DNA from: Candidatus Gastranaerophilales bacterium
GTDB taxonomy: Bacteria; Cyanobacteriota; Vampirovibrionia; Gastranaerophilales; Gastranaerophilaceae
Direction of reading: 5' to 3'
Assembly: GCA_944322865.1 (NCBI GenBank)
Contig: CALUQJ010000007.1
Location: forward strand, 1-43,785
Length of the DNA stretch: 43,785 nt
Part shown: in pieces, positions 1 to 43,785 of the stretch
Layout: every line of letters begins with the position of its first letter
Position numbering within the stretch: position 1 is the stretch's first letter
Notes under the pieces: model-generated
What the model was told of the DNA's origin: nothing
Seen by the model: the letters and a program-made list of their open reading frames with translations, nothing else
Database searches by the model: none
Position numbers and translations under genes: made by a program

Positions 1-426
1 TAATTTTTTAAGTATTTTTATCCGGCGTTCTTCCTTTTTCAATACGTCGGCAAAATTTATCAATGGTTCCATTTTATACCCGCATTTTTCTGAGAGCGCT
101 CCACCCATTGAAAAAAGTTCTTCCTGTGGATAACGTCTGCAAATACCAGGGCGGGTTTTGTGGATTTTGCATTTATGTGTTATCGGATCCAAATTTTGAC
201 ATTCAAAAACCAGCCCGATATCATCCTTGTCGATTACCTTTAAATTTGCATAAAAACTATGTAGGTACTGCAATCTTTTAAACTCTTTTTCATCCTGAAT
301 AACGTGTTTATAATGTTTGACATAAATATGTGTGCAGCACTCACCGCAGGCATTACATTTGCCTGTACGATAATATTTCCGGCGAAGTATCGTTGATAAA
401 AACCATTTTTTTAACTTTATAAACAT
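1..426 (-). CDS. YkgJ-family cysteine-cluster protein, 3' end outside window
   Basis: Translating the minus strand from the ATG at 424-426 gives 142 uninterrupted codons that run off the left edge, so the C-terminus is missing. The N-terminus is basic. C24, C27, C30 and C31 form the CxxCxxCC cluster typical of YkgJ-like putative zinc/iron-chelating proteins. They are followed by the family's second half: FECQNLDP near residue 77, then C-x-I-H-x-T-R-P-x-x-C-R-x-Y-P (about 86-100) and a further Cys in KCGY. The family has no firmly established reaction; the cysteines are thought to bind a metal or Fe-S centre. It is the first gene of its transcript as seen here, with about 200 bp of noncoding DNA upstream. 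Family assignment is by motif. Confidence 0.8.
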   Translation of the reverse strand, partial: MFIKLKKWFLSTILRRKYYRTGKCNACGECCTHIYVKHYKHVIQDEKEFKRLQYLHSFYANLKVIDKDDIGLVFECQNLDPITHKCKIHKTRPGICRRYPQEELFSMGGALSEKCGYKMEPLINFADVLKKEERRIKILKKL

Positions 427-622
427 CTTACTTCCATGATATCAGCTATTAACTGTTTGGTTTATTAAGTTTTGTAAAACTTTCTTTTTTCAATACGCAA
501 AAAATATTTTTTACACGTATTAAAACGAACGAGGAGATTCAAAAATAACAACCCAATAACTATAACATAACCAAAATAACCAACCTTGACCTCCAAAAAG
601 AGGTCTTTTTATTTGGAAAAAT
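427..622. other. AT-rich intergenic region between ykgJ-like gene and queH
   Basis: About 196 bp with no supportable gene. It should hold the promoter of the leftward YkgJ-like gene and the 3' end of the queH transcript. The only clear structure is the hairpin at 588-610, listed separately. Confidence 0.5.
588..610 (+). terminator. Hairpin with T-tract
   Basis: GACCTC (588-593) and GAGGTC (600-605) pair across a 6-nt loop, followed by TTTTT at 606-610. The T-run is on the plus strand, yet the neighbouring genes run leftward. On the minus strand the same arms pair but lack a clean trailing T-run. Terminator function is therefore uncertain. Confidence 0.4.
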
Positions 623-1174
623 TTAATCGAGTTTTTTTATGCTAAACTCACATCCACAGTAGTTTTGACGGTAAAGTCCGAGTTCACGTGAAATTTTATT
701 TGTTTTTAGGAACCCGTCTTTCTTTTTAAAATCAATTGCCTGATAAGTTAAACCATATTCTGCTGCTATTTTTTGTCCTATTTCAGTTAGTTTGGCAAAG
801 TTTTTATGCGGACTAATCACGATTGATGTTGTAAATTCTTGAATACCTTTTTGTTTTGCGTATTCTGCTGTTTTACGGAGTCTTAGTTCAAAGCATTTGT
901 CACAGCGAGCACCTTTTTCCGGTTCATTTTCCAGACCTCTGGCTGCCTTGTAAAAATCCTGAGGATTATATTCACCTTCAACAAGTTCAACGTCAAGTGC
1001 ATTACAGAGTATTCGCTGCGCGTCTAACCGTTTTTCATATTCCTCTGTAGGATAAATATTAGGGTTATAAAAATATACAACAACCTGATATCCCGCATCT
1101 TTTAAGTAAGAAACGGGATATCCGGAACAAATTGCGCAACATGCGTGTAAAATTATTTTATTTTGATTGTTCAT
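623..1174 (-). CDS. queH: Epoxyqueuosine reductase QueH
   Basis: A 183-residue protein of the QueH (DUF208) family, which reduces epoxyqueuosine to queuosine in tRNA as a cobalamin-independent alternative to QueG. Visible hallmarks are the N-terminal HACCAIC (C12, C13, C16), a CDKC pair (C91, C94) and the C-terminal YRQNYCGC (C173, C175). These are the cysteines expected to hold the Fe-S cluster and second metal site. Length is normal for the family. The start overlaps the end of the upstream VKOR-DsbA gene by 17 nt, so the two are probably co-transcribed. That pairing with a thiol-oxidation enzyme may be incidental. Confidence 0.93.
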   Translation of the reverse strand: MNNQNKIILHACCAICSGYPVSYLKDAGYQVVVYFYNPNIYPTEEYEKRLDAQRILCNALDVELVEGEYNPQDFYKAARGLENEPEKGARCDKCFELRLRKTAEYAKQKGIQEFTTSIVISPHKNFAKLTEIGQKIAAEYGLTYQAIDFKKKDGFLKTNKISRELGLYRQNYCGCEFSIKKLD

Positions 1175-2375
1175 CTTTTAATTCAGCACCTGATTCTATC
1201 AGCCAGTCTTTAAATTCACTGTAACTTTTTACACCGACATAAGATTTGCCGTTAACAACAGTAACCGGTGTTGCATTAAAGCCTTGTTTTACACCTGCTT
1301 CTATATCTTTACGGATTGACTGCATTGCTTCAAGACTGTTGGCATCTTTTTCAAGCTGTTTTACATCAAGCCCCATTCTTTGCGCGTAAACAAGAACTTC
1401 TTCTTCATTTTTCGGCTTACCATCAAAGAGGATTGTATTCATTCCCCACAAATTCCCCTGCTTTTTTGCTGCAAATGCATATCTTGCAAGCATACAGGAA
1501 TCTTCGTGCCCGAGAAGAGAGGCTTGAATATAAGGGTTGCAGTCTGTACAGAGCGGAAAATCATGATGTTTGAAGTTAACATTTTTCAGTTCTTTTGCTA
1601 ATTTGTGCATCATAATATTATGGGAGCGGCAGATCGGGCAGCGGTAGTCAGAATAAATTTCAACAAGGACTTTACCGTTCGGGTCACCCAACTGGTTTCC
1701 GCTTACAGCATACATGTTGTATTTAGCTTTAACAAATTCTCTAAATTCTTTTTTCTTTTTAACCTGCGGGGTAAAGACATTTGATAAGGTTGTGTAAGTC
1801 AAAAATCCGCCGGCAAGAACCATTACTGCAATAAACATTGCCAGATATTTTTTAATTTTTATAGCATCAACAAAATCAATAAAACTTTGTTTAATAGCTT
1901 TATTAAATCCGCCTTCTTTAAAATCTACTGCAATAAGACCTATTATCAGATTTAATACGTAGGTTGCAGCACAGAGTATACAGAGCATTTTAATTTCATG
2001 CAGACTTATGAATAACAAAGTCATAGAGATAATAAACGAAATCAATCCCAGAGATGCAACATAATCAAGCGGATTTTTAAAAACTTCTAAAAATTTCAGG
2101 AATTTTATATTCTTAAGCTTGTCAACAAACAGAAGCATAATTATAAACAGATACAGGAACATCCCCCAGTATGCAAGCGGTACTCCTAAGAATTGCGATT
2201 CTGTTGTTTTGGCAACGCTGTCACAGTCAATAAATTCATTTATTGAGCAAAAACTTGCAAGAGCGTAAGGGTTGAAGTTTGAATCATAATAAATAATTGC
2301 GAGTTTTATGGTTGTAACAAAACCGATTAATGCAAGAACTCCTATCCATATCTTTTTCTTCAAAATTTTATCCAT
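1158..2375 (-). CDS. VKOR-DsbA fusion, disulfide-bond formation protein
   Basis: A 405-residue membrane protein. The N-terminal ~150 residues form a vitamin K epoxide reductase-like four- to five-helix bundle with loop cysteines C43 and C51 and the quinone-proximal pair CILC (C132, C135). A further helix (about 178-198) leads into a periplasmic thioredoxin/DsbA domain with CPIC (C246, C249) and a cis-Pro-type TPVTVVNG near the C-terminus. In such fusions the DsbA-like domain oxidises secreted proteins and VKOR re-oxidises it with quinone. The VKOR-thioredoxin fusion is characteristic of cyanobacteria and a few other phyla, supporting the lineage call. It heads the operon with queH; an AAGGAG-type ribosome site precedes the ATG. 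Confidence 0.92.
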   Translation of the reverse strand: MDKILKKKIWIGVLALIGFVTTIKLAIIYYDSNFNPYALASFCSINEFIDCDSVAKTTESQFLGVPLAYWGMFLYLFIIMLLFVDKLKNIKFLKFLEVFKNPLDYVASLGLISFIISMTLLFISLHEIKMLCILCAATYVLNLIIGLIAVDFKEGGFNKAIKQSFIDFVDAIKIKKYLAMFIAVMVLAGGFLTYTTLSNVFTPQVKKKKEFREFVKAKYNMYAVSGNQLGDPNGKVLVEIYSDYRCPICRSHNIMMHKLAKELKNVNFKHHDFPLCTDCNPYIQASLLGHEDSCMLARYAFAAKKQGNLWGMNTILFDGKPKNEEEVLVYAQRMGLDVKQLEKDANSLEAMQSIRKDIEAGVKQGFNATPVTVVNGKSYVGVKSYSEFKDWLIESGAELKDEQSK

Positions 2376-2464
2376 ACTCTTAAATCTCCTTGTTAAACGT
2401 CCGTAACCTTATTTTAGCGGATTAAAAGTAATAAATCAATACCGGAAAGTAGGAAAAATATACT

Positions 2465-3532
2465 TTAAATAATTTTTTCCGCCAGAGCAAGAAATTCAAT
2501 TATATTTTTAACTTTAGGATGACGGAAATTACTGTTTGCGGCAAATCCCTGATGCAGACCAAGTGTACAGGAAGGACACAGACTCAGTACATAATCTGCT
2601 CCGGTTGCAATTATATTACGTGCTTTTTCTCTACCTATTGCGCGTGAAATTTTTGGGTTTTTCAGAGCAAATTCACCGGCAAATCCGCAGCATTCCTCGT
2701 AGTCTTTCATCTCTATATAGTTAACATTTTCGCACATATCTAAAATTAGGGATAAAAAATCGATGTTTTTTAAATGGCAAGGTTTGTGGAAAGTAACCGT
2801 TACCGGATTTTTGAATATGAATTTTTTAGGAAATTTTGCAACAAAATCAGCGGCATTAATAATTTTATCTTCCGGCATGTAGGTTTTTAAAGTATCTTCG
2901 CAGCTTGCACAGTCGGTGATTATATAATCATAATCATCTGTCAATAACTGTAAATTGCGTTTTTTTACTTCTTCAAACCGTTCTAAATTTCCGCAGGATA
3001 AAAATGGCAGACCGCAGCAGGCAAAATCTTTCTCAATTAATTGGACATCATAAAAAGAAAGAATTTTTTTAAGCGCATTTTCTACTTTTGGATAAACTTT
3101 ATTAACACAACCCCTAAAATAAAGTAACTTAATACAACCGCTCTTTCTAAAAGCATTTCTCCCAAAAAGTTTTTGCACCAGGCTGGAGATTTTTAAAAAA
3201 TTATCGAACAGGTATCTGGATTCTAACAGCCAAAATAAGTTAAAATGTTTTTTTGAATACTCATACTTTGCGGTTTCAAAAATCCTGCATACATCAATAT
3301 TACTCGGGCAAAACTCCTTGCATTTGCCGCATTTCAGGCATAAATCCAAATATTTATTTATTGTCCTGCTTAATTTTAAATCGCCTTTCAGAACCCCGTC
3401 AAGCATAACGAATTTGCCGCGGCTGACAGCACAATCATTACCCGTTTGTTTGTAAACAGGACAGACAGACTGGCATAACCCGCATTTTGAACATTTGTTT
3501 ATATCTCCGGCAAAATCTTCAAGTCTTTTCAT
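2465..3532 (-). CDS. Fe-S oxidoreductase subunit, GlcF/LutA-like
   Basis: A 355-residue soluble protein. Near the N-terminus it has two [4Fe-4S] ferredoxin motifs, CSKCGLCQSVCP (about residues 14-25) and CLKCGKCKEFCP (about 65-76). Two CCG-type domains follow, with CCGLPFLSCG and CCGFAGEFAL. This is the architecture of glycolate-oxidase subunit GlcF, LutA and related heterodisulfide-reductase-like electron-transfer subunits. No FAD-linked GlcD or LutB/C partner is nearby, so the substrate (glycolate, lactate or other) cannot be set. It stands alone and leftward, divergent from the malG-like gene with 67 bp between the starts. Confidence 0.8.
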   Translation of the reverse strand: MKRLEDFAGDINKCSKCGLCQSVCPVYKQTGNDCAVSRGKFVMLDGVLKGDLKLSRTINKYLDLCLKCGKCKEFCPSNIDVCRIFETAKYEYSKKHFNLFWLLESRYLFDNFLKISSLVQKLFGRNAFRKSGCIKLLYFRGCVNKVYPKVENALKKILSFYDVQLIEKDFACCGLPFLSCGNLERFEEVKKRNLQLLTDDYDYIITDCASCEDTLKTYMPEDKIINAADFVAKFPKKFIFKNPVTVTFHKPCHLKNIDFLSLILDMCENVNYIEMKDYEECCGFAGEFALKNPKISRAIGREKARNIIATGADYVLSLCPSCTLGLHQGFAANSNFRHPKVKNIIEFLALAEKII

Positions 3533-3573
3533 ATTTTGATTATAGGCTTAAAAAAAGTGTAAAACAAGTTTTA

Positions 3574-3595
3574 TGATATAATAAAAACAGAGAGG
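3574..3595 (+). promoter_or_regulatory. Extended -10 promoter and SD of the malG-like gene
   Basis: TG-A-TATAAT at 3574-3582 is a perfect extended -10 element. The purine-rich AGAGAGG at 3589-3595 is the ribosome site 4 nt before the ATG at 3600. No good -35 is seen, as expected for extended -10 promoters. Confidence 0.55.
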
Positions 3596-3599
3596 TATA

Positions 3600-4424
3600 A
3601 TGAAAAATTTCAGGGTAATAGCAGGTTATTTGACACTCATTTTAATTGCAATAAGCATGTTGTATCCGTTTTTTGCCATGGTGAATTTATCTTTTGCTGA
3701 CGATAACTCAATATTTACAGAAGCCGGTAAATTAATCCACACCAATCTAACCCTGCAAAATTACCACAATATATTCACGGAACTCCCGCTAAGCAGATAT
3801 TTTTTTAACAGCCTTCTTGTTGCAACGCTGGCTACTATAGGACAGGTATTTATTGCTGCGATGGCGGGATATGCTTTTGCACGGCTCAAATTTCCTTTTC
3901 GCAACGGATTGTTTCTTATTATCTTGATAACAATGCTTATCCCGCCGCAGGTTAATATAATACCTCTGTTTTTTTTAATGCGTGAGATGAATCTTATAGA
4001 CACCTATCAGGCACTAATACTGCCTTCTTTATTTGGAGGGCTGGGAGTGTTTTTGATGCGGCAGTATTTTCTGGGACTTCCGCGCGAACTTGAGGAGAGT
4101 GCAAAGCTTGACGGCTGCAATCTTTTTTCAACCTTTTTTAAAATCGCACTGCCGCTTGCTCTGCCTACGGTTGCAACCCTTGCAATTTTTACATTTGTTA
4201 CAACCTGGAACAGTTTTATGTGGCCTCTTATTGTGACCAATAGCGAAACAATGCGTACATTACCCGTAGGACTTGCTATTTATAAAGGCAGTTTCAGAGA
4301 AATAACTCTCTGGGGTGAATTGCTGGCATGTTCGGTTATATGCACTGTACCTGTAATCGGAATATTTTTACTCGGCAAAAAGTATTTTATAAGTGATATT
4401 TTGCAAGGCGGGGTAAAAGAATAA
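3600..4424 (+). CDS. Carbohydrate ABC transporter permease, MalG type
   Basis: A 274-residue inner-membrane permease with about six transmembrane helices. The EAA coupling loop (ELEESAKLDGCNLFSTFFKI, about residues 162-181) contacts the ATPase. It matches the MalG/UgpE/LacG (CUT1) permease family and would import an oligosaccharide or sugar derivative. No MalF-type permease, binding protein or ATPase is adjacent, so it is an orphan in this window; the partners must be elsewhere. malQ on the opposite strand suggests a maltodextrin context but does not prove it. The last codons and stop lie inside the first copy of a 37-bp direct repeat. Confidence 0.9.
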   Translation: MKNFRVIAGYLTLILIAISMLYPFFAMVNLSFADDNSIFTEAGKLIHTNLTLQNYHNIFTELPLSRYFFNSLLVATLATIGQVFIAAMAGYAFARLKFPFRNGLFLIILITMLIPPQVNIIPLFFLMREMNLIDTYQALILPSLFGGLGVFLMRQYFLGLPRELEESAKLDGCNLFSTFFKIALPLALPTVATLAIFTFVTTWNSFMWPLIVTNSETMRTLPVGLAIYKGSFREITLWGELLACSVICTVPVIGIFLLGKKYFISDILQGGVKE

Positions 4425-4513
4425 AATAACCATTCCTGTTTTATTAATTTTATAACTACCTCGCCTATATAATCCAGGTAAAAGAATAAAATAACCATTC
4501 CTGTTTTATTAAT
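4412..4513. repeat. 37-bp exact direct repeat at the malG 3' end
   Basis: The 37 bases at 4412-4448 recur exactly at 4477-4513, a 65-bp offset. Copy 1 contains the last codons and stop of the malG-like gene. Copy 2 contains the stop of the convergent TPR/NHL gene. Each copy also holds an AATAAAA...TTTTATT inverted pair that could act as a weak bidirectional terminator. Confidence 0.85.
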
Positions 4514-5372
4514 CCAGTTTATATCTGATAATTGAGTTGCTGCCCTGAGAAGATATAAATAACATATTTCCGTCTATATGCAGTCCGTAAGGCTTTTGTA
4601 TATTGGCAATAAGCACCATAACGCCGCCTGTAGGATTAACTTTTAAGACATTGTTGTTATTGTAATTTGCAACATAAATATTCCCGGCTTCATCGCTTAC
4701 CATACCTATAGGACCGTTTAAGCGCGAATCTTTTAAGAAAATCACCCGCTGACCTGTAGGGGTAATTTTGTATATGGAATTGTCAGAATAGCCGGCGACA
4801 TAGATATTCCCGTTTTTATCAGTCGTAATCCCAGTCGGACTAAGAATATTATCGTAAACAGAACTGTTATCGTAGAATTTATTTTCTTCCTGAACCTTTT
4901 GCGCTGCCTGTCCCTGTTTTATTGTCTGCATATCTGTTTCTAACAGAGCCGCGACTTCCTGTCCTTTTTTATACATTGGGCTGGAGGGCGGAATTAAAGA
5001 CAGATAACTTCTTGCCGCTTCCGGATCACCAAGTTTTTCGCTCAATTTAGCCGCTTTATAAAGCGCTTCATAATCATCCGGTTTTCGAACAATTATCTGC
5101 TTAAATACCGTTAATGCAGCATCATCCTGCTTTAAAAATTCAAGAATTGTCCCCAGATTAAAATATGCATCAATATAATTAGGGTCAAGCTCAATTGCTT
5201 TTCGAAAAGCAGCCATTGCCATTTCGTATTTTCCGACCTTGTAAAAATCAACCCCTAAATTATATTCTAACTTTGCATCGGTTGCAGGCGGTGTCTGCTT
5301 TACCTGAGGCGCCGCAAACACCATGCCTGTACTCAATGCTATTAAACATGTTAATACAAGTATTTTTTTCAT
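4509..5372 (-). CDS. Secreted TPR and NHL-repeat protein
   Basis: A 287-residue protein. Residues 1-20 look like a cleavable signal peptide ending in VFA-A. About 33-130 are tetratricopeptide repeats with the family's A/G/Y/A/L spacing (LGVDFYKVGKYEMAMAAFRK, then LGTILEFLKQDDAALTVFKQ). About 175-287 are NHL-like beta-propeller blades (GITTDKNGNIYVAGYSDNSI and two degenerate copies). Too few blades are present for a full six-blade propeller. It probably acts in the periplasm as a protein-interaction scaffold; no enzymatic role is visible. It lies 3 nt after malQ on the same strand, so it is probably co-transcribed. Confidence 0.8.
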   Translation of the reverse strand: MKKILVLTCLIALSTGMVFAAPQVKQTPPATDAKLEYNLGVDFYKVGKYEMAMAAFRKAIELDPNYIDAYFNLGTILEFLKQDDAALTVFKQIIVRKPDDYEALYKAAKLSEKLGDPEAARSYLSLIPPSSPMYKKGQEVAALLETDMQTIKQGQAAQKVQEENKFYDNSSVYDNILSPTGITTDKNGNIYVAGYSDNSIYKITPTGQRVIFLKDSRLNGPIGMVSDEAGNIYVANYNNNNVLKVNPTGGVMVLIANIQKPYGLHIDGNMLFISSQGSNSIIRYKLD

Positions 5373-5375
5373 AAA

Positions 5376-7253
5376 TTATATTTCATTAAGTTGTTCAATA
5401 AGTTTTTCGTTTTTCTTAGCAAACTCATTGCCGCGTGCTTCTATTGCAAGCTTGAGGATGTTTGGCAAATCAATCGGAGTTAATTCCTTGTAGTTGTCAG
5501 GAAGTCTTAAACTCCAGTTTTCATCACCTGATGTTCCCGGTCTGTTGTAGACGTCATAAACATTGAAATAATCAGTGAAGAAGATCTGAATATTTTCAGC
5601 TTCACATGCAAATATTTCAACAAGCTTTGTCTGCGCAAGAAATTCCGCGTCATTTGTTAAGCGGACAATGATATCATCTTTGTTATCAGCTTCCTTGAAG
5701 AGGTCGTCTACAAGGTTTTTAGCGTGAAGATAGCCGATATGAGTATGAATCATTGAATCTGCCCACATTTTGATAGGTTCATTGTCATGTGTACCTACCA
5801 TAGCCCAGCATTTTTTGCCGATATTGCAGCAGCGGTAAGGGTCTTCCGGCTTGTCAGCTTCTACAAACTGGGTTAACTTCATCCCTTGCAGACCAAATTC
5901 TTTCATAACAGCCGCAACAGGGTTGGTTAAAGTGCCCAAATCCTCGCAAACTATTGAGTTTTTGTCCAAACCTTCTTCTTTAGCCGCTGCTATAACGATT
6001 TTTTCAATTATACGCCCGTATTGCTTAATTTGCGCTTTAGTAAGGGTTTTAACGCGTTTTTCTTTATCCGCTGTTAATTCCATGTCTAAATCTTCAAGTT
6101 TTGCAATAGCATATTTAGAAAGTTCAGGGTGCTCAGGGGAAGAATACAATCTTCCTGCACCTTCTTCAATTTTCGGTTTTTTGCCTGCTTTGTATACCCA
6201 CGGATCAATCAAACCAACTATGTGGTCAATACGCACACCGCCCGGATTTTCTTTGAACATCTTTTTGAAAAGATTTTTCATCAATTTACCGCCGTCATCC
6301 AAAGATCCGTCCGCATTGAAGAGTCTTTCCGGATCCATTACTGGGAAGCCCCATGCCTGCCCGTCTTTTGAGAAGTAGTCAGGAGGACAGCCGAGCATCC
6401 AGCCTTCTAAAAATAATGCCTGATAAGCCCATGTGTCACGGTCAGAAAATGCTACCTGACGGTCTGCTATCATTTTTACATTATGATGATGTGCAAATTT
6501 GCCGGTTTCTTCGTTTTGCTTGTTTAATACAAACTGTACAAACTTGTAAAAATCTATTTCGTCAGCATATTTTGCTTCTAATTCTTTAATTCTGTTGCCG
6601 TAAGCAAGCTGCTCTTCTATAGACTTTGGATTGAACAGGTTTTTATCCATATCGGATGTCCAAACAGGCCAGTAATCATTACCGTGTTCAATAGATAATG
6701 CTTCATATAAAGCGTCTTTATCCAGCCATTCAGCGTTTTCACGCTTGTAAACTTCAAATTCTTTTTGCAGTTTTTTTGCAGCGTTTTCTTTGAAGTTTTG
6801 CCACGCCTCAGTTAGGGCTTCATCCTGTTTTTTGTAAATATAAGAATAAGCTGTTTTGTTAGTTGATTTGTTAGGGTTTTCGTCAACAATATCATTATAT
6901 GTTTTTTCTGATAAGATAGAGCCCCAGGCTTTTGTTGTTAATTGCTTGAGGTCAATAAATAACGGATTGTTAGAAAAAATAGTACCTGTATAAGGTGAAG
7001 AGTCACAGCTTTTTGTTTTACCCGCAGGTCCTAATTGTATAGCATCGAACAATCCTGCTGAATATTCTATAAACTCTTTTCCGCCGTCAGTGTTGATACT
7101 GCCAAATCCGGTGTTCTGCCCTTGTGCTGCCGGGAAACTGCCGTTGTGCATGATTATGACAAACTCTTTTTTGCCGAGTGCTTTAAGCGCTTTGCGGACT
7201 GTTTTTTTTGCCTTTTCATCTAATACAGACGGTCTTTCTAATGTACAAATCAT
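5376..7253 (-). CDS. malQ: 4-alpha-glucanotransferase (amylomaltase, GH77)
   Basis: A 625-residue cytoplasmic enzyme that transfers 1,4-glucan segments between maltodextrins or glycogen intermediates. GH77 motifs are visible: RIDHIVGLIDPW carrying the catalytic nucleophile (D343), IVCEDLGTLT with the acid/base Glu, and GTHDNEPIKMW with the transition-state Asp. The N-terminus lacks extra carbohydrate-binding modules. The start is preceded by AAGGGG. Upstream on the minus strand TGC-TATTAT (7311 down to 7303) makes a plausible extended -10 promoter. It is followed after 3 nt by the TPR/NHL gene. Confidence 0.93.
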   Translation of the reverse strand: MICTLERPSVLDEKAKKTVRKALKALGKKEFVIIMHNGSFPAAQGQNTGFGSINTDGGKEFIEYSAGLFDAIQLGPAGKTKSCDSSPYTGTIFSNNPLFIDLKQLTTKAWGSILSEKTYNDIVDENPNKSTNKTAYSYIYKKQDEALTEAWQNFKENAAKKLQKEFEVYKRENAEWLDKDALYEALSIEHGNDYWPVWTSDMDKNLFNPKSIEEQLAYGNRIKELEAKYADEIDFYKFVQFVLNKQNEETGKFAHHHNVKMIADRQVAFSDRDTWAYQALFLEGWMLGCPPDYFSKDGQAWGFPVMDPERLFNADGSLDDGGKLMKNLFKKMFKENPGGVRIDHIVGLIDPWVYKAGKKPKIEEGAGRLYSSPEHPELSKYAIAKLEDLDMELTADKEKRVKTLTKAQIKQYGRIIEKIVIAAAKEEGLDKNSIVCEDLGTLTNPVAAVMKEFGLQGMKLTQFVEADKPEDPYRCCNIGKKCWAMVGTHDNEPIKMWADSMIHTHIGYLHAKNLVDDLFKEADNKDDIIVRLTNDAEFLAQTKLVEIFACEAENIQIFFTDYFNVYDVYNRPGTSGDENWSLRLPDNYKELTPIDLPNILKLAIEARGNEFAKKNEKLIEQLNEI

Positions 7254-7354
7254 AAATACCCCTTCTTCTATTACATAACTGATTACTAAATTTATAAAAA
7301 CAATAATAGCATGCTGATTTTTTTATTTCAAGCCGCCGAATTGTTAAGATATTT

Positions 7355-7407
7355 TAAGAACTAATTCTGATTGTTAACAAAAATTAACCCAAAAGTATTA
7401 GTTCTTA
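7355..7407. repeat. 11-bp inverted repeat with nested hairpin
   Basis: TAAGAACTAAT (7355-7365) is exactly complementary to ATTAGTTCTTA (7397-7407). The 31-nt interior contains a smaller GTTAA...TTAAC pair. It sits midway between two divergent genes, as an operator or structured RNA might. Function is unknown. Confidence 0.75.
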
Positions 7408-7432
7408 CGAGGGGGTGAAAATACTGTAAATA

Positions 7433-7475
7433 GGGGTTTTATCTCCACAAACCCCACCGTTGGTAGGATTTTTTT
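7433..7475 (+). terminator. GGGGTTT/AAACCCC hairpin with downstream T-run
   Basis: GGGGTTT (7433-7439) pairs with AAACCCC (7449-7455) over a 9-nt loop. A second, imperfect CCCACC/GGTAGG pair is followed by a run of Ts. It could terminate a short transcript coming from the left, ahead of the prepilin promoter. No gene is known to need it. Confidence 0.4.
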
Positions 7476-7487
7476 ATAAAAACAGTC

Positions 7488-7516
7488 TTGACAACATTTC
7501 AGAAATGAGATAAAAT
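7488..7516 (+). promoter_or_regulatory. Sigma-70-type promoter of the prepilin gene
   Basis: TTGACA at 7488-7493 and TAAAAT at 7511-7516 are separated by exactly 17 bp. This is the best consensus promoter in the window. Confidence 0.75.
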
Positions 7517-7676
7517 AAAAAGTATAAGAGGATTTTATTAAATATTTATAATAAATTACTCGACAATTTGAATAAGTAATCGTTTTTAGATAATTAAATC
7601 AATCAGAAGAGCAAGATTTATTATAAGTATATAATAAAATGAGTACATGTAAATGTAAAAGAAAGGTAAAAAGATT

Positions 7677-8363
7677 ATGACAAAACGTTTTGGTTTCACG
7701 TTAGCAGAAGTATTGATTACTTTGGCAATTATTGGTGTTGTAGCAGCTATGACAATGCCTACATTGATTAACAACACAAATGGTGCACAGTTTAAAACAG
7801 CTTACAAAAAAGCTATGTCAGTTTTATCACAAGCTGTAGTTATGAACATTGCACTTGAAGATTACGACTTTGCAGGAACAACTTCTAATGCTCCGTCAGC
7901 AGCTGGTGAAGAACCTACAGATACAGGTATTTCTTCATTATACAGAATATTTGCTGAAAGAACAAACGGTGAACTTGTTTCTGGTGATGAATTGACTGGT
8001 TACAAAGTAGCTATTAAAAATGATGGTACTGATGCATCAGGCGAAACTCCTGTTGCAATTGATGCAAATAACTATGTATTCCGTTTCCAAGATGGTATAG
8101 TATTTACATTTGACGGTTCAAAAGGTAATTGTACAGAAGCAACACCTTGCAAAGGCTGGATTGATGCTAACGGTACTAAAGGACCAAACAGATCAGTTTC
8201 TTGTACACAAGAAGATGACGAATGTACATCAAAAGTTACAATCAACGATATCTTCCCTGTTAAATTCTACGATCAAACTGTAGCTCCTGCTTCAGCTCCG
8301 GCTCGTGCAGTATTATACGGTTCTGAAAATGAAGAAAGAACAACTGAAAACAGTGGTGATTAA
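7677..8363 (+). CDS. Type IV prepilin / pseudopilin-like protein
   Basis: A 228-residue protein opening with a short basic leader and the prepilin-peptidase motif GFTLAEVLITLAIIGVVAAM, which includes the conserved Glu at +5 after the Gly-Phe cleavage site. The helix continues as an amphipathic stalk (about residues 10-55). The globular part has a Cys-containing CTEATPCKGWIDANG segment, then GPN and a CTQEDDEC loop resembling calcium- or disulfide-stabilised minor pilins. It is probably exported and assembled by a type IV pilus or type II-like system; no assembly genes are in the window. AAAGG lies about 10 nt before the ATG. It is monocistronic: own promoter and strong terminator. Confidence 0.85.
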   Translation: MTKRFGFTLAEVLITLAIIGVVAAMTMPTLINNTNGAQFKTAYKKAMSVLSQAVVMNIALEDYDFAGTTSNAPSAAGEEPTDTGISSLYRIFAERTNGELVSGDELTGYKVAIKNDGTDASGETPVAIDANNYVFRFQDGIVFTFDGSKGNCTEATPCKGWIDANGTKGPNRSVSCTQEDDECTSKVTINDIFPVKFYDQTVAPASAPARAVLYGSENEERTTENSGD

Positions 8364-8386
8364 TAGTTTTAAAACTATATAGCGAG

Positions 8387-8417
8387 AAGCGGAAAGTTTT
8401 TACTTTCCGCTTTTTTT
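8387..8417 (+). terminator. Intrinsic terminator of the prepilin gene
   Basis: An 11-bp perfect stem (8387-8397 with 8402-8412) closes a TTTT loop and continues into a T-run to 8417. Confidence 0.9.
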
Positions 8418-8461
8418 ATTGTATAAAATCCATAACACAGGCATCCGTAGTGAGGAAAATG

Positions 8462-10111
8462 TTAAACAATTGCCCCGTGGCTTGCGTCCTGAACATTTTT
8501 AGCATATTTAGCAAGGTAGCCTGATTTGCATTTAAGTTCAAACGGTTTTAGGTTTCTTCTGCGTTCAGCCAAAGTGTCATCATCAACAAGAAGGCTGATA
8601 GAGCGGTTAGGGATGTCAATTTTAATTCTGTCACCGTTTTTAACAAGAGCAATAACACCGCCGTTTGCAGCCTCCGGACAGATATGTCCCACGCATATTC
8701 CGCGTGTTCCGCCAGAAAATCTGCCGTCTGTAATCAATGCGCATTTTGTTCCCAATCCTTTGCCGACAAGCAGAGAGGTTGGCGCAAGCATTTCCCGCAT
8801 CCCCGGACCGCCTTTAGGACCTTCATAGCGGATAACTATGACATCACCGGCTTTTATTTTATCTTCCTCAAGTGCTTGCATTGCATCTTCTTCACTGTCA
8901 AAAGTTCTGGCATTTCCTTCAAAAACAAGACAATTTTCGTCTACCCCTGAGATCTTTATAACAGCGCCGTCTTTTGCAAGATTTCCGTATAAAACCCCGA
9001 GTCCTGCCTGCGAATATTTAGATTCATCATATTCTGGAATTACACTTCTATCAGCCCATGCCTGTCCTGCTATTTCCATAACTGTCAAGCCGCTGACGGT
9101 TTTAGCATTATTCAGAACTCTTCTGAGAGAGTTCATAACAGCCGGTATTCCGCCTGCATTATGAAAATCTGTCATTGTGAGTTTTGAGGACGGATTTATT
9201 TTTACTATCTGGTGAATTTTACGGCTTAATCTGTCAAAATCGTCTATTGTTATATCTATTGCACCCGCATTTGCTATTGCAAGCAGATGAAGAAAAGTGT
9301 TGGTGGAGCCGCCGAGCGCCAGCGAGGCGGTAATTGCATTTGTCAGACTTTCTTTAGTGATTATATCAGAAGGTTTAGTGTCGTTTTTTACGAGTTCAAC
9401 TATCTGCATACCACTTTCAAAAGCAATGCGTCGTTTTCTTGATGATACTGCGGCTGATGAAGCGCAATAAGGCAGACTCATTCCCATAATTTCAGTCAAG
9501 CACGCCATTGTATTTGCGGTGTACATTCCCTGACAGGAACCGGCTGACGGACAGGATTCTTCCTCAAGACATTTCAGACAGGTTTCTGATATTTCACCGT
9601 TTCTAAAACGTCCAACAGCCTCAAAAGAGCCTGATATCATTGTTAATTTATCCTGTTCATGCCAGTGACCGTCAAGCATGGGACCTGCTGTTACGATAAT
9701 CGTCGGAATATTCAGCCGTAAAGCACCGATAAGCATGCCCGGAGTAATTTTGTCACAATTAGAGAGCAATACAAGTCCGTCTAGCTGATGAGCCGCTGCA
9801 ACCGTTTCAACGCAATCAGCTATCAAGTCACGTGACGGTAAAGAATACCGCATTCCGCTATGCCCCATAGCAATACCATCGCAAACAGCCGGAACACCGA
9901 AAACAAAAGCCTGACCACCGGCTGAGTGAATCCCTTTTTCAATCTGGCGTTCTAAATCACGCATTCCTATATGCCCCGGAACAAGATCCGAAAACGAACT
10001 TGCAATGCCGATAAATGGCGCCTCCATATTTTGTTTGCTTACCCCTGTCGCCATTAAAAGTCCGCGATGCGGTGTTCTGGCTATCCCTTTTTTAATACTG
10101 TCACTTCTCAT
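8462..10111 (-). CDS. ilvD: Dihydroxy-acid dehydratase
   Basis: Converts 2,3-dihydroxy-isovalerate (or -methylvalerate) to the 2-oxo acid in branched-chain amino acid synthesis. From the chosen start the protein has 549 residues. [11 protein letters not shown] (C119) and [15 protein letters not shown] (C187, C193) are the cluster-binding segments. The first Cys of the [2Fe-2S] type is replaced ([10 protein letters not shown]), which resembles the oxygen-sensitive E. coli-type enzyme. An ATG 36 nt further upstream (10147) is in frame, but the ATG at 10111 has AAAAAGGA 6 nt before it and yields the family's usual [10 protein letters not shown] start. No other ilv gene adjoins. Confidence 0.95.
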
Positions 10112-10185
10112 ATCATATCCTTTTTCATCAAAAATATTATACCGCAAATCATAAGATTAAGCAGTAATATTTTTTAAAAAATAAA

Positions 10186-10243
10186 CGACCGCAGCAAAAA
10201 AGAAAGGAGTTTTCAAAACAAATTTGAAGAGGCACCGCGGTCG
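10186..10243 (-). terminator. Long hairpin terminator of the 10254-10772 gene
   Basis: CGACCGC (10186-10192) is complementary to GCGGTCG (10237-10243). The interior has a smaller TTCAAA/TTTGAA pair. Read leftward, the stem is followed by a T-rich run. The 44-nt interior is long for a simple terminator, so a structured 3' UTR or small RNA is possible. Confidence 0.6.
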
Positions 10244-10253
10244 ATTATTTTAT

Positions 10254-10772
10254 TTATCTCAGCCAGGCAAGGTGTCTTTCTTCTCTTTTTTGATTAAGAA
10301 ATGCCGGCAGATTTTCTTCCAGTAACGAATTTATATGCATATCCATTTTAGAATCTTTTTGGATATTTGAATTAAATGATTGGATCGTGGCACTGCCATA
10401 CTGAGTCTTTTTGATTTTTTCATATCGGTAAGAGCCGTGAAACCCGCGCGGGATAAGTAAACGTTCTGTTAAATCACCTTTTTCAACATTTAGCATTATC
10501 TGGTCTTGAGTACCGCCGTAAAACGGTTTTAATGTCACTATCTGACCTTTTGTTATATGTGAAAATTCAGGAGGTACCATTTTTTGTTTTTTGGATTTAA
10601 TCTTTGCCCAGGCTTCATCAAATAGAATTTCAACTTTTCTGAGTAAACGAGAGTTTTTCGAAGTAAATAGTTCGTTTGTTACATCTTCAATAATAGGGGC
10701 AGCATTAGCCTTGAATGCAGGTTTCTGCACGCCATTAGAATTACAGTTTAAACTTACAGGGGTTAATTGCAT
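10254..10772 (-). CDS. Hypothetical protein, lineage-type with N-terminal FKAN motif
   Basis: 172 residues, no recognised domain. The N-terminus (MQLTPVSLNCNSNGVQKPAF, then KANAAP) is unstructured-looking and contains the PAFKA motif also seen, as SFSG, in the small protein at 22618. The middle is basic and predicted alpha/beta (ITKGQIVTLKPFYGG, LLIPRGFHGSYRY). No signal peptide or membrane segment. It has its own terminator and is separated from nagA by 68 bp. Probably a real gene by its lineage-type N-terminus, coding length and clean context; function unknown. Confidence 0.65.
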   Translation of the reverse strand: MQLTPVSLNCNSNGVQKPAFKANAAPIIEDVTNELFTSKNSRLLRKVEILFDEAWAKIKSKKQKMVPPEFSHITKGQIVTLKPFYGGTQDQIMLNVEKGDLTERLLIPRGFHGSYRYEKIKKTQYGSATIQSFNSNIQKDSKMDMHINSLLEENLPAFLNQKREERHLAWLR

Positions 10773-10840
10773 AGTTATTTCTCCATTTTTTTAGTTTAAA
10801 AATGGTAATGAAAAATTTTTGCTACCTGTGTAATATTTAT

Positions 10841-11743
10841 TTACATCGGCTTTATAATATTCCACTCATCATCCCATTCAACCTTGTCGTCAAGGTCAAT
10901 ATTATGATAGTTATAAGAGTTGTTTATCCACAACGGGTTAAATAATCCAACGGAATGCAGACGTTTTATGATACAGGGCAGCAGGGTTGTACTGCCGGCA
11001 ATAGTACCATCTTTTGAGGCGGCTTTTTGCCCGTCATAAAAAATCTTTTCACCTGCAAAATAAAATTCAGTTATATCTGACGCCGTGCAAGGCAGACAGT
11101 CGCTCACCAGCAGAATTTTATCCTGCGGTTTGGCTTTAAAAAGGAGTTTGAGCGCGTCATCTGATACGTGTACTCCGTCTGCAATAATTTCGGTATAAAT
11201 ATCATCATTAATCAGTGCAGAAAGAGCCGTACTTTTTCCACGGTGAGAAATACCTTTCATTGCATTAAAAGTATGAGTAGTGCCTGCGCAGCCGCTCAAT
11301 TCGCCGCCTATACAGTGTCCTGCCTGAACTTTTATGTTTTTTGCATTCAGATAATCAAGAAGATCTGTATCAGCCAGTTCTGGGGCAAGGGTTACAATTT
11401 TTATGAAATCATCTTCTATAAGGCGAAAATTTTCGACTGTTGGCAGCATAAAAAGTTTTTCATCGTGAATCCCTTTTTTTTCAGGGTTGAGGAAAATCCC
11501 TTCCAGATGTACGCCGAAAATTTTCGCCATGTCAGAAGTCGAGCGCATTGCGGCAGTTTTAATGACAGATATAGCGCGTGTGGTATTTTCGACAGTATCA
11601 GTAACAATAGTCGGGAAAATTCCGCCAATACCGTATTTTTTAATTTCTTTAGCAAGATAGAGAACGTCATCAACTTCTGCTGTGTTGAAATTAATGCCGA
11701 AAGCTCCGTGGAAATGCTGTTCTATTAATGGTTTTGTGAGCAT
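10841..11743 (-). CDS. nagA: N-acetylglucosamine-6-phosphate deacetylase, short form
   Basis: A 300-residue amidohydrolase. Motifs matching NagA include HLEGIFLNPEKKGIH (metal-binding Glu), QAGHC, THTFNAMKGISHR, IIADGVHVS and LLVSDCLPC with the catalytic Asp. It would deacetylate GlcNAc-6-P in amino-sugar or cell-wall recycling. The family is usually about 380 residues. Here the small N-terminal beta-sandwich half is absent and the protein starts directly in the barrel (LIEQHFHGAFG). No nagB lies nearby. The short form may be natural in this lineage or the start may be misjudged; no upstream in-frame extension is apparent. Confidence 0.82.
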   Translation of the reverse strand: MLTKPLIEQHFHGAFGINFNTAEVDDVLYLAKEIKKYGIGGIFPTIVTDTVENTTRAISVIKTAAMRSTSDMAKIFGVHLEGIFLNPEKKGIHDEKLFMLPTVENFRLIEDDFIKIVTLAPELADTDLLDYLNAKNIKVQAGHCIGGELSGCAGTTHTFNAMKGISHRGKSTALSALINDDIYTEIIADGVHVSDDALKLLFKAKPQDKILLVSDCLPCTASDITEFYFAGEKIFYDGQKAASKDGTIAGSTTLLPCIIKRLHSVGLFNPLWINNSYNYHNIDLDDKVEWDDEWNIIKPM

Positions 11744-11863
11744 TGGTTTTACCTTTTTTTGTATCTTTCTGTAGGACTGGTCTTTCTGTTGGGTTGTTAA
11801 GCCAAACCTAAATTAACTTTTGGTTTGGCAGGTGATTATAATAAGAGAATTTCAACTTCTTAA

Positions 11864-11908
11864 TCACCTAATCACTTAGTCACTTAGTCACTTAATCACT
11901 TAATCACT
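11864..11908. repeat. 8-bp tandem repeat (TCACTTAR) after murE
   Basis: TCACCTAA, TCACTTAG, TCACTTAG, TCACTTAA and TCACTTAA follow one another without gaps from 11864, ending in a partial sixth copy that abuts the murE stop codon. It resembles the short tandemly repeated repetitive sequences common in cyanobacterial genomes. Confidence 0.9.
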
Positions 11909-11909
11909 A

Positions 11910-13382
11910 TTATATCACCCTTCCTTCAAATACTTTTCTTGCCTGTTCACGGTCATCAAAATGAATTGTGCGGTCTTTTAGTATTTGATAGTCCTCGTGT
12001 CCTTTACCAGCAATAACAACAACATCATTGTTGTTGGCAATAGTTTTTAAAAGTTCAATGGCTTTTCCGCGGTCAGGTTCTACTGTAACTTTTTCAGCAG
12101 CAACAGATTTTAACCCTGCAATTATATCTGTGATAATTTGCTGCGGGTCTTCTGAACGCGGATTGTCACTTGTTATAACGATTTTATCAGCAATTTTTTC
12201 CGCAATAGCACCCATTTTAGGACGTTTTGTCGCATCTCTGTCCCCTCCGCAGCCAAACAGACAGATAAGTCGTCCTTCTTTCGGGGTTATTTCTCTTGCG
12301 GAATTAAGCACATTCTCCAGTCCGTCCGGTGTGTGCGCATAATCGACTATTACAAGCGGTTTTTTGACAACAACTTCAAAACGTCCTGCAACGCCTTTTA
12401 CATTCTGCAATGCTTTTATTGAAGTTTCAATATCTATTCCAAGTGCAGCAGCGGTTGTTACTGCCGCAAGAACATTGTATACACTGAACATTCCGTTCAT
12501 ATGCAAATTCACAGGAAATTCACCGTTTTTTGTGCAGAGCGTAAATTCTGCACCGTTCATTGAAAATTCAATATTTTTTGCCATTATATCAGCGTTGTTT
12601 TTTACCCCGTAAGTGTATTTTCTAACGCCTTCCGGAACTACACCCAAAAATCTTTCCGCATAGTTGTCATCTGCGTTTATAACCGCAAAATTACCTTCTT
12701 TTAACCCTTTGAATAATAAGGCTTTTGCCTCAAAATAATTATCCATTGTAATATGGTAATCCAAATGATCCTGCGTAAGATTAGTTAGAACAGCCCCGTT
12801 AAACCGACATCCGCCCACACGGTTCTGATCAAGCGCATGGGAACTTACTTCCATAACAACATTATCTATTTTTTCTACATCTTTAATCATCCTTAATGTA
12901 GCCTGTAATTCCGGCGCCTGTGGTGTTGTATGTTTTGCATCACGGTATTCGCCGCCTGAGGATAATTTATAGCCCAGAGTGCCTATTAGAGCACATTTTT
13001 GTCCGTTTTCTTCAAAGATTTTTTGTATCAAATGCGTTACGGTTGTTTTACCGTTAGTACCTGTTATTCCAATCAGGTTAAGCCCCTCTGACGGACTTGA
13101 GTAAAATCTGTCGGCTATATCGGCAATCTTGTGGCGTGTTGAAGATACAACAACCTGAGGAACTTTTACGTCTAGTTTTTTCTCGACAAGCAATGCAACC
13201 GCGCCGTTTTCCAGTGCGCTTTTAGCATATTCATGCCCGTCTGTATGTTCGCCAACAAGACATACAAAAATATCACCTTTTTTAGTTGTTTTGGAATTGT
13301 AAGAAATTCCTGTTATATCAATGTTCTTGAAATTAATCAGATCTTTATAATCTAAATGTTCAATAAGTTCATCAAGTTTCAT
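11910..13382 (-). CDS. murE: UDP-MurNAc-tripeptide synthetase MurE
   Basis: A 490-residue Mur ligase that adds the third amino acid to UDP-MurNAc-L-Ala-D-Glu in peptidoglycan precursor synthesis. GITGTNGKTT (105-114) is the ATP loop. The substrate loop carries the DNPRSEDP sequence that in this family marks meso-diaminopimelate selection over lysine. Length is normal. It follows ftsI by 13 nt, the conserved division and cell-wall cluster order, so the two are co-transcribed. A diaminopimelate wall agrees with a diderm, cyanobacterial-lineage host. Confidence 0.95.
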   Translation of the reverse strand: MKLDELIEHLDYKDLINFKNIDITGISYNSKTTKKGDIFVCLVGEHTDGHEYAKSALENGAVALLVEKKLDVKVPQVVVSSTRHKIADIADRFYSSPSEGLNLIGITGTNGKTTVTHLIQKIFEENGQKCALIGTLGYKLSSGGEYRDAKHTTPQAPELQATLRMIKDVEKIDNVVMEVSSHALDQNRVGGCRFNGAVLTNLTQDHLDYHITMDNYFEAKALLFKGLKEGNFAVINADDNYAERFLGVVPEGVRKYTYGVKNNADIMAKNIEFSMNGAEFTLCTKNGEFPVNLHMNGMFSVYNVLAAVTTAAALGIDIETSIKALQNVKGVAGRFEVVVKKPLVIVDYAHTPDGLENVLNSAREITPKEGRLICLFGCGGDRDATKRPKMGAIAEKIADKIVITSDNPRSEDPQQIITDIIAGLKSVAAEKVTVEPDRGKAIELLKTIANNNDVVVIAGKGHEDYQILKDRTIHFDDREQARKVFEGRVI

Positions 13383-13395
13383 AATATATTTCTCC

Positions 13396-15153
13396 TTAGT
13401 TAATCTTATTTGTTTTGGAATTAGTAGCCTTATCGGGTTTAAGGTTCATAATTCTTGCTACCTGCGTTGCAACTTCGTGGAAAACAGGACCTGCAACCGT
13501 GTTCCCCCAGATCGCCCCGACTTTTGCACTGTCTACCATTACATAGATAAGCACCTGCGGATCTGTTGCCGGCAGATATCCGATTGTTGAAGTGTAACTA
13601 TATGGTGTATACCCGACGGAATTTTCTTTAGGCTTTCTTGAAGTTCCTGTTTTAGCAGCAACATTGTATCTGTCCATTTTTATTTCGGAACGCCCGTTAT
13701 TAATACTGTCTGAAAGTAATTTTGTTATTGTTTTTGCGGTTTCAGGACTTACAACACGAGTATAGTGGATTTTTTTATCATACTCTTCCTGCGGATATTT
13801 TATTACGTGCGGGGTAACTCTCACACCGTTATTTGCAAGTGCGGAAACAGCAGAAGCCATTTGTATTGCGGTAACTGATGTTCCGTATCCGTAACCCATT
13901 GTACTGTGCAGCCCTAGATCCCAGTATTTCCAATTGGTCAATAGCCCGACTGATTCTCCCGGTAAATCAATACCTGTTTTTTCGCCAAAGCCGAATTTTT
14001 TCAGCATTTCATAGAATTCCTGAGGCTGCATCATTAAAGCAACTTTTAAAGATCCTATGTTGCTGGAATGCTCAAACAGATAAGTAAGATTAATATTCCC
14101 CGGATACGGGTGGACATCATAGTCATAATTTTTTATAACCCATTTTCCGATTGTCATTTTACCTGTATCAAGAATTGTTGAATTTGCATTGAGTTTACCA
14201 AGCTCCATAGCGCTTGCAACGGTAACGGTTTTGAATGTTGAGCCCGGAGGAAAGACATCGGTCAGTGCCCAGTTTTTAATCTGTGTCATTGAAGCTTTTT
14301 TATAATTGTTAGGGTCGTATGTCGGATAGACTGCAAAAGCTAATATCTCACCGTTTTTAGGGTTCATAACAATAACGGTTCCGCGTTCTGCCTCTTTTTC
14401 CTTAACCATTTTTTCTATTTCTTTTTCACAAACGTGTTGAATTGCGGCATCTATCGTAAGCGTGACATTTTCACCTTTGGGGTTAGTTGTGGTCGCAACA
14501 GGATCTGTTGTAAAATCGTAAATTATTTTGCCGTCACGGGTTTTTTGGAATTTTACGGTATTTACAACATGTTCAAGCCTGTCTTTCGCCGTATATTCAA
14601 CACCGTTTGCAATATCTGCATCAAAGTTGTAGTATCCGAGAACATGTGCCGCTAAAGTTCCCTGTGGATATTCACGGATGTTCTTTTTGCCTAAACTTAT
14701 CTCTCTCAGGTGCAATTTTGCAACTTCTTTTGTTGTGGCTCTGTCTAAATCTTTTTTAAGTGTGATTACAGGTCCCGGTTTTTTGAGTTTTTGCAGAAGT
14801 TTGTCTTTTGGCATTTTCAAAATAGGAGCAAGCATTTTAGCCAATTCTTCTTCTGTATGATCATAATCAGCAGGGTGAGCGTAGATGTCGGAATAAACCT
14901 TATCCGTTGCAAGTTTAATTCCGTTTCGGTCATAAATATCACCTCGCATTGAAAAAATCCTGCCGACACGCTGGCTCTTGGCTCTGCCGCGATAGTTTTT
15001 CAAATCAACTATCTGAATAAAAAACAGGTATATTATAAGCAAAGCTGCAAATACTATGAAAAAGAAGTTCAGCATCCCTAACAAGCTGTCAAAGGTACGT
15101 ATTCTTTTTTCTTTTTCTGTTTCCGGCGCTCTGTTTCTTAATCTTCTGCTCAA
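13396..15153 (-). CDS. ftsI: Division transpeptidase FtsI / PBP2-type penicillin-binding protein
   Basis: A 585-residue class B penicillin-binding protein anchored by one N-terminal helix (about 28-48). A pedestal domain with GRIFSMRGDIYDRNG leads to the transpeptidase domain: SxxK at S305-K308 (GSTFK), SSN at 363-365 and KTG at 501-503. There are no C-terminal PASTA domains. It crosslinks septal peptidoglycan. The first in-frame start is a TTG at 15153 with AGGGG about 10 nt upstream, which is accepted because the next Met (27) would cut into the membrane anchor. An extended -10 (TGC-TACAAT, minus, about 15190-15198) lies upstream. Followed by murE. Confidence 0.93.
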   Translation of the reverse strand: MSRRLRNRAPETEKEKRIRTFDSLLGMLNFFFIVFAALLIIYLFFIQIVDLKNYRGRAKSQRVGRIFSMRGDIYDRNGIKLATDKVYSDIYAHPADYDHTEEELAKMLAPILKMPKDKLLQKLKKPGPVITLKKDLDRATTKEVAKLHLREISLGKKNIREYPQGTLAAHVLGYYNFDADIANGVEYTAKDRLEHVVNTVKFQKTRDGKIIYDFTTDPVATTTNPKGENVTLTIDAAIQHVCEKEIEKMVKEKEAERGTVIVMNPKNGEILAFAVYPTYDPNNYKKASMTQIKNWALTDVFPPGSTFKTVTVASAMELGKLNANSTILDTGKMTIGKWVIKNYDYDVHPYPGNINLTYLFEHSSNIGSLKVALMMQPQEFYEMLKKFGFGEKTGIDLPGESVGLLTNWKYWDLGLHSTMGYGYGTSVTAIQMASAVSALANNGVRVTPHVIKYPQEEYDKKIHYTRVVSPETAKTITKLLSDSINNGRSEIKMDRYNVAAKTGTSRKPKENSVGYTPYSYTSTIGYLPATDPQVLIYVMVDSAKVGAIWGNTVAGPVFHEVATQVARIMNLKPDKATNSKTNKIN

Positions 15154-15248
15154 AACGGTTATCCCCTGTTTACTTATTGTCTATTTAATATTGTAGCACA
15201 ACGGGACAGATTTTTTTACTTTATTAAATTTGTTTAAGATTTTTGTTC

Positions 15249-15261
15249 TATAATGTTTTTA
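15249..15261 (+). promoter_or_regulatory. -10 element placed for a leaderless amidase mRNA
   Basis: TATAAT at 15249-15254 lies 6 nt before the ATG at 15261. No Shine-Dalgarno sequence is visible. A transcript from this -10 would start at or next to the start codon. Confidence 0.45.
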
Positions 15262-16619
15262 TGAAAAATATATTATTAAGTTTGTTGTTATGTTTGTTCT
15301 CCGGAGTGGTTTGCGAGGCTGTAGAGGTGGTTTATCCGAGAGCCCAAAACGTCACGATAAATTCCGGCTCAACATTTTTTGTAGGAAATTCTCAAAAAGA
15401 TTTTAAAATTAACGGTCAAAAAATACCGCGGAACAAAAAAGGGGCATTTGCATATGTTGTAGAATTAAATGTGGGTGAAAATGTGTTTACATTTGACGAT
15501 TCTATACAAAAGCAGATCTATAAAATCACACGTCCGGCTCCGAAAACTTATTCTGGAACTTCGTCTGAGCAGATTGATTTTTCGGATTACAAAATTGTTA
15601 TGACTTCATCCGATAATATTCCTCTGCGCTCAACACCGGTTGATGCTGGAATAAACAGGCTTTCGCATTTGCCCTCAGGGGTTATGCTCACAGTAAGCGG
15701 TGAAAAAAACGGATTTTATAAGGTTCTTTTGGACAACAACGAAACCGGATGGGTTGCCAAAAGCAGTGTTATTGCAGTAAAAGAAAATCCGGCTGCTAAT
15801 CTTAAAGGCTATGATTACATTGACACAGATGAATTTTTTATATTTGTTTTTCATCTTGATAAAAAGGTACCTTTTGTGATTGAAGAAGGTTCAACCATGT
15901 CATTAAAGTTATACAACGTAAATAATTATGCCCCGTATGAAATGCAATTTCCATATTCAGAAGCAGCAGGTAGTGAAAAATTATACGGTTACAGCGGAGA
16001 GTTTGCAGGTAATGATTTTATCTGGAAGATACGAAAACCGCTTAAAATTGACCAAAAACATCCTCTAAAAGGAGTTAAAATCGCGATTGACGCAGGTCAT
16101 GGCGGAGCTGAATGCGGTGCAATAAGCTGTTTTGGCGAAAAAGAAAAAGATATAAACCTTTCTATCTCAAAATACTTACGTAAAGAATTACAAAAACGCG
16201 GAGCTGATGTTTATATGACGCGTACACATGATACTTATCACGGACTCCGGGAGCGAATTGATAACGCTAATGAAAAAAATTCCGTCATATTAATAAGTAT
16301 CCACGGTAATGCTCTGCCGGATAATCTTGATCCTAACAAAAATAAAGGTACAAGCATTTTTTACTATTACGATATGGCAAAACCACTTGCTGAATCTATC
16401 TTAAAAACAATGACAAAGCAGCTTGGGATGAATAATGATAAAATCAGGCAGGCAAGTCTTGCTCTTGTCAGAAACACAAATGCTTTAAGCATACTCATAG
16501 AAGTCGGGTATTTAATCAATCCTGATGACAGTGTATTATTACGGGAGGCTGATTTTCAAAAAGCGGCTGCCGTTTCTATAGCCGACGGTATTGAAAATTA
16601 TCTGCTCTCCCGCAAATAA
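15261..16619 (+). CDS. N-acetylmuramoyl-L-alanine amidase, Amidase_3 type, secreted
   Basis: 452 residues from the chosen ATG; an ATG 18 nt upstream is in frame but falls on the -10 and would disrupt the signal peptide (KNILLSLLLCLFSGVVCEA). The middle has an SH3-like segment (PLRSTPVDAGINRLSHLPSG and GWVAKSSV). The C-terminal third is a zinc amidase of the AmiC/CwlV type: IDAGHGG, GEKEKDINLS, SIHGN and the catalytic Glu in LIEVGYLINP. It cleaves the amide between MurNAc and the stem peptide in the periplasm, probably in cell separation. Divergent from ftsI, which fits a division role. Confidence 0.93.
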   Translation: MKNILLSLLLCLFSGVVCEAVEVVYPRAQNVTINSGSTFFVGNSQKDFKINGQKIPRNKKGAFAYVVELNVGENVFTFDDSIQKQIYKITRPAPKTYSGTSSEQIDFSDYKIVMTSSDNIPLRSTPVDAGINRLSHLPSGVMLTVSGEKNGFYKVLLDNNETGWVAKSSVIAVKENPAANLKGYDYIDTDEFFIFVFHLDKKVPFVIEEGSTMSLKLYNVNNYAPYEMQFPYSEAAGSEKLYGYSGEFAGNDFIWKIRKPLKIDQKHPLKGVKIAIDAGHGGAECGAISCFGEKEKDINLSISKYLRKELQKRGADVYMTRTHDTYHGLRERIDNANEKNSVILISIHGNALPDNLDPNKNKGTSIFYYYDMAKPLAESILKTMTKQLGMNNDKIRQASLALVRNTNALSILIEVGYLINPDDSVLLREADFQKAAAVSIADGIENYLLSRK

Positions 16620-16623
16620 CACC

Positions 16624-19218
16624 TTAATCGCGTACAATTGAAAGTACGTAGTTATTATTGAAATATTTATTCGCAACTTCAATAATATCGGATTCTGTAA
16701 CACTGTTGATTAATTTTTTATACTCGTCATTAAATCCATAACCGCGTCCTGATGCTTCAAACCAGCCGATTGTAGCGGCTTTATCAAGATTGGTTTCCTG
16801 CGCTATGATATAATGTCCTATAAGTTTGTCTTTTGCTTCTTCAAGTTCTTTAGTTGTTACAAATTCTGTCTTGAATCTGAATACTTCTTTAAGCATTTTT
16901 TCTTTTGCACATTCAAGATTTTCAGGATTGGTGCCAATATATGTGATAAACGCCCCCCTTAAAACATTCGGCGCAAACTCGGATCCTATTTGATATGCAA
17001 GCCCTTCTTTATCCCGTAAATTTTTGAACAGTCTTGAATCCATGCCTGTTCCTAAAATGGTGTTGATTATCTCAAGAGTTGCATAGTCTTTAAGGTTAGG
17101 AGTTCCGGAGGTCTGCCAGCCCAGCAAAATCCAATCTGTTTTAAGATCTTTGATTTGTTTGCAGACTGTTTTGACAGATTTGTTATAAGGGATAATCTCA
17201 GAATAATTACTGTATTCAAATTTTTTACCCTGTTTCTGTTTCAAAATATCAGAAATTGCAGTCAGAGTTTTTTCTTTATCAACATTTCCGTTTATAGAAA
17301 TAACCATATTCTGCGGGTTAAAAATCTCATTGTAATACTCTCTGATATCAGCCTGATTTATCGCAGGAATTGATTTTTCAAGAACATCGTTTGAAACGGA
17401 ATAAGGTGATCCTTCAAATATCAATCCTTTATATCCATCAACCGCAACATTCAGCGGAATATCTTTACTTTGGCGTATAGCCTTTATTGTGTTGTTTTTT
17501 ACTTTTTCAATCTCGTAATCATCAAGTGCTGCTTTGTTAATTACTTCATCCAAAAGTCCGAGCGTTTTTTCATATTCATTTTTTGTTGTAAGTACATTTA
17601 TGATAAAAGCATCAGCCTTAACTGCCGGCTGTATTTTTATGCCGTTATCCTCCAAAACTTTTGCCAGCTCTATGGCTGAATAGTTTTTTGTACCTTTCAA
17701 AAGCACTGAGGAGGTAATTTGTGCAACCCCAGGTTCTTTTTCAATAAGTGTGCCGCCTTTAGCATAAATACTTATTGCTATAATATCGTTTATTTCATTT
17801 GGAGTAATCAAAACCGTTGCATTATTTGCAAGTTGATATTTCTGAGTTGCGGTATTTTCGCTGATAAGCTTTGCCGGAGTTTTAGCAGCTATCGGAACTT
17901 CTGTTTCTGTCTGTACGCTTTGTTGTTCATATTTCTGCGGAAGAACTACCGAAACAGCACTTTTTTCAACACCCAAATATTTGTTTGCCGCGCGTTTAAC
18001 GTCTGCTGCCGTAACTTTTTTTATCTCATTAATGTAATTTTCATACAGTTTGACATCATCGGTGGTGACAAAAGTGTAGCCTATTTCACTTGCTATGTTA
18101 GAAATACTCTCTCTTCCGTAGTATGTGTCGCGTTCAATAATGTTTTTAGCAAGACTTAACTGTTCCGGCGTTACGCCATCTTTTTGAATGTTTTTTATAT
18201 CTTCAAAAACAGCATTTTCTAACCGTTGTAATTTATCAGGATCAAAGTTCGCGGAAATATAGAAAATACCGTCATCTCTAAATCCTGCATTCATAGCGGA
18301 AATACTGTTTGCAAGTTGTCTTTGTTCTTTTATATCCTGATAAAATACAGAGGAGCGCCCATCTCCGAGTATTGTTGCCAGAACATCAAGCGCATAAGAA
18401 TCGTTTGCATCTATTTTGGTGCCGCGAAAACCTATCAGCATATATCCTGTTTCTGTCGGAAAATATGCAATTTTTCGTTTTTGCTGTGTTAAAATTGCTT
18501 CCTTTGGATAAACATTTTTTATCGGTTTTTTATATTCTGATTTAAAATTTTCTTTTACTTCTTTAATTGCGTTTTCCGGATCAACATCCCCCACAATTAC
18601 CGTTATCATATTTGAAGGATTGTAATAATCGCGATAGTAGGAGAGAATTTCATCACGCGTGATAGTTTCTATAATCTCTTTTTTGCCGATGACTTTGCGT
18701 TTGTAAGGGTGGTTAGTATAAAGCATATCTACAAGATTGTCATAGCAAAGTGTGTTTGGAGAATTTAAATCTTTTGCAATTTCTTCTATTACAACTTTTC
18801 TCTCACGTTCAAGTTCTTTACCAGGAATAAGCGGGTTGGAAAGCATATCAGCATGCATTTCTAACGCAAGATTAAAATATTCAGAAGGGATAGTAATATA
18901 ATAGTGCGTAAAATCCTTGCTTGTTGCCGCATTAGTAATTGCGCCTTTTGTTTCTAGTATTTTGTCAAACTCACCCGGTGCATGGTTTGTTGTACCTTTA
19001 AAGAAAAGATGTTCTAAAAAATGTGATACTCCGTTGTTTTTGTCGGTTTCGTTAATTGATCCTGTCTTAATCCAGGTATCAATTGTTACAATCGGATTAT
19101 TTTTAACAGGTTGGATTATTACATTCTGTCCGTTGTCAAGTTTATAAACCTGATAATCCGCTGCAAACGCAGCCACACCCATTATCAACACTACTAAAAG
19201 ACTTAATATTTTCTTCAT
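16624..19218 (-). CDS. Tandem M16 (pitrilysin-type) zinc peptidase, secreted
   Basis: About 864 residues with a signal peptide (KKILSLLVVLIMGVAAFAA). The first M16 domain holds the inverted zinc motif HFLEH (66-70) in HFLEHLFFKGT and a downstream EEIAKD Glu. Further M16 segments without HxxEH follow, ending with GTGMDSRLFKNLRDKEGLAYQ, the substrate-binding RY-type region. Active and inactive halves in one chain resemble E. coli PqqL-type proteins. The longest frame starts at a TTG (19233), but GAGAGGGG before the ATG at 19218 and the intact signal peptide favour 19218. It meets the amidase gene tail to tail with 4 bp between. Confidence 0.9.
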   Translation of the reverse strand: MKKILSLLVVLIMGVAAFAADYQVYKLDNGQNVIIQPVKNNPIVTIDTWIKTGSINETDKNNGVSHFLEHLFFKGTTNHAPGEFDKILETKGAITNAATSKDFTHYYITIPSEYFNLALEMHADMLSNPLIPGKELERERKVVIEEIAKDLNSPNTLCYDNLVDMLYTNHPYKRKVIGKKEIIETITRDEILSYYRDYYNPSNMITVIVGDVDPENAIKEVKENFKSEYKKPIKNVYPKEAILTQQKRKIAYFPTETGYMLIGFRGTKIDANDSYALDVLATILGDGRSSVFYQDIKEQRQLANSISAMNAGFRDDGIFYISANFDPDKLQRLENAVFEDIKNIQKDGVTPEQLSLAKNIIERDTYYGRESISNIASEIGYTFVTTDDVKLYENYINEIKKVTAADVKRAANKYLGVEKSAVSVVLPQKYEQQSVQTETEVPIAAKTPAKLISENTATQKYQLANNATVLITPNEINDIIAISIYAKGGTLIEKEPGVAQITSSVLLKGTKNYSAIELAKVLEDNGIKIQPAVKADAFIINVLTTKNEYEKTLGLLDEVINKAALDDYEIEKVKNNTIKAIRQSKDIPLNVAVDGYKGLIFEGSPYSVSNDVLEKSIPAINQADIREYYNEIFNPQNMVISINGNVDKEKTLTAISDILKQKQGKKFEYSNYSEIIPYNKSVKTVCKQIKDLKTDWILLGWQTSGTPNLKDYATLEIINTILGTGMDSRLFKNLRDKEGLAYQIGSEFAPNVLRGAFITYIGTNPENLECAKEKMLKEVFRFKTEFVTTKELEEAKDKLIGHYIIAQETNLDKAATIGWFEASGRGYGFNDEYKKLINSVTESDIIEVANKYFNNNYVLSIVRD

Positions 19219-19291
19219 TTTATCCCCTCTCAATTAATTGCATAATATCATCATACTATAAATTTTTCATCTTGAAAAGTAGTACGCCTGA

Positions 19292-19558
19292 CTACTTCTT
19301 CAAAAGCTTTTTGACAGCAAAGCCAACTCCGGCAAGTGCTATTGTTCCCAGAGTATACCAGACAGATGCCGGAGTTTTGTATCTGTCACCGAAATCCTGT
19401 TTTTTTCGCGTTACATAAATATCATGGTTGGCTTTTTTGATATTTTGAACAGCTTCTTTGTCCGAATACAGAATGAATCGGTTTATTTTATCCGGTGGAA
19501 CTATAACTCCAACATTGTATTTCTGGTTATTAAAATTTGTGTTCACACTACCTGTCAT
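19292..19558 (-). CDS. Small tail-anchored membrane protein, unknown
   Basis: 88 residues without a recognised domain. The N-terminal ~60 residues are soluble and mixed-charge. The last ~22 (SVWYTLGTIALAGVGFAVKK) form a single membrane helix ending in a lysine-rich tail, as in a tail-anchored protein. It lies divergent from perR and upstream of the M16 peptidase. The reading frame is clean and the topology plausible, but no homologous family is recognised. Confidence 0.55.
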   Translation of the reverse strand: MTGSVNTNFNNQKYNVGVIVPPDKINRFILYSDKEAVQNIKKANHDIYVTRKKQDFGDRYKTPASVWYTLGTIALAGVGFAVKKLLKK

Positions 19559-19635
19559 ATCTTATTTAAAACATATTTTGTAATAAATTTGCCTGATTTA
19601 TAAAGTTATGTAAATTTCGGACTTGACATTTTTAT

Positions 19636-19665
19636 TATAATATGAAAAAATGAGAATGATTATCA
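19636..19665 (+). promoter_or_regulatory. -10 element and Fur/PerR-type 7-1-7 box before perR
   Basis: TATAAT at 19636-19641 is followed by TGAGAAT-G-ATTATCA at 19651-19665. This differs at one position from the inverted TGATAAT-N-ATTATCA Fur consensus and is close to PerR boxes. It covers the probable start of transcription, so binding would repress the whole downstream operon, including the regulator itself. Confidence 0.75.
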
Positions 19666-19681
19666 GTTAAGGTGTTAAAAT

Positions 19682-20071
19682 ATGAATTTTTCAAGGCAAA
19701 GAGAACTTGTATTAAGCACATTAAAAGAAAATGTAGTACATCCTACAGCAGAATATTTATATGAGATTTTAAAAGATAAAAATCCTAAAATCAGCCTGGC
19801 AACTCTTTACCGGAATTTGAACCAGCTTGCTCAAGCCGGGATTATTAAAAAAATTGACGGACTTGAAACTTCCGCGCATTTCGATCACAATACACATAAT
19901 CACTATCATTTTATATGTGATAAATGCAAAAAAGTTTTTGACATCAGTGCTGATGTTGCGCCCGATATTGTAACTAAAACGCAGGATGAAACAGGTTTTT
20001 ATATTAAAGGACACGATATTGTATTTCACGGATTGTGCAGTGAATGCAAAAACAGTAAAGGAGAAAAATAA
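19682..20071 (+). CDS. perR: PerR-like Fur-family peroxide regulator
   Basis: 129 residues. An N-terminal winged helix ([18 protein letters not shown], about 38-55) is followed by a metal-binding dimerisation domain. C79/C82 and C119/C122 form the structural zinc site. The regulatory site residues H20, D68, H74 and H76 and an Asp at D87 (VFDI) fit PerR, where Fur would have Glu at the last position. PerR senses peroxide by iron-catalysed His oxidation. Its stop overlaps the rubredoxin ATG (TAATG), and rubrerythrin and flavodiiron genes follow, which supports a peroxide/oxygen-defence role. PerR rather than Fur is by motif. Confidence 0.85.
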
Positions 20072-20208
20072 TGGACAAGTACGTATGCACTGTTTGCGGT
20101 TATGTTTATGACCCGGAAGAAAATGACAATGTAGCTTTTGAAAATTTACCGGATGATTACACATGTCCGCTTTGCAATGTTGGCAAAGACATGTTTGAAA
20201 AGCAATAG
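20071..20208 (+). CDS. Rubredoxin
   Basis: 45 residues: [20 protein letters not shown] onward, with CTVCG and CPLCN pairs (C6, C9, C32, C35) that bind one iron. Sequence and length are those of a standard rubredoxin, the electron donor to rubrerythrin and flavodiiron proteins. The ATG overlaps the perR stop codon (TAATG), giving translational coupling, and the rubrerythrin gene starts 18 nt downstream. Confidence 0.95.
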
Positions 20209-20226
20209 TAATTGAAAGGAAATTTT

Positions 20227-20766
20227 ATGGATTTAAAAGGAACTAAAACCGAACAAAACCTTATGACAGCTTTTGCTGGTGAATCACAGGCGCGAAATAA
20301 GTACACTTATTACGCTTCACAGGCTAAAAAAGAAGGTTTTGTACAAATCAGCAAAATCTTTGAAGAAACTGCAAACAATGAAAAAGAACACGCAAAAATC
20401 TGGTTCAAATTTTTGCACAACGGCTCAATTCCTCAGACTATTGAAAATCTGAAAGATGCAGCAGAAGGTGAAAATTATGAATGGACAGATATGTATGCAA
20501 CTTTTGCAAAAGAAGCTAAAGAAGAAGGTTTTGTTGAGTTGGCAGCACTGTTTGAACTCGTAGGTAAAATAGAAAAAGAACACGAAGAACGCTATAGAAA
20601 ACTGCTTGCGAATATTGAAAACGGTACTGTATTTGAAAAGTCTGAAAAAGTTGTATGGGAATGTTCAAATTGCGGACATACCTTTGAAGGTGAAGCTGCT
20701 TTGGAACTTTGCCCGGTATGCAAACACCCGAAAGCTTACTTCTTTATGAAGGCTAAAAATTACTAA
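20227..20766 (+). CDS. rbr: Rubrerythrin
   Basis: 179 residues. The N-terminal ferritin-like four-helix bundle carries the diiron ligands: Glu in AFAGES, E/H in NNEKEHA, Glu pair in KEAKEEGF and E/H in KIEKEH. The C-terminal rubredoxin domain has CSNC and CPVC. It reduces hydrogen peroxide to water in anaerobes. The ATG at 20227 follows GAAAGGA by 6 nt; a TTG at 20212 is in frame but lies before the ribosome site. It ends just before an intrinsic terminator. Confidence 0.95.
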
Positions 20767-20772
20767 AACAAA

Positions 20773-20801
20773 AAGGCTTTGTCTATGGCAAAGCCTTTTT
20801 T
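20773..20801 (+). terminator. Intrinsic terminator after rubrerythrin
   Basis: AAGGCTTTG (20773-20781) pairs with CAAAGCCTT (20789-20797) over a 7-nt loop and continues as a T-run to about 20801. Partial termination would lower expression of the downstream paralogue and flavodiiron genes. Confidence 0.85.
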
Positions 20802-20844
20802 GTTGTGTTATTATGTTGACGGGAAGAAATATGAGGGCATAAAA

Positions 20845-21378
20845 GTGGGAATACAAGGATCTCAAACAGAAAAAAATTTACAAAAAGCATTTGATATTGT
20901 TTCAAAACGCAGATCAGAATATGATATTTATGCGTTAATTGCGCAAAGAGAAGGGTTGGAGGATGTAAGCCGTCTGCTTGCAAGATTTGCCGAGCACGAA
21001 AAAGCACATGCCAAACTCTGGTACAGGTGGCTTAATTCGGAAAAACCGTCAGCTTTGATCAACTATATTGAAAATGCTCTTAAAAATGAGAAAGAAGAAC
21101 TTGAAGGTATATATGAATCTTTTGCCCGTACCGCTGAAGAAGAAGGATTTGAGCACATAGCCGGATTGTTTACGAATATTGAAAATATAGAAAAAATTCA
21201 CTATGATCGTCTGAAAAAACTTATATACAAACTCAAAGACGAAACCCCTGCTAATCCGGACGGCACATACAACTGGGTTTGTTCAACCTGCGGCGCTATT
21301 TTTGTCCAGAAAGAAGAACCGCCATACTGCCCTCTGTGTTTGAAAGAAGAAGTATTTTTTTACAAAAAGCCAAATTAA
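20845..21378 (+). CDS. Rubrerythrin paralogue with altered diiron site
   Basis: About 177 residues from a GTG start with GAGGG 7 nt upstream; a longer frame begins at an ATG at 20779 inside the terminator hairpin and is rejected. The fold matches the neighbouring rubrerythrin: ferritin-like bundle then a rubredoxin domain with CSTC and CPLC intact. By eye, two metal ligands have changed. The first Glu (AFAGES in the neighbour) is Val in AFDIVS, and the Glu of KEAKEEGF is Thr in RTAEEEGF. The other E/H ligands (HEKAH, IEKIH) remain. It may bind metal differently or serve mainly in electron transfer. Confidence 0.85.
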   Translation: MGIQGSQTEKNLQKAFDIVSKRRSEYDIYALIAQREGLEDVSRLLARFAEHEKAHAKLWYRWLNSEKPSALINYIENALKNEKEELEGIYESFARTAEEEGFEHIAGLFTNIENIEKIHYDRLKKLIYKLKDETPANPDGTYNWVCSTCGAIFVQKEEPPYCPLCLKEEVFFYKKPN

Positions 21379-21406
21379 TATATAAATAGTAAAGGAGATT
21401 TTAAAA

Positions 21407-22591
21407 ATGAAATTTCAAGAAATTAAAAACGGAATTTATTATTGCGGTTTAAACGACTGCGACAGAAGAATTTTTGATGAACTTATTCCGCTTGAACACG
21501 GAACAAGCTATAATTCTTATCTTGTTAAAGGCAGTGAAAAAACAGCGATTATAGACACAATGTATCCGCCAAAAACAAAAGAATATTTAAAACGTTTAAC
21601 AGAAAATCAGGTAGGTAAAGTAGATTATATCATCGCAAACCACGGCGAACAGGATCACTCCGGGTCTATTCCTGCGTTATTGGAAAAATATCCGAATGCT
21701 ATGGTTGTTACTAATCCGAAAGTTGCAGAAAATATTAAATCAATGCTGCATGTTCCGGAAGAAAAAATTAAAGTCATAGCAGACGGAGAAGAACTTTCAC
21801 TCGGTGATAAAACTTTGAAGTTTATTTTTGCACCTGGTGTTCACTGGCCTGATACAATGTTCACTTATATAAAAGAGGACAATGTAATTTGTACCTGCGA
21901 CTTTTTAGGCGCACACTATACATTCAGCGATGTTTTTGCTGTTGAAAGCGAAGAACTGATGAAGAGTGCAAAACGCTATTACGCTGAAATTATGATGCCG
22001 TTTAGAATGATGTGCAAAAAATATACGCAAATGATTAAAGATATGAATGTGGATATGATTTTGCCAAGTCACGGACCTGTTTATACAAACCCTGCTTATA
22101 TTTTGGATTTGTATACAGATTGGACATCAGACTTACCTAAAAATCTGGTGGCATTGCCTTATGTTTCTATGTACGAAAGTACAAAAGAAATGGTAGATTA
22201 TCTTGCGGAAAAATTAGAGGCAAAAGGAATTAAAACCTTCAAGTTTGATATTGTTGATGATGATCTGGGTGATCTGGCAATGGCACTTGTGGATGCAGCA
22301 ACAATTGTTCTTGGGACATCAATGGTTCTGGCAGGACCGCATCCTATGGCGGTGAATGTAGCATATCTTGCCGCAGTATTAAGACCTAAGGCAAAATTTG
22401 CATCTCTTTTAGGCTCCTATGGCTGGGGCGGTAATCTTTTCGGTCTTATCGGAGATTTATTAAAACCGTTGAAACTCGATTTAATTGAGCCGCTACAGGT
22501 TAAAGGAAAACCGACTCAAGAAGATTTGCAAAAACTTGATGTAATGGCTGAAACAATTTACGAAAAACACAAATCAATCGGCATTGTATAA
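21407..22591 (+). CDS. fprA: Flavodiiron protein (FprA-type oxygen/NO reductase)
   Basis: 394 residues. The N-terminal metallo-beta-lactamase domain has the diiron ligands of a flavodiiron protein: NHGEQDHSG (H-x-E-x-D-H, about 80-86), GVHWPDTM, CDFLGAH and PSHGPVYT. The C-terminal flavodoxin domain (about 255-390) has the FMN-binding AATIVLGTSMVLAG and LLGSYGWGG segments. It reduces oxygen or nitric oxide to harmless products with electrons from rubredoxin. AAAGGAG precedes the ATG. With perR, rubredoxin and rubrerythrins it forms a complete defence operon for an anaerobe. Confidence 0.95.
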   Translation: MKFQEIKNGIYYCGLNDCDRRIFDELIPLEHGTSYNSYLVKGSEKTAIIDTMYPPKTKEYLKRLTENQVGKVDYIIANHGEQDHSGSIPALLEKYPNAMVVTNPKVAENIKSMLHVPEEKIKVIADGEELSLGDKTLKFIFAPGVHWPDTMFTYIKEDNVICTCDFLGAHYTFSDVFAVESEELMKSAKRYYAEIMMPFRMMCKKYTQMIKDMNVDMILPSHGPVYTNPAYILDLYTDWTSDLPKNLVALPYVSMYESTKEMVDYLAEKLEAKGIKTFKFDIVDDDLGDLAMALVDAATIVLGTSMVLAGPHPMAVNVAYLAAVLRPKAKFASLLGSYGWGGNLFGLIGDLLKPLKLDLIEPLQVKGKPTQEDLQKLDVMAETIYEKHKSIGIV

Positions 22592-22617
22592 ATGCAACAA
22601 ATATAAGGAGATATCAT

Positions 22618-22893
22618 ATGAAAGCAAATCCTATTAATTCAGCATCATTTTCCGGAGTATTAAGAGTACAATCAAGTTGGAAATCTTTATATCCAAAACT
22701 TATTGCACCGGAAAATATTCAACGAATAGAAGCAGACAATAATACTGATAATGTCAAAGTCATCTATCAGGATCCGGAAACTGAAGAAAGTGAAGCGTTA
22801 AAGCTATCAAACACTGATCCTACAATGTTTTTGAGTGCATATACAGCAGCATTGAATGCTCCTGTAGGAACTGTCATTGATATTTCAGCATAA
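22618..22893 (+). CDS. Hypothetical small protein with N-terminal SFSG motif
   Basis: 91 residues, no signal peptide or membrane helix. The N-terminus MKANPINSASFSGVLRV carries the NxxSFSG motif comparable to PAFKA in the gene at 10254. The rest is mixed alpha/beta with an acidic stretch (YQDPETEESEALKL). AAGGAG lies 7 nt before the ATG. It is placed 26 nt after fprA and probably reads through from that operon. Function unknown. Confidence 0.65.
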   Translation: MKANPINSASFSGVLRVQSSWKSLYPKLIAPENIQRIEADNNTDNVKVIYQDPETEESEALKLSNTDPTMFLSAYTAALNAPVGTVIDISA

Positions 22894-22907
22894 TACTTTA
22901 CGAAACA

Positions 22908-22942
22908 GAGTCGGTGGCAGGCTTTCAGCCTGCCACCGACTC
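22908..22942. repeat. 16-bp GC-rich perfect palindrome
   Basis: Sixteen bases at 22908-22923 are exactly complementary to 22927-22942 with a 3-nt TTC loop. The stem is much richer in G and C than its surroundings and has no T-run. It could be an REP-like dispersed element or an mRNA 3' stabiliser. Confidence 0.9.
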
Positions 22943-22951
22943 CATATATTT

Positions 22952-22977
22952 AAAAAGGCTCCGTATGGAGCCTTTTT
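22952..22977. terminator. Bidirectional terminator between fprA operon and thrS
   Basis: AAAAAGGCTCC (22952-22962) and GGAGCCTTTTT (22967-22977) form an 11-bp perfect stem with a GTAT loop. A-run before and T-run after make it usable on both strands, which suits the convergent genes here. Confidence 0.9.
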
Positions 22978-22982
22978 GATTT

Positions 22983-24788
22983 TTATGCTTTTGCAAGTTC
23001 TTTAGCGAACGAATCAGCGGAGCGTGAATGAATTTCATCTTCAATTTTCTTGATAAATTCATCAACCGGCATTGTTCCGACCTGACCTATTCCACGTGCT
23101 CTCACTGCAACTGAATTTGCTTCAATTTCTTTGTCGCCGATAACTACAACATAAGGGATTTTTTTGTCTTGCAGACTTTCTCTTATTTTGTAATTCATGC
23201 TTTCTGAGCGGTCATCGAGTTTAGCTCTGATACCTGCTTGGCGCATTTTTTTGTAAACGACTTCAGCGAAATCTGTGTGTTTATCGTTGCTTATCGGAAC
23301 AATAGCCACCTGTGTCGGGGCAAGCCATGTCGGGAAAGCGCCCGCATAGTGTTCAATCAATATGCCGTGGAAACGTTCCATAGACCCGAAGATTACACGG
23401 TGGAGCATAACAGGTGTCTTCATAGAGCCGTCTTTGTCCTGATATTTGATATCAAAACGTTCAGGAAGATTGAAGTCTAACTGAATAGTTGCACACTGCC
23501 ATGTTCTGCCTATTGCATCTTTAACTTTAAAGTCAATTTTAGGACCGTAAAATGCACCGTCACCTTCGTTAATTTCATATTTCATTCCGCGTCTGTCCAT
23601 AGCTTCTTTCAAGCCTGCTTCTGCTCTGTTCCAGTTTTCTATTTCACCGACATAGCTTTCAGGACGGGTAGAAAGTTCTACTTCGAAATCCATTTTGAAC
23701 ATTGCCATTGTGTCTGCTACAAAATCAATGATTTCATTTATTTCATCAACTAACTGTTCAGGCGTACAGAAAATATGCGCATCATCCTGAGTAAAACCTT
23801 GAACACGGGTTAAACCGGAGAGCGCGCCTGATTTTTCTTTTCTGTAAACAGTGCCCAGCTCAGCCATTCTTAAAGGCAATGAACGGTAAGAATATCTGTT
23901 TGCCTGATAAATCAAAATGTGGAACGGACAGTTCATTGGTTTTAAGATAAACTGTTCGTCACTATCTTCATCTTTTTGGATAAAGAACATGTTTTCTCTG
24001 TAATGGTCAGCGTGACCTGAAATTTCCCAGAGTTTTGATTTTGCGATGTGCGGGGTGTTAACAATTACATAACCGCGTTTTCTGTGCTCAGTTCTCCAGT
24101 AATTTTCAATTTCTTCGCGGACAACAGCAAGATTCGGATGCCAGAGAACAAGACCGCCTCCAAGTTCTTCTCTTGTTGAGAAAAGATCAAGTTTTGCGCC
24201 TAATTTTCTGTGGTCGCGTTTTTCTGCTTCTGCGAGGAAGTTCAAGTATTCTTGCAAATCCTCTTTGTTCCAGTAGGCTGTTGCGTAAATACGTTGCAGC
24301 ATTTTATTCTTTTCGTTACCACGCCAGTAAGCACCGGCAACCTTGAGAAGTTTAAATGCATTGCCTTTTATATAACTTGTGTTCGGAATGTGCGGACCTG
24401 CACAAAGATCGTTAAATAGCACATTTCCGTCTTTGTCTTTTGTTAAATAAAGTGTCGGATTATCGTTTCTGTGTTCTTCCAGCAATTCTGCCTTGTAAAT
24501 CTCACCTTCATTTTTAAATTCAGCAATTTGTGCATCCACATCCGGAATAACATATTTTTCAAAAGTAAGATTTTGTTTAACAATGTTTTTCATCTCTTCT
24601 TCGATTTTAACAAGGTCATCTTCTGTAAAAGCATGCCCGTCAGTCAAATCAAAATCATAGTAAAAACCGTTTTCAACAGCCGGTCCTATTGCTAACTTTG
24701 CAGACGGAAACAGCTTTTGAACGGCTTGTGCCATAATGTGAGAAGTTGAGTGTCTCAAAATGTGGAGTGTTTCGTTGTTTTTTTCCAT
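22983..24788 (-). CDS. thrS: Threonyl-tRNA synthetase lacking the TGS domain
   Basis: 601 residues. The N-terminal editing domain begins almost at once (LRHSTSHIMAQAV with the His pair), so the ~60-residue TGS domain of the E. coli enzyme is missing. The catalytic core has MNCPFHILIY with a zinc ligand, RMAELGTVYRKEKSGAL (motif 2) and MLHRVIFGSMERF (motif 3), followed by the anticodon-binding domain. It charges tRNA-Thr and clears misacylated Ser. AAGGA stands before the ATG, so the short start is probably right. A structured leader lies upstream (24824-24867). Confidence 0.95.
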   Translation of the reverse strand: MEKNNETLHILRHSTSHIMAQAVQKLFPSAKLAIGPAVENGFYYDFDLTDGHAFTEDDLVKIEEEMKNIVKQNLTFEKYVIPDVDAQIAEFKNEGEIYKAELLEEHRNDNPTLYLTKDKDGNVLFNDLCAGPHIPNTSYIKGNAFKLLKVAGAYWRGNEKNKMLQRIYATAYWNKEDLQEYLNFLAEAEKRDHRKLGAKLDLFSTREELGGGLVLWHPNLAVVREEIENYWRTEHRKRGYVIVNTPHIAKSKLWEISGHADHYRENMFFIQKDEDSDEQFILKPMNCPFHILIYQANRYSYRSLPLRMAELGTVYRKEKSGALSGLTRVQGFTQDDAHIFCTPEQLVDEINEIIDFVADTMAMFKMDFEVELSTRPESYVGEIENWNRAEAGLKEAMDRRGMKYEINEGDGAFYGPKIDFKVKDAIGRTWQCATIQLDFNLPERFDIKYQDKDGSMKTPVMLHRVIFGSMERFHGILIEHYAGAFPTWLAPTQVAIVPISNDKHTDFAEVVYKKMRQAGIRAKLDDRSESMNYKIRESLQDKKIPYVVVIGDKEIEANSVAVRARGIGQVGTMPVDEFIKKIEDEIHSRSADSFAKELAKA

Positions 24789-24823
24789 AAAAAATATCCT
24801 TCCTTATCCTTTCGGGTTTTTGC

Positions 24824-24867
24824 GGTAAATTACTGTTTAAATAACAACGCTTAAATAAACATTTACC
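24824..24867 (-). promoter_or_regulatory. Hairpin in the thrS leader
   Basis: GGTAAAT (24824-24830) is complementary to ATTTACC (24861-24867), and inside it GTTTA (24835-24839) pairs with TAAAC (24856-24860). It lies about 35 nt upstream of the thrS start. It could be an autoregulatory operator; no T-box sequence is present. Confidence 0.45.
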
Positions 24868-24936
24868 CCCGGGGTGGATCCCCCTAACTAACTACAAACA
24901 ACGTTATACCACTGAAAAAAGATTATTACAAGCAGC

Positions 24937-25635
24937 TTACATATTGATATCGCCAAACTTCCAGTTGTTACGTACGATATTAGATGCACACATAACACCT
25001 GATCCGTCCTCAGAACAGTTTTGAGCGACAAATTCTTTGGTTCTGTCGTTGCCTGCCGGGACAAATCCTTTATCTGTATAAACAAAAACAAATATATCTT
25101 TACCGATTACATTAGGTTTTTTATCACCGTTTAAGTCAACATATATAACAAGTCCGTCTATATCTGAATCAATTCCGAACTGGGTGTTTAAATCATCCGG
25201 AATATTTCCGTCCATATTAAACCTAGTGCCGTCAATGGTTTGAAAAGTTACAATGTTACCGCCTATCCCGCGCGCAGTTGCATTGGAAACAGTATCGCCA
25301 TTGAGGTGGGTAACATCTTCTGCCCAGCATCCGTTTTCATCAAAACACTCTTTCGCTATTTTTAGATTAGGTTTAAAATAACTCAAATACCATTCCTGTA
25401 CTTTTTCAGAACTTCCGTCAGAGAAATCTAAATACGGCATATCACCATATTCACCAACTGCATATTGTGCTATTTGAGAAAGGACAGCATAAATTTTTCT
25501 CAATTTAACTTCATGAACAGTTTTTTGATAACTTGTGACAAGAGGGGGGATAACCATTGATGCAATCATTCCTATGATTGCAAGCGTTACAAGAGTTTCT
25601 GCAAGAGTGAATGCATTTTTTTTCATTATACCCAT
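24937..25635 (-). CDS. Type IV prepilin / pseudopilin-like protein
   Basis: 232 residues. Short basic leader, then the cleavage and methylation segment AFTLAETLVTLAIIGMIASM with Glu at +5, and a stalk helix with the VHEVKLRKIYAVLSQIAQY pattern. The head has a calcium-loop-like VDLNGDKKPNVIGKDI segment shared in kind with the pilin-like gene at the right edge, and cysteines near the C-terminus (NCSEDGSGVMC). GAGGG precedes the first ATG at a good distance, so that start is kept although a second ATG follows 9 nt later. Monocistronic, with a consensus-like promoter. Confidence 0.85.
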   Translation of the reverse strand: MGIMKKNAFTLAETLVTLAIIGMIASMVIPPLVTSYQKTVHEVKLRKIYAVLSQIAQYAVGEYGDMPYLDFSDGSSEKVQEWYLSYFKPNLKIAKECFDENGCWAEDVTHLNGDTVSNATARGIGGNIVTFQTIDGTRFNMDGNIPDDLNTQFGIDSDIDGLVIYVDLNGDKKPNVIGKDIFVFVYTDKGFVPAGNDRTKEFVAQNCSEDGSGVMCASNIVRNNWKFGDINM

Positions 25636-25670
25636 AGATGTCCCTCATAAAATGAGACCTGTCCTCGACT

Positions 25671-25700
25671 ATGATAATGTATAACGGCAGCTTGTGTCAA
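25671..25700 (-). promoter_or_regulatory. Promoter of the 24937-25635 prepilin gene
   Basis: On the minus strand TTGACA (25700 down to 25695) and TATCAT (25676 down to 25671) are 18 bp apart. Transcription would begin near 25664; the short leader contains the palindrome CTCAT-AAA-ATGAG. Confidence 0.7.
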
Positions 25701-25744
25701 GAAATTTAATATATACGATGTAGCCGGTAATAAATATTTACATA

Positions 25745-27046
25745 TTAGATGTCTTCATAAAGGTCAAATTCCGGATCGTTGACTTCTCGTAAAAAATTTG
25801 TCCAGCTGTTGTAATATTCAGCCAACGCCTGCGTATAGCCGATTATTATTGAACGATAGGATTGTTTCATTACGATTAATGCTGTTATATCAGATTTCCC
25901 TTCTTCATAACTCTTTGTTGAAACACTGATTAATTCCTCAGAATCCGTTAGTATCTTTTTTTCATAGTGGTTTAAATTTGCACGTGCTGTCAAAAATTTA
26001 TTATATGCTGACTGCAAATCTATAGTTGCTTTGTTTTTTACGGATTCATAATTCATTATAGCCTGATCAAGTGTTAATTTAGCGTTTTTAATTTCAGGTG
26101 AATAATTGTAAAAAATCGGGATATTAACCACATTAGCGCCTGCAAAAGCCCCGCTGTTAAATCGGTTGTCATCTGTATGATTTGCTTTTTGATAGAGCCA
26201 CCCGCCAACAATTTCAATGTCCGGTATTCTTTGACGGGCGACCAGTATCAAGTTTTTCTGAGCCACATCAATCCTGTTTTGCGCTATTTTTATATCGAAA
26301 CGGTTTGCGAGTGCACGCTCATCAATCTCTTCAAAAGTCGGCAATTCAATATCCGGTTCAGGAGTCAAAAGTTCTTCAAAGTTGTTTTCTTCCGCAAAAA
26401 TCTTATCAACGGAATCGTATGTAATTTTATTTTTGTCATTAATAACTTTATTAAAATTATTAAACGCTGTCTTAACCTCAACATCAGCAGAATTAACCTG
26501 TGTAATCATCTGATTAAGTGCAATTTCAGCCTGGATAACGTCTATCTCCGGAACAAGGTTTGCTTTATAGCGTTTTTTTGCGATATTCAAAAGGTTTTCC
26601 TGTAAAGCCTGCTGCTGTTTAAGGGTGTACAATACGGATTTTGCAGCAACAAGTTTGACATAGGCTTCTCTGACATCCATTTTAAGTTTAAATTTGTTAT
26701 ACTTAATACTTTCATTAATCAGTTCCAAGTTAGCTTTAGCAAGGTTTTTGCGCGGTCCGCGTTTGCCTATTTCTATAAGCTCAGATGCCCCTATCTGCTG
26801 CGGTTCACTCCAGCCTGCGGCGCCTAGGTTAAAAAATGTATTTATATTAGGGTTGTTGAGTTTATTTGCCTGTTTAATGTTGTTTTTCGCAATATCTATG
26901 TCTAGTTTTGAGGTTTGTAAATCAATATTATTTTCGACGGCAATATTAATTGCCTGCTGAAGGTCAACTTTTTTGACCTCTTCTATTGCTAAACAAGAAG
27001 AGGCTGTTATGACAAATAATAATGATGTGAATAAAAATTTTTTCAT
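25745..27046 (-). CDS. TolC-family outer-membrane efflux protein
   Basis: 433 residues with a signal peptide (KKFLFTSLLFVITASSCLA) and the two-fold repeat of long coiled coils typical of OEP/TolC proteins: LQQAINIAVENNIDLQ, YVKLVAAKSVLYTLKQQQAL and, in the second half, RALANRFDIKIAQNRIDVA. It forms a trimeric outer-membrane channel. It lies 30 nt after the last ketosynthase of the leftward APE-type operon, with no promoter or terminator in between, so it is probably part of that operon and may help export the pigment or its precursor. TolC genes are not part of the core APE set, so this is inference from position. Confidence 0.88.
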   Translation of the reverse strand: MKKFLFTSLLFVITASSCLAIEEVKKVDLQQAINIAVENNIDLQTSKLDIDIAKNNIKQANKLNNPNINTFFNLGAAGWSEPQQIGASELIEIGKRGPRKNLAKANLELINESIKYNKFKLKMDVREAYVKLVAAKSVLYTLKQQQALQENLLNIAKKRYKANLVPEIDVIQAEIALNQMITQVNSADVEVKTAFNNFNKVINDKNKITYDSVDKIFAEENNFEELLTPEPDIELPTFEEIDERALANRFDIKIAQNRIDVAQKNLILVARQRIPDIEIVGGWLYQKANHTDDNRFNSGAFAGANVVNIPIFYNYSPEIKNAKLTLDQAIMNYESVKNKATIDLQSAYNKFLTARANLNHYEKKILTDSEELISVSTKSYEEGKSDITALIVMKQSYRSIIIGYTQALAEYYNSWTNFLREVNDPEFDLYEDI

Positions 27047-27076
27047 TGTATTTATAGTTCTTTTTCAATCCTGCAA

Positions 27077-28297
27077 TCAGATTTTTTTGAATATCAAAGA
27101 TGTGTTGATGCCGCCAAAAGCAAAATTGTTGGACATAACGATATTATTTTTCATCTCACGCCCTTCTTTCATTATATAACCTAATGGCGCACAGTTTTCA
27201 TCGACTTCATTAAGATTAAGCGTTGGACAATACCAGTTGTTGTTCATCATCTTGATTGTAAGAATAGCTTCTATAGCGCCGCAGGCGCCGAGAGTATGTC
27301 CGGTGTAGCTTTTTATAGAACTTATCGGAACATTACGCTTAAATATATCGTATGTAGCTTGAGATTCTGCTGTATCCCCCTGAATTGTTGCTGTGCCGTG
27401 AGCATTAACATATCCGATATCATCAGGAGAAATTTTGGCGTAATGCAGGGCTTCTTTTATTGCATTGCCCATAGTTTCAGGGTTAGGGTTGGTTATGTGC
27501 GTGCCGTCCGTTGTATTACCGTAACCGATTATTTCAGCGTAGATCTTTGCTCCGCGTTTTTTTGCGTGTTCATATTCTTCAAGTATTAACGTTGCAGCAC
27601 CTGCACCTATTACAAGCCCATCGCGGTTTTTGTCAAACGGAGAAGGTGTAAGTTCCGGTGTGTCATTTTTTAAACTTGTTGCATAGAGAGTATCAAATAT
27701 TGCAATATGGGTTGCATGAAATTCTTCTGCCCCGCCTGCTATCATTACAGTTTGATAACCGTCCTTTATTGCTTCATAAGCAGCCCCTATTCCCATAGAA
27801 CCTGATGTGCAGGCTGTGGATGTCGGAATAATTCGTCCGCGGGTTTTGAAGTATAAAGAGATATTAACAGCGGCTGTTTGTGACATCATTTTGACATAAG
27901 AGCCGGAATTGAGATTTTTTACTTCTTTATCCACCTGCATTGAATAAAAATCAATAATAGTTTTTAAAGACCCTGAAGATGAGCCGTAAGCAACACCGGT
28001 TTGCCCGCTTGTGAGAATGTCATCCCCTAAAAGTCCTGCATCTGCAAGTGCTTTTTCTGCTGTTGAAACACTCATTATAGCAATAGGACCCATTGTGCGT
28101 GTGATTTTACGCGTAAAATGTTCGGGTGTTTCAAAGTCTACAGGCGCTGATAAACGCGTGTTTAATTTGTCGTATTCTGCTAGTTCAGGAGAATAGCGAA
28201 TGCAGTTTTTATATGTTTTAAGTCTTTCATAAGCAATGTCAACTTCATTGCCAAGACAGCTTACAAGTGACATGCCTGTTACAACAACCCGTTTCAC
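27077..28297 (-). CDS. Beta-ketoacyl-ACP synthase, ApeR/FabF-like
   Basis: 406 residues of the FabF-type condensing-enzyme fold with a complete catalytic triad: C163 in STACTSG, H300 in VNAHGTAT and H334 in SYTGHTLGACG. It would condense malonyl-ACP with the growing acyl chain. Position at the end of a KS-DH-KR-KS operon corresponds to ApeR of aryl-polyene clusters, thought to act in an early elongation or supply step. The start overlaps the ketoreductase stop by 4 nt (ATGA). General fatty-acid FabF is less likely because of the operon context. Confidence 0.88.
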   Translation of the reverse strand: MKRVVVTGMSLVSCLGNEVDIAYERLKTYKNCIRYSPELAEYDKLNTRLSAPVDFETPEHFTRKITRTMGPIAIMSVSTAEKALADAGLLGDDILTSGQTGVAYGSSSGSLKTIIDFYSMQVDKEVKNLNSGSYVKMMSQTAAVNISLYFKTRGRIIPTSTACTSGSMGIGAAYEAIKDGYQTVMIAGGAEEFHATHIAIFDTLYATSLKNDTPELTPSPFDKNRDGLVIGAGAATLILEEYEHAKKRGAKIYAEIIGYGNTTDGTHITNPNPETMGNAIKEALHYAKISPDDIGYVNAHGTATIQGDTAESQATYDIFKRNVPISSIKSYTGHTLGACGAIEAILTIKMMNNNWYCPTLNLNEVDENCAPLGYIMKEGREMKNNIVMSNNFAFGGINTSLIFKKI

Positions 28298-29022
28298 AAA
28301 TACAACCCTCCGTTTACAGAAATAACCTGACCTGTGATGTATGATGCATCTTCACTCATAAGATAATTTATAAGACTTGCAACTTCTTTTGCGCTGCCAA
28401 AACGTTTCATCGGAATGATTTTTTTAATTTCATCAACAGGCAGCACCTGTGTCATATCGGTTTCAATCACACCAGGAGCAACGCAATTAACGGTAATTCC
28501 GCGTTTTGCAAGTTCTAATGCAAGAGATTTTGTTGCGCCGATAATACCTGCTTTTGAGGCACTGTAATTTACCTGTCCACGGTTTCCGGCAAGACCGGAT
28601 ACAGAAGACATAGTGATAATTCTCCCTTTGATTCTCGCTGATATCATAGGCATAACAACGGGTTTCAAGACATTGTAAAAACCGCCGAGATTTGTATTTA
28701 GGACATCATCCCATTCAGAATCTTTCATTGCTGGGAAAACATTATCTTTTGCTATTCCTGCATTGAGAACAACACCGTAATATATTCCGTGTTTTTCAAT
28801 ATCTTCTGTCAAAATTTTTTTACATTGTTCTCTATTAGATATATTAAATTGCAAAATTCTTGTTTTGCGTCCGTATTCTTCAATTAATGCGGCTGTTTCT
28901 TCCGCGTTTTTAATATTGTTGTTGCAGTGCAAAACAATGTCATATCCGTTTTGGGCAAGATATAAAGCTGTTTCTTTTCCTATTCCGCGGCTTGAACCGG
29001 TGATTAATACTGTTTTATCCAT
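28294..29022 (-). CDS. 3-oxoacyl-ACP reductase, ApeQ/FabG-like
   Basis: 242-residue short-chain dehydrogenase. NADPH-binding GSSRGIG (9-15), VLNAG near 86, and the catalytic S140, Y153 and K157 (NYSASKAG) are all present. It reduces beta-keto groups on the ACP-bound chain, the step needed before dehydration to each new double bond. Overlaps the dehydratase stop by 8 nt and the next ketosynthase start by 4 nt, so the enzymes are translationally coupled. Confidence 0.9.
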   Translation of the reverse strand: MDKTVLITGSSRGIGKETALYLAQNGYDIVLHCNNNIKNAEETAALIEEYGRKTRILQFNISNREQCKKILTEDIEKHGIYYGVVLNAGIAKDNVFPAMKDSEWDDVLNTNLGGFYNVLKPVVMPMISARIKGRIITMSSVSGLAGNRGQVNYSASKAGIIGATKSLALELAKRGITVNCVAPGVIETDMTQVLPVDEIKKIIPMKRFGSAKEVASLINYLMSEDASYITGQVISVNGGLYL

Positions 29023-29470
29023 TTAACATCCCTATCAGGTCTATTTTGTTCGCCGGCATGTAAGCATTGATTACTGCTTCGGCGCATACGTCAATATCAT
29101 TATAAATTAAACACTCAAATGAAACAAGTTTATTATCTGTAAAAATTTCTTTTGCGGTGATTTTGTATGTTTTTCCGTTTTCAAAATAAGGAATATTACA
29201 ATTAAATAACCTTGAACCTAATAAGAATCCGATACCCGGCGGCTTCATATCGTTTCTGAAATACGAATAGCAGCCGATTGTTTGTGCCATAAATTCAATC
29301 CCGACAGTTGAATGAACCCCGTTTATTGATTTATCAAAAAACAACTTATCTTCATTAATATTGACAATAGCACTCACTGATTTTTCTTCAAGATTATAAT
29401 CCAGAACATCGTCAATGAGAATCATAGGCGGTTTGTGCGGCAAAACTTTTGTCATATCGTAATTAGTCAT
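29015..29470 (-). CDS. Hotdog-fold dehydratase, ApeP-like
   Basis: 151 residues. LPHKPPMILIDDVLDY and VHSTVGIEFMAQTIGCYS match ApeP, the 3-hydroxyacyl-ACP dehydratase subunit of aryl-polyene systems, related to FabZ/FabA. In the well-studied systems ApeP pairs with ApeI to make the trans double bonds; here the ApeI-like domain is the C-terminus of the AMP-ligase fusion. Start overlaps the upstream KS by 8 nt. Confidence 0.85.
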   Translation of the reverse strand: MTNYDMTKVLPHKPPMILIDDVLDYNLEEKSVSAIVNINEDKLFFDKSINGVHSTVGIEFMAQTIGCYSYFRNDMKPPGIGFLLGSRLFNCNIPYFENGKTYKITAKEIFTDNKLVSFECLIYNDIDVCAEAVINAYMPANKIDLIGMLNG

Positions 29471-30593
29471 TTCCCCTCCCTAAAATTATTGCGGCGTTGG
29501 TGCCGCCAAACCCGAATGATGTACATAATACATTATTTATATCTTTTTTAACTGCTTTTGTGACGAGATTAATTTGCGGCAGTGAAAAATCATATTCTCC
29601 GTCATAAATATGCGGTAAAACTGTTTGATTTTTTATTACATGACAGCAAAGAGCGGTTTCTAAAGCTGCGGCAGCCCCGAGGCAATGCCCTGTCAGAGGT
29701 TTGGTTGAACTCGCCTCTGTGCAGCCTCCAAAAATATTATATATCGCATTGGCTTCCATTAAATCATTAGCGATAGTACCTGTTCCGTGAAGGTTTATGT
29801 AATCAATTGCATCAGGGGACAGATTTGCATATTTAAGAGCATTTTTTATGGCGTTAGCTGCCTCAAAACCTTTAGGATCCGGTGTTGCTGCATGATAAGC
29901 GTCCGAGGTTTCACCTGTACCTTTTATACAAATTCCGCAGCCCTGCTTTTCTATAATAAACATTGCCGCAGCTTCTCCGATATTAATCCCGTTTCTGTTT
30001 TTGGAAAAAGGATTGGATTTTTTGTCTGAAAGAACTTCCAGCGAGTGAAAACCGTATACCGGAAGTTTAGCAAGAGAATCAACGCCCGCAACAATTACTG
30101 CGTCACAGATATCTTTATTCAAAAGTTTTTGCGCTGTTGAAAATGTCTTAATGCCTGATGAGCAGGCAGTTGAAATGCATTCATAAAAATTATTAAGTCC
30201 GAGGTGATTTTTTATGAATACCGCAGGATTGCCTATTCCAAAATGTTTAGGATTATGTGTTTGTTCGTATTCGTCAATACCTGAATTTGTTGTTGCTGTA
30301 ACAACTGCAATACGGTCAGTACTGTATTTTGAAAATAATCCTGAAATACTTTTTTGCATACTGTTTATAAGGTATAACAAAAGTCTGTTACAGCGCAGGT
30401 TAAAGTTTTCTTCCTCTATAATCGGAAGTTCAGCGTTAATTTTCCCGAAATAAAATTCTTTACCTTTAATAAGTTTGTTGTCTAAAGTGAGAAAATCAGT
30501 ATCACCTTTAGCCGCATTCTCAAAAATACGGTCAATATTATTGCCAAGGTTACATATTGCATTATAATCGGTGATATAAATCTTTTTTTGCAT
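29463..30593 (-). CDS. Beta-ketoacyl-ACP synthase, ApeO-like
   Basis: 376 residues, shorter than FabF, with the active Cys in STACSSG (C144), H269 in NLHGTGT and H303 in TGHCLGAA. It corresponds by position (first of KS-DH-KR-KS) to ApeO, the elongating KS that works with a chain-length-factor-like partner; the divergent gene at 30623 is the matching partner. GGAGAG lies before the ATG, and TATACT on the minus strand (30617-30612) is a possible -10. Only 29 bp separate its start from the divergent operon. Confidence 0.87.
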   Translation of the reverse strand: MQKKIYITDYNAICNLGNNIDRIFENAAKGDTDFLTLDNKLIKGKEFYFGKINAELPIIEEENFNLRCNRLLLYLINSMQKSISGLFSKYSTDRIAVVTATTNSGIDEYEQTHNPKHFGIGNPAVFIKNHLGLNNFYECISTACSSGIKTFSTAQKLLNKDICDAVIVAGVDSLAKLPVYGFHSLEVLSDKKSNPFSKNRNGINIGEAAAMFIIEKQGCGICIKGTGETSDAYHAATPDPKGFEAANAIKNALKYANLSPDAIDYINLHGTGTIANDLMEANAIYNIFGGCTEASSTKPLTGHCLGAAAALETALCCHVIKNQTVLPHIYDGEYDFSLPQINLVTKAVKKDINNVLCTSFGFGGTNAAIILGRGND

Positions 30594-30622
30594 TTTCTCT
30601 CCAACTATATTAGTATATTAGC
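30594..30622. promoter_or_regulatory. 29-bp divergent intergenic region of the APE-type cluster
   Basis: The starts of the two operons are only 29 bp apart. Minus-strand TATACT (30617-30612) could serve the left operon, whose gene has a good ribosome site (GGAGAG). Plus-strand TATATT at 30606-30611 or 30614-30619 could serve the right operon, whose first gene lacks a visible ribosome site. Overlapping promoters would tie the two operons together. Confidence 0.5.
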
Positions 30623-31216
30623 ATGAATGAAAAATTTTTCATATACAAAACAGCTTATTCTAAAGATGACAAACCTGATTTGTCATTTGTTCCGATGCTT
30701 ATGCGCAGAAAGCTCAGTCTGCTTGCAAAACTTACGTTTTATGTCCTGAATAGCTGCTATGATGGGCGTGATATAAATATTGTATTTGCATCACGCAACG
30801 GGGAATATGATAGGCTGGAAAAATTAATAAAGCAGTACACGGAAGAAAATGAAGTTTCGCCGGTTGCATTCAGTTCGTCTGTTCATAATGCGGCAGTGGG
30901 CACATTTTCTTTGTTCCATAAGATTACAAGCAAATATAATGCGGTTTCTGCCGGAGAAAATACTATTTCTAACGGGTTTTGGGAAGCTTTTAGTGAAGAG
31001 AAACCTACACTTTTTTGTTATGCGGATACACTTCCTGAACCTGTAGCTGTTGCGTGTTTAATAGGGAAAATCCCTGCTGACGGCGCTGATAAAATAGAAT
31101 TTATAAAAGAATCAAACCATAAAGTTTCTGACAATTATGACGATTTTGTTAATTTTTTATCAGGAAAATCAGATGAATACAGAGCAGTTTTTTATACCTT
31201 ACGGAGGCTTGTATGA
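30623..31216 (+). CDS. Beta-ketoacyl synthase N-terminal-like / chain-length-factor protein, ApeC-like
   Basis: 197 residues, about the length of a KS N-terminal half. SSSVHNAAVGTFSL matches the conserved segment of the small 'beta-ketoacyl synthase chain length factor' proteins (Ketoacyl-synt_2) that open APE operons. No active-site Cys is present in the expected context, so it is probably a non-condensing partner of the ApeO-like KS. It overlaps the next gene by 4 nt. No ribosome site is seen upstream. Confidence 0.8.
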   Translation: MNEKFFIYKTAYSKDDKPDLSFVPMLMRRKLSLLAKLTFYVLNSCYDGRDINIVFASRNGEYDRLEKLIKQYTEENEVSPVAFSSSVHNAAVGTFSLFHKITSKYNAVSAGENTISNGFWEAFSEEKPTLFCYADTLPEPVAVACLIGKIPADGADKIEFIKESNHKVSDNYDDFVNFLSGKSDEYRAVFYTLRRLV

Positions 31217-31944
31217 TTAGACTTTGGCGCTCTTGTTTAATACTGTCTTGCTTTGTCCTTTTTGGCTTTGGCGCAGGTGTAATCAGTTTTTTTATTTTTC
31301 CGTATATAATGCTGAAAGTGCCCGCTGAACGCAGAAAATTTGCTTATGCCGGTGTTATACATTCCTCCTGGAAATTTTTCAAAGACCTTTTACAAAAAAT
31401 AAAACTTATCAAAGTAAATTGTAATGATGAAGCGCGTTTGGCTAATTTGTCAGGTAAAATAATTGTTGCAAGCCATCCGACATTTATTGATATTGTAATC
31501 TTAATAGGATTAATCCCTAATTCTACCTGTCTTGCCAAAAAAGATACGCTTAAAAATTTGCTTTTCAGGAATATAGTTAAATCAATTTATATAATCAACG
31601 ATATTGATTTAGATGATTTTAAGACGGAAACAGATAAATTCCTGAAAGAAGGGTTTAATATAATAATTTTCCCGACCGGAACAAGAACAAAACCGGACGA
31701 AGATATCAAATTACATAAAGGGGCAGCCGTTATTTCCCTTCATTCCAATACGGCAATTGTGCCGGTTAAGATAACAACGGATTATCCATTTTTACAGAAA
31801 AATCAGCCGATTTATGATATAGGTGACAGAGTTGTGAATTATAATATTGAAGTTAAGGATGAAATCTTACCGCAAAATTTTTCACATCTTTCTGATATCA
31901 AGGCACGCAAAGAAATTATGGATATTATAAAACGGGAAATATAA
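31213..31944 (+). CDS. 1-acyl-glycerol-3-phosphate acyltransferase-like, ApeD-like
   Basis: 243 residues, an N-terminal membrane helix (about 7-30) and a PlsC-type acyltransferase domain: SHPTFIDIV (HX4D-type block I) near residue 87 and IIFPTGTRTKP (block III) near 150. Probably moves an acyl or polyene chain onto a glycerolipid at the inner membrane. Its place after the ApeC-like gene and before the ACPs is that of ApeD in APE clusters. Confidence 0.83.
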   Translation: MIRLWRSCLILSCFVLFGFGAGVISFFIFPYIMLKVPAERRKFAYAGVIHSSWKFFKDLLQKIKLIKVNCNDEARLANLSGKIIVASHPTFIDIVILIGLIPNSTCLAKKDTLKNLLFRNIVKSIYIINDIDLDDFKTETDKFLKEGFNIIIFPTGTRTKPDEDIKLHKGAAVISLHSNTAIVPVKITTDYPFLQKNQPIYDIGDRVVNYNIEVKDEILPQNFSHLSDIKARKEIMDIIKREI

Positions 31945-31992
31945 AATTTGACATTCTGAATTTGTTAGATTATCATAATGTTAAAGGTTAAG

Positions 31993-32253
31993 ATGATGAT
32001 TATAGAAGAGATAAAACAACTTATAATAGATTCGCTGGATCTGGAAGATATTACACCCGCAGACATTGATGAAAATGCTCCGTTGTTTGTTGAAGGGTTA
32101 GGTCTGGATTCTATTGATGCGTTGGAATTAGGTATGGCGCTCAAGAAAAAATATAATCTCAAAATGGGGGCTGATAATGATGAAAATAAAAAGCATTTTT
32201 ATTCTGTCAAAACCCTTGCAGATTTTATTCAGGCGCAGACAAAACAGGATTAG
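31993..32253 (+). CDS. Acyl carrier protein, ApeE-like
   Basis: 86 residues from the ATG at 31993. The phosphopantetheine Ser is S40 in GLGLDSIDALEL. An in-frame ATG at 31978 exists, but AAAGG at 31983-31987 is well spaced only for 31993, and the resulting MMIIEEIKQLII start fits ACP helix 1. Paired ACPs before a COG4648-type membrane protein are the conserved ApeE-F-G arrangement. The PPTase at 37306-37989 would activate it. Confidence 0.9.
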   Translation: MMIIEEIKQLIIDSLDLEDITPADIDENAPLFVEGLGLDSIDALELGMALKKKYNLKMGADNDENKKHFYSVKTLADFIQAQTKQD

Positions 32254-32256
32254 AAG

Positions 32257-32514
32257 ATGAGTGAAAATATTTCAAAAGATACTATATTAAAAGAATTAAC
32301 AAAGATTTTGACCGAGGATTTTGAAATAGATGAAGCAAAAATAACACCTCAGGCAAATCTTTTTGAAGATCTTGAACTGGACAGCATAGATGCAGTGGAT
32401 TTAGCTGTTCGGGTCCAGCAATTTACTCATAAAAAAATATCTCCTGAGAATTTTAAACAAATCAGAACTATTGAGGATGTTGTTAACGCGATTGATGAAC
32501 TGTTATGCGAATGA
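32257..32514 (+). CDS. Acyl carrier protein, ApeF-like
   Basis: 85 residues, second ACP of the pair, S43 in LELDSIDAVDLA as the attachment site and the acidic helix II expected of type II ACPs. Three nt after the first ACP and overlapping the membrane-protein start by 10 nt. Two ACPs in APE systems carry starter and elongating chains; which does which here is not visible. Confidence 0.9.
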   Translation: MSENISKDTILKELTKILTEDFEIDEAKITPQANLFEDLELDSIDAVDLAVRVQQFTHKKISPENFKQIRTIEDVVNAIDELLCE

Positions 32515-32906
32515 TTTTTCCCTTACTATTTACATTTGTCGTCATCGGTATATTTCATTTTACCAATTTTATTGCGCTTAAATTTTATCCTGCATTAATT
32601 AATCTTTTAATTTTCTTTATATTTTTCTCATCAATTTTTACTAAAGAAACTATTATACAGAAATTTGCAAAAATAATGGAGGGCGGAAAAGAATTGCCGG
32701 AGATTGTCAAACAATACACCCGCAACCTGACTTATGTATGGTGTGTTTTTTTGATATTTAACTTTCTGGTATCTTTTGCTACAATATTTATGAGTTCAAA
32801 GGTTTGGACTATATATAACGGCTGTGTATCATATCTTTTGACAGGCATGGTGTTCGGCGTTGAATACATAATAAGGCTTATTTTCAAGAGACGGCATAAT
32901 GTTTAA
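32505..32906 (+). CDS. Small membrane protein, ApeG/COG4648-like
   Basis: 133 residues with about four hydrophobic helices (about 1-18, 20-40, 74-96, 100-122) and a cytosolic loop with MEGGKELPEIVKQYTRNLTY, the characteristic segment of COG4648 membrane proteins found between the ACPs and AMP ligase of APE clusters. No enzyme motif. Role unknown; perhaps a membrane anchor for the assembly line. Overlaps both neighbours. Confidence 0.78.
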   Translation: MRMIFPLLFTFVVIGIFHFTNFIALKFYPALINLLIFFIFFSSIFTKETIIQKFAKIMEGGKELPEIVKQYTRNLTYVWCVFLIFNFLVSFATIFMSSKVWTIYNGCVSYLLTGMVFGVEYIIRLIFKRRHNV

Positions 32907-34452
32907 TTTCGGTGATGAAAAAGTAATATTAAAATCAAAAGGAAAAGAATACTGCGGGGCTGAGGTTAAAAAGCTTGTGTCAAGACGCGCTGCATATCTT
33001 GTTGCACAGGAGTGTAAAAATCTACTTTTGTGTGAAGATGATAATTTTGAATTTGTATTGAATTTTCTGGCAGGTATTTATTCCGGCAAAGAACTTTTTC
33101 TCATGACGGATAAAAACAAACGTCAAACACTTGAAGGCGGTTTTATTGACGCTGTTCAAACATCTGACGCGGATTTTGTAATACCTGAGGTTAATCCTGA
33201 TTATGTATTTATCAACTTTTACACCTCAGGTTCAACCGGTATGATGAAAAAAGTGCGAAAATCTTTGCAAAACCTTATTAATGAAGCAACTGATTTATAT
33301 AAAAATTTTCCGCTTGATAAAAATCTCGTCGTTATTACAACAACAAAAATGTCCCATATGTTCGGCATGACATTTGCCCTTATGTATCCGCTGGTAAATG
33401 GTTATGTCATTGATACTGATATAATTAAATTCCCCGAACAAATTGAACAGCAGGATTATGTTTTTATTTCAACCCCGTCATTTCTTGACAGAATGGCAAA
33501 ATATAATATAAACCCTGTTCCGCCAAAATATATTTTTACGGCTGGTGACAAATTAAAAAACAGTACTTTTGCATTTTTTGAAAAAAAATCGAATGTTATA
33601 GATATCTACGGAAGCACTGAATGCGGTATAATGGCTTACCGTACCTCTTCTGCAACAGATTGGCTGACTGCTTTTCCTGATGTAGAAGTTTGTGCGGACA
33701 GTGACAATATTATACATATAAAATCAAGATATTTTCTTGAAAACGAACAGGTTATGGGGGATTTGATTGAACTTGACGGTAACAGGTTTAAAATAACCGG
33801 TCGTGCTGACAGAATTTTAAAAATTCAAGAAAAACGCATTTCAGCAGTGGAATTGGAAGAGTATCTCAATAAAAATGAATTAATAGAGAATAGTTATTGT
33901 TTCAGATACAATGAAAAAATTGCAGCGGCAGTAGTGTTGACTCAAGAAGGCAAAGAAAAATTGCTGGAAACAGGATCTGTTGAGTTAATCAAAATTTTGA
34001 AGTCGCATGTTGCTGTGTATTCGGAACTATACCCGCAAAAATGGCGTTTTTTACCTGAAATACCTAAAACCGTTACTGGTAAAATTGACCGTGAAAAGCT
34101 GGAGATGATTTTTGGGCTGCATCTTTCGCTTCCGCTCGTGTTTGATATAAATCTTGATAAAAATTGCGCACAAATTACTCTGGCATTTTTAAGAAACAGT
34201 AATTTTTTCAACGGACATTTTCCTGATTTGCCGATACTCCCAGGGGTTGTGCAGTTATTTTTTGCACATTTTTATGCAGAAAATATATTCAAAATTGAAA
34301 TCCCTTGCAATAAAATCAAAAAAATAAAATTCACAAAAGTCATAAAACCGGATACAAAAATACAACTTATCCTCAAGAGTAATGAACTTTCTGTTGATTA
34401 TACCTATACAGACGGACAAAATATATTCTCATCGGGTACTTTTATAAAATAA
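32899..34452 (+). CDS. AMP-dependent acyl/aryl ligase fused to a hotdog dehydratase (ApeH-ApeI fusion)
   Basis: 517 residues. The N-terminal ~400 are an adenylate-forming ligase: TSGSTGMMKK (phosphate loop), YGSTECG, the hinge FKITGRADRILKIQEKR, and catalytic Lys in KTVTGKIDREK. It would activate the aryl starter and load it on an ACP. From about 415 a FabA/ApeI-like hotdog domain follows with the dehydratase His in NGHFPDLPILPGV (H440). In the APE clusters I know, ApeH and ApeI are separate adjacent genes, so this is a fusion. Overlaps the membrane-protein gene by 8 nt. Confidence 0.87.
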   Translation: MFNFGDEKVILKSKGKEYCGAEVKKLVSRRAAYLVAQECKNLLLCEDDNFEFVLNFLAGIYSGKELFLMTDKNKRQTLEGGFIDAVQTSDADFVIPEVNPDYVFINFYTSGSTGMMKKVRKSLQNLINEATDLYKNFPLDKNLVVITTTKMSHMFGMTFALMYPLVNGYVIDTDIIKFPEQIEQQDYVFISTPSFLDRMAKYNINPVPPKYIFTAGDKLKNSTFAFFEKKSNVIDIYGSTECGIMAYRTSSATDWLTAFPDVEVCADSDNIIHIKSRYFLENEQVMGDLIELDGNRFKITGRADRILKIQEKRISAVELEEYLNKNELIENSYCFRYNEKIAAAVVLTQEGKEKLLETGSVELIKILKSHVAVYSELYPQKWRFLPEIPKTVTGKIDREKLEMIFGLHLSLPLVFDINLDKNCAQITLAFLRNSNFFNGHFPDLPILPGVVQLFFAHFYAENIFKIEIPCNKIKKIKFTKVIKPDTKIQLILKSNELSVDYTYTDGQNIFSSGTFIK

Positions 34453-34489
34453 AATTTTGTTTTATAATTCAAAAAAAGGTTAAAATAAT

Positions 34490-34909
34490 ATGAGTTATGC
34501 TGAAGAAGAAATAGAAATAGAGGTGCCGTTTTTCGATTTAGATCCGATGAATGTTGTCTGGCATGGAAATTATGTCAAATATACGGAAATCGCACGCTGC
34601 AAATTGCTTGAAAAAATCGGTTACAGTTATCCTGAAATGGTTAGGGACGGTTATGTTTATCCTATAGCTAAAATGGATATGAAATTTATTAAATCCGCTA
34701 CACTTTCACAAAAACTTCTGATAAAAGCAAGTTTGGAAGAGTATGAACCTTCATTAAAAATAAAGTATGAAATAAAAGATATTCAAAGCAAAGATGTAAT
34801 ATTCAAAGCTTCCACAATGCAGATTTGCGTGGATGCGGTTTCCCGTAAAAGTTTATACGACGCTCCGCAAGGATTAAAAGAAGGATTAAAATGTTTAAGT
34901 ATCTCATAA
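34490..34909 (+). CDS. 4HBT-type thioesterase, ApeK-like
   Basis: 139 residues of the YbgC/4-hydroxybenzoyl-CoA thioesterase hotdog family: FDLDPMNVVWHGNYVKYTE carries the catalytic Asp (D16) and the helix N-terminus. It could release or edit chains stalled on the ACP. In APE clusters ApeK occupies the same place, before the LolA-like gene. It overlaps that gene by 19 nt. A 37-bp gap separates it from the ligase, without a terminator. Confidence 0.86.
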   Translation: MSYAEEEIEIEVPFFDLDPMNVVWHGNYVKYTEIARCKLLEKIGYSYPEMVRDGYVYPIAKMDMKFIKSATLSQKLLIKASLEEYEPSLKIKYEIKDIQSKDVIFKASTMQICVDAVSRKSLYDAPQGLKEGLKCLSIS

Positions 34910-35400
34910 TTTTTGTACTTTTAATATTAGGCACATACTCTCTGGCGGATATTTTTGATTATCCGGCTGATACTCAAACAGTTGTTGAAAGTCTGCCGCA
35001 GTTTAACAGTATTTCCTGTAAATTTACACAGGAAAAAGTTTTTCCGCAGCGAACATTACAATCCGGCGGAAATTTCCATTTTATCAAAGAAAAAGGTGTA
35101 ATATTTGAAACACTTTATCCGGTTAAGACAACAACTTCTTACACCTCCTCCGGTAACAAGCAGATAAACGAAATTATTACCTCTATTGCAAACAAAAATT
35201 ACTCAGTTATTAACAAAAATTTCAATCTTTTTTATCATAACGAAAACGGTATCTGGACAGTTGCGTTGCAGCCAAAAGCAAAATCTCCGGCAGCGCAGCA
35301 GTTGAAAAATATTATTATAACAGGTGAAAAAAATATTAACCAGATTAATATAAACCCGCTAAACGGAACTAATACAAAAATAAAATTCTATTGTGACTGA
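34891..35400 (+). CDS. LolA-like outer-membrane carrier, ApeL-like
   Basis: 169 residues with a signal peptide (about 1-19, ending YSLA). The LolA-type half-barrel start (FNSISCKFTQEKVFP, then SGGNFHFIKEKGVIFETLYP) is visible. LolA carries lipoproteins across the periplasm; the APE-associated version probably carries the lipid-linked polyene. It lies directly before the MMPL exporter gene. Confidence 0.82.
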   Translation: MFKYLIIFVLLILGTYSLADIFDYPADTQTVVESLPQFNSISCKFTQEKVFPQRTLQSGGNFHFIKEKGVIFETLYPVKTTTSYTSSGNKQINEIITSIANKNYSVINKNFNLFYHNENGIWTVALQPKAKSPAAQQLKNIIITGEKNINQININPLNGTNTKIKFYCD

Positions 35401-35401
35401 T

Positions 35402-37549
35402 ATGAAAAAAATAAACATACTAAGAATATTTTTTATTGCTATACTGGCGTTTATCGCTATTGGGGCATTTCTTAAATCCGAACGTATTGAAACAAATCTT
35501 TTACGCGCATTTTTTTCTGATAACGCAAAAGATGAACTGCTTGTTGAATTGAGTGGAAAATATTCTTCTAATATAAATGTTTTGATAGAAAGTTCTAATC
35601 CAGATTTAATCGAAAAGGCAAAGGAGGAATTTGTCAAAAATATTGATAAAAAGAGTTTTGAAATAAAATCAGCAAACTTTGTAAAAACGCTTGAATTTTA
35701 TAAAAAATATCAGAATAATCTGCTTTCTTATAACGATTATAAAACAATGAAAAACGGTGATTTTGAGGCAATAACGCAGCAGGCTGTTGATAATTTATAT
35801 AATCCGTTCGGTTTTTCATTATTGCCGGAGGAGGAAGATCCGTTTTTGCTGTTTACGGGTTATATAACATCACTAGGCGATGGCGGGGTTATTAATTCGG
35901 TTAACGGAAAGTATTATGAAATTATTAATCTTGAGGTGGAAAAAGAACTTGCACTTTCTCCTTCTTTAACAAATAAAGAAGTTAAAAAGCTGATAGATTT
36001 ACAACACTCTCAATGCAATGACAATATAAAAATATATTTGACCGGTGCGCCTGTGCATTCATATTACGCGAGCGCAAAATCTATGAATGAAATTAATATA
36101 ATTTGTATAATATCCGCATTATTTGTTGGCGGACTTGTATTGTGGTATTTCAGATCTTTAAAAATACTTTTGCCGATAATGTTCAGTCTTGCTACAGGCA
36201 TGGGGATGGGATATTGCGTTTGTGCATTGCTCTTTTCTTCAATACATATTCTGACATTTGTCTTTTCAACAACATTAATTGGGATTTGCGTGGATTATTC
36301 GCTGCATTATCTTATGGAAAGCGATATTAAAAAAGTTATAAAAAGTCTGACTGTCAGTATGCTTACAACTGTTTCTTCTTTATTGATTTTGCTTTTTTCA
36401 GGTATTGAATTGTTAAAACAAATAGCTGTATTTACATCAACAGGACTTATTACGGTGTATTGCCTTGTTGTACTTTTTTATTCCTTTTTGCCGCCGCAGA
36501 CTTCAAAACATAAATTCGATTTGAAATTTAATAAAAAGCTGCTTATTGTATTCGGCTTGATTATTCTTGCCGGTTTGTTCAGGATACATTTTAATGATGA
36601 TATAAGAACAATGTACAAGCCGTCAAAACAAATGATTGAGGCAGAAAAACTTTATCAGGAAGTTACATCGGCTAATTCTAATACCTCTTTCGTTATTGTT
36701 GAAGGGAATAATTTGCAGGATATTTTGGAGCGAGAAGAAAATATCGCACAAATGCTTAATGATGAAAGCATTGCATATTATTCATTGAGTAAATTTTTAC
36801 CTTCTATAAAAAGACAAAAAGAAAATATGCTTCTTCGAACAGAGCTTTATGAGAGTGAATTAAATGTATTCAGCGAACTTTTAACGCCTGAAAATTTGTA
36901 TCAGATAAAACATTTTGATAAAAAATATTTCAGTGAGGAGGCATTTAAAAATATTAATCGGTTAAATGAATTTATGCTTGATAAAACGCATTCAATAATG
37001 GTTGTGTATGATGTTGATAATCCTGAGTTTCTGGAAGGAGTTGAGAATACTCATTATATAAATCTGCCGTCAGAAATATCAGGCGGAATAAAAAAGATTA
37101 GATTAGCGTGTTTAAAAATTCTTGTCCCGATTTATATTTTATTATACTTGCTTTTAGGCTTTATTTTTACATTCAAAAATGCCGTAAAAATAATCTGTCC
37201 GTCAATATTAGCAAGCCTTTTTGCAATAAGCTTTATAAGTCTATTGCAACCGCTAAATCTTTTTCATATACTTGCAATATTCCTGATTACCGGCTTTGGA
37301 CTTGATTATGCGATATTCAGATTTAACGGTTCAAAAAATTCTAATGATGCAGTGTTAATTTCCTGTATAACAACAGTATTTTCATTTCTGCTGCTGGCAT
37401 TTACAAGTTTTAAATTAATCAGTTCACTCGGATTTATGCTGGCATTGGGGCTTGCAAGTTCATATATCTTGAGTATTTTATTGATATCCAAAGACTCTCC
37501 GCTTAAAACAGATAACATAAATTCAGGAAGTAATTTAACCGTGCAATAG
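35402..37549 (+). CDS. MMPL/RND-family exporter, ApeM-like
   Basis: About 715 residues from the ATG at 35402 (an in-frame GTG at 35393 overlaps the LolA-like stop). Two repeats of one plus five helices and a large periplasmic loop, with GICVDYSLHYLME in the first half and GFGLDYAIFRF in the second, as in MMPL lipid transporters and APE-linked exporters. It would move the lipid-linked polyene out of the inner membrane to the LolA-like carrier. Its last ~80 codons, including the final membrane helices, lie antisense to the PPTase gene. Confidence 0.87.
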   Translation: MKKINILRIFFIAILAFIAIGAFLKSERIETNLLRAFFSDNAKDELLVELSGKYSSNINVLIESSNPDLIEKAKEEFVKNIDKKSFEIKSANFVKTLEFYKKYQNNLLSYNDYKTMKNGDFEAITQQAVDNLYNPFGFSLLPEEEDPFLLFTGYITSLGDGGVINSVNGKYYEIINLEVEKELALSPSLTNKEVKKLIDLQHSQCNDNIKIYLTGAPVHSYYASAKSMNEINIICIISALFVGGLVLWYFRSLKILLPIMFSLATGMGMGYCVCALLFSSIHILTFVFSTTLIGICVDYSLHYLMESDIKKVIKSLTVSMLTTVSSLLILLFSGIELLKQIAVFTSTGLITVYCLVVLFYSFLPPQTSKHKFDLKFNKKLLIVFGLIILAGLFRIHFNDDIRTMYKPSKQMIEAEKLYQEVTSANSNTSFVIVEGNNLQDILEREENIAQMLNDESIAYYSLSKFLPSIKRQKENMLLRTELYESELNVFSELLTPENLYQIKHFDKKYFSEEAFKNINRLNEFMLDKTHSIMVVYDVDNPEFLEGVENTHYINLPSEISGGIKKIRLACLKILVPIYILLYLLLGFIFTFKNAVKIICPSILASLFAISFISLLQPLNLFHILAIFLITGFGLDYAIFRFNGSKNSNDAVLISCITTVFSFLLLAFTSFKLISSLGFMLALGLASSYILSILLISKDSPLKTDNINSGSNLTVQ

Positions 37550-37989
37550 GATTTGGGAGTGCTTTGGAGTTTTATTTTGGCTTCGTAGGCTGTCCAATAC
37601 CTGTAGAATAATTCAGGGCTGACATTATCGTTTTTAATATTGAGATGTGTTAGAATTTCTTTTATGTTTCTTTGTTTCATTGCCTCAATATCAACACCGA
37701 CAGGTTTTGTGTCAAAACCTGCTAGCACAATATTTCTGCTATGCGATATACTGAAATGTAAATCACTGTTTGAGGTAAAATAAGGCTTATTTTGTTTTAT
37801 CTCAATATCAGTATTTTCTTTGTTATAAAAATTTTTTGCTATGTATTTAACCAGAAACCGCCCGAGTGCATGTTCTTTACTTCTTTTGCCTGACCCGAAC
37901 TTTTTGCCGAAAATTCCTATAAATTCATCAGTCTGTGCCGGTGTCAGAATGCTATAAAATTTTTCGATATCTGTATAAAATATGTCCAT
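37306..37989 (-). CDS. 4'-phosphopantetheinyl transferase
   Basis: 227 residues. Sfp/AcpT-type motifs: FSISHSRN near 79-86, VGVDIEAM (Mg-binding Asp, about 97-104) and RYWTAYEAKIK (about 130-140). It would activate the two cluster ACPs. The recognisable domain ends near residue 178; the last ~50 residues show no family resemblance and are read from the antisense of the MMPL gene, because no earlier stop occurs. The overlap is 244 bp. The start is in a 22-bp palindrome shared with the divergent methyltransferase start. Confidence 0.85.
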   Translation of the reverse strand: MDIFYTDIEKFYSILTPAQTDEFIGIFGKKFGSGKRSKEHALGRFLVKYIAKNFYNKENTDIEIKQNKPYFTSNSDLHFSISHSRNIVLAGFDTKPVGVDIEAMKQRNIKEILTHLNIKNDNVSPELFYRYWTAYEAKIKLQSTPKSYCTVKLLPEFMLSVLSGESLDINKILKIYELASPNASINPSELINLKLVNASSRNENTVVIQEINTASLEFFEPLNLNIA

Positions 37990-38007
37990 GGTATAATAAT
38001 ACCATGG
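37986..38007. promoter_or_regulatory. 22-bp palindrome containing two divergent start codons
   Basis: CCATGGTAT (37986-37994), AATA, ATACCATGG (37999-38007): arms perfectly complementary. It includes the PPTase ATG (37989-37987, minus) and the methyltransferase ATG (38004-38006). TATAAT at 37992-37997 lies 6 nt before the plus-strand ATG, and TATTAT on the minus strand lies 6 nt before the PPTase ATG. Confidence 0.85.
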
Positions 38008-39077
38008 TGGAAGTTAAATCAACAAAAATTAAGTATAGACGAAGTAATAAAAAGAAATATTCAAAGGTTGAAGCATTGAATAATGCACAAAAAATTGCAT
38101 TTGCACCGTTTACCTTTCAAACGGTTGCCGCAATGCTGGATTTTGGTATATTAAAATTTTTATTTGAAAAACCGTCCTCAATTGATGAAATTATTTCTGA
38201 TTGTCATGTATCAAAATACACGGCTGTGACGCTTTTGCAGGTCGCATATTATTCCGGTATTGTTGAAAAATCAGACAAAAAATTTTCACTCACTCCGCTT
38301 GGGGAATGTTTTTTGACAGATGAGATGACGATTAATAATTTTAATTTTATGCGTGATGTCTGTTATCTCGGCGCCTCAGAATTAACGGAATCTTTTGCAA
38401 AAGGAAGCCCGTGCGGGCTGCAAAAATATTTTGTTGATGCCCCTACAATATATCCGCATGTGCCGAATTTACCAGAAAAGGCTAAAAAATCCTGGTATGA
38501 TTTTGATCATTATTATTCTGACGACTGCTTTGATGAAGTTTTGAAGATAATTTTTGAACACAAACCGCATCAGATATTTGATATAGGCGGCAATACAGGT
38601 AAATTCGAAAAAGCCTGTCTTTCCTTTGCGCCTGACTGTCGGGTTAATATAATTGATTTACCTGTGAATAAAGAGATCGCAGAAAAGAATGTAAATTCAG
38701 ACCGCCTCAAATTCTATGGACTGGACATTTTGTCTGATGATAAATTGCCGCAGCTTGAAGATGCTGTCTTTATGAGCCAGTTTTTAGACTGTTTTTCAGA
38801 AGAACAGGTTATAGAGATTTTAAAAAAAGTTAAAACAGCTGCAAAAAACGGAACTCGTATTTATATTCTTGAGCCGATAATTGACAATCAAGAATTTAGC
38901 GGGGCATCGTTTGCAATTGCGCATATCTCACTTTATTTTACCTGCATGGCTAATGGTAACAGCAAAATGTATACACTGGCGGAATTGTGTTCACTCATCG
39001 AAAGTGCAGGATTAAGAATAGAAAACAAGTATACAAATGTAGGTATTCACTGTTATACATTATTGGAGTGCGTGTAA
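38004..39077 (+). CDS. SAM-dependent O-methyltransferase
   Basis: 357 residues from the ATG at 38004. A longer frame from 37935 is open, but its extra 23 residues are antisense to the PPTase and resemble nothing. N-terminal winged-helix dimerisation domain (FQTVAAMLDFGILKFL, about 35-50), then a Rossmann fold with the SAM loop IFDIGGNTGKFEKA and IIDLP. Architecture is that of Methyltransf_2-type O-methyltransferases. In an APE context it would methylate the aryl head-group hydroxyl. One nt separates it from the acyltransferase gene. Confidence 0.86.
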   Translation: MVEVKSTKIKYRRSNKKKYSKVEALNNAQKIAFAPFTFQTVAAMLDFGILKFLFEKPSSIDEIISDCHVSKYTAVTLLQVAYYSGIVEKSDKKFSLTPLGECFLTDEMTINNFNFMRDVCYLGASELTESFAKGSPCGLQKYFVDAPTIYPHVPNLPEKAKKSWYDFDHYYSDDCFDEVLKIIFEHKPHQIFDIGGNTGKFEKACLSFAPDCRVNIIDLPVNKEIAEKNVNSDRLKFYGLDILSDDKLPQLEDAVFMSQFLDCFSEEQVIEILKKVKTAAKNGTRIYILEPIIDNQEFSGASFAIAHISLYFTCMANGNSKMYTLAELCSLIESAGLRIENKYTNVGIHCYTLLECV

Positions 39078-39078
39078 A

Positions 39079-39975
39079 ATGCAATGGTATCAGGTAAAAG
39101 AACAGGCAGCAGGTAAAAAAAGATTAATGCTGTTGTGGTATATATATAATTTATTCGGCAAAAAAGCTGTAAATTTTATAGCGTTTTTTGTTACATTTTT
39201 TGCGTTTATTTTTGCAAAAGATGTACGAGGATATTCAAAAAAATACCTTACTGTTATCAACCCGCTTACCGGTATAAAACCAAACTTGATAAACCAGTTT
39301 AAGCATTTTTTATCTTATACGCATGTTTTGACTGATAAAATAGAAATTTACCCTAATAAATTTGATAAAAATAAAATAATATTTGAATCAGAAGACGCTA
39401 AAGAAGAATTGTATTCAGATCTTGATAAAGGTAAAGGAGTTTTTTTTCTATGCGCACATGCCGGTAATACTGATGTAATGCGCACACTTTTTATAAATAA
39501 TACCAGACATCCGGATTTAAAGGTAAATGTCTTTTTAAGCCAAAATCAGTGCAAAATATTTAACGGCTTTGTCAAAAAAATAGCAAAAGAAATACCGCTT
39601 ACACCTTATCCTGTTGAAGAAATAGGCGTCGATACCGCAATAAGACTTAAAGACAGCCTTGAAGATGGCAGTATTGCCTTTATTGCTGCGGACAGAGTTC
39701 CGGAAAATACTGATACGGCGACTTTTGAAGCTGAAATCTTCGGGCATAAGGCGGATTTTCCTGTTGGCAGTTTTAAATTAGCACAGCTTATGGAAGTGCC
39801 GATATATTTTATTATTGCGCTAAAAGACAAAAACGATACCTATAAAATTTATCTTCAACATTATGAATATACAACGATTAAGGATCTGCAAGCCGCATAC
39901 ATAAAATTTGTAGAAGATATCGTTTTGAAAAGCCCGCTGCAATTTTATCATTTTTACGATTTTTTTAAAGATTAG
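39079..39975 (+). CDS. LpxL/HtrB-like lipid acyltransferase
   Basis: 298 residues. One N-terminal membrane helix (about 34-52), the catalytic HX4D block AHAGNTD (H127, D132), and the AADRVPENTD segment, as in LpxL/LpxM acyltransferases. It uses an acyl-ACP or acyl-CoA to acylate a lipid at the inner membrane. Proteobacterial APE clusters carry such a domain as part of ApeJ (fused to a glycosyltransferase); here it stands alone. It closes the cluster. Confidence 0.83.
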   Translation: MQWYQVKEQAAGKKRLMLLWYIYNLFGKKAVNFIAFFVTFFAFIFAKDVRGYSKKYLTVINPLTGIKPNLINQFKHFLSYTHVLTDKIEIYPNKFDKNKIIFESEDAKEELYSDLDKGKGVFFLCAHAGNTDVMRTLFINNTRHPDLKVNVFLSQNQCKIFNGFVKKIAKEIPLTPYPVEEIGVDTAIRLKDSLEDGSIAFIAADRVPENTDTATFEAEIFGHKADFPVGSFKLAQLMEVPIYFIIALKDKNDTYKIYLQHYEYTTIKDLQAAYIKFVEDIVLKSPLQFYHFYDFFKD

Positions 39976-40019
39976 AGTTTCTCATATATTTATACTTAAT
40001 TTTAGTGCTGCAATAAAAA

Positions 40020-40040
40020 TGCAGTGCACCCGGCACTGCA
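40020..40040 (+). terminator. Hairpin after the acyltransferase gene
   Basis: TGCAGTGC (40020-40027) pairs with GCACTGCA (40033-40040) over ACCCG. It is followed by AAAATATTT, not a clean T-run, so termination is plausible for the 12.9-kb upstream cluster but not certain. Confidence 0.5.
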
Positions 40041-40065
40041 AAATATTTAAGGAAATCAAGTTGTT

Positions 40066-40106
40066 ACAAGATGCATCTTGTAATCATGCTATGAGCCGTT
40101 CGGCTC
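40066..40106. repeat. Two further palindromes (ACAAGATG/CATCTTGT and GAGCCG-TT-CGGCTC)
   Basis: A 16-bp perfect palindrome without loop (40066-40081) and a 6-bp GC-rich stem with a TT loop (40093-40106) followed by TTATACATTTTT. They may be protein-binding sites, a second terminator or part of a small RNA. Confidence 0.7.
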
Positions 40107-40232
40107 TTATACATTTTTCGAATTGATTTAATTGTCAACATAAATAATTATAAGTCGTAAAACTTCTATTTCTATACTTTGTGAAGAAATATGTCAACTT
40201 TTTACCACATTATTTGTAAAAGATATAGACGT

Positions 40233-40256
40233 TATACTGATTAAAACCGATTAAAA
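40233..40256 (+). promoter_or_regulatory. -10 and direct repeat before the XRE gene
   Basis: TATACT at 40233-40238 is followed by GATTAAAA twice (40239-40246 and 40249-40256), a 10-bp period, one helical turn, ending 13 nt before the start codon. It may be an autoregulatory operator; the ribosome site AAAAGG lies inside it. Confidence 0.5.
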
Positions 40257-40269
40257 GGCAGGTCAACAA

Positions 40270-40917
40270 ATGGTAGATTTAGCAAAAGCGTTAGGTATAA
40301 ATATAAAGAAATACAGAAAAGCCAGAAATTTAAGTCAGGAACAGTTGAGTGAAATGGTCGGTATTCAACCAAGACAAATGTCTAAACTTGAAACTGGAGT
40401 TCATTTCCCTTCTGCTAAAACTCTTGAAAATATTTGTATTACACTTGATGTTACACCAAAGGATTTGTTTGATTTTGATATTGTTTATACAGATCAAAGC
40501 TGTCTTATTGACGGCACTTATAACATATCAAATTACAGAGTCTTAAAATCAGAAAATGTTTACCAATTACTTAACAAAGAAAATAAATCAAGAGATGTTC
40601 TCGCCAACCGTTCTGAAAAATACATTGAACAGAGATTTGTTGACATGGCTATAAGAACAAAAGAAACAATCGCTGTTGAATATTTTGAAAATAACAAATA
40701 TGCCAATACAATAATTTACTATCCCGACGGTACCTACAAAATTTTTAACTCTGATAAAAACACAATGATAAATAAACTTCTGAAAGATATTATAAAAATA
40801 TCTAACGATGAAGCTAAAATGGAATTTATCAATCTTGCACTTTCTGCATTTGAGAACCCAGACGTAATTCCTCAACTCGAACTGATATTAAAAGGTTTAA
40901 AACTGGCAGGCAGATAA
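40270..40917 (+). CDS. XRE-family transcriptional regulator
   Basis: 215 residues. Residues about 8-65 are a Cro/CI helix-turn-helix: KKYRKARNLSQEQLSEMVGI then QMSKLETGVHFPSAKTLENI. The C-terminal ~145 residues (NYRVLKSENVYQLLNKENKS, TKETIAVEYFENNKY, TIIYYPDGTYKI) have no family I recognise; length suggests a ligand or dimerisation domain. Direct repeats sit at its own promoter. Located just after the APE-type cluster on the same strand, it could regulate it, but nothing in sequence shows that. Confidence 0.85.
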   Translation: MVDLAKALGINIKKYRKARNLSQEQLSEMVGIQPRQMSKLETGVHFPSAKTLENICITLDVTPKDLFDFDIVYTDQSCLIDGTYNISNYRVLKSENVYQLLNKENKSRDVLANRSEKYIEQRFVDMAIRTKETIAVEYFENNKYANTIIYYPDGTYKIFNSDKNTMINKLLKDIIKISNDEAKMEFINLALSAFENPDVIPQLELILKGLKLAGR

Positions 40918-41029
40918 TAAATAGAACATTACCCGGTTTTGTTTACAATTTAGTAACAATCCAACTGACTACTACACATATAATTTTTTTGTGATAATAT
41001 ATTTTCGGGAAATAAATTATTATAAATCA

Positions 41030-41722
41030 ATGTATATCCAGACGACAAATTATTCATACACACCTAAGACGGACGTTTTCAGCTCATTTAAGAACGAACC
41101 CAGAATACGAAATACTGTTGTGCCGAGAACTTACCGTTATCATAATGTTGAAAAAGCCGAAAACAAGGTTAAAATAACAGCAGCGGCAGGTGCAATTGCC
41201 GGTGCACTTATTCCAACATTGTTATTTGCCAAAAAACAAAAGAAAAATATCTTCAAAATAGAATACGGTATGAAAGAAATGCTTGGCGTCAGTTCCGGAG
41301 CTATTCTGTGCGGTACCGCCGCAGGTATAATAGCGGATAAGAAAAAGAATGTAAAACATAAGGTTAAAGAAGGAATTTTCCAATTTTTAAATGCAACAAT
41401 GCCGCTTTTTGCAATACCGCCAATTACGGAATTTATAAATAACAAGCCGAAATTAAATAATATTCCATGTCATATATTAGGGACAGCAGCCGGACTTTTC
41501 TGCGGCATGGTCGTTGCGGCAGATCTCGCAAACCGTATAATTGACCCGAAAGACAAGGAACCTGACAGAAAACTTAATTATAAAGATGCACTGGCAAATA
41601 TTGACGATGCACTTGGTGCTCTTGTACTTGCTAAATTCCCGCTTATTCACAAGTTACCTGTAGAACCGCTGTTGCCGGCAGTTTACGCTTGGTGCGGATA
41701 TAGAGCGGGACAAAACAACTAA
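41030..41722 (+). CDS. Hypothetical membrane protein
   Basis: 230 residues from the ATG at 41030. A longer frame begins with a GTG at 40991 that falls within the probable extended -10 (TG-TGATAAT, near 40990), so the shorter start is chosen. N-terminal ~40 residues are polar (MYIQTTNYSYTPKTDVFSSF). About four hydrophobic segments follow (AAAGAIAGALIPTLLFA, GVSSGAILCGTAAGIIA, LGTAAGLFCGMVVAADLA and a weaker one), glycine/alanine-rich. No recognised family. It ends near a terminator shared with the convergent genes. Confidence 0.6.
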   Translation: MYIQTTNYSYTPKTDVFSSFKNEPRIRNTVVPRTYRYHNVEKAENKVKITAAAGAIAGALIPTLLFAKKQKKNIFKIEYGMKEMLGVSSGAILCGTAAGIIADKKKNVKHKVKEGIFQFLNATMPLFAIPPITEFINNKPKLNNIPCHILGTAAGLFCGMVVAADLANRIIDPKDKEPDRKLNYKDALANIDDALGALVLAKFPLIHKLPVEPLLPAVYAWCGYRAGQNN

Positions 41723-41731
41723 TAATAAAAA

Positions 41732-41754
41732 AAGAGAGGCGGTTAACCTCTCTT
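41732..41754 (-). terminator. Terminator of the SIMPL gene pair
   Basis: AAGAGAGG (41732-41739) and CCTCTCTT (41747-41754) pair over a 7-nt loop. Read on the minus strand the stem runs into TTTTTTTATTATT, so it terminates the leftward genes; it overlaps the stop codon at 41753. Confidence 0.85.
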
Positions 41755-42046
41755 ACTCTACACCTTTTATTTTGATTTCACCGTTTTCTTCTACAAATTC
41801 TCTTGGTTTTTGAATACTTTTAATAACTTTCTTGTCATTAACTCTTTTTACGTACTCTTCATCTTCCAATAATTTTTTTTGCTTTTGCTCCTGAAAATCT
41901 TTATTGGTGTCTATTTCTTGCAGGCGGAATTGTTGTTCTCTCAATATTATCATATTATGATCATTAGATGACGGGGAATAGAATGCTTGAGCCTGCAAAG
42001 CCGGCATTAAACTTACAACGAACATTATAATAAAAATCTTTTTCAT
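41753..42046 (-). CDS. Small secreted hypothetical protein
   Basis: 97 residues. Signal peptide about 1-22 (KKIFIIMFVVSLMPALQAQA), then a charged, helix-prone region (REQQFRLQEIDTNKDFQEQK) rich in Glu, Lys and Gln, likely coiled coil. No recognised family. It starts 11 nt after the SIMPL gene and shares its terminator, so both may act in the periplasm. Confidence 0.65.
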   Translation of the reverse strand: MKKIFIIMFVVSLMPALQAQAFYSPSSNDHNMIILREQQFRLQEIDTNKDFQEQKQKKLLEDEEYVKRVNDKKVIKSIQKPREFVEENGEIKIKGVE

Positions 42047-42057
42047 ATCATTGCTCC

Positions 42058-42789
42058 TTATTTAATTTTAAAAGTAACATTAGCTACAGCTGTAACTTTT
42101 TTCTCAATAGTTGAGGTATCGCTAATCCCCATATCAGAAACATTAGTTGAATCAACCGGTGTAATTTGGAACACTCCCATTCTGACAGATTGAATATTAC
42201 CCGTTTTATTATGAGTAGCTTGAAGCATAGCGTCAGCCCTTTGTTGTGCATCGGTTGTAGCATCTTGCAGAAGCTTTACTTTTACATCAGAAAGTTTTGA
42301 ATAAAAAAATTGAGGCTCCATTGCATTTATTTCGATACCTTTAGAGATAAAATTCTGAATGTCTATAGAAATATCTTTTATCTTGTTAACATCATTTGAG
42401 GTAACTACAATCGGCTGATTAATAGTATGGCTTGCAATTTCGTTGGTTGTCATTCCATTAGCATTGTATTTGTAAGTATTGTAGCCGTTAGTTGTTTTAA
42501 GTTCTATATCATTGTCAGTAAAGCCTTTGTTTTTCAGATAATCCAAAACTTCCGGAAGTTGTTTTTGCACAAGATTATAAGCCGCAACTCTGTTAGGCTG
42601 TCTTGCTGTTAGATTAAATTCAAATCTTGCGGAATCAGATTGTACAATTTCATAGGCAGAACCTGTGACAGAAATCCCTTCAGTGCGCAAATTAGCTGTT
42701 GCTGATTTAGCTGCCCACACAATACCTAAAGCCAAAATTACTGACATCAAAACTAATTGATACTTTTCTACCTTGTCAAACATAAACAC
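42058..42789 (-). CDS. SIMPL (DUF541) domain protein
   Basis: 243 residues with one N-terminal membrane helix (about 11-29) as uncleaved signal or anchor, then a periplasmic SIMPL domain: ISVTGSAYEIVQSDSARFEF at the start and a TAVANVTFKIK end. SIMPL proteins are periplasmic or membrane-linked, some tied to stress; no defined reaction. AAGGAG precedes the ATG. First gene of a two-gene operon. Confidence 0.85.
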   Translation of the reverse strand: MFMFDKVEKYQLVLMSVILALGIVWAAKSATANLRTEGISVTGSAYEIVQSDSARFEFNLTARQPNRVAAYNLVQKQLPEVLDYLKNKGFTDNDIELKTTNGYNTYKYNANGMTTNEIASHTINQPIVVTSNDVNKIKDISIDIQNFISKGIEINAMEPQFFYSKLSDVKVKLLQDATTDAQQRADAMLQATHNKTGNIQSVRMGVFQITPVDSTNVSDMGISDTSTIEKKVTAVANVTFKIK

Positions 42790-43199
42790 TCCTTATCTAT
42801 ACTTTTATATTTTAACATATTTAATACAAGTTTTCAACCGTAAGTACAAAAATGTTAACAAAAGGGAATAGGGGAATGAGGAAATCAGGCAATGCGTGAG
42901 TTGTCTTATTAACAAGACGTTAAGACGATAAGACGCTAAGACGTTAAGTGCATTAATAAAGTGATTATTGGTGAAATTTGCAAAGACTAATTAATGATAC
43001 GAACTTAACGTCCTATAGTCCTAACGTCTTAGCGTCTTTTGAACAAGGCAATGCTTAAATCTTGCATTGCCTTATTTTTTGTAACGAACTTAACGTCTTA
43101 GCGTCTTAACGTCTTTTGAACAAGGCAACGCTTAAATCTTGCATTGCCCTATTTTTGTAACGAACTTATTCCCTTATTCCCCTATTTCCTTATTCCCTT
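42790..43199. repeat. Field of short tandem and inverted repeats
   Basis: 410 bp without a gene. From left to right: GGGAATAGGGGAATGAGG-type purine repeats (about 42862-42884); ACGNTAAG tandem units (42912-42948); the complementary AACGTCTTAGCGTCTT units twice (about 42999-43039 and 43083-43117); two copies, 77 bp apart, of a GGCAA(T/C)GC...GCATTGCC hairpin with T-run; and TTATTCCC-type units (43167-43200). The 20 bases at 42929-42948 are exactly complementary to 43089-43108. Confidence 0.85.
43045..43080 (+). terminator. Terminator-like hairpin, first of two copies
   Basis: AAGGCAATGC and GCATTGCCTT form a 10-bp stem over a 9-nt loop, followed by ATTTTTT. A second, less perfect copy lies 77 bp downstream (from 43122). 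No plus-strand gene upstream needs it, so it may be repeat structure only. Confidence 0.5.
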
Positions 43200-43228
43200 C
43201 CAATAAGAGGACTGTGTCCTCTTATTGG
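43200..43228. repeat. 13-bp perfect hairpin over the stop of the pilin-like gene
   Basis: CCAATAAGAGGAC (43200-43212), TGT, GTCCTCTTATTGG (43216-43228). The right arm contains the last codon and the stop of the leftward gene. No T-run follows on the minus strand, so it is not a standard terminator. A hairpin right after the variable region is a feature of DGR targets. Confidence 0.85.
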
Positions 43229-43785
43229 TCCAGGCAAACCGCGAGCCTGTAGCTGTTGGTGCGGTTGTCGTTGAACCAGATCGTGTAGGTAGGGAAGAAG
43301 TCGCGGTTGTACGCGGTGTCCTGGCTGTACTCCTGCCCGGACCAAACGAAGAACCTGGAGGTTCCGCCAGGTGATTGGGCTGTGAAGAGCGAAGCTCGAT
43401 CGGCATCCCAATCTGCATAGGTTGTAGTAGTTCCGCCTTTTATTTCATCGGCATCTGGATATATGTATGCCGCTAATTGTTCTAGCTGAGCTTGAGTTGG
43501 CATGTTTTGAACTCCACCGCAGGCTCTTACTGCCCCTGCCCAATAATCATTAACCCAGTGGCACGCTGTTATTCCTAATGTACCTTCTGATACTGCTTGA
43601 TTACATTCTTCTAATGTCATAGGGCTATAGCCGCCGTTTTGTGGTCCTAATATCTGTGTTATACACATTGTATCTTTTAATTCTGGTATCATGCAACCTG
43701 TTACGCCGGCTAATTGTTCTACGTTTATCTTACCGATATCTTTTCCGTTTGTATTTGGGTTCTTATTACCGGATACATCGTATAA
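43222..43785 (-). CDS. Pilin-like protein with GC-rich C-terminal putative DGR variable region, 5' end outside window
   Basis: The frame is open to the right edge, so the N-terminus is missing; 187 codons are visible. The visible start reads LYDVSGNKNPNTNGKDIGKI, the calcium-loop-like segment also found in the prepilin at 24937. Then come several Cys (GCMIPELKDTMC, EECNQ, ACHW, ACGG). The last part, from about AQSPGGTSRF, ends WFNDNRTNSYRLAVCLDQ, resembling C-type-lectin-fold ends of DGR-diversified proteins. In the last 53 codons 45 end in G or C by hand count, whereas upstream DNA is AT-biased. Many codons are AAC, TAC, GAC, TTC or AGC. It is probably surface-displayed; the DGR assignment is inference. 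Confidence 0.7.
   Translation of the reverse strand, partial: LYDVSGNKNPNTNGKDIGKINVEQLAGVTGCMIPELKDTMCITQILGPQNGGYSPMTLEECNQAVSEGTLGITACHWVNDYWAGAVRACGGVQNMPTQAQLEQLAAYIYPDADEIKGGTTTTYADWDADRASLFTAQSPGGTSRFFVWSGQEYSQDTAYNRDFFPTYTIWFNDNRTNSYRLAVCLDQ

Follow-up and report, generated by a model that had tools for sequence, protein, structure and literature searches.

We found that the gene running off the end of the stretch of DNA analysed here is very probably a remote target of a chromosomal diversity-generating retroelement (DGR), encoding a variable tip anchored by a prepilin N-terminus. We regard this as the best explanation of the data as a whole. The stretch, called the window below, is 43,785 bases long and is an entire contig (C7) of a genome of 1,802,733 bases in 103 contigs that is 99.6% complete. 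Named relatives of the protein family belong mostly to Candidatus Gastranaerophilales, which are non-photosynthetic cyanobacteria of the gut.

The window gene and its template

The stop codon of the window gene is at 43222-43224, and the 5' end of the gene is cut off by the contig end at 43785. Along its length, the gene is 57-85% identical to intact or nearly intact paralogues in the same genome. The features of the window are as follows.

43222..43785, minus strand: 3' part of a prepilin-type DGR target gene (open frame, 187 codons plus stop)
43232..43353, minus strand: variable repeat (VR), a 122-base copy of the template repeat (TR, C23:1572-1693) with alterations only at adenines, from comparison with the template
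43232..43245, minus strand: invariant 14 bases CTCGCGGTTTGCCT at the 3' end of the VR, identical in TR and window; candidate initiation-of-mutagenic-homing site
43200..43228, no strand: perfect inverted repeat, 13-bp stem and 3-base loop, starting 3 bases past the VR and overlapping the stop codon
43065..43221, minus strand: duplicated 3' flank, ~80-94% identical to the sequence that follows most of the genome's other targets (blastn, 19 partners)

An earlier note, made from the window alone, had described a jump in composition near codon 130. The jump is real: G+C content was 41.3% upstream of codon 130 and 58.6% downstream. Third positions were G or C in 44 of the final 53 codons (the note had counted 45), compared to 40 of 134 upstream. 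The true boundary, however, is the point from which the sequence resembles the template, namely codon 145 (base 43353). The note had also listed codons in which this end is rich. AAC, TAC, GAC and TTC were indeed among the commonest, as was ACC. The protein does end in RLAVCLDQ, as the note had read it.

The note had proposed that the gene is a DGR target, a proposal that would fall if the genome had neither a reverse transcriptase (RT) nor a template. We found both on contig C23, in a cassette with the order pilin target with VR, bAvd, TR and RT.

C23:1-294: pilin target with VR
C23:1005-1376: bAvd (PF22296, 62 bits, cut-off 40)
C23:1572-1693: TR, ending 52 bases ahead of the RT start codon
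C23:1746-2891: DGR-type RT (RVT_1, 47 bits; IGNLTSQ and YVDD motifs)

The TR reads FYVWSGQEYSQNNAYNRNFNPTNTNWNNNNRNNSNKLAVCL and contains 14 AAC codons and one AAA. The VR in the window differs from it at 15 of 41 adenines and at none of the 81 other bases (for the window gene alone, Fisher p = 1e-8). Together with the RT, bAvd and TR in the same genome, this bears out the proposal.

The RT on C23 is 43-47% identical to phage DGR-type RTs. We rejected a phage origin: identity was below 60% to every phage record found, RTs from the bacterial family reach 76-79%, and ordinary cellular genes come after the cassette. A search of the cassette against Rfam matched no family. Searching the genome for RVT_1 identified two genes, the one on C23 and one on C24. 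The latter (a 1068-aa frame) was considered as a DGR RT and rejected; it is a defence RT of the UG5-nitrilase type. The region at C24:22372-22872 (L002) encodes an RT-nitrilase fusion matching UG5-nitrilase (DRT) defence models. Separately, sub-threshold bAvd-like genes (24 bits) were present away from the cassettes in this genome (C19:26656-26961, L307) and in a sister species, G005 (C7:21751-22059, L308). These are possibly 23S rRNA intervening-sequence proteins.

The repertoire of targets and the protein they encode

Scattered across this genome are ~23 prepilin-type genes or ends of such genes, the window gene among them, and in at least 17 of these the last 40 codons are copies of the C23 template. 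The earlier note was right to see a target but had not foreseen that it was one among ~23 dispersed copies. Compared to the TR, the 17 colinear VRs are changed at 322 of 697 adenines and at 12 of 1377 other bases (p ~1e-160), and all 17 sequences are distinct. The count of 17 covers colinear VRs; about six further copies contain indels, are diverged or are decayed. Two copies (L021 and L024) have extra codons inserted near their ends, three (L013, L014 and L017) have VRs that have diverged further, and of one (L025) a decayed remnant is left. We also searched the genome with the template as a pattern in which any base could stand at its adenines, allowing up to 3 mismatches. There were 18 sites, one of which is the TR itself; the reversed pattern, used as a control on the same genome, gave 0 sites.

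Similarity between the 3' flanks of the targets stops within ~300 bases. Therefore, the targets are separate loci and not variants of one locus. Two elements recur at the ends of the targets. The 14 bases CTCGCGGTTTGCCT contain a single change across the 17 colinear VRs, and their position makes them a candidate for the initiation-of-mutagenic-homing site. A perfect stem of at least 8 bp is present downstream of the VR in 18 of the 23 copies in this genome, and the inverted repeat at 43200-43228 is a candidate target-recognition hairpin or cruciform. Its loop departs from GRNA, which is a consensus from phage DGRs. The intergenic region beside the target gene (42900-43150) also contains short imperfect repeats of the type AAGACGTTAAGACGCTAAG.

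The pattern of change fits the code. In the variable codons, mean entropy was 1.60 bits at positions 1 and 2, which are nearly random, and 0.20 at position 3, which stays C. Conversion of AAC to NNC allows 15 amino acids and no stop; change is thus limited to selected residues of the C-terminal domain. By arithmetic from the 14 AAC codons and the AAA, the space accessible to each target is ~10^17 to 10^18 proteins.

The note had called the product pilin-like. This holds through full-length paralogues and homologues, which have a prepilin N-terminus; it is not visible in the window, which ends before the N-terminus is reached. The prepilin motif and helix are accordingly those of homologues, the window gene being truncated at its N-terminus. 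Full-length homologues have ~350-400 residues and start with FTLAEVLITLAIIGVVAALTIP or a near variant. The prepilin model TIGR02532 matched the first homologue with 18.9 bits (cut-off 16.3) and matched 20 of 25 members. A structural model of one homologue (L106) predicts a single N-terminal helix of 51 residues (residues 14-64).

The C-terminal domain in the window was modelled with confidence (core pLDDT >90), and a lectin-like reading of this model is plausible. Foldseek searches with it found nothing significant in the PDB or viral libraries. The best PDB fold matches were weak (E 0.5-1.9) and included snake-venom C-type lectins and the C-terminal domains of Bd2740 and Lcl. The best match in the viral structure library had E 0.06, and proteins with Fib_succ_major and DUF1566 were among the weak matches. 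A Pfam search of the window fragment (E up to 1) and a sequence-profile search of the PDB gave no match.

Based on these results, we propose that the RT and Avd would reverse transcribe template RNA with errors at adenines, and that the cDNA would replace the VR of any target that has the matching 3' end and the downstream hairpin. Through its prepilin N-terminus, the protein would then be anchored and built into a pseudopilus or a filament resembling a type IV pilus, so that many different tips could be displayed per cell. The tips probably bind to surfaces of the gut, to mucus or glycans from the diet, or to phages and other microbes. The cell would thereby hold, as seems probable, a large self-diversifying set of putative binding proteins.

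It is also conceivable, though we think it rather unlikely, that the DGR is as described and that the product is not an adhesin tip but a minor pseudopilin, acting in secretion or DNA uptake, or an envelope protein outside any filament. The matches to the N-terminus span pilin, pseudopilin and competence-pilin models, with no equivalog model above its cut-off, and all the remaining features would be unaffected. Against this, a large family with hypervariable C-termini would be expected of a surface binder rather than of a structural component of secretion.

Related genomes and other possible sources of the variation

A close RT was present in 25 of 191 genomes of the bacterial family. In a genome from a related genus (G042), the order is target-Avd-TR-RT-target. 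Its template is its own and distinct, fits five sites in that genome including itself, and gives a third-position entropy of 0.07. Within the genus, each of five other genomes has 29-53 homologues of the C-terminal domain.

One of these, G005, appears to have a split system. Its RT is isolated on C9 (C9:47500-53500, L199). A TR-Avd module flanked by housekeeping genes is on C12 (C12:6500-11700, L198), and a target-Avd-TR module with a different template is on C19 (~10.7-14.0 kb, L306). The C12 template fits at least 11 dispersed VRs, which are changed at 225 of 528 adenines and 1 of 792 other bases. The target on C19, compared to its own template, is changed at 20 of 41 adenines and 0 of 82 other bases. 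Because the RT is alone on C9 and the two Avd-TR modules are elsewhere, we infer that this one RT probably serves both templates in trans.

Targets also differ among species in where they are found. Upstream of a SIMPL-like gene in the window (42058-42789) is a target derived from the C23 template. In G005, where the SIMPL-like gene is 96% identical, the same slot is occupied by a pilin from a different subfamily, one close to the C12 template. In the loci compared from G001, G002 and G003, the slot contains no pilin. That is, both the presence and the type of pilin in this slot differ among species (L279-L282). Some VR alleles are identical or nearly so across species and are followed by unrelated 3' flanks (L216/L260, L217/L258 and L009/L082), which suggests that whole gene ends have been transferred or have recombined. 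Because these near-identical alleles cross species with unrelated flanks, recombination between targets probably supplements template-driven change. A few alleles are thus common to species, and part of the variation is therefore not fresh.

In four genomes of the genus (G001-G004), we searched for the RT and Avd and detected neither. The NNC signature was weakened in both of the relatives tested, with third-position entropies of 0.79 (G001) and 0.46 (G003). Two VRs in G003 fit the C23 template described here, with 0 and 1 non-adenine changes. The simplest reading of these sequences is that the repertoires of G001-G004 were left behind, frozen after loss of the machinery. Alternatively, the cassette may be on unbinned contigs, because target genes break assemblies.

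These genomes raise the possibility that, in the window genome too, a DGR built the repertoire and now seldom rewrites it or no longer does so, with most targets inherited as fixed alleles and recombined between loci and species. The repertoires in G001-G004, the alleles shared across species, and the three clearly diverged VRs and the decayed one in this genome are all in keeping with this idea. However, the machinery here is intact in sequence, and the 17 VRs, including that in the window, have gained almost no non-adenine changes, which implies that they were rewritten recently. We therefore consider a stopped system unlikely in this genome.

It is very improbable that the variation arose mainly without an RT, through gene conversion between silent pilin copies and expressed ones. 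Neisseria has such a system: a variable type IV pilin repertoire is generated at pilE by gene conversion from silent pilS copies. The genome described here does have many dispersed homologous copies, and the linkers that precede their VRs are mosaic; together with the shared alleles, this suggests some recombination. Gene conversion alone, however, would produce neither the confinement of changes to adenines nor the fixation of C at third positions, and an RT, an Avd and a template are present. Unlike in Neisseria, the route here would be adenine-directed reverse transcription. Gene conversion is thus contradicted as the main source, although it may contribute in addition. An ordinary paralogous family that had acquired a foreign G+C-rich domain and diverged under positive selection can be dismissed: the jumps in G+C and in third-position G+C at the boundary are real, but the composition is that of the C23 template, and only adenines are affected by the changes.

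Comparison with known systems and implications

DGRs are usually pictured as one cassette that rewrites one or a few genes. Many of them, but not all, include an accessory variability determinant (Avd), and a hairpin or cruciform beyond the VR is also common. The remote-target system that we favour here shares much with the DGR of Bordetella phage BPP-1 (Mtd/Avd/TR/bRT): an RT, an Avd, a template, differences confined to adenines and a VR at the 3' end of the target. In both systems, an inverted repeat adjoins the VR and extends over the stop codon; in BPP-1, a hairpin at this position is needed for efficient homing (PMC3240598). In contrast to BPP-1, which has one target and a hairpin with a 7-10 bp stem and a 4-base GRNA loop, the system here is chromosomal, has ~23 dispersed prepilin-type targets, and has a 13-bp stem with a 3-base loop.

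Photosynthetic cyanobacteria have DGRs with 76 remote targets in 21 genomes, mostly of cytosolic signalling type (Vallota-Eastman et al. 2020, PMC7517822), and targets left over after loss of the RT have already been suggested for them (PMC7517822). Genome-dispersed remote targets with the VR at the 3' end are common to those systems and this one. Here, however, ~22 remote copies are in one genome of 1.8 Mb and all are prepilin-type. Thiohalocapsa PB-PSB1 has nine DGR loci and 15 targets, links to defence-type proteins and evidence of activity in trans (PMC10907252). Several DGR loci and evidence of action in trans are points of likeness; the targets in PB-PSB1 are not pilins. According to the paper that cites the work, DGRs in Bacteroides diversify type V tip pilins (Macadangdang et al., cited in PMC12632263). 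As described there, those are also pilins diversified in a gut bacterium, but type V pili are derived from lipoproteins and are unrelated to the type IV prepilin class found here.

In the open-access literature, we found no paper joining DGRs with Gastranaerophilales or Melainabacteria. Nor did the literature searched contain a system with this per-genome scale, the type IV prepilin class, unlinked template modules or repertoires without a machine. Dispersed targets and action in trans were already known; the scale, the pilin class and the modularity appear to be new here. The many near-identical targets coincide with contig ends in this assembly, and therefore short-read genomes probably give too low a count of such repertoires.

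It is possible, and we suggest it tentatively, that the genus as a whole has an engine for pilin repertoires. It would consist of an RT and exchangeable Avd-TR modules that can become unlinked and that act in trans on tens of dispersed prepilin genes. Because species would gain, swap or lose the machinery, repertoires would arise in bursts and then be inherited in a frozen state, recombined and passed on from locus to locus and from species to species.

In this small gut bacterium, one template corresponds to about two dozen surface-type genes. Its sister species G005 probably uses a single RT for two unlinked templates, and other sisters have the products without a detectable machine. These genomes raise testable questions: by what means a DGR locates so many targets in trans, what sets the upper bound on their number, and what the binding partners of uncultured Gastranaerophilales in the gut are.
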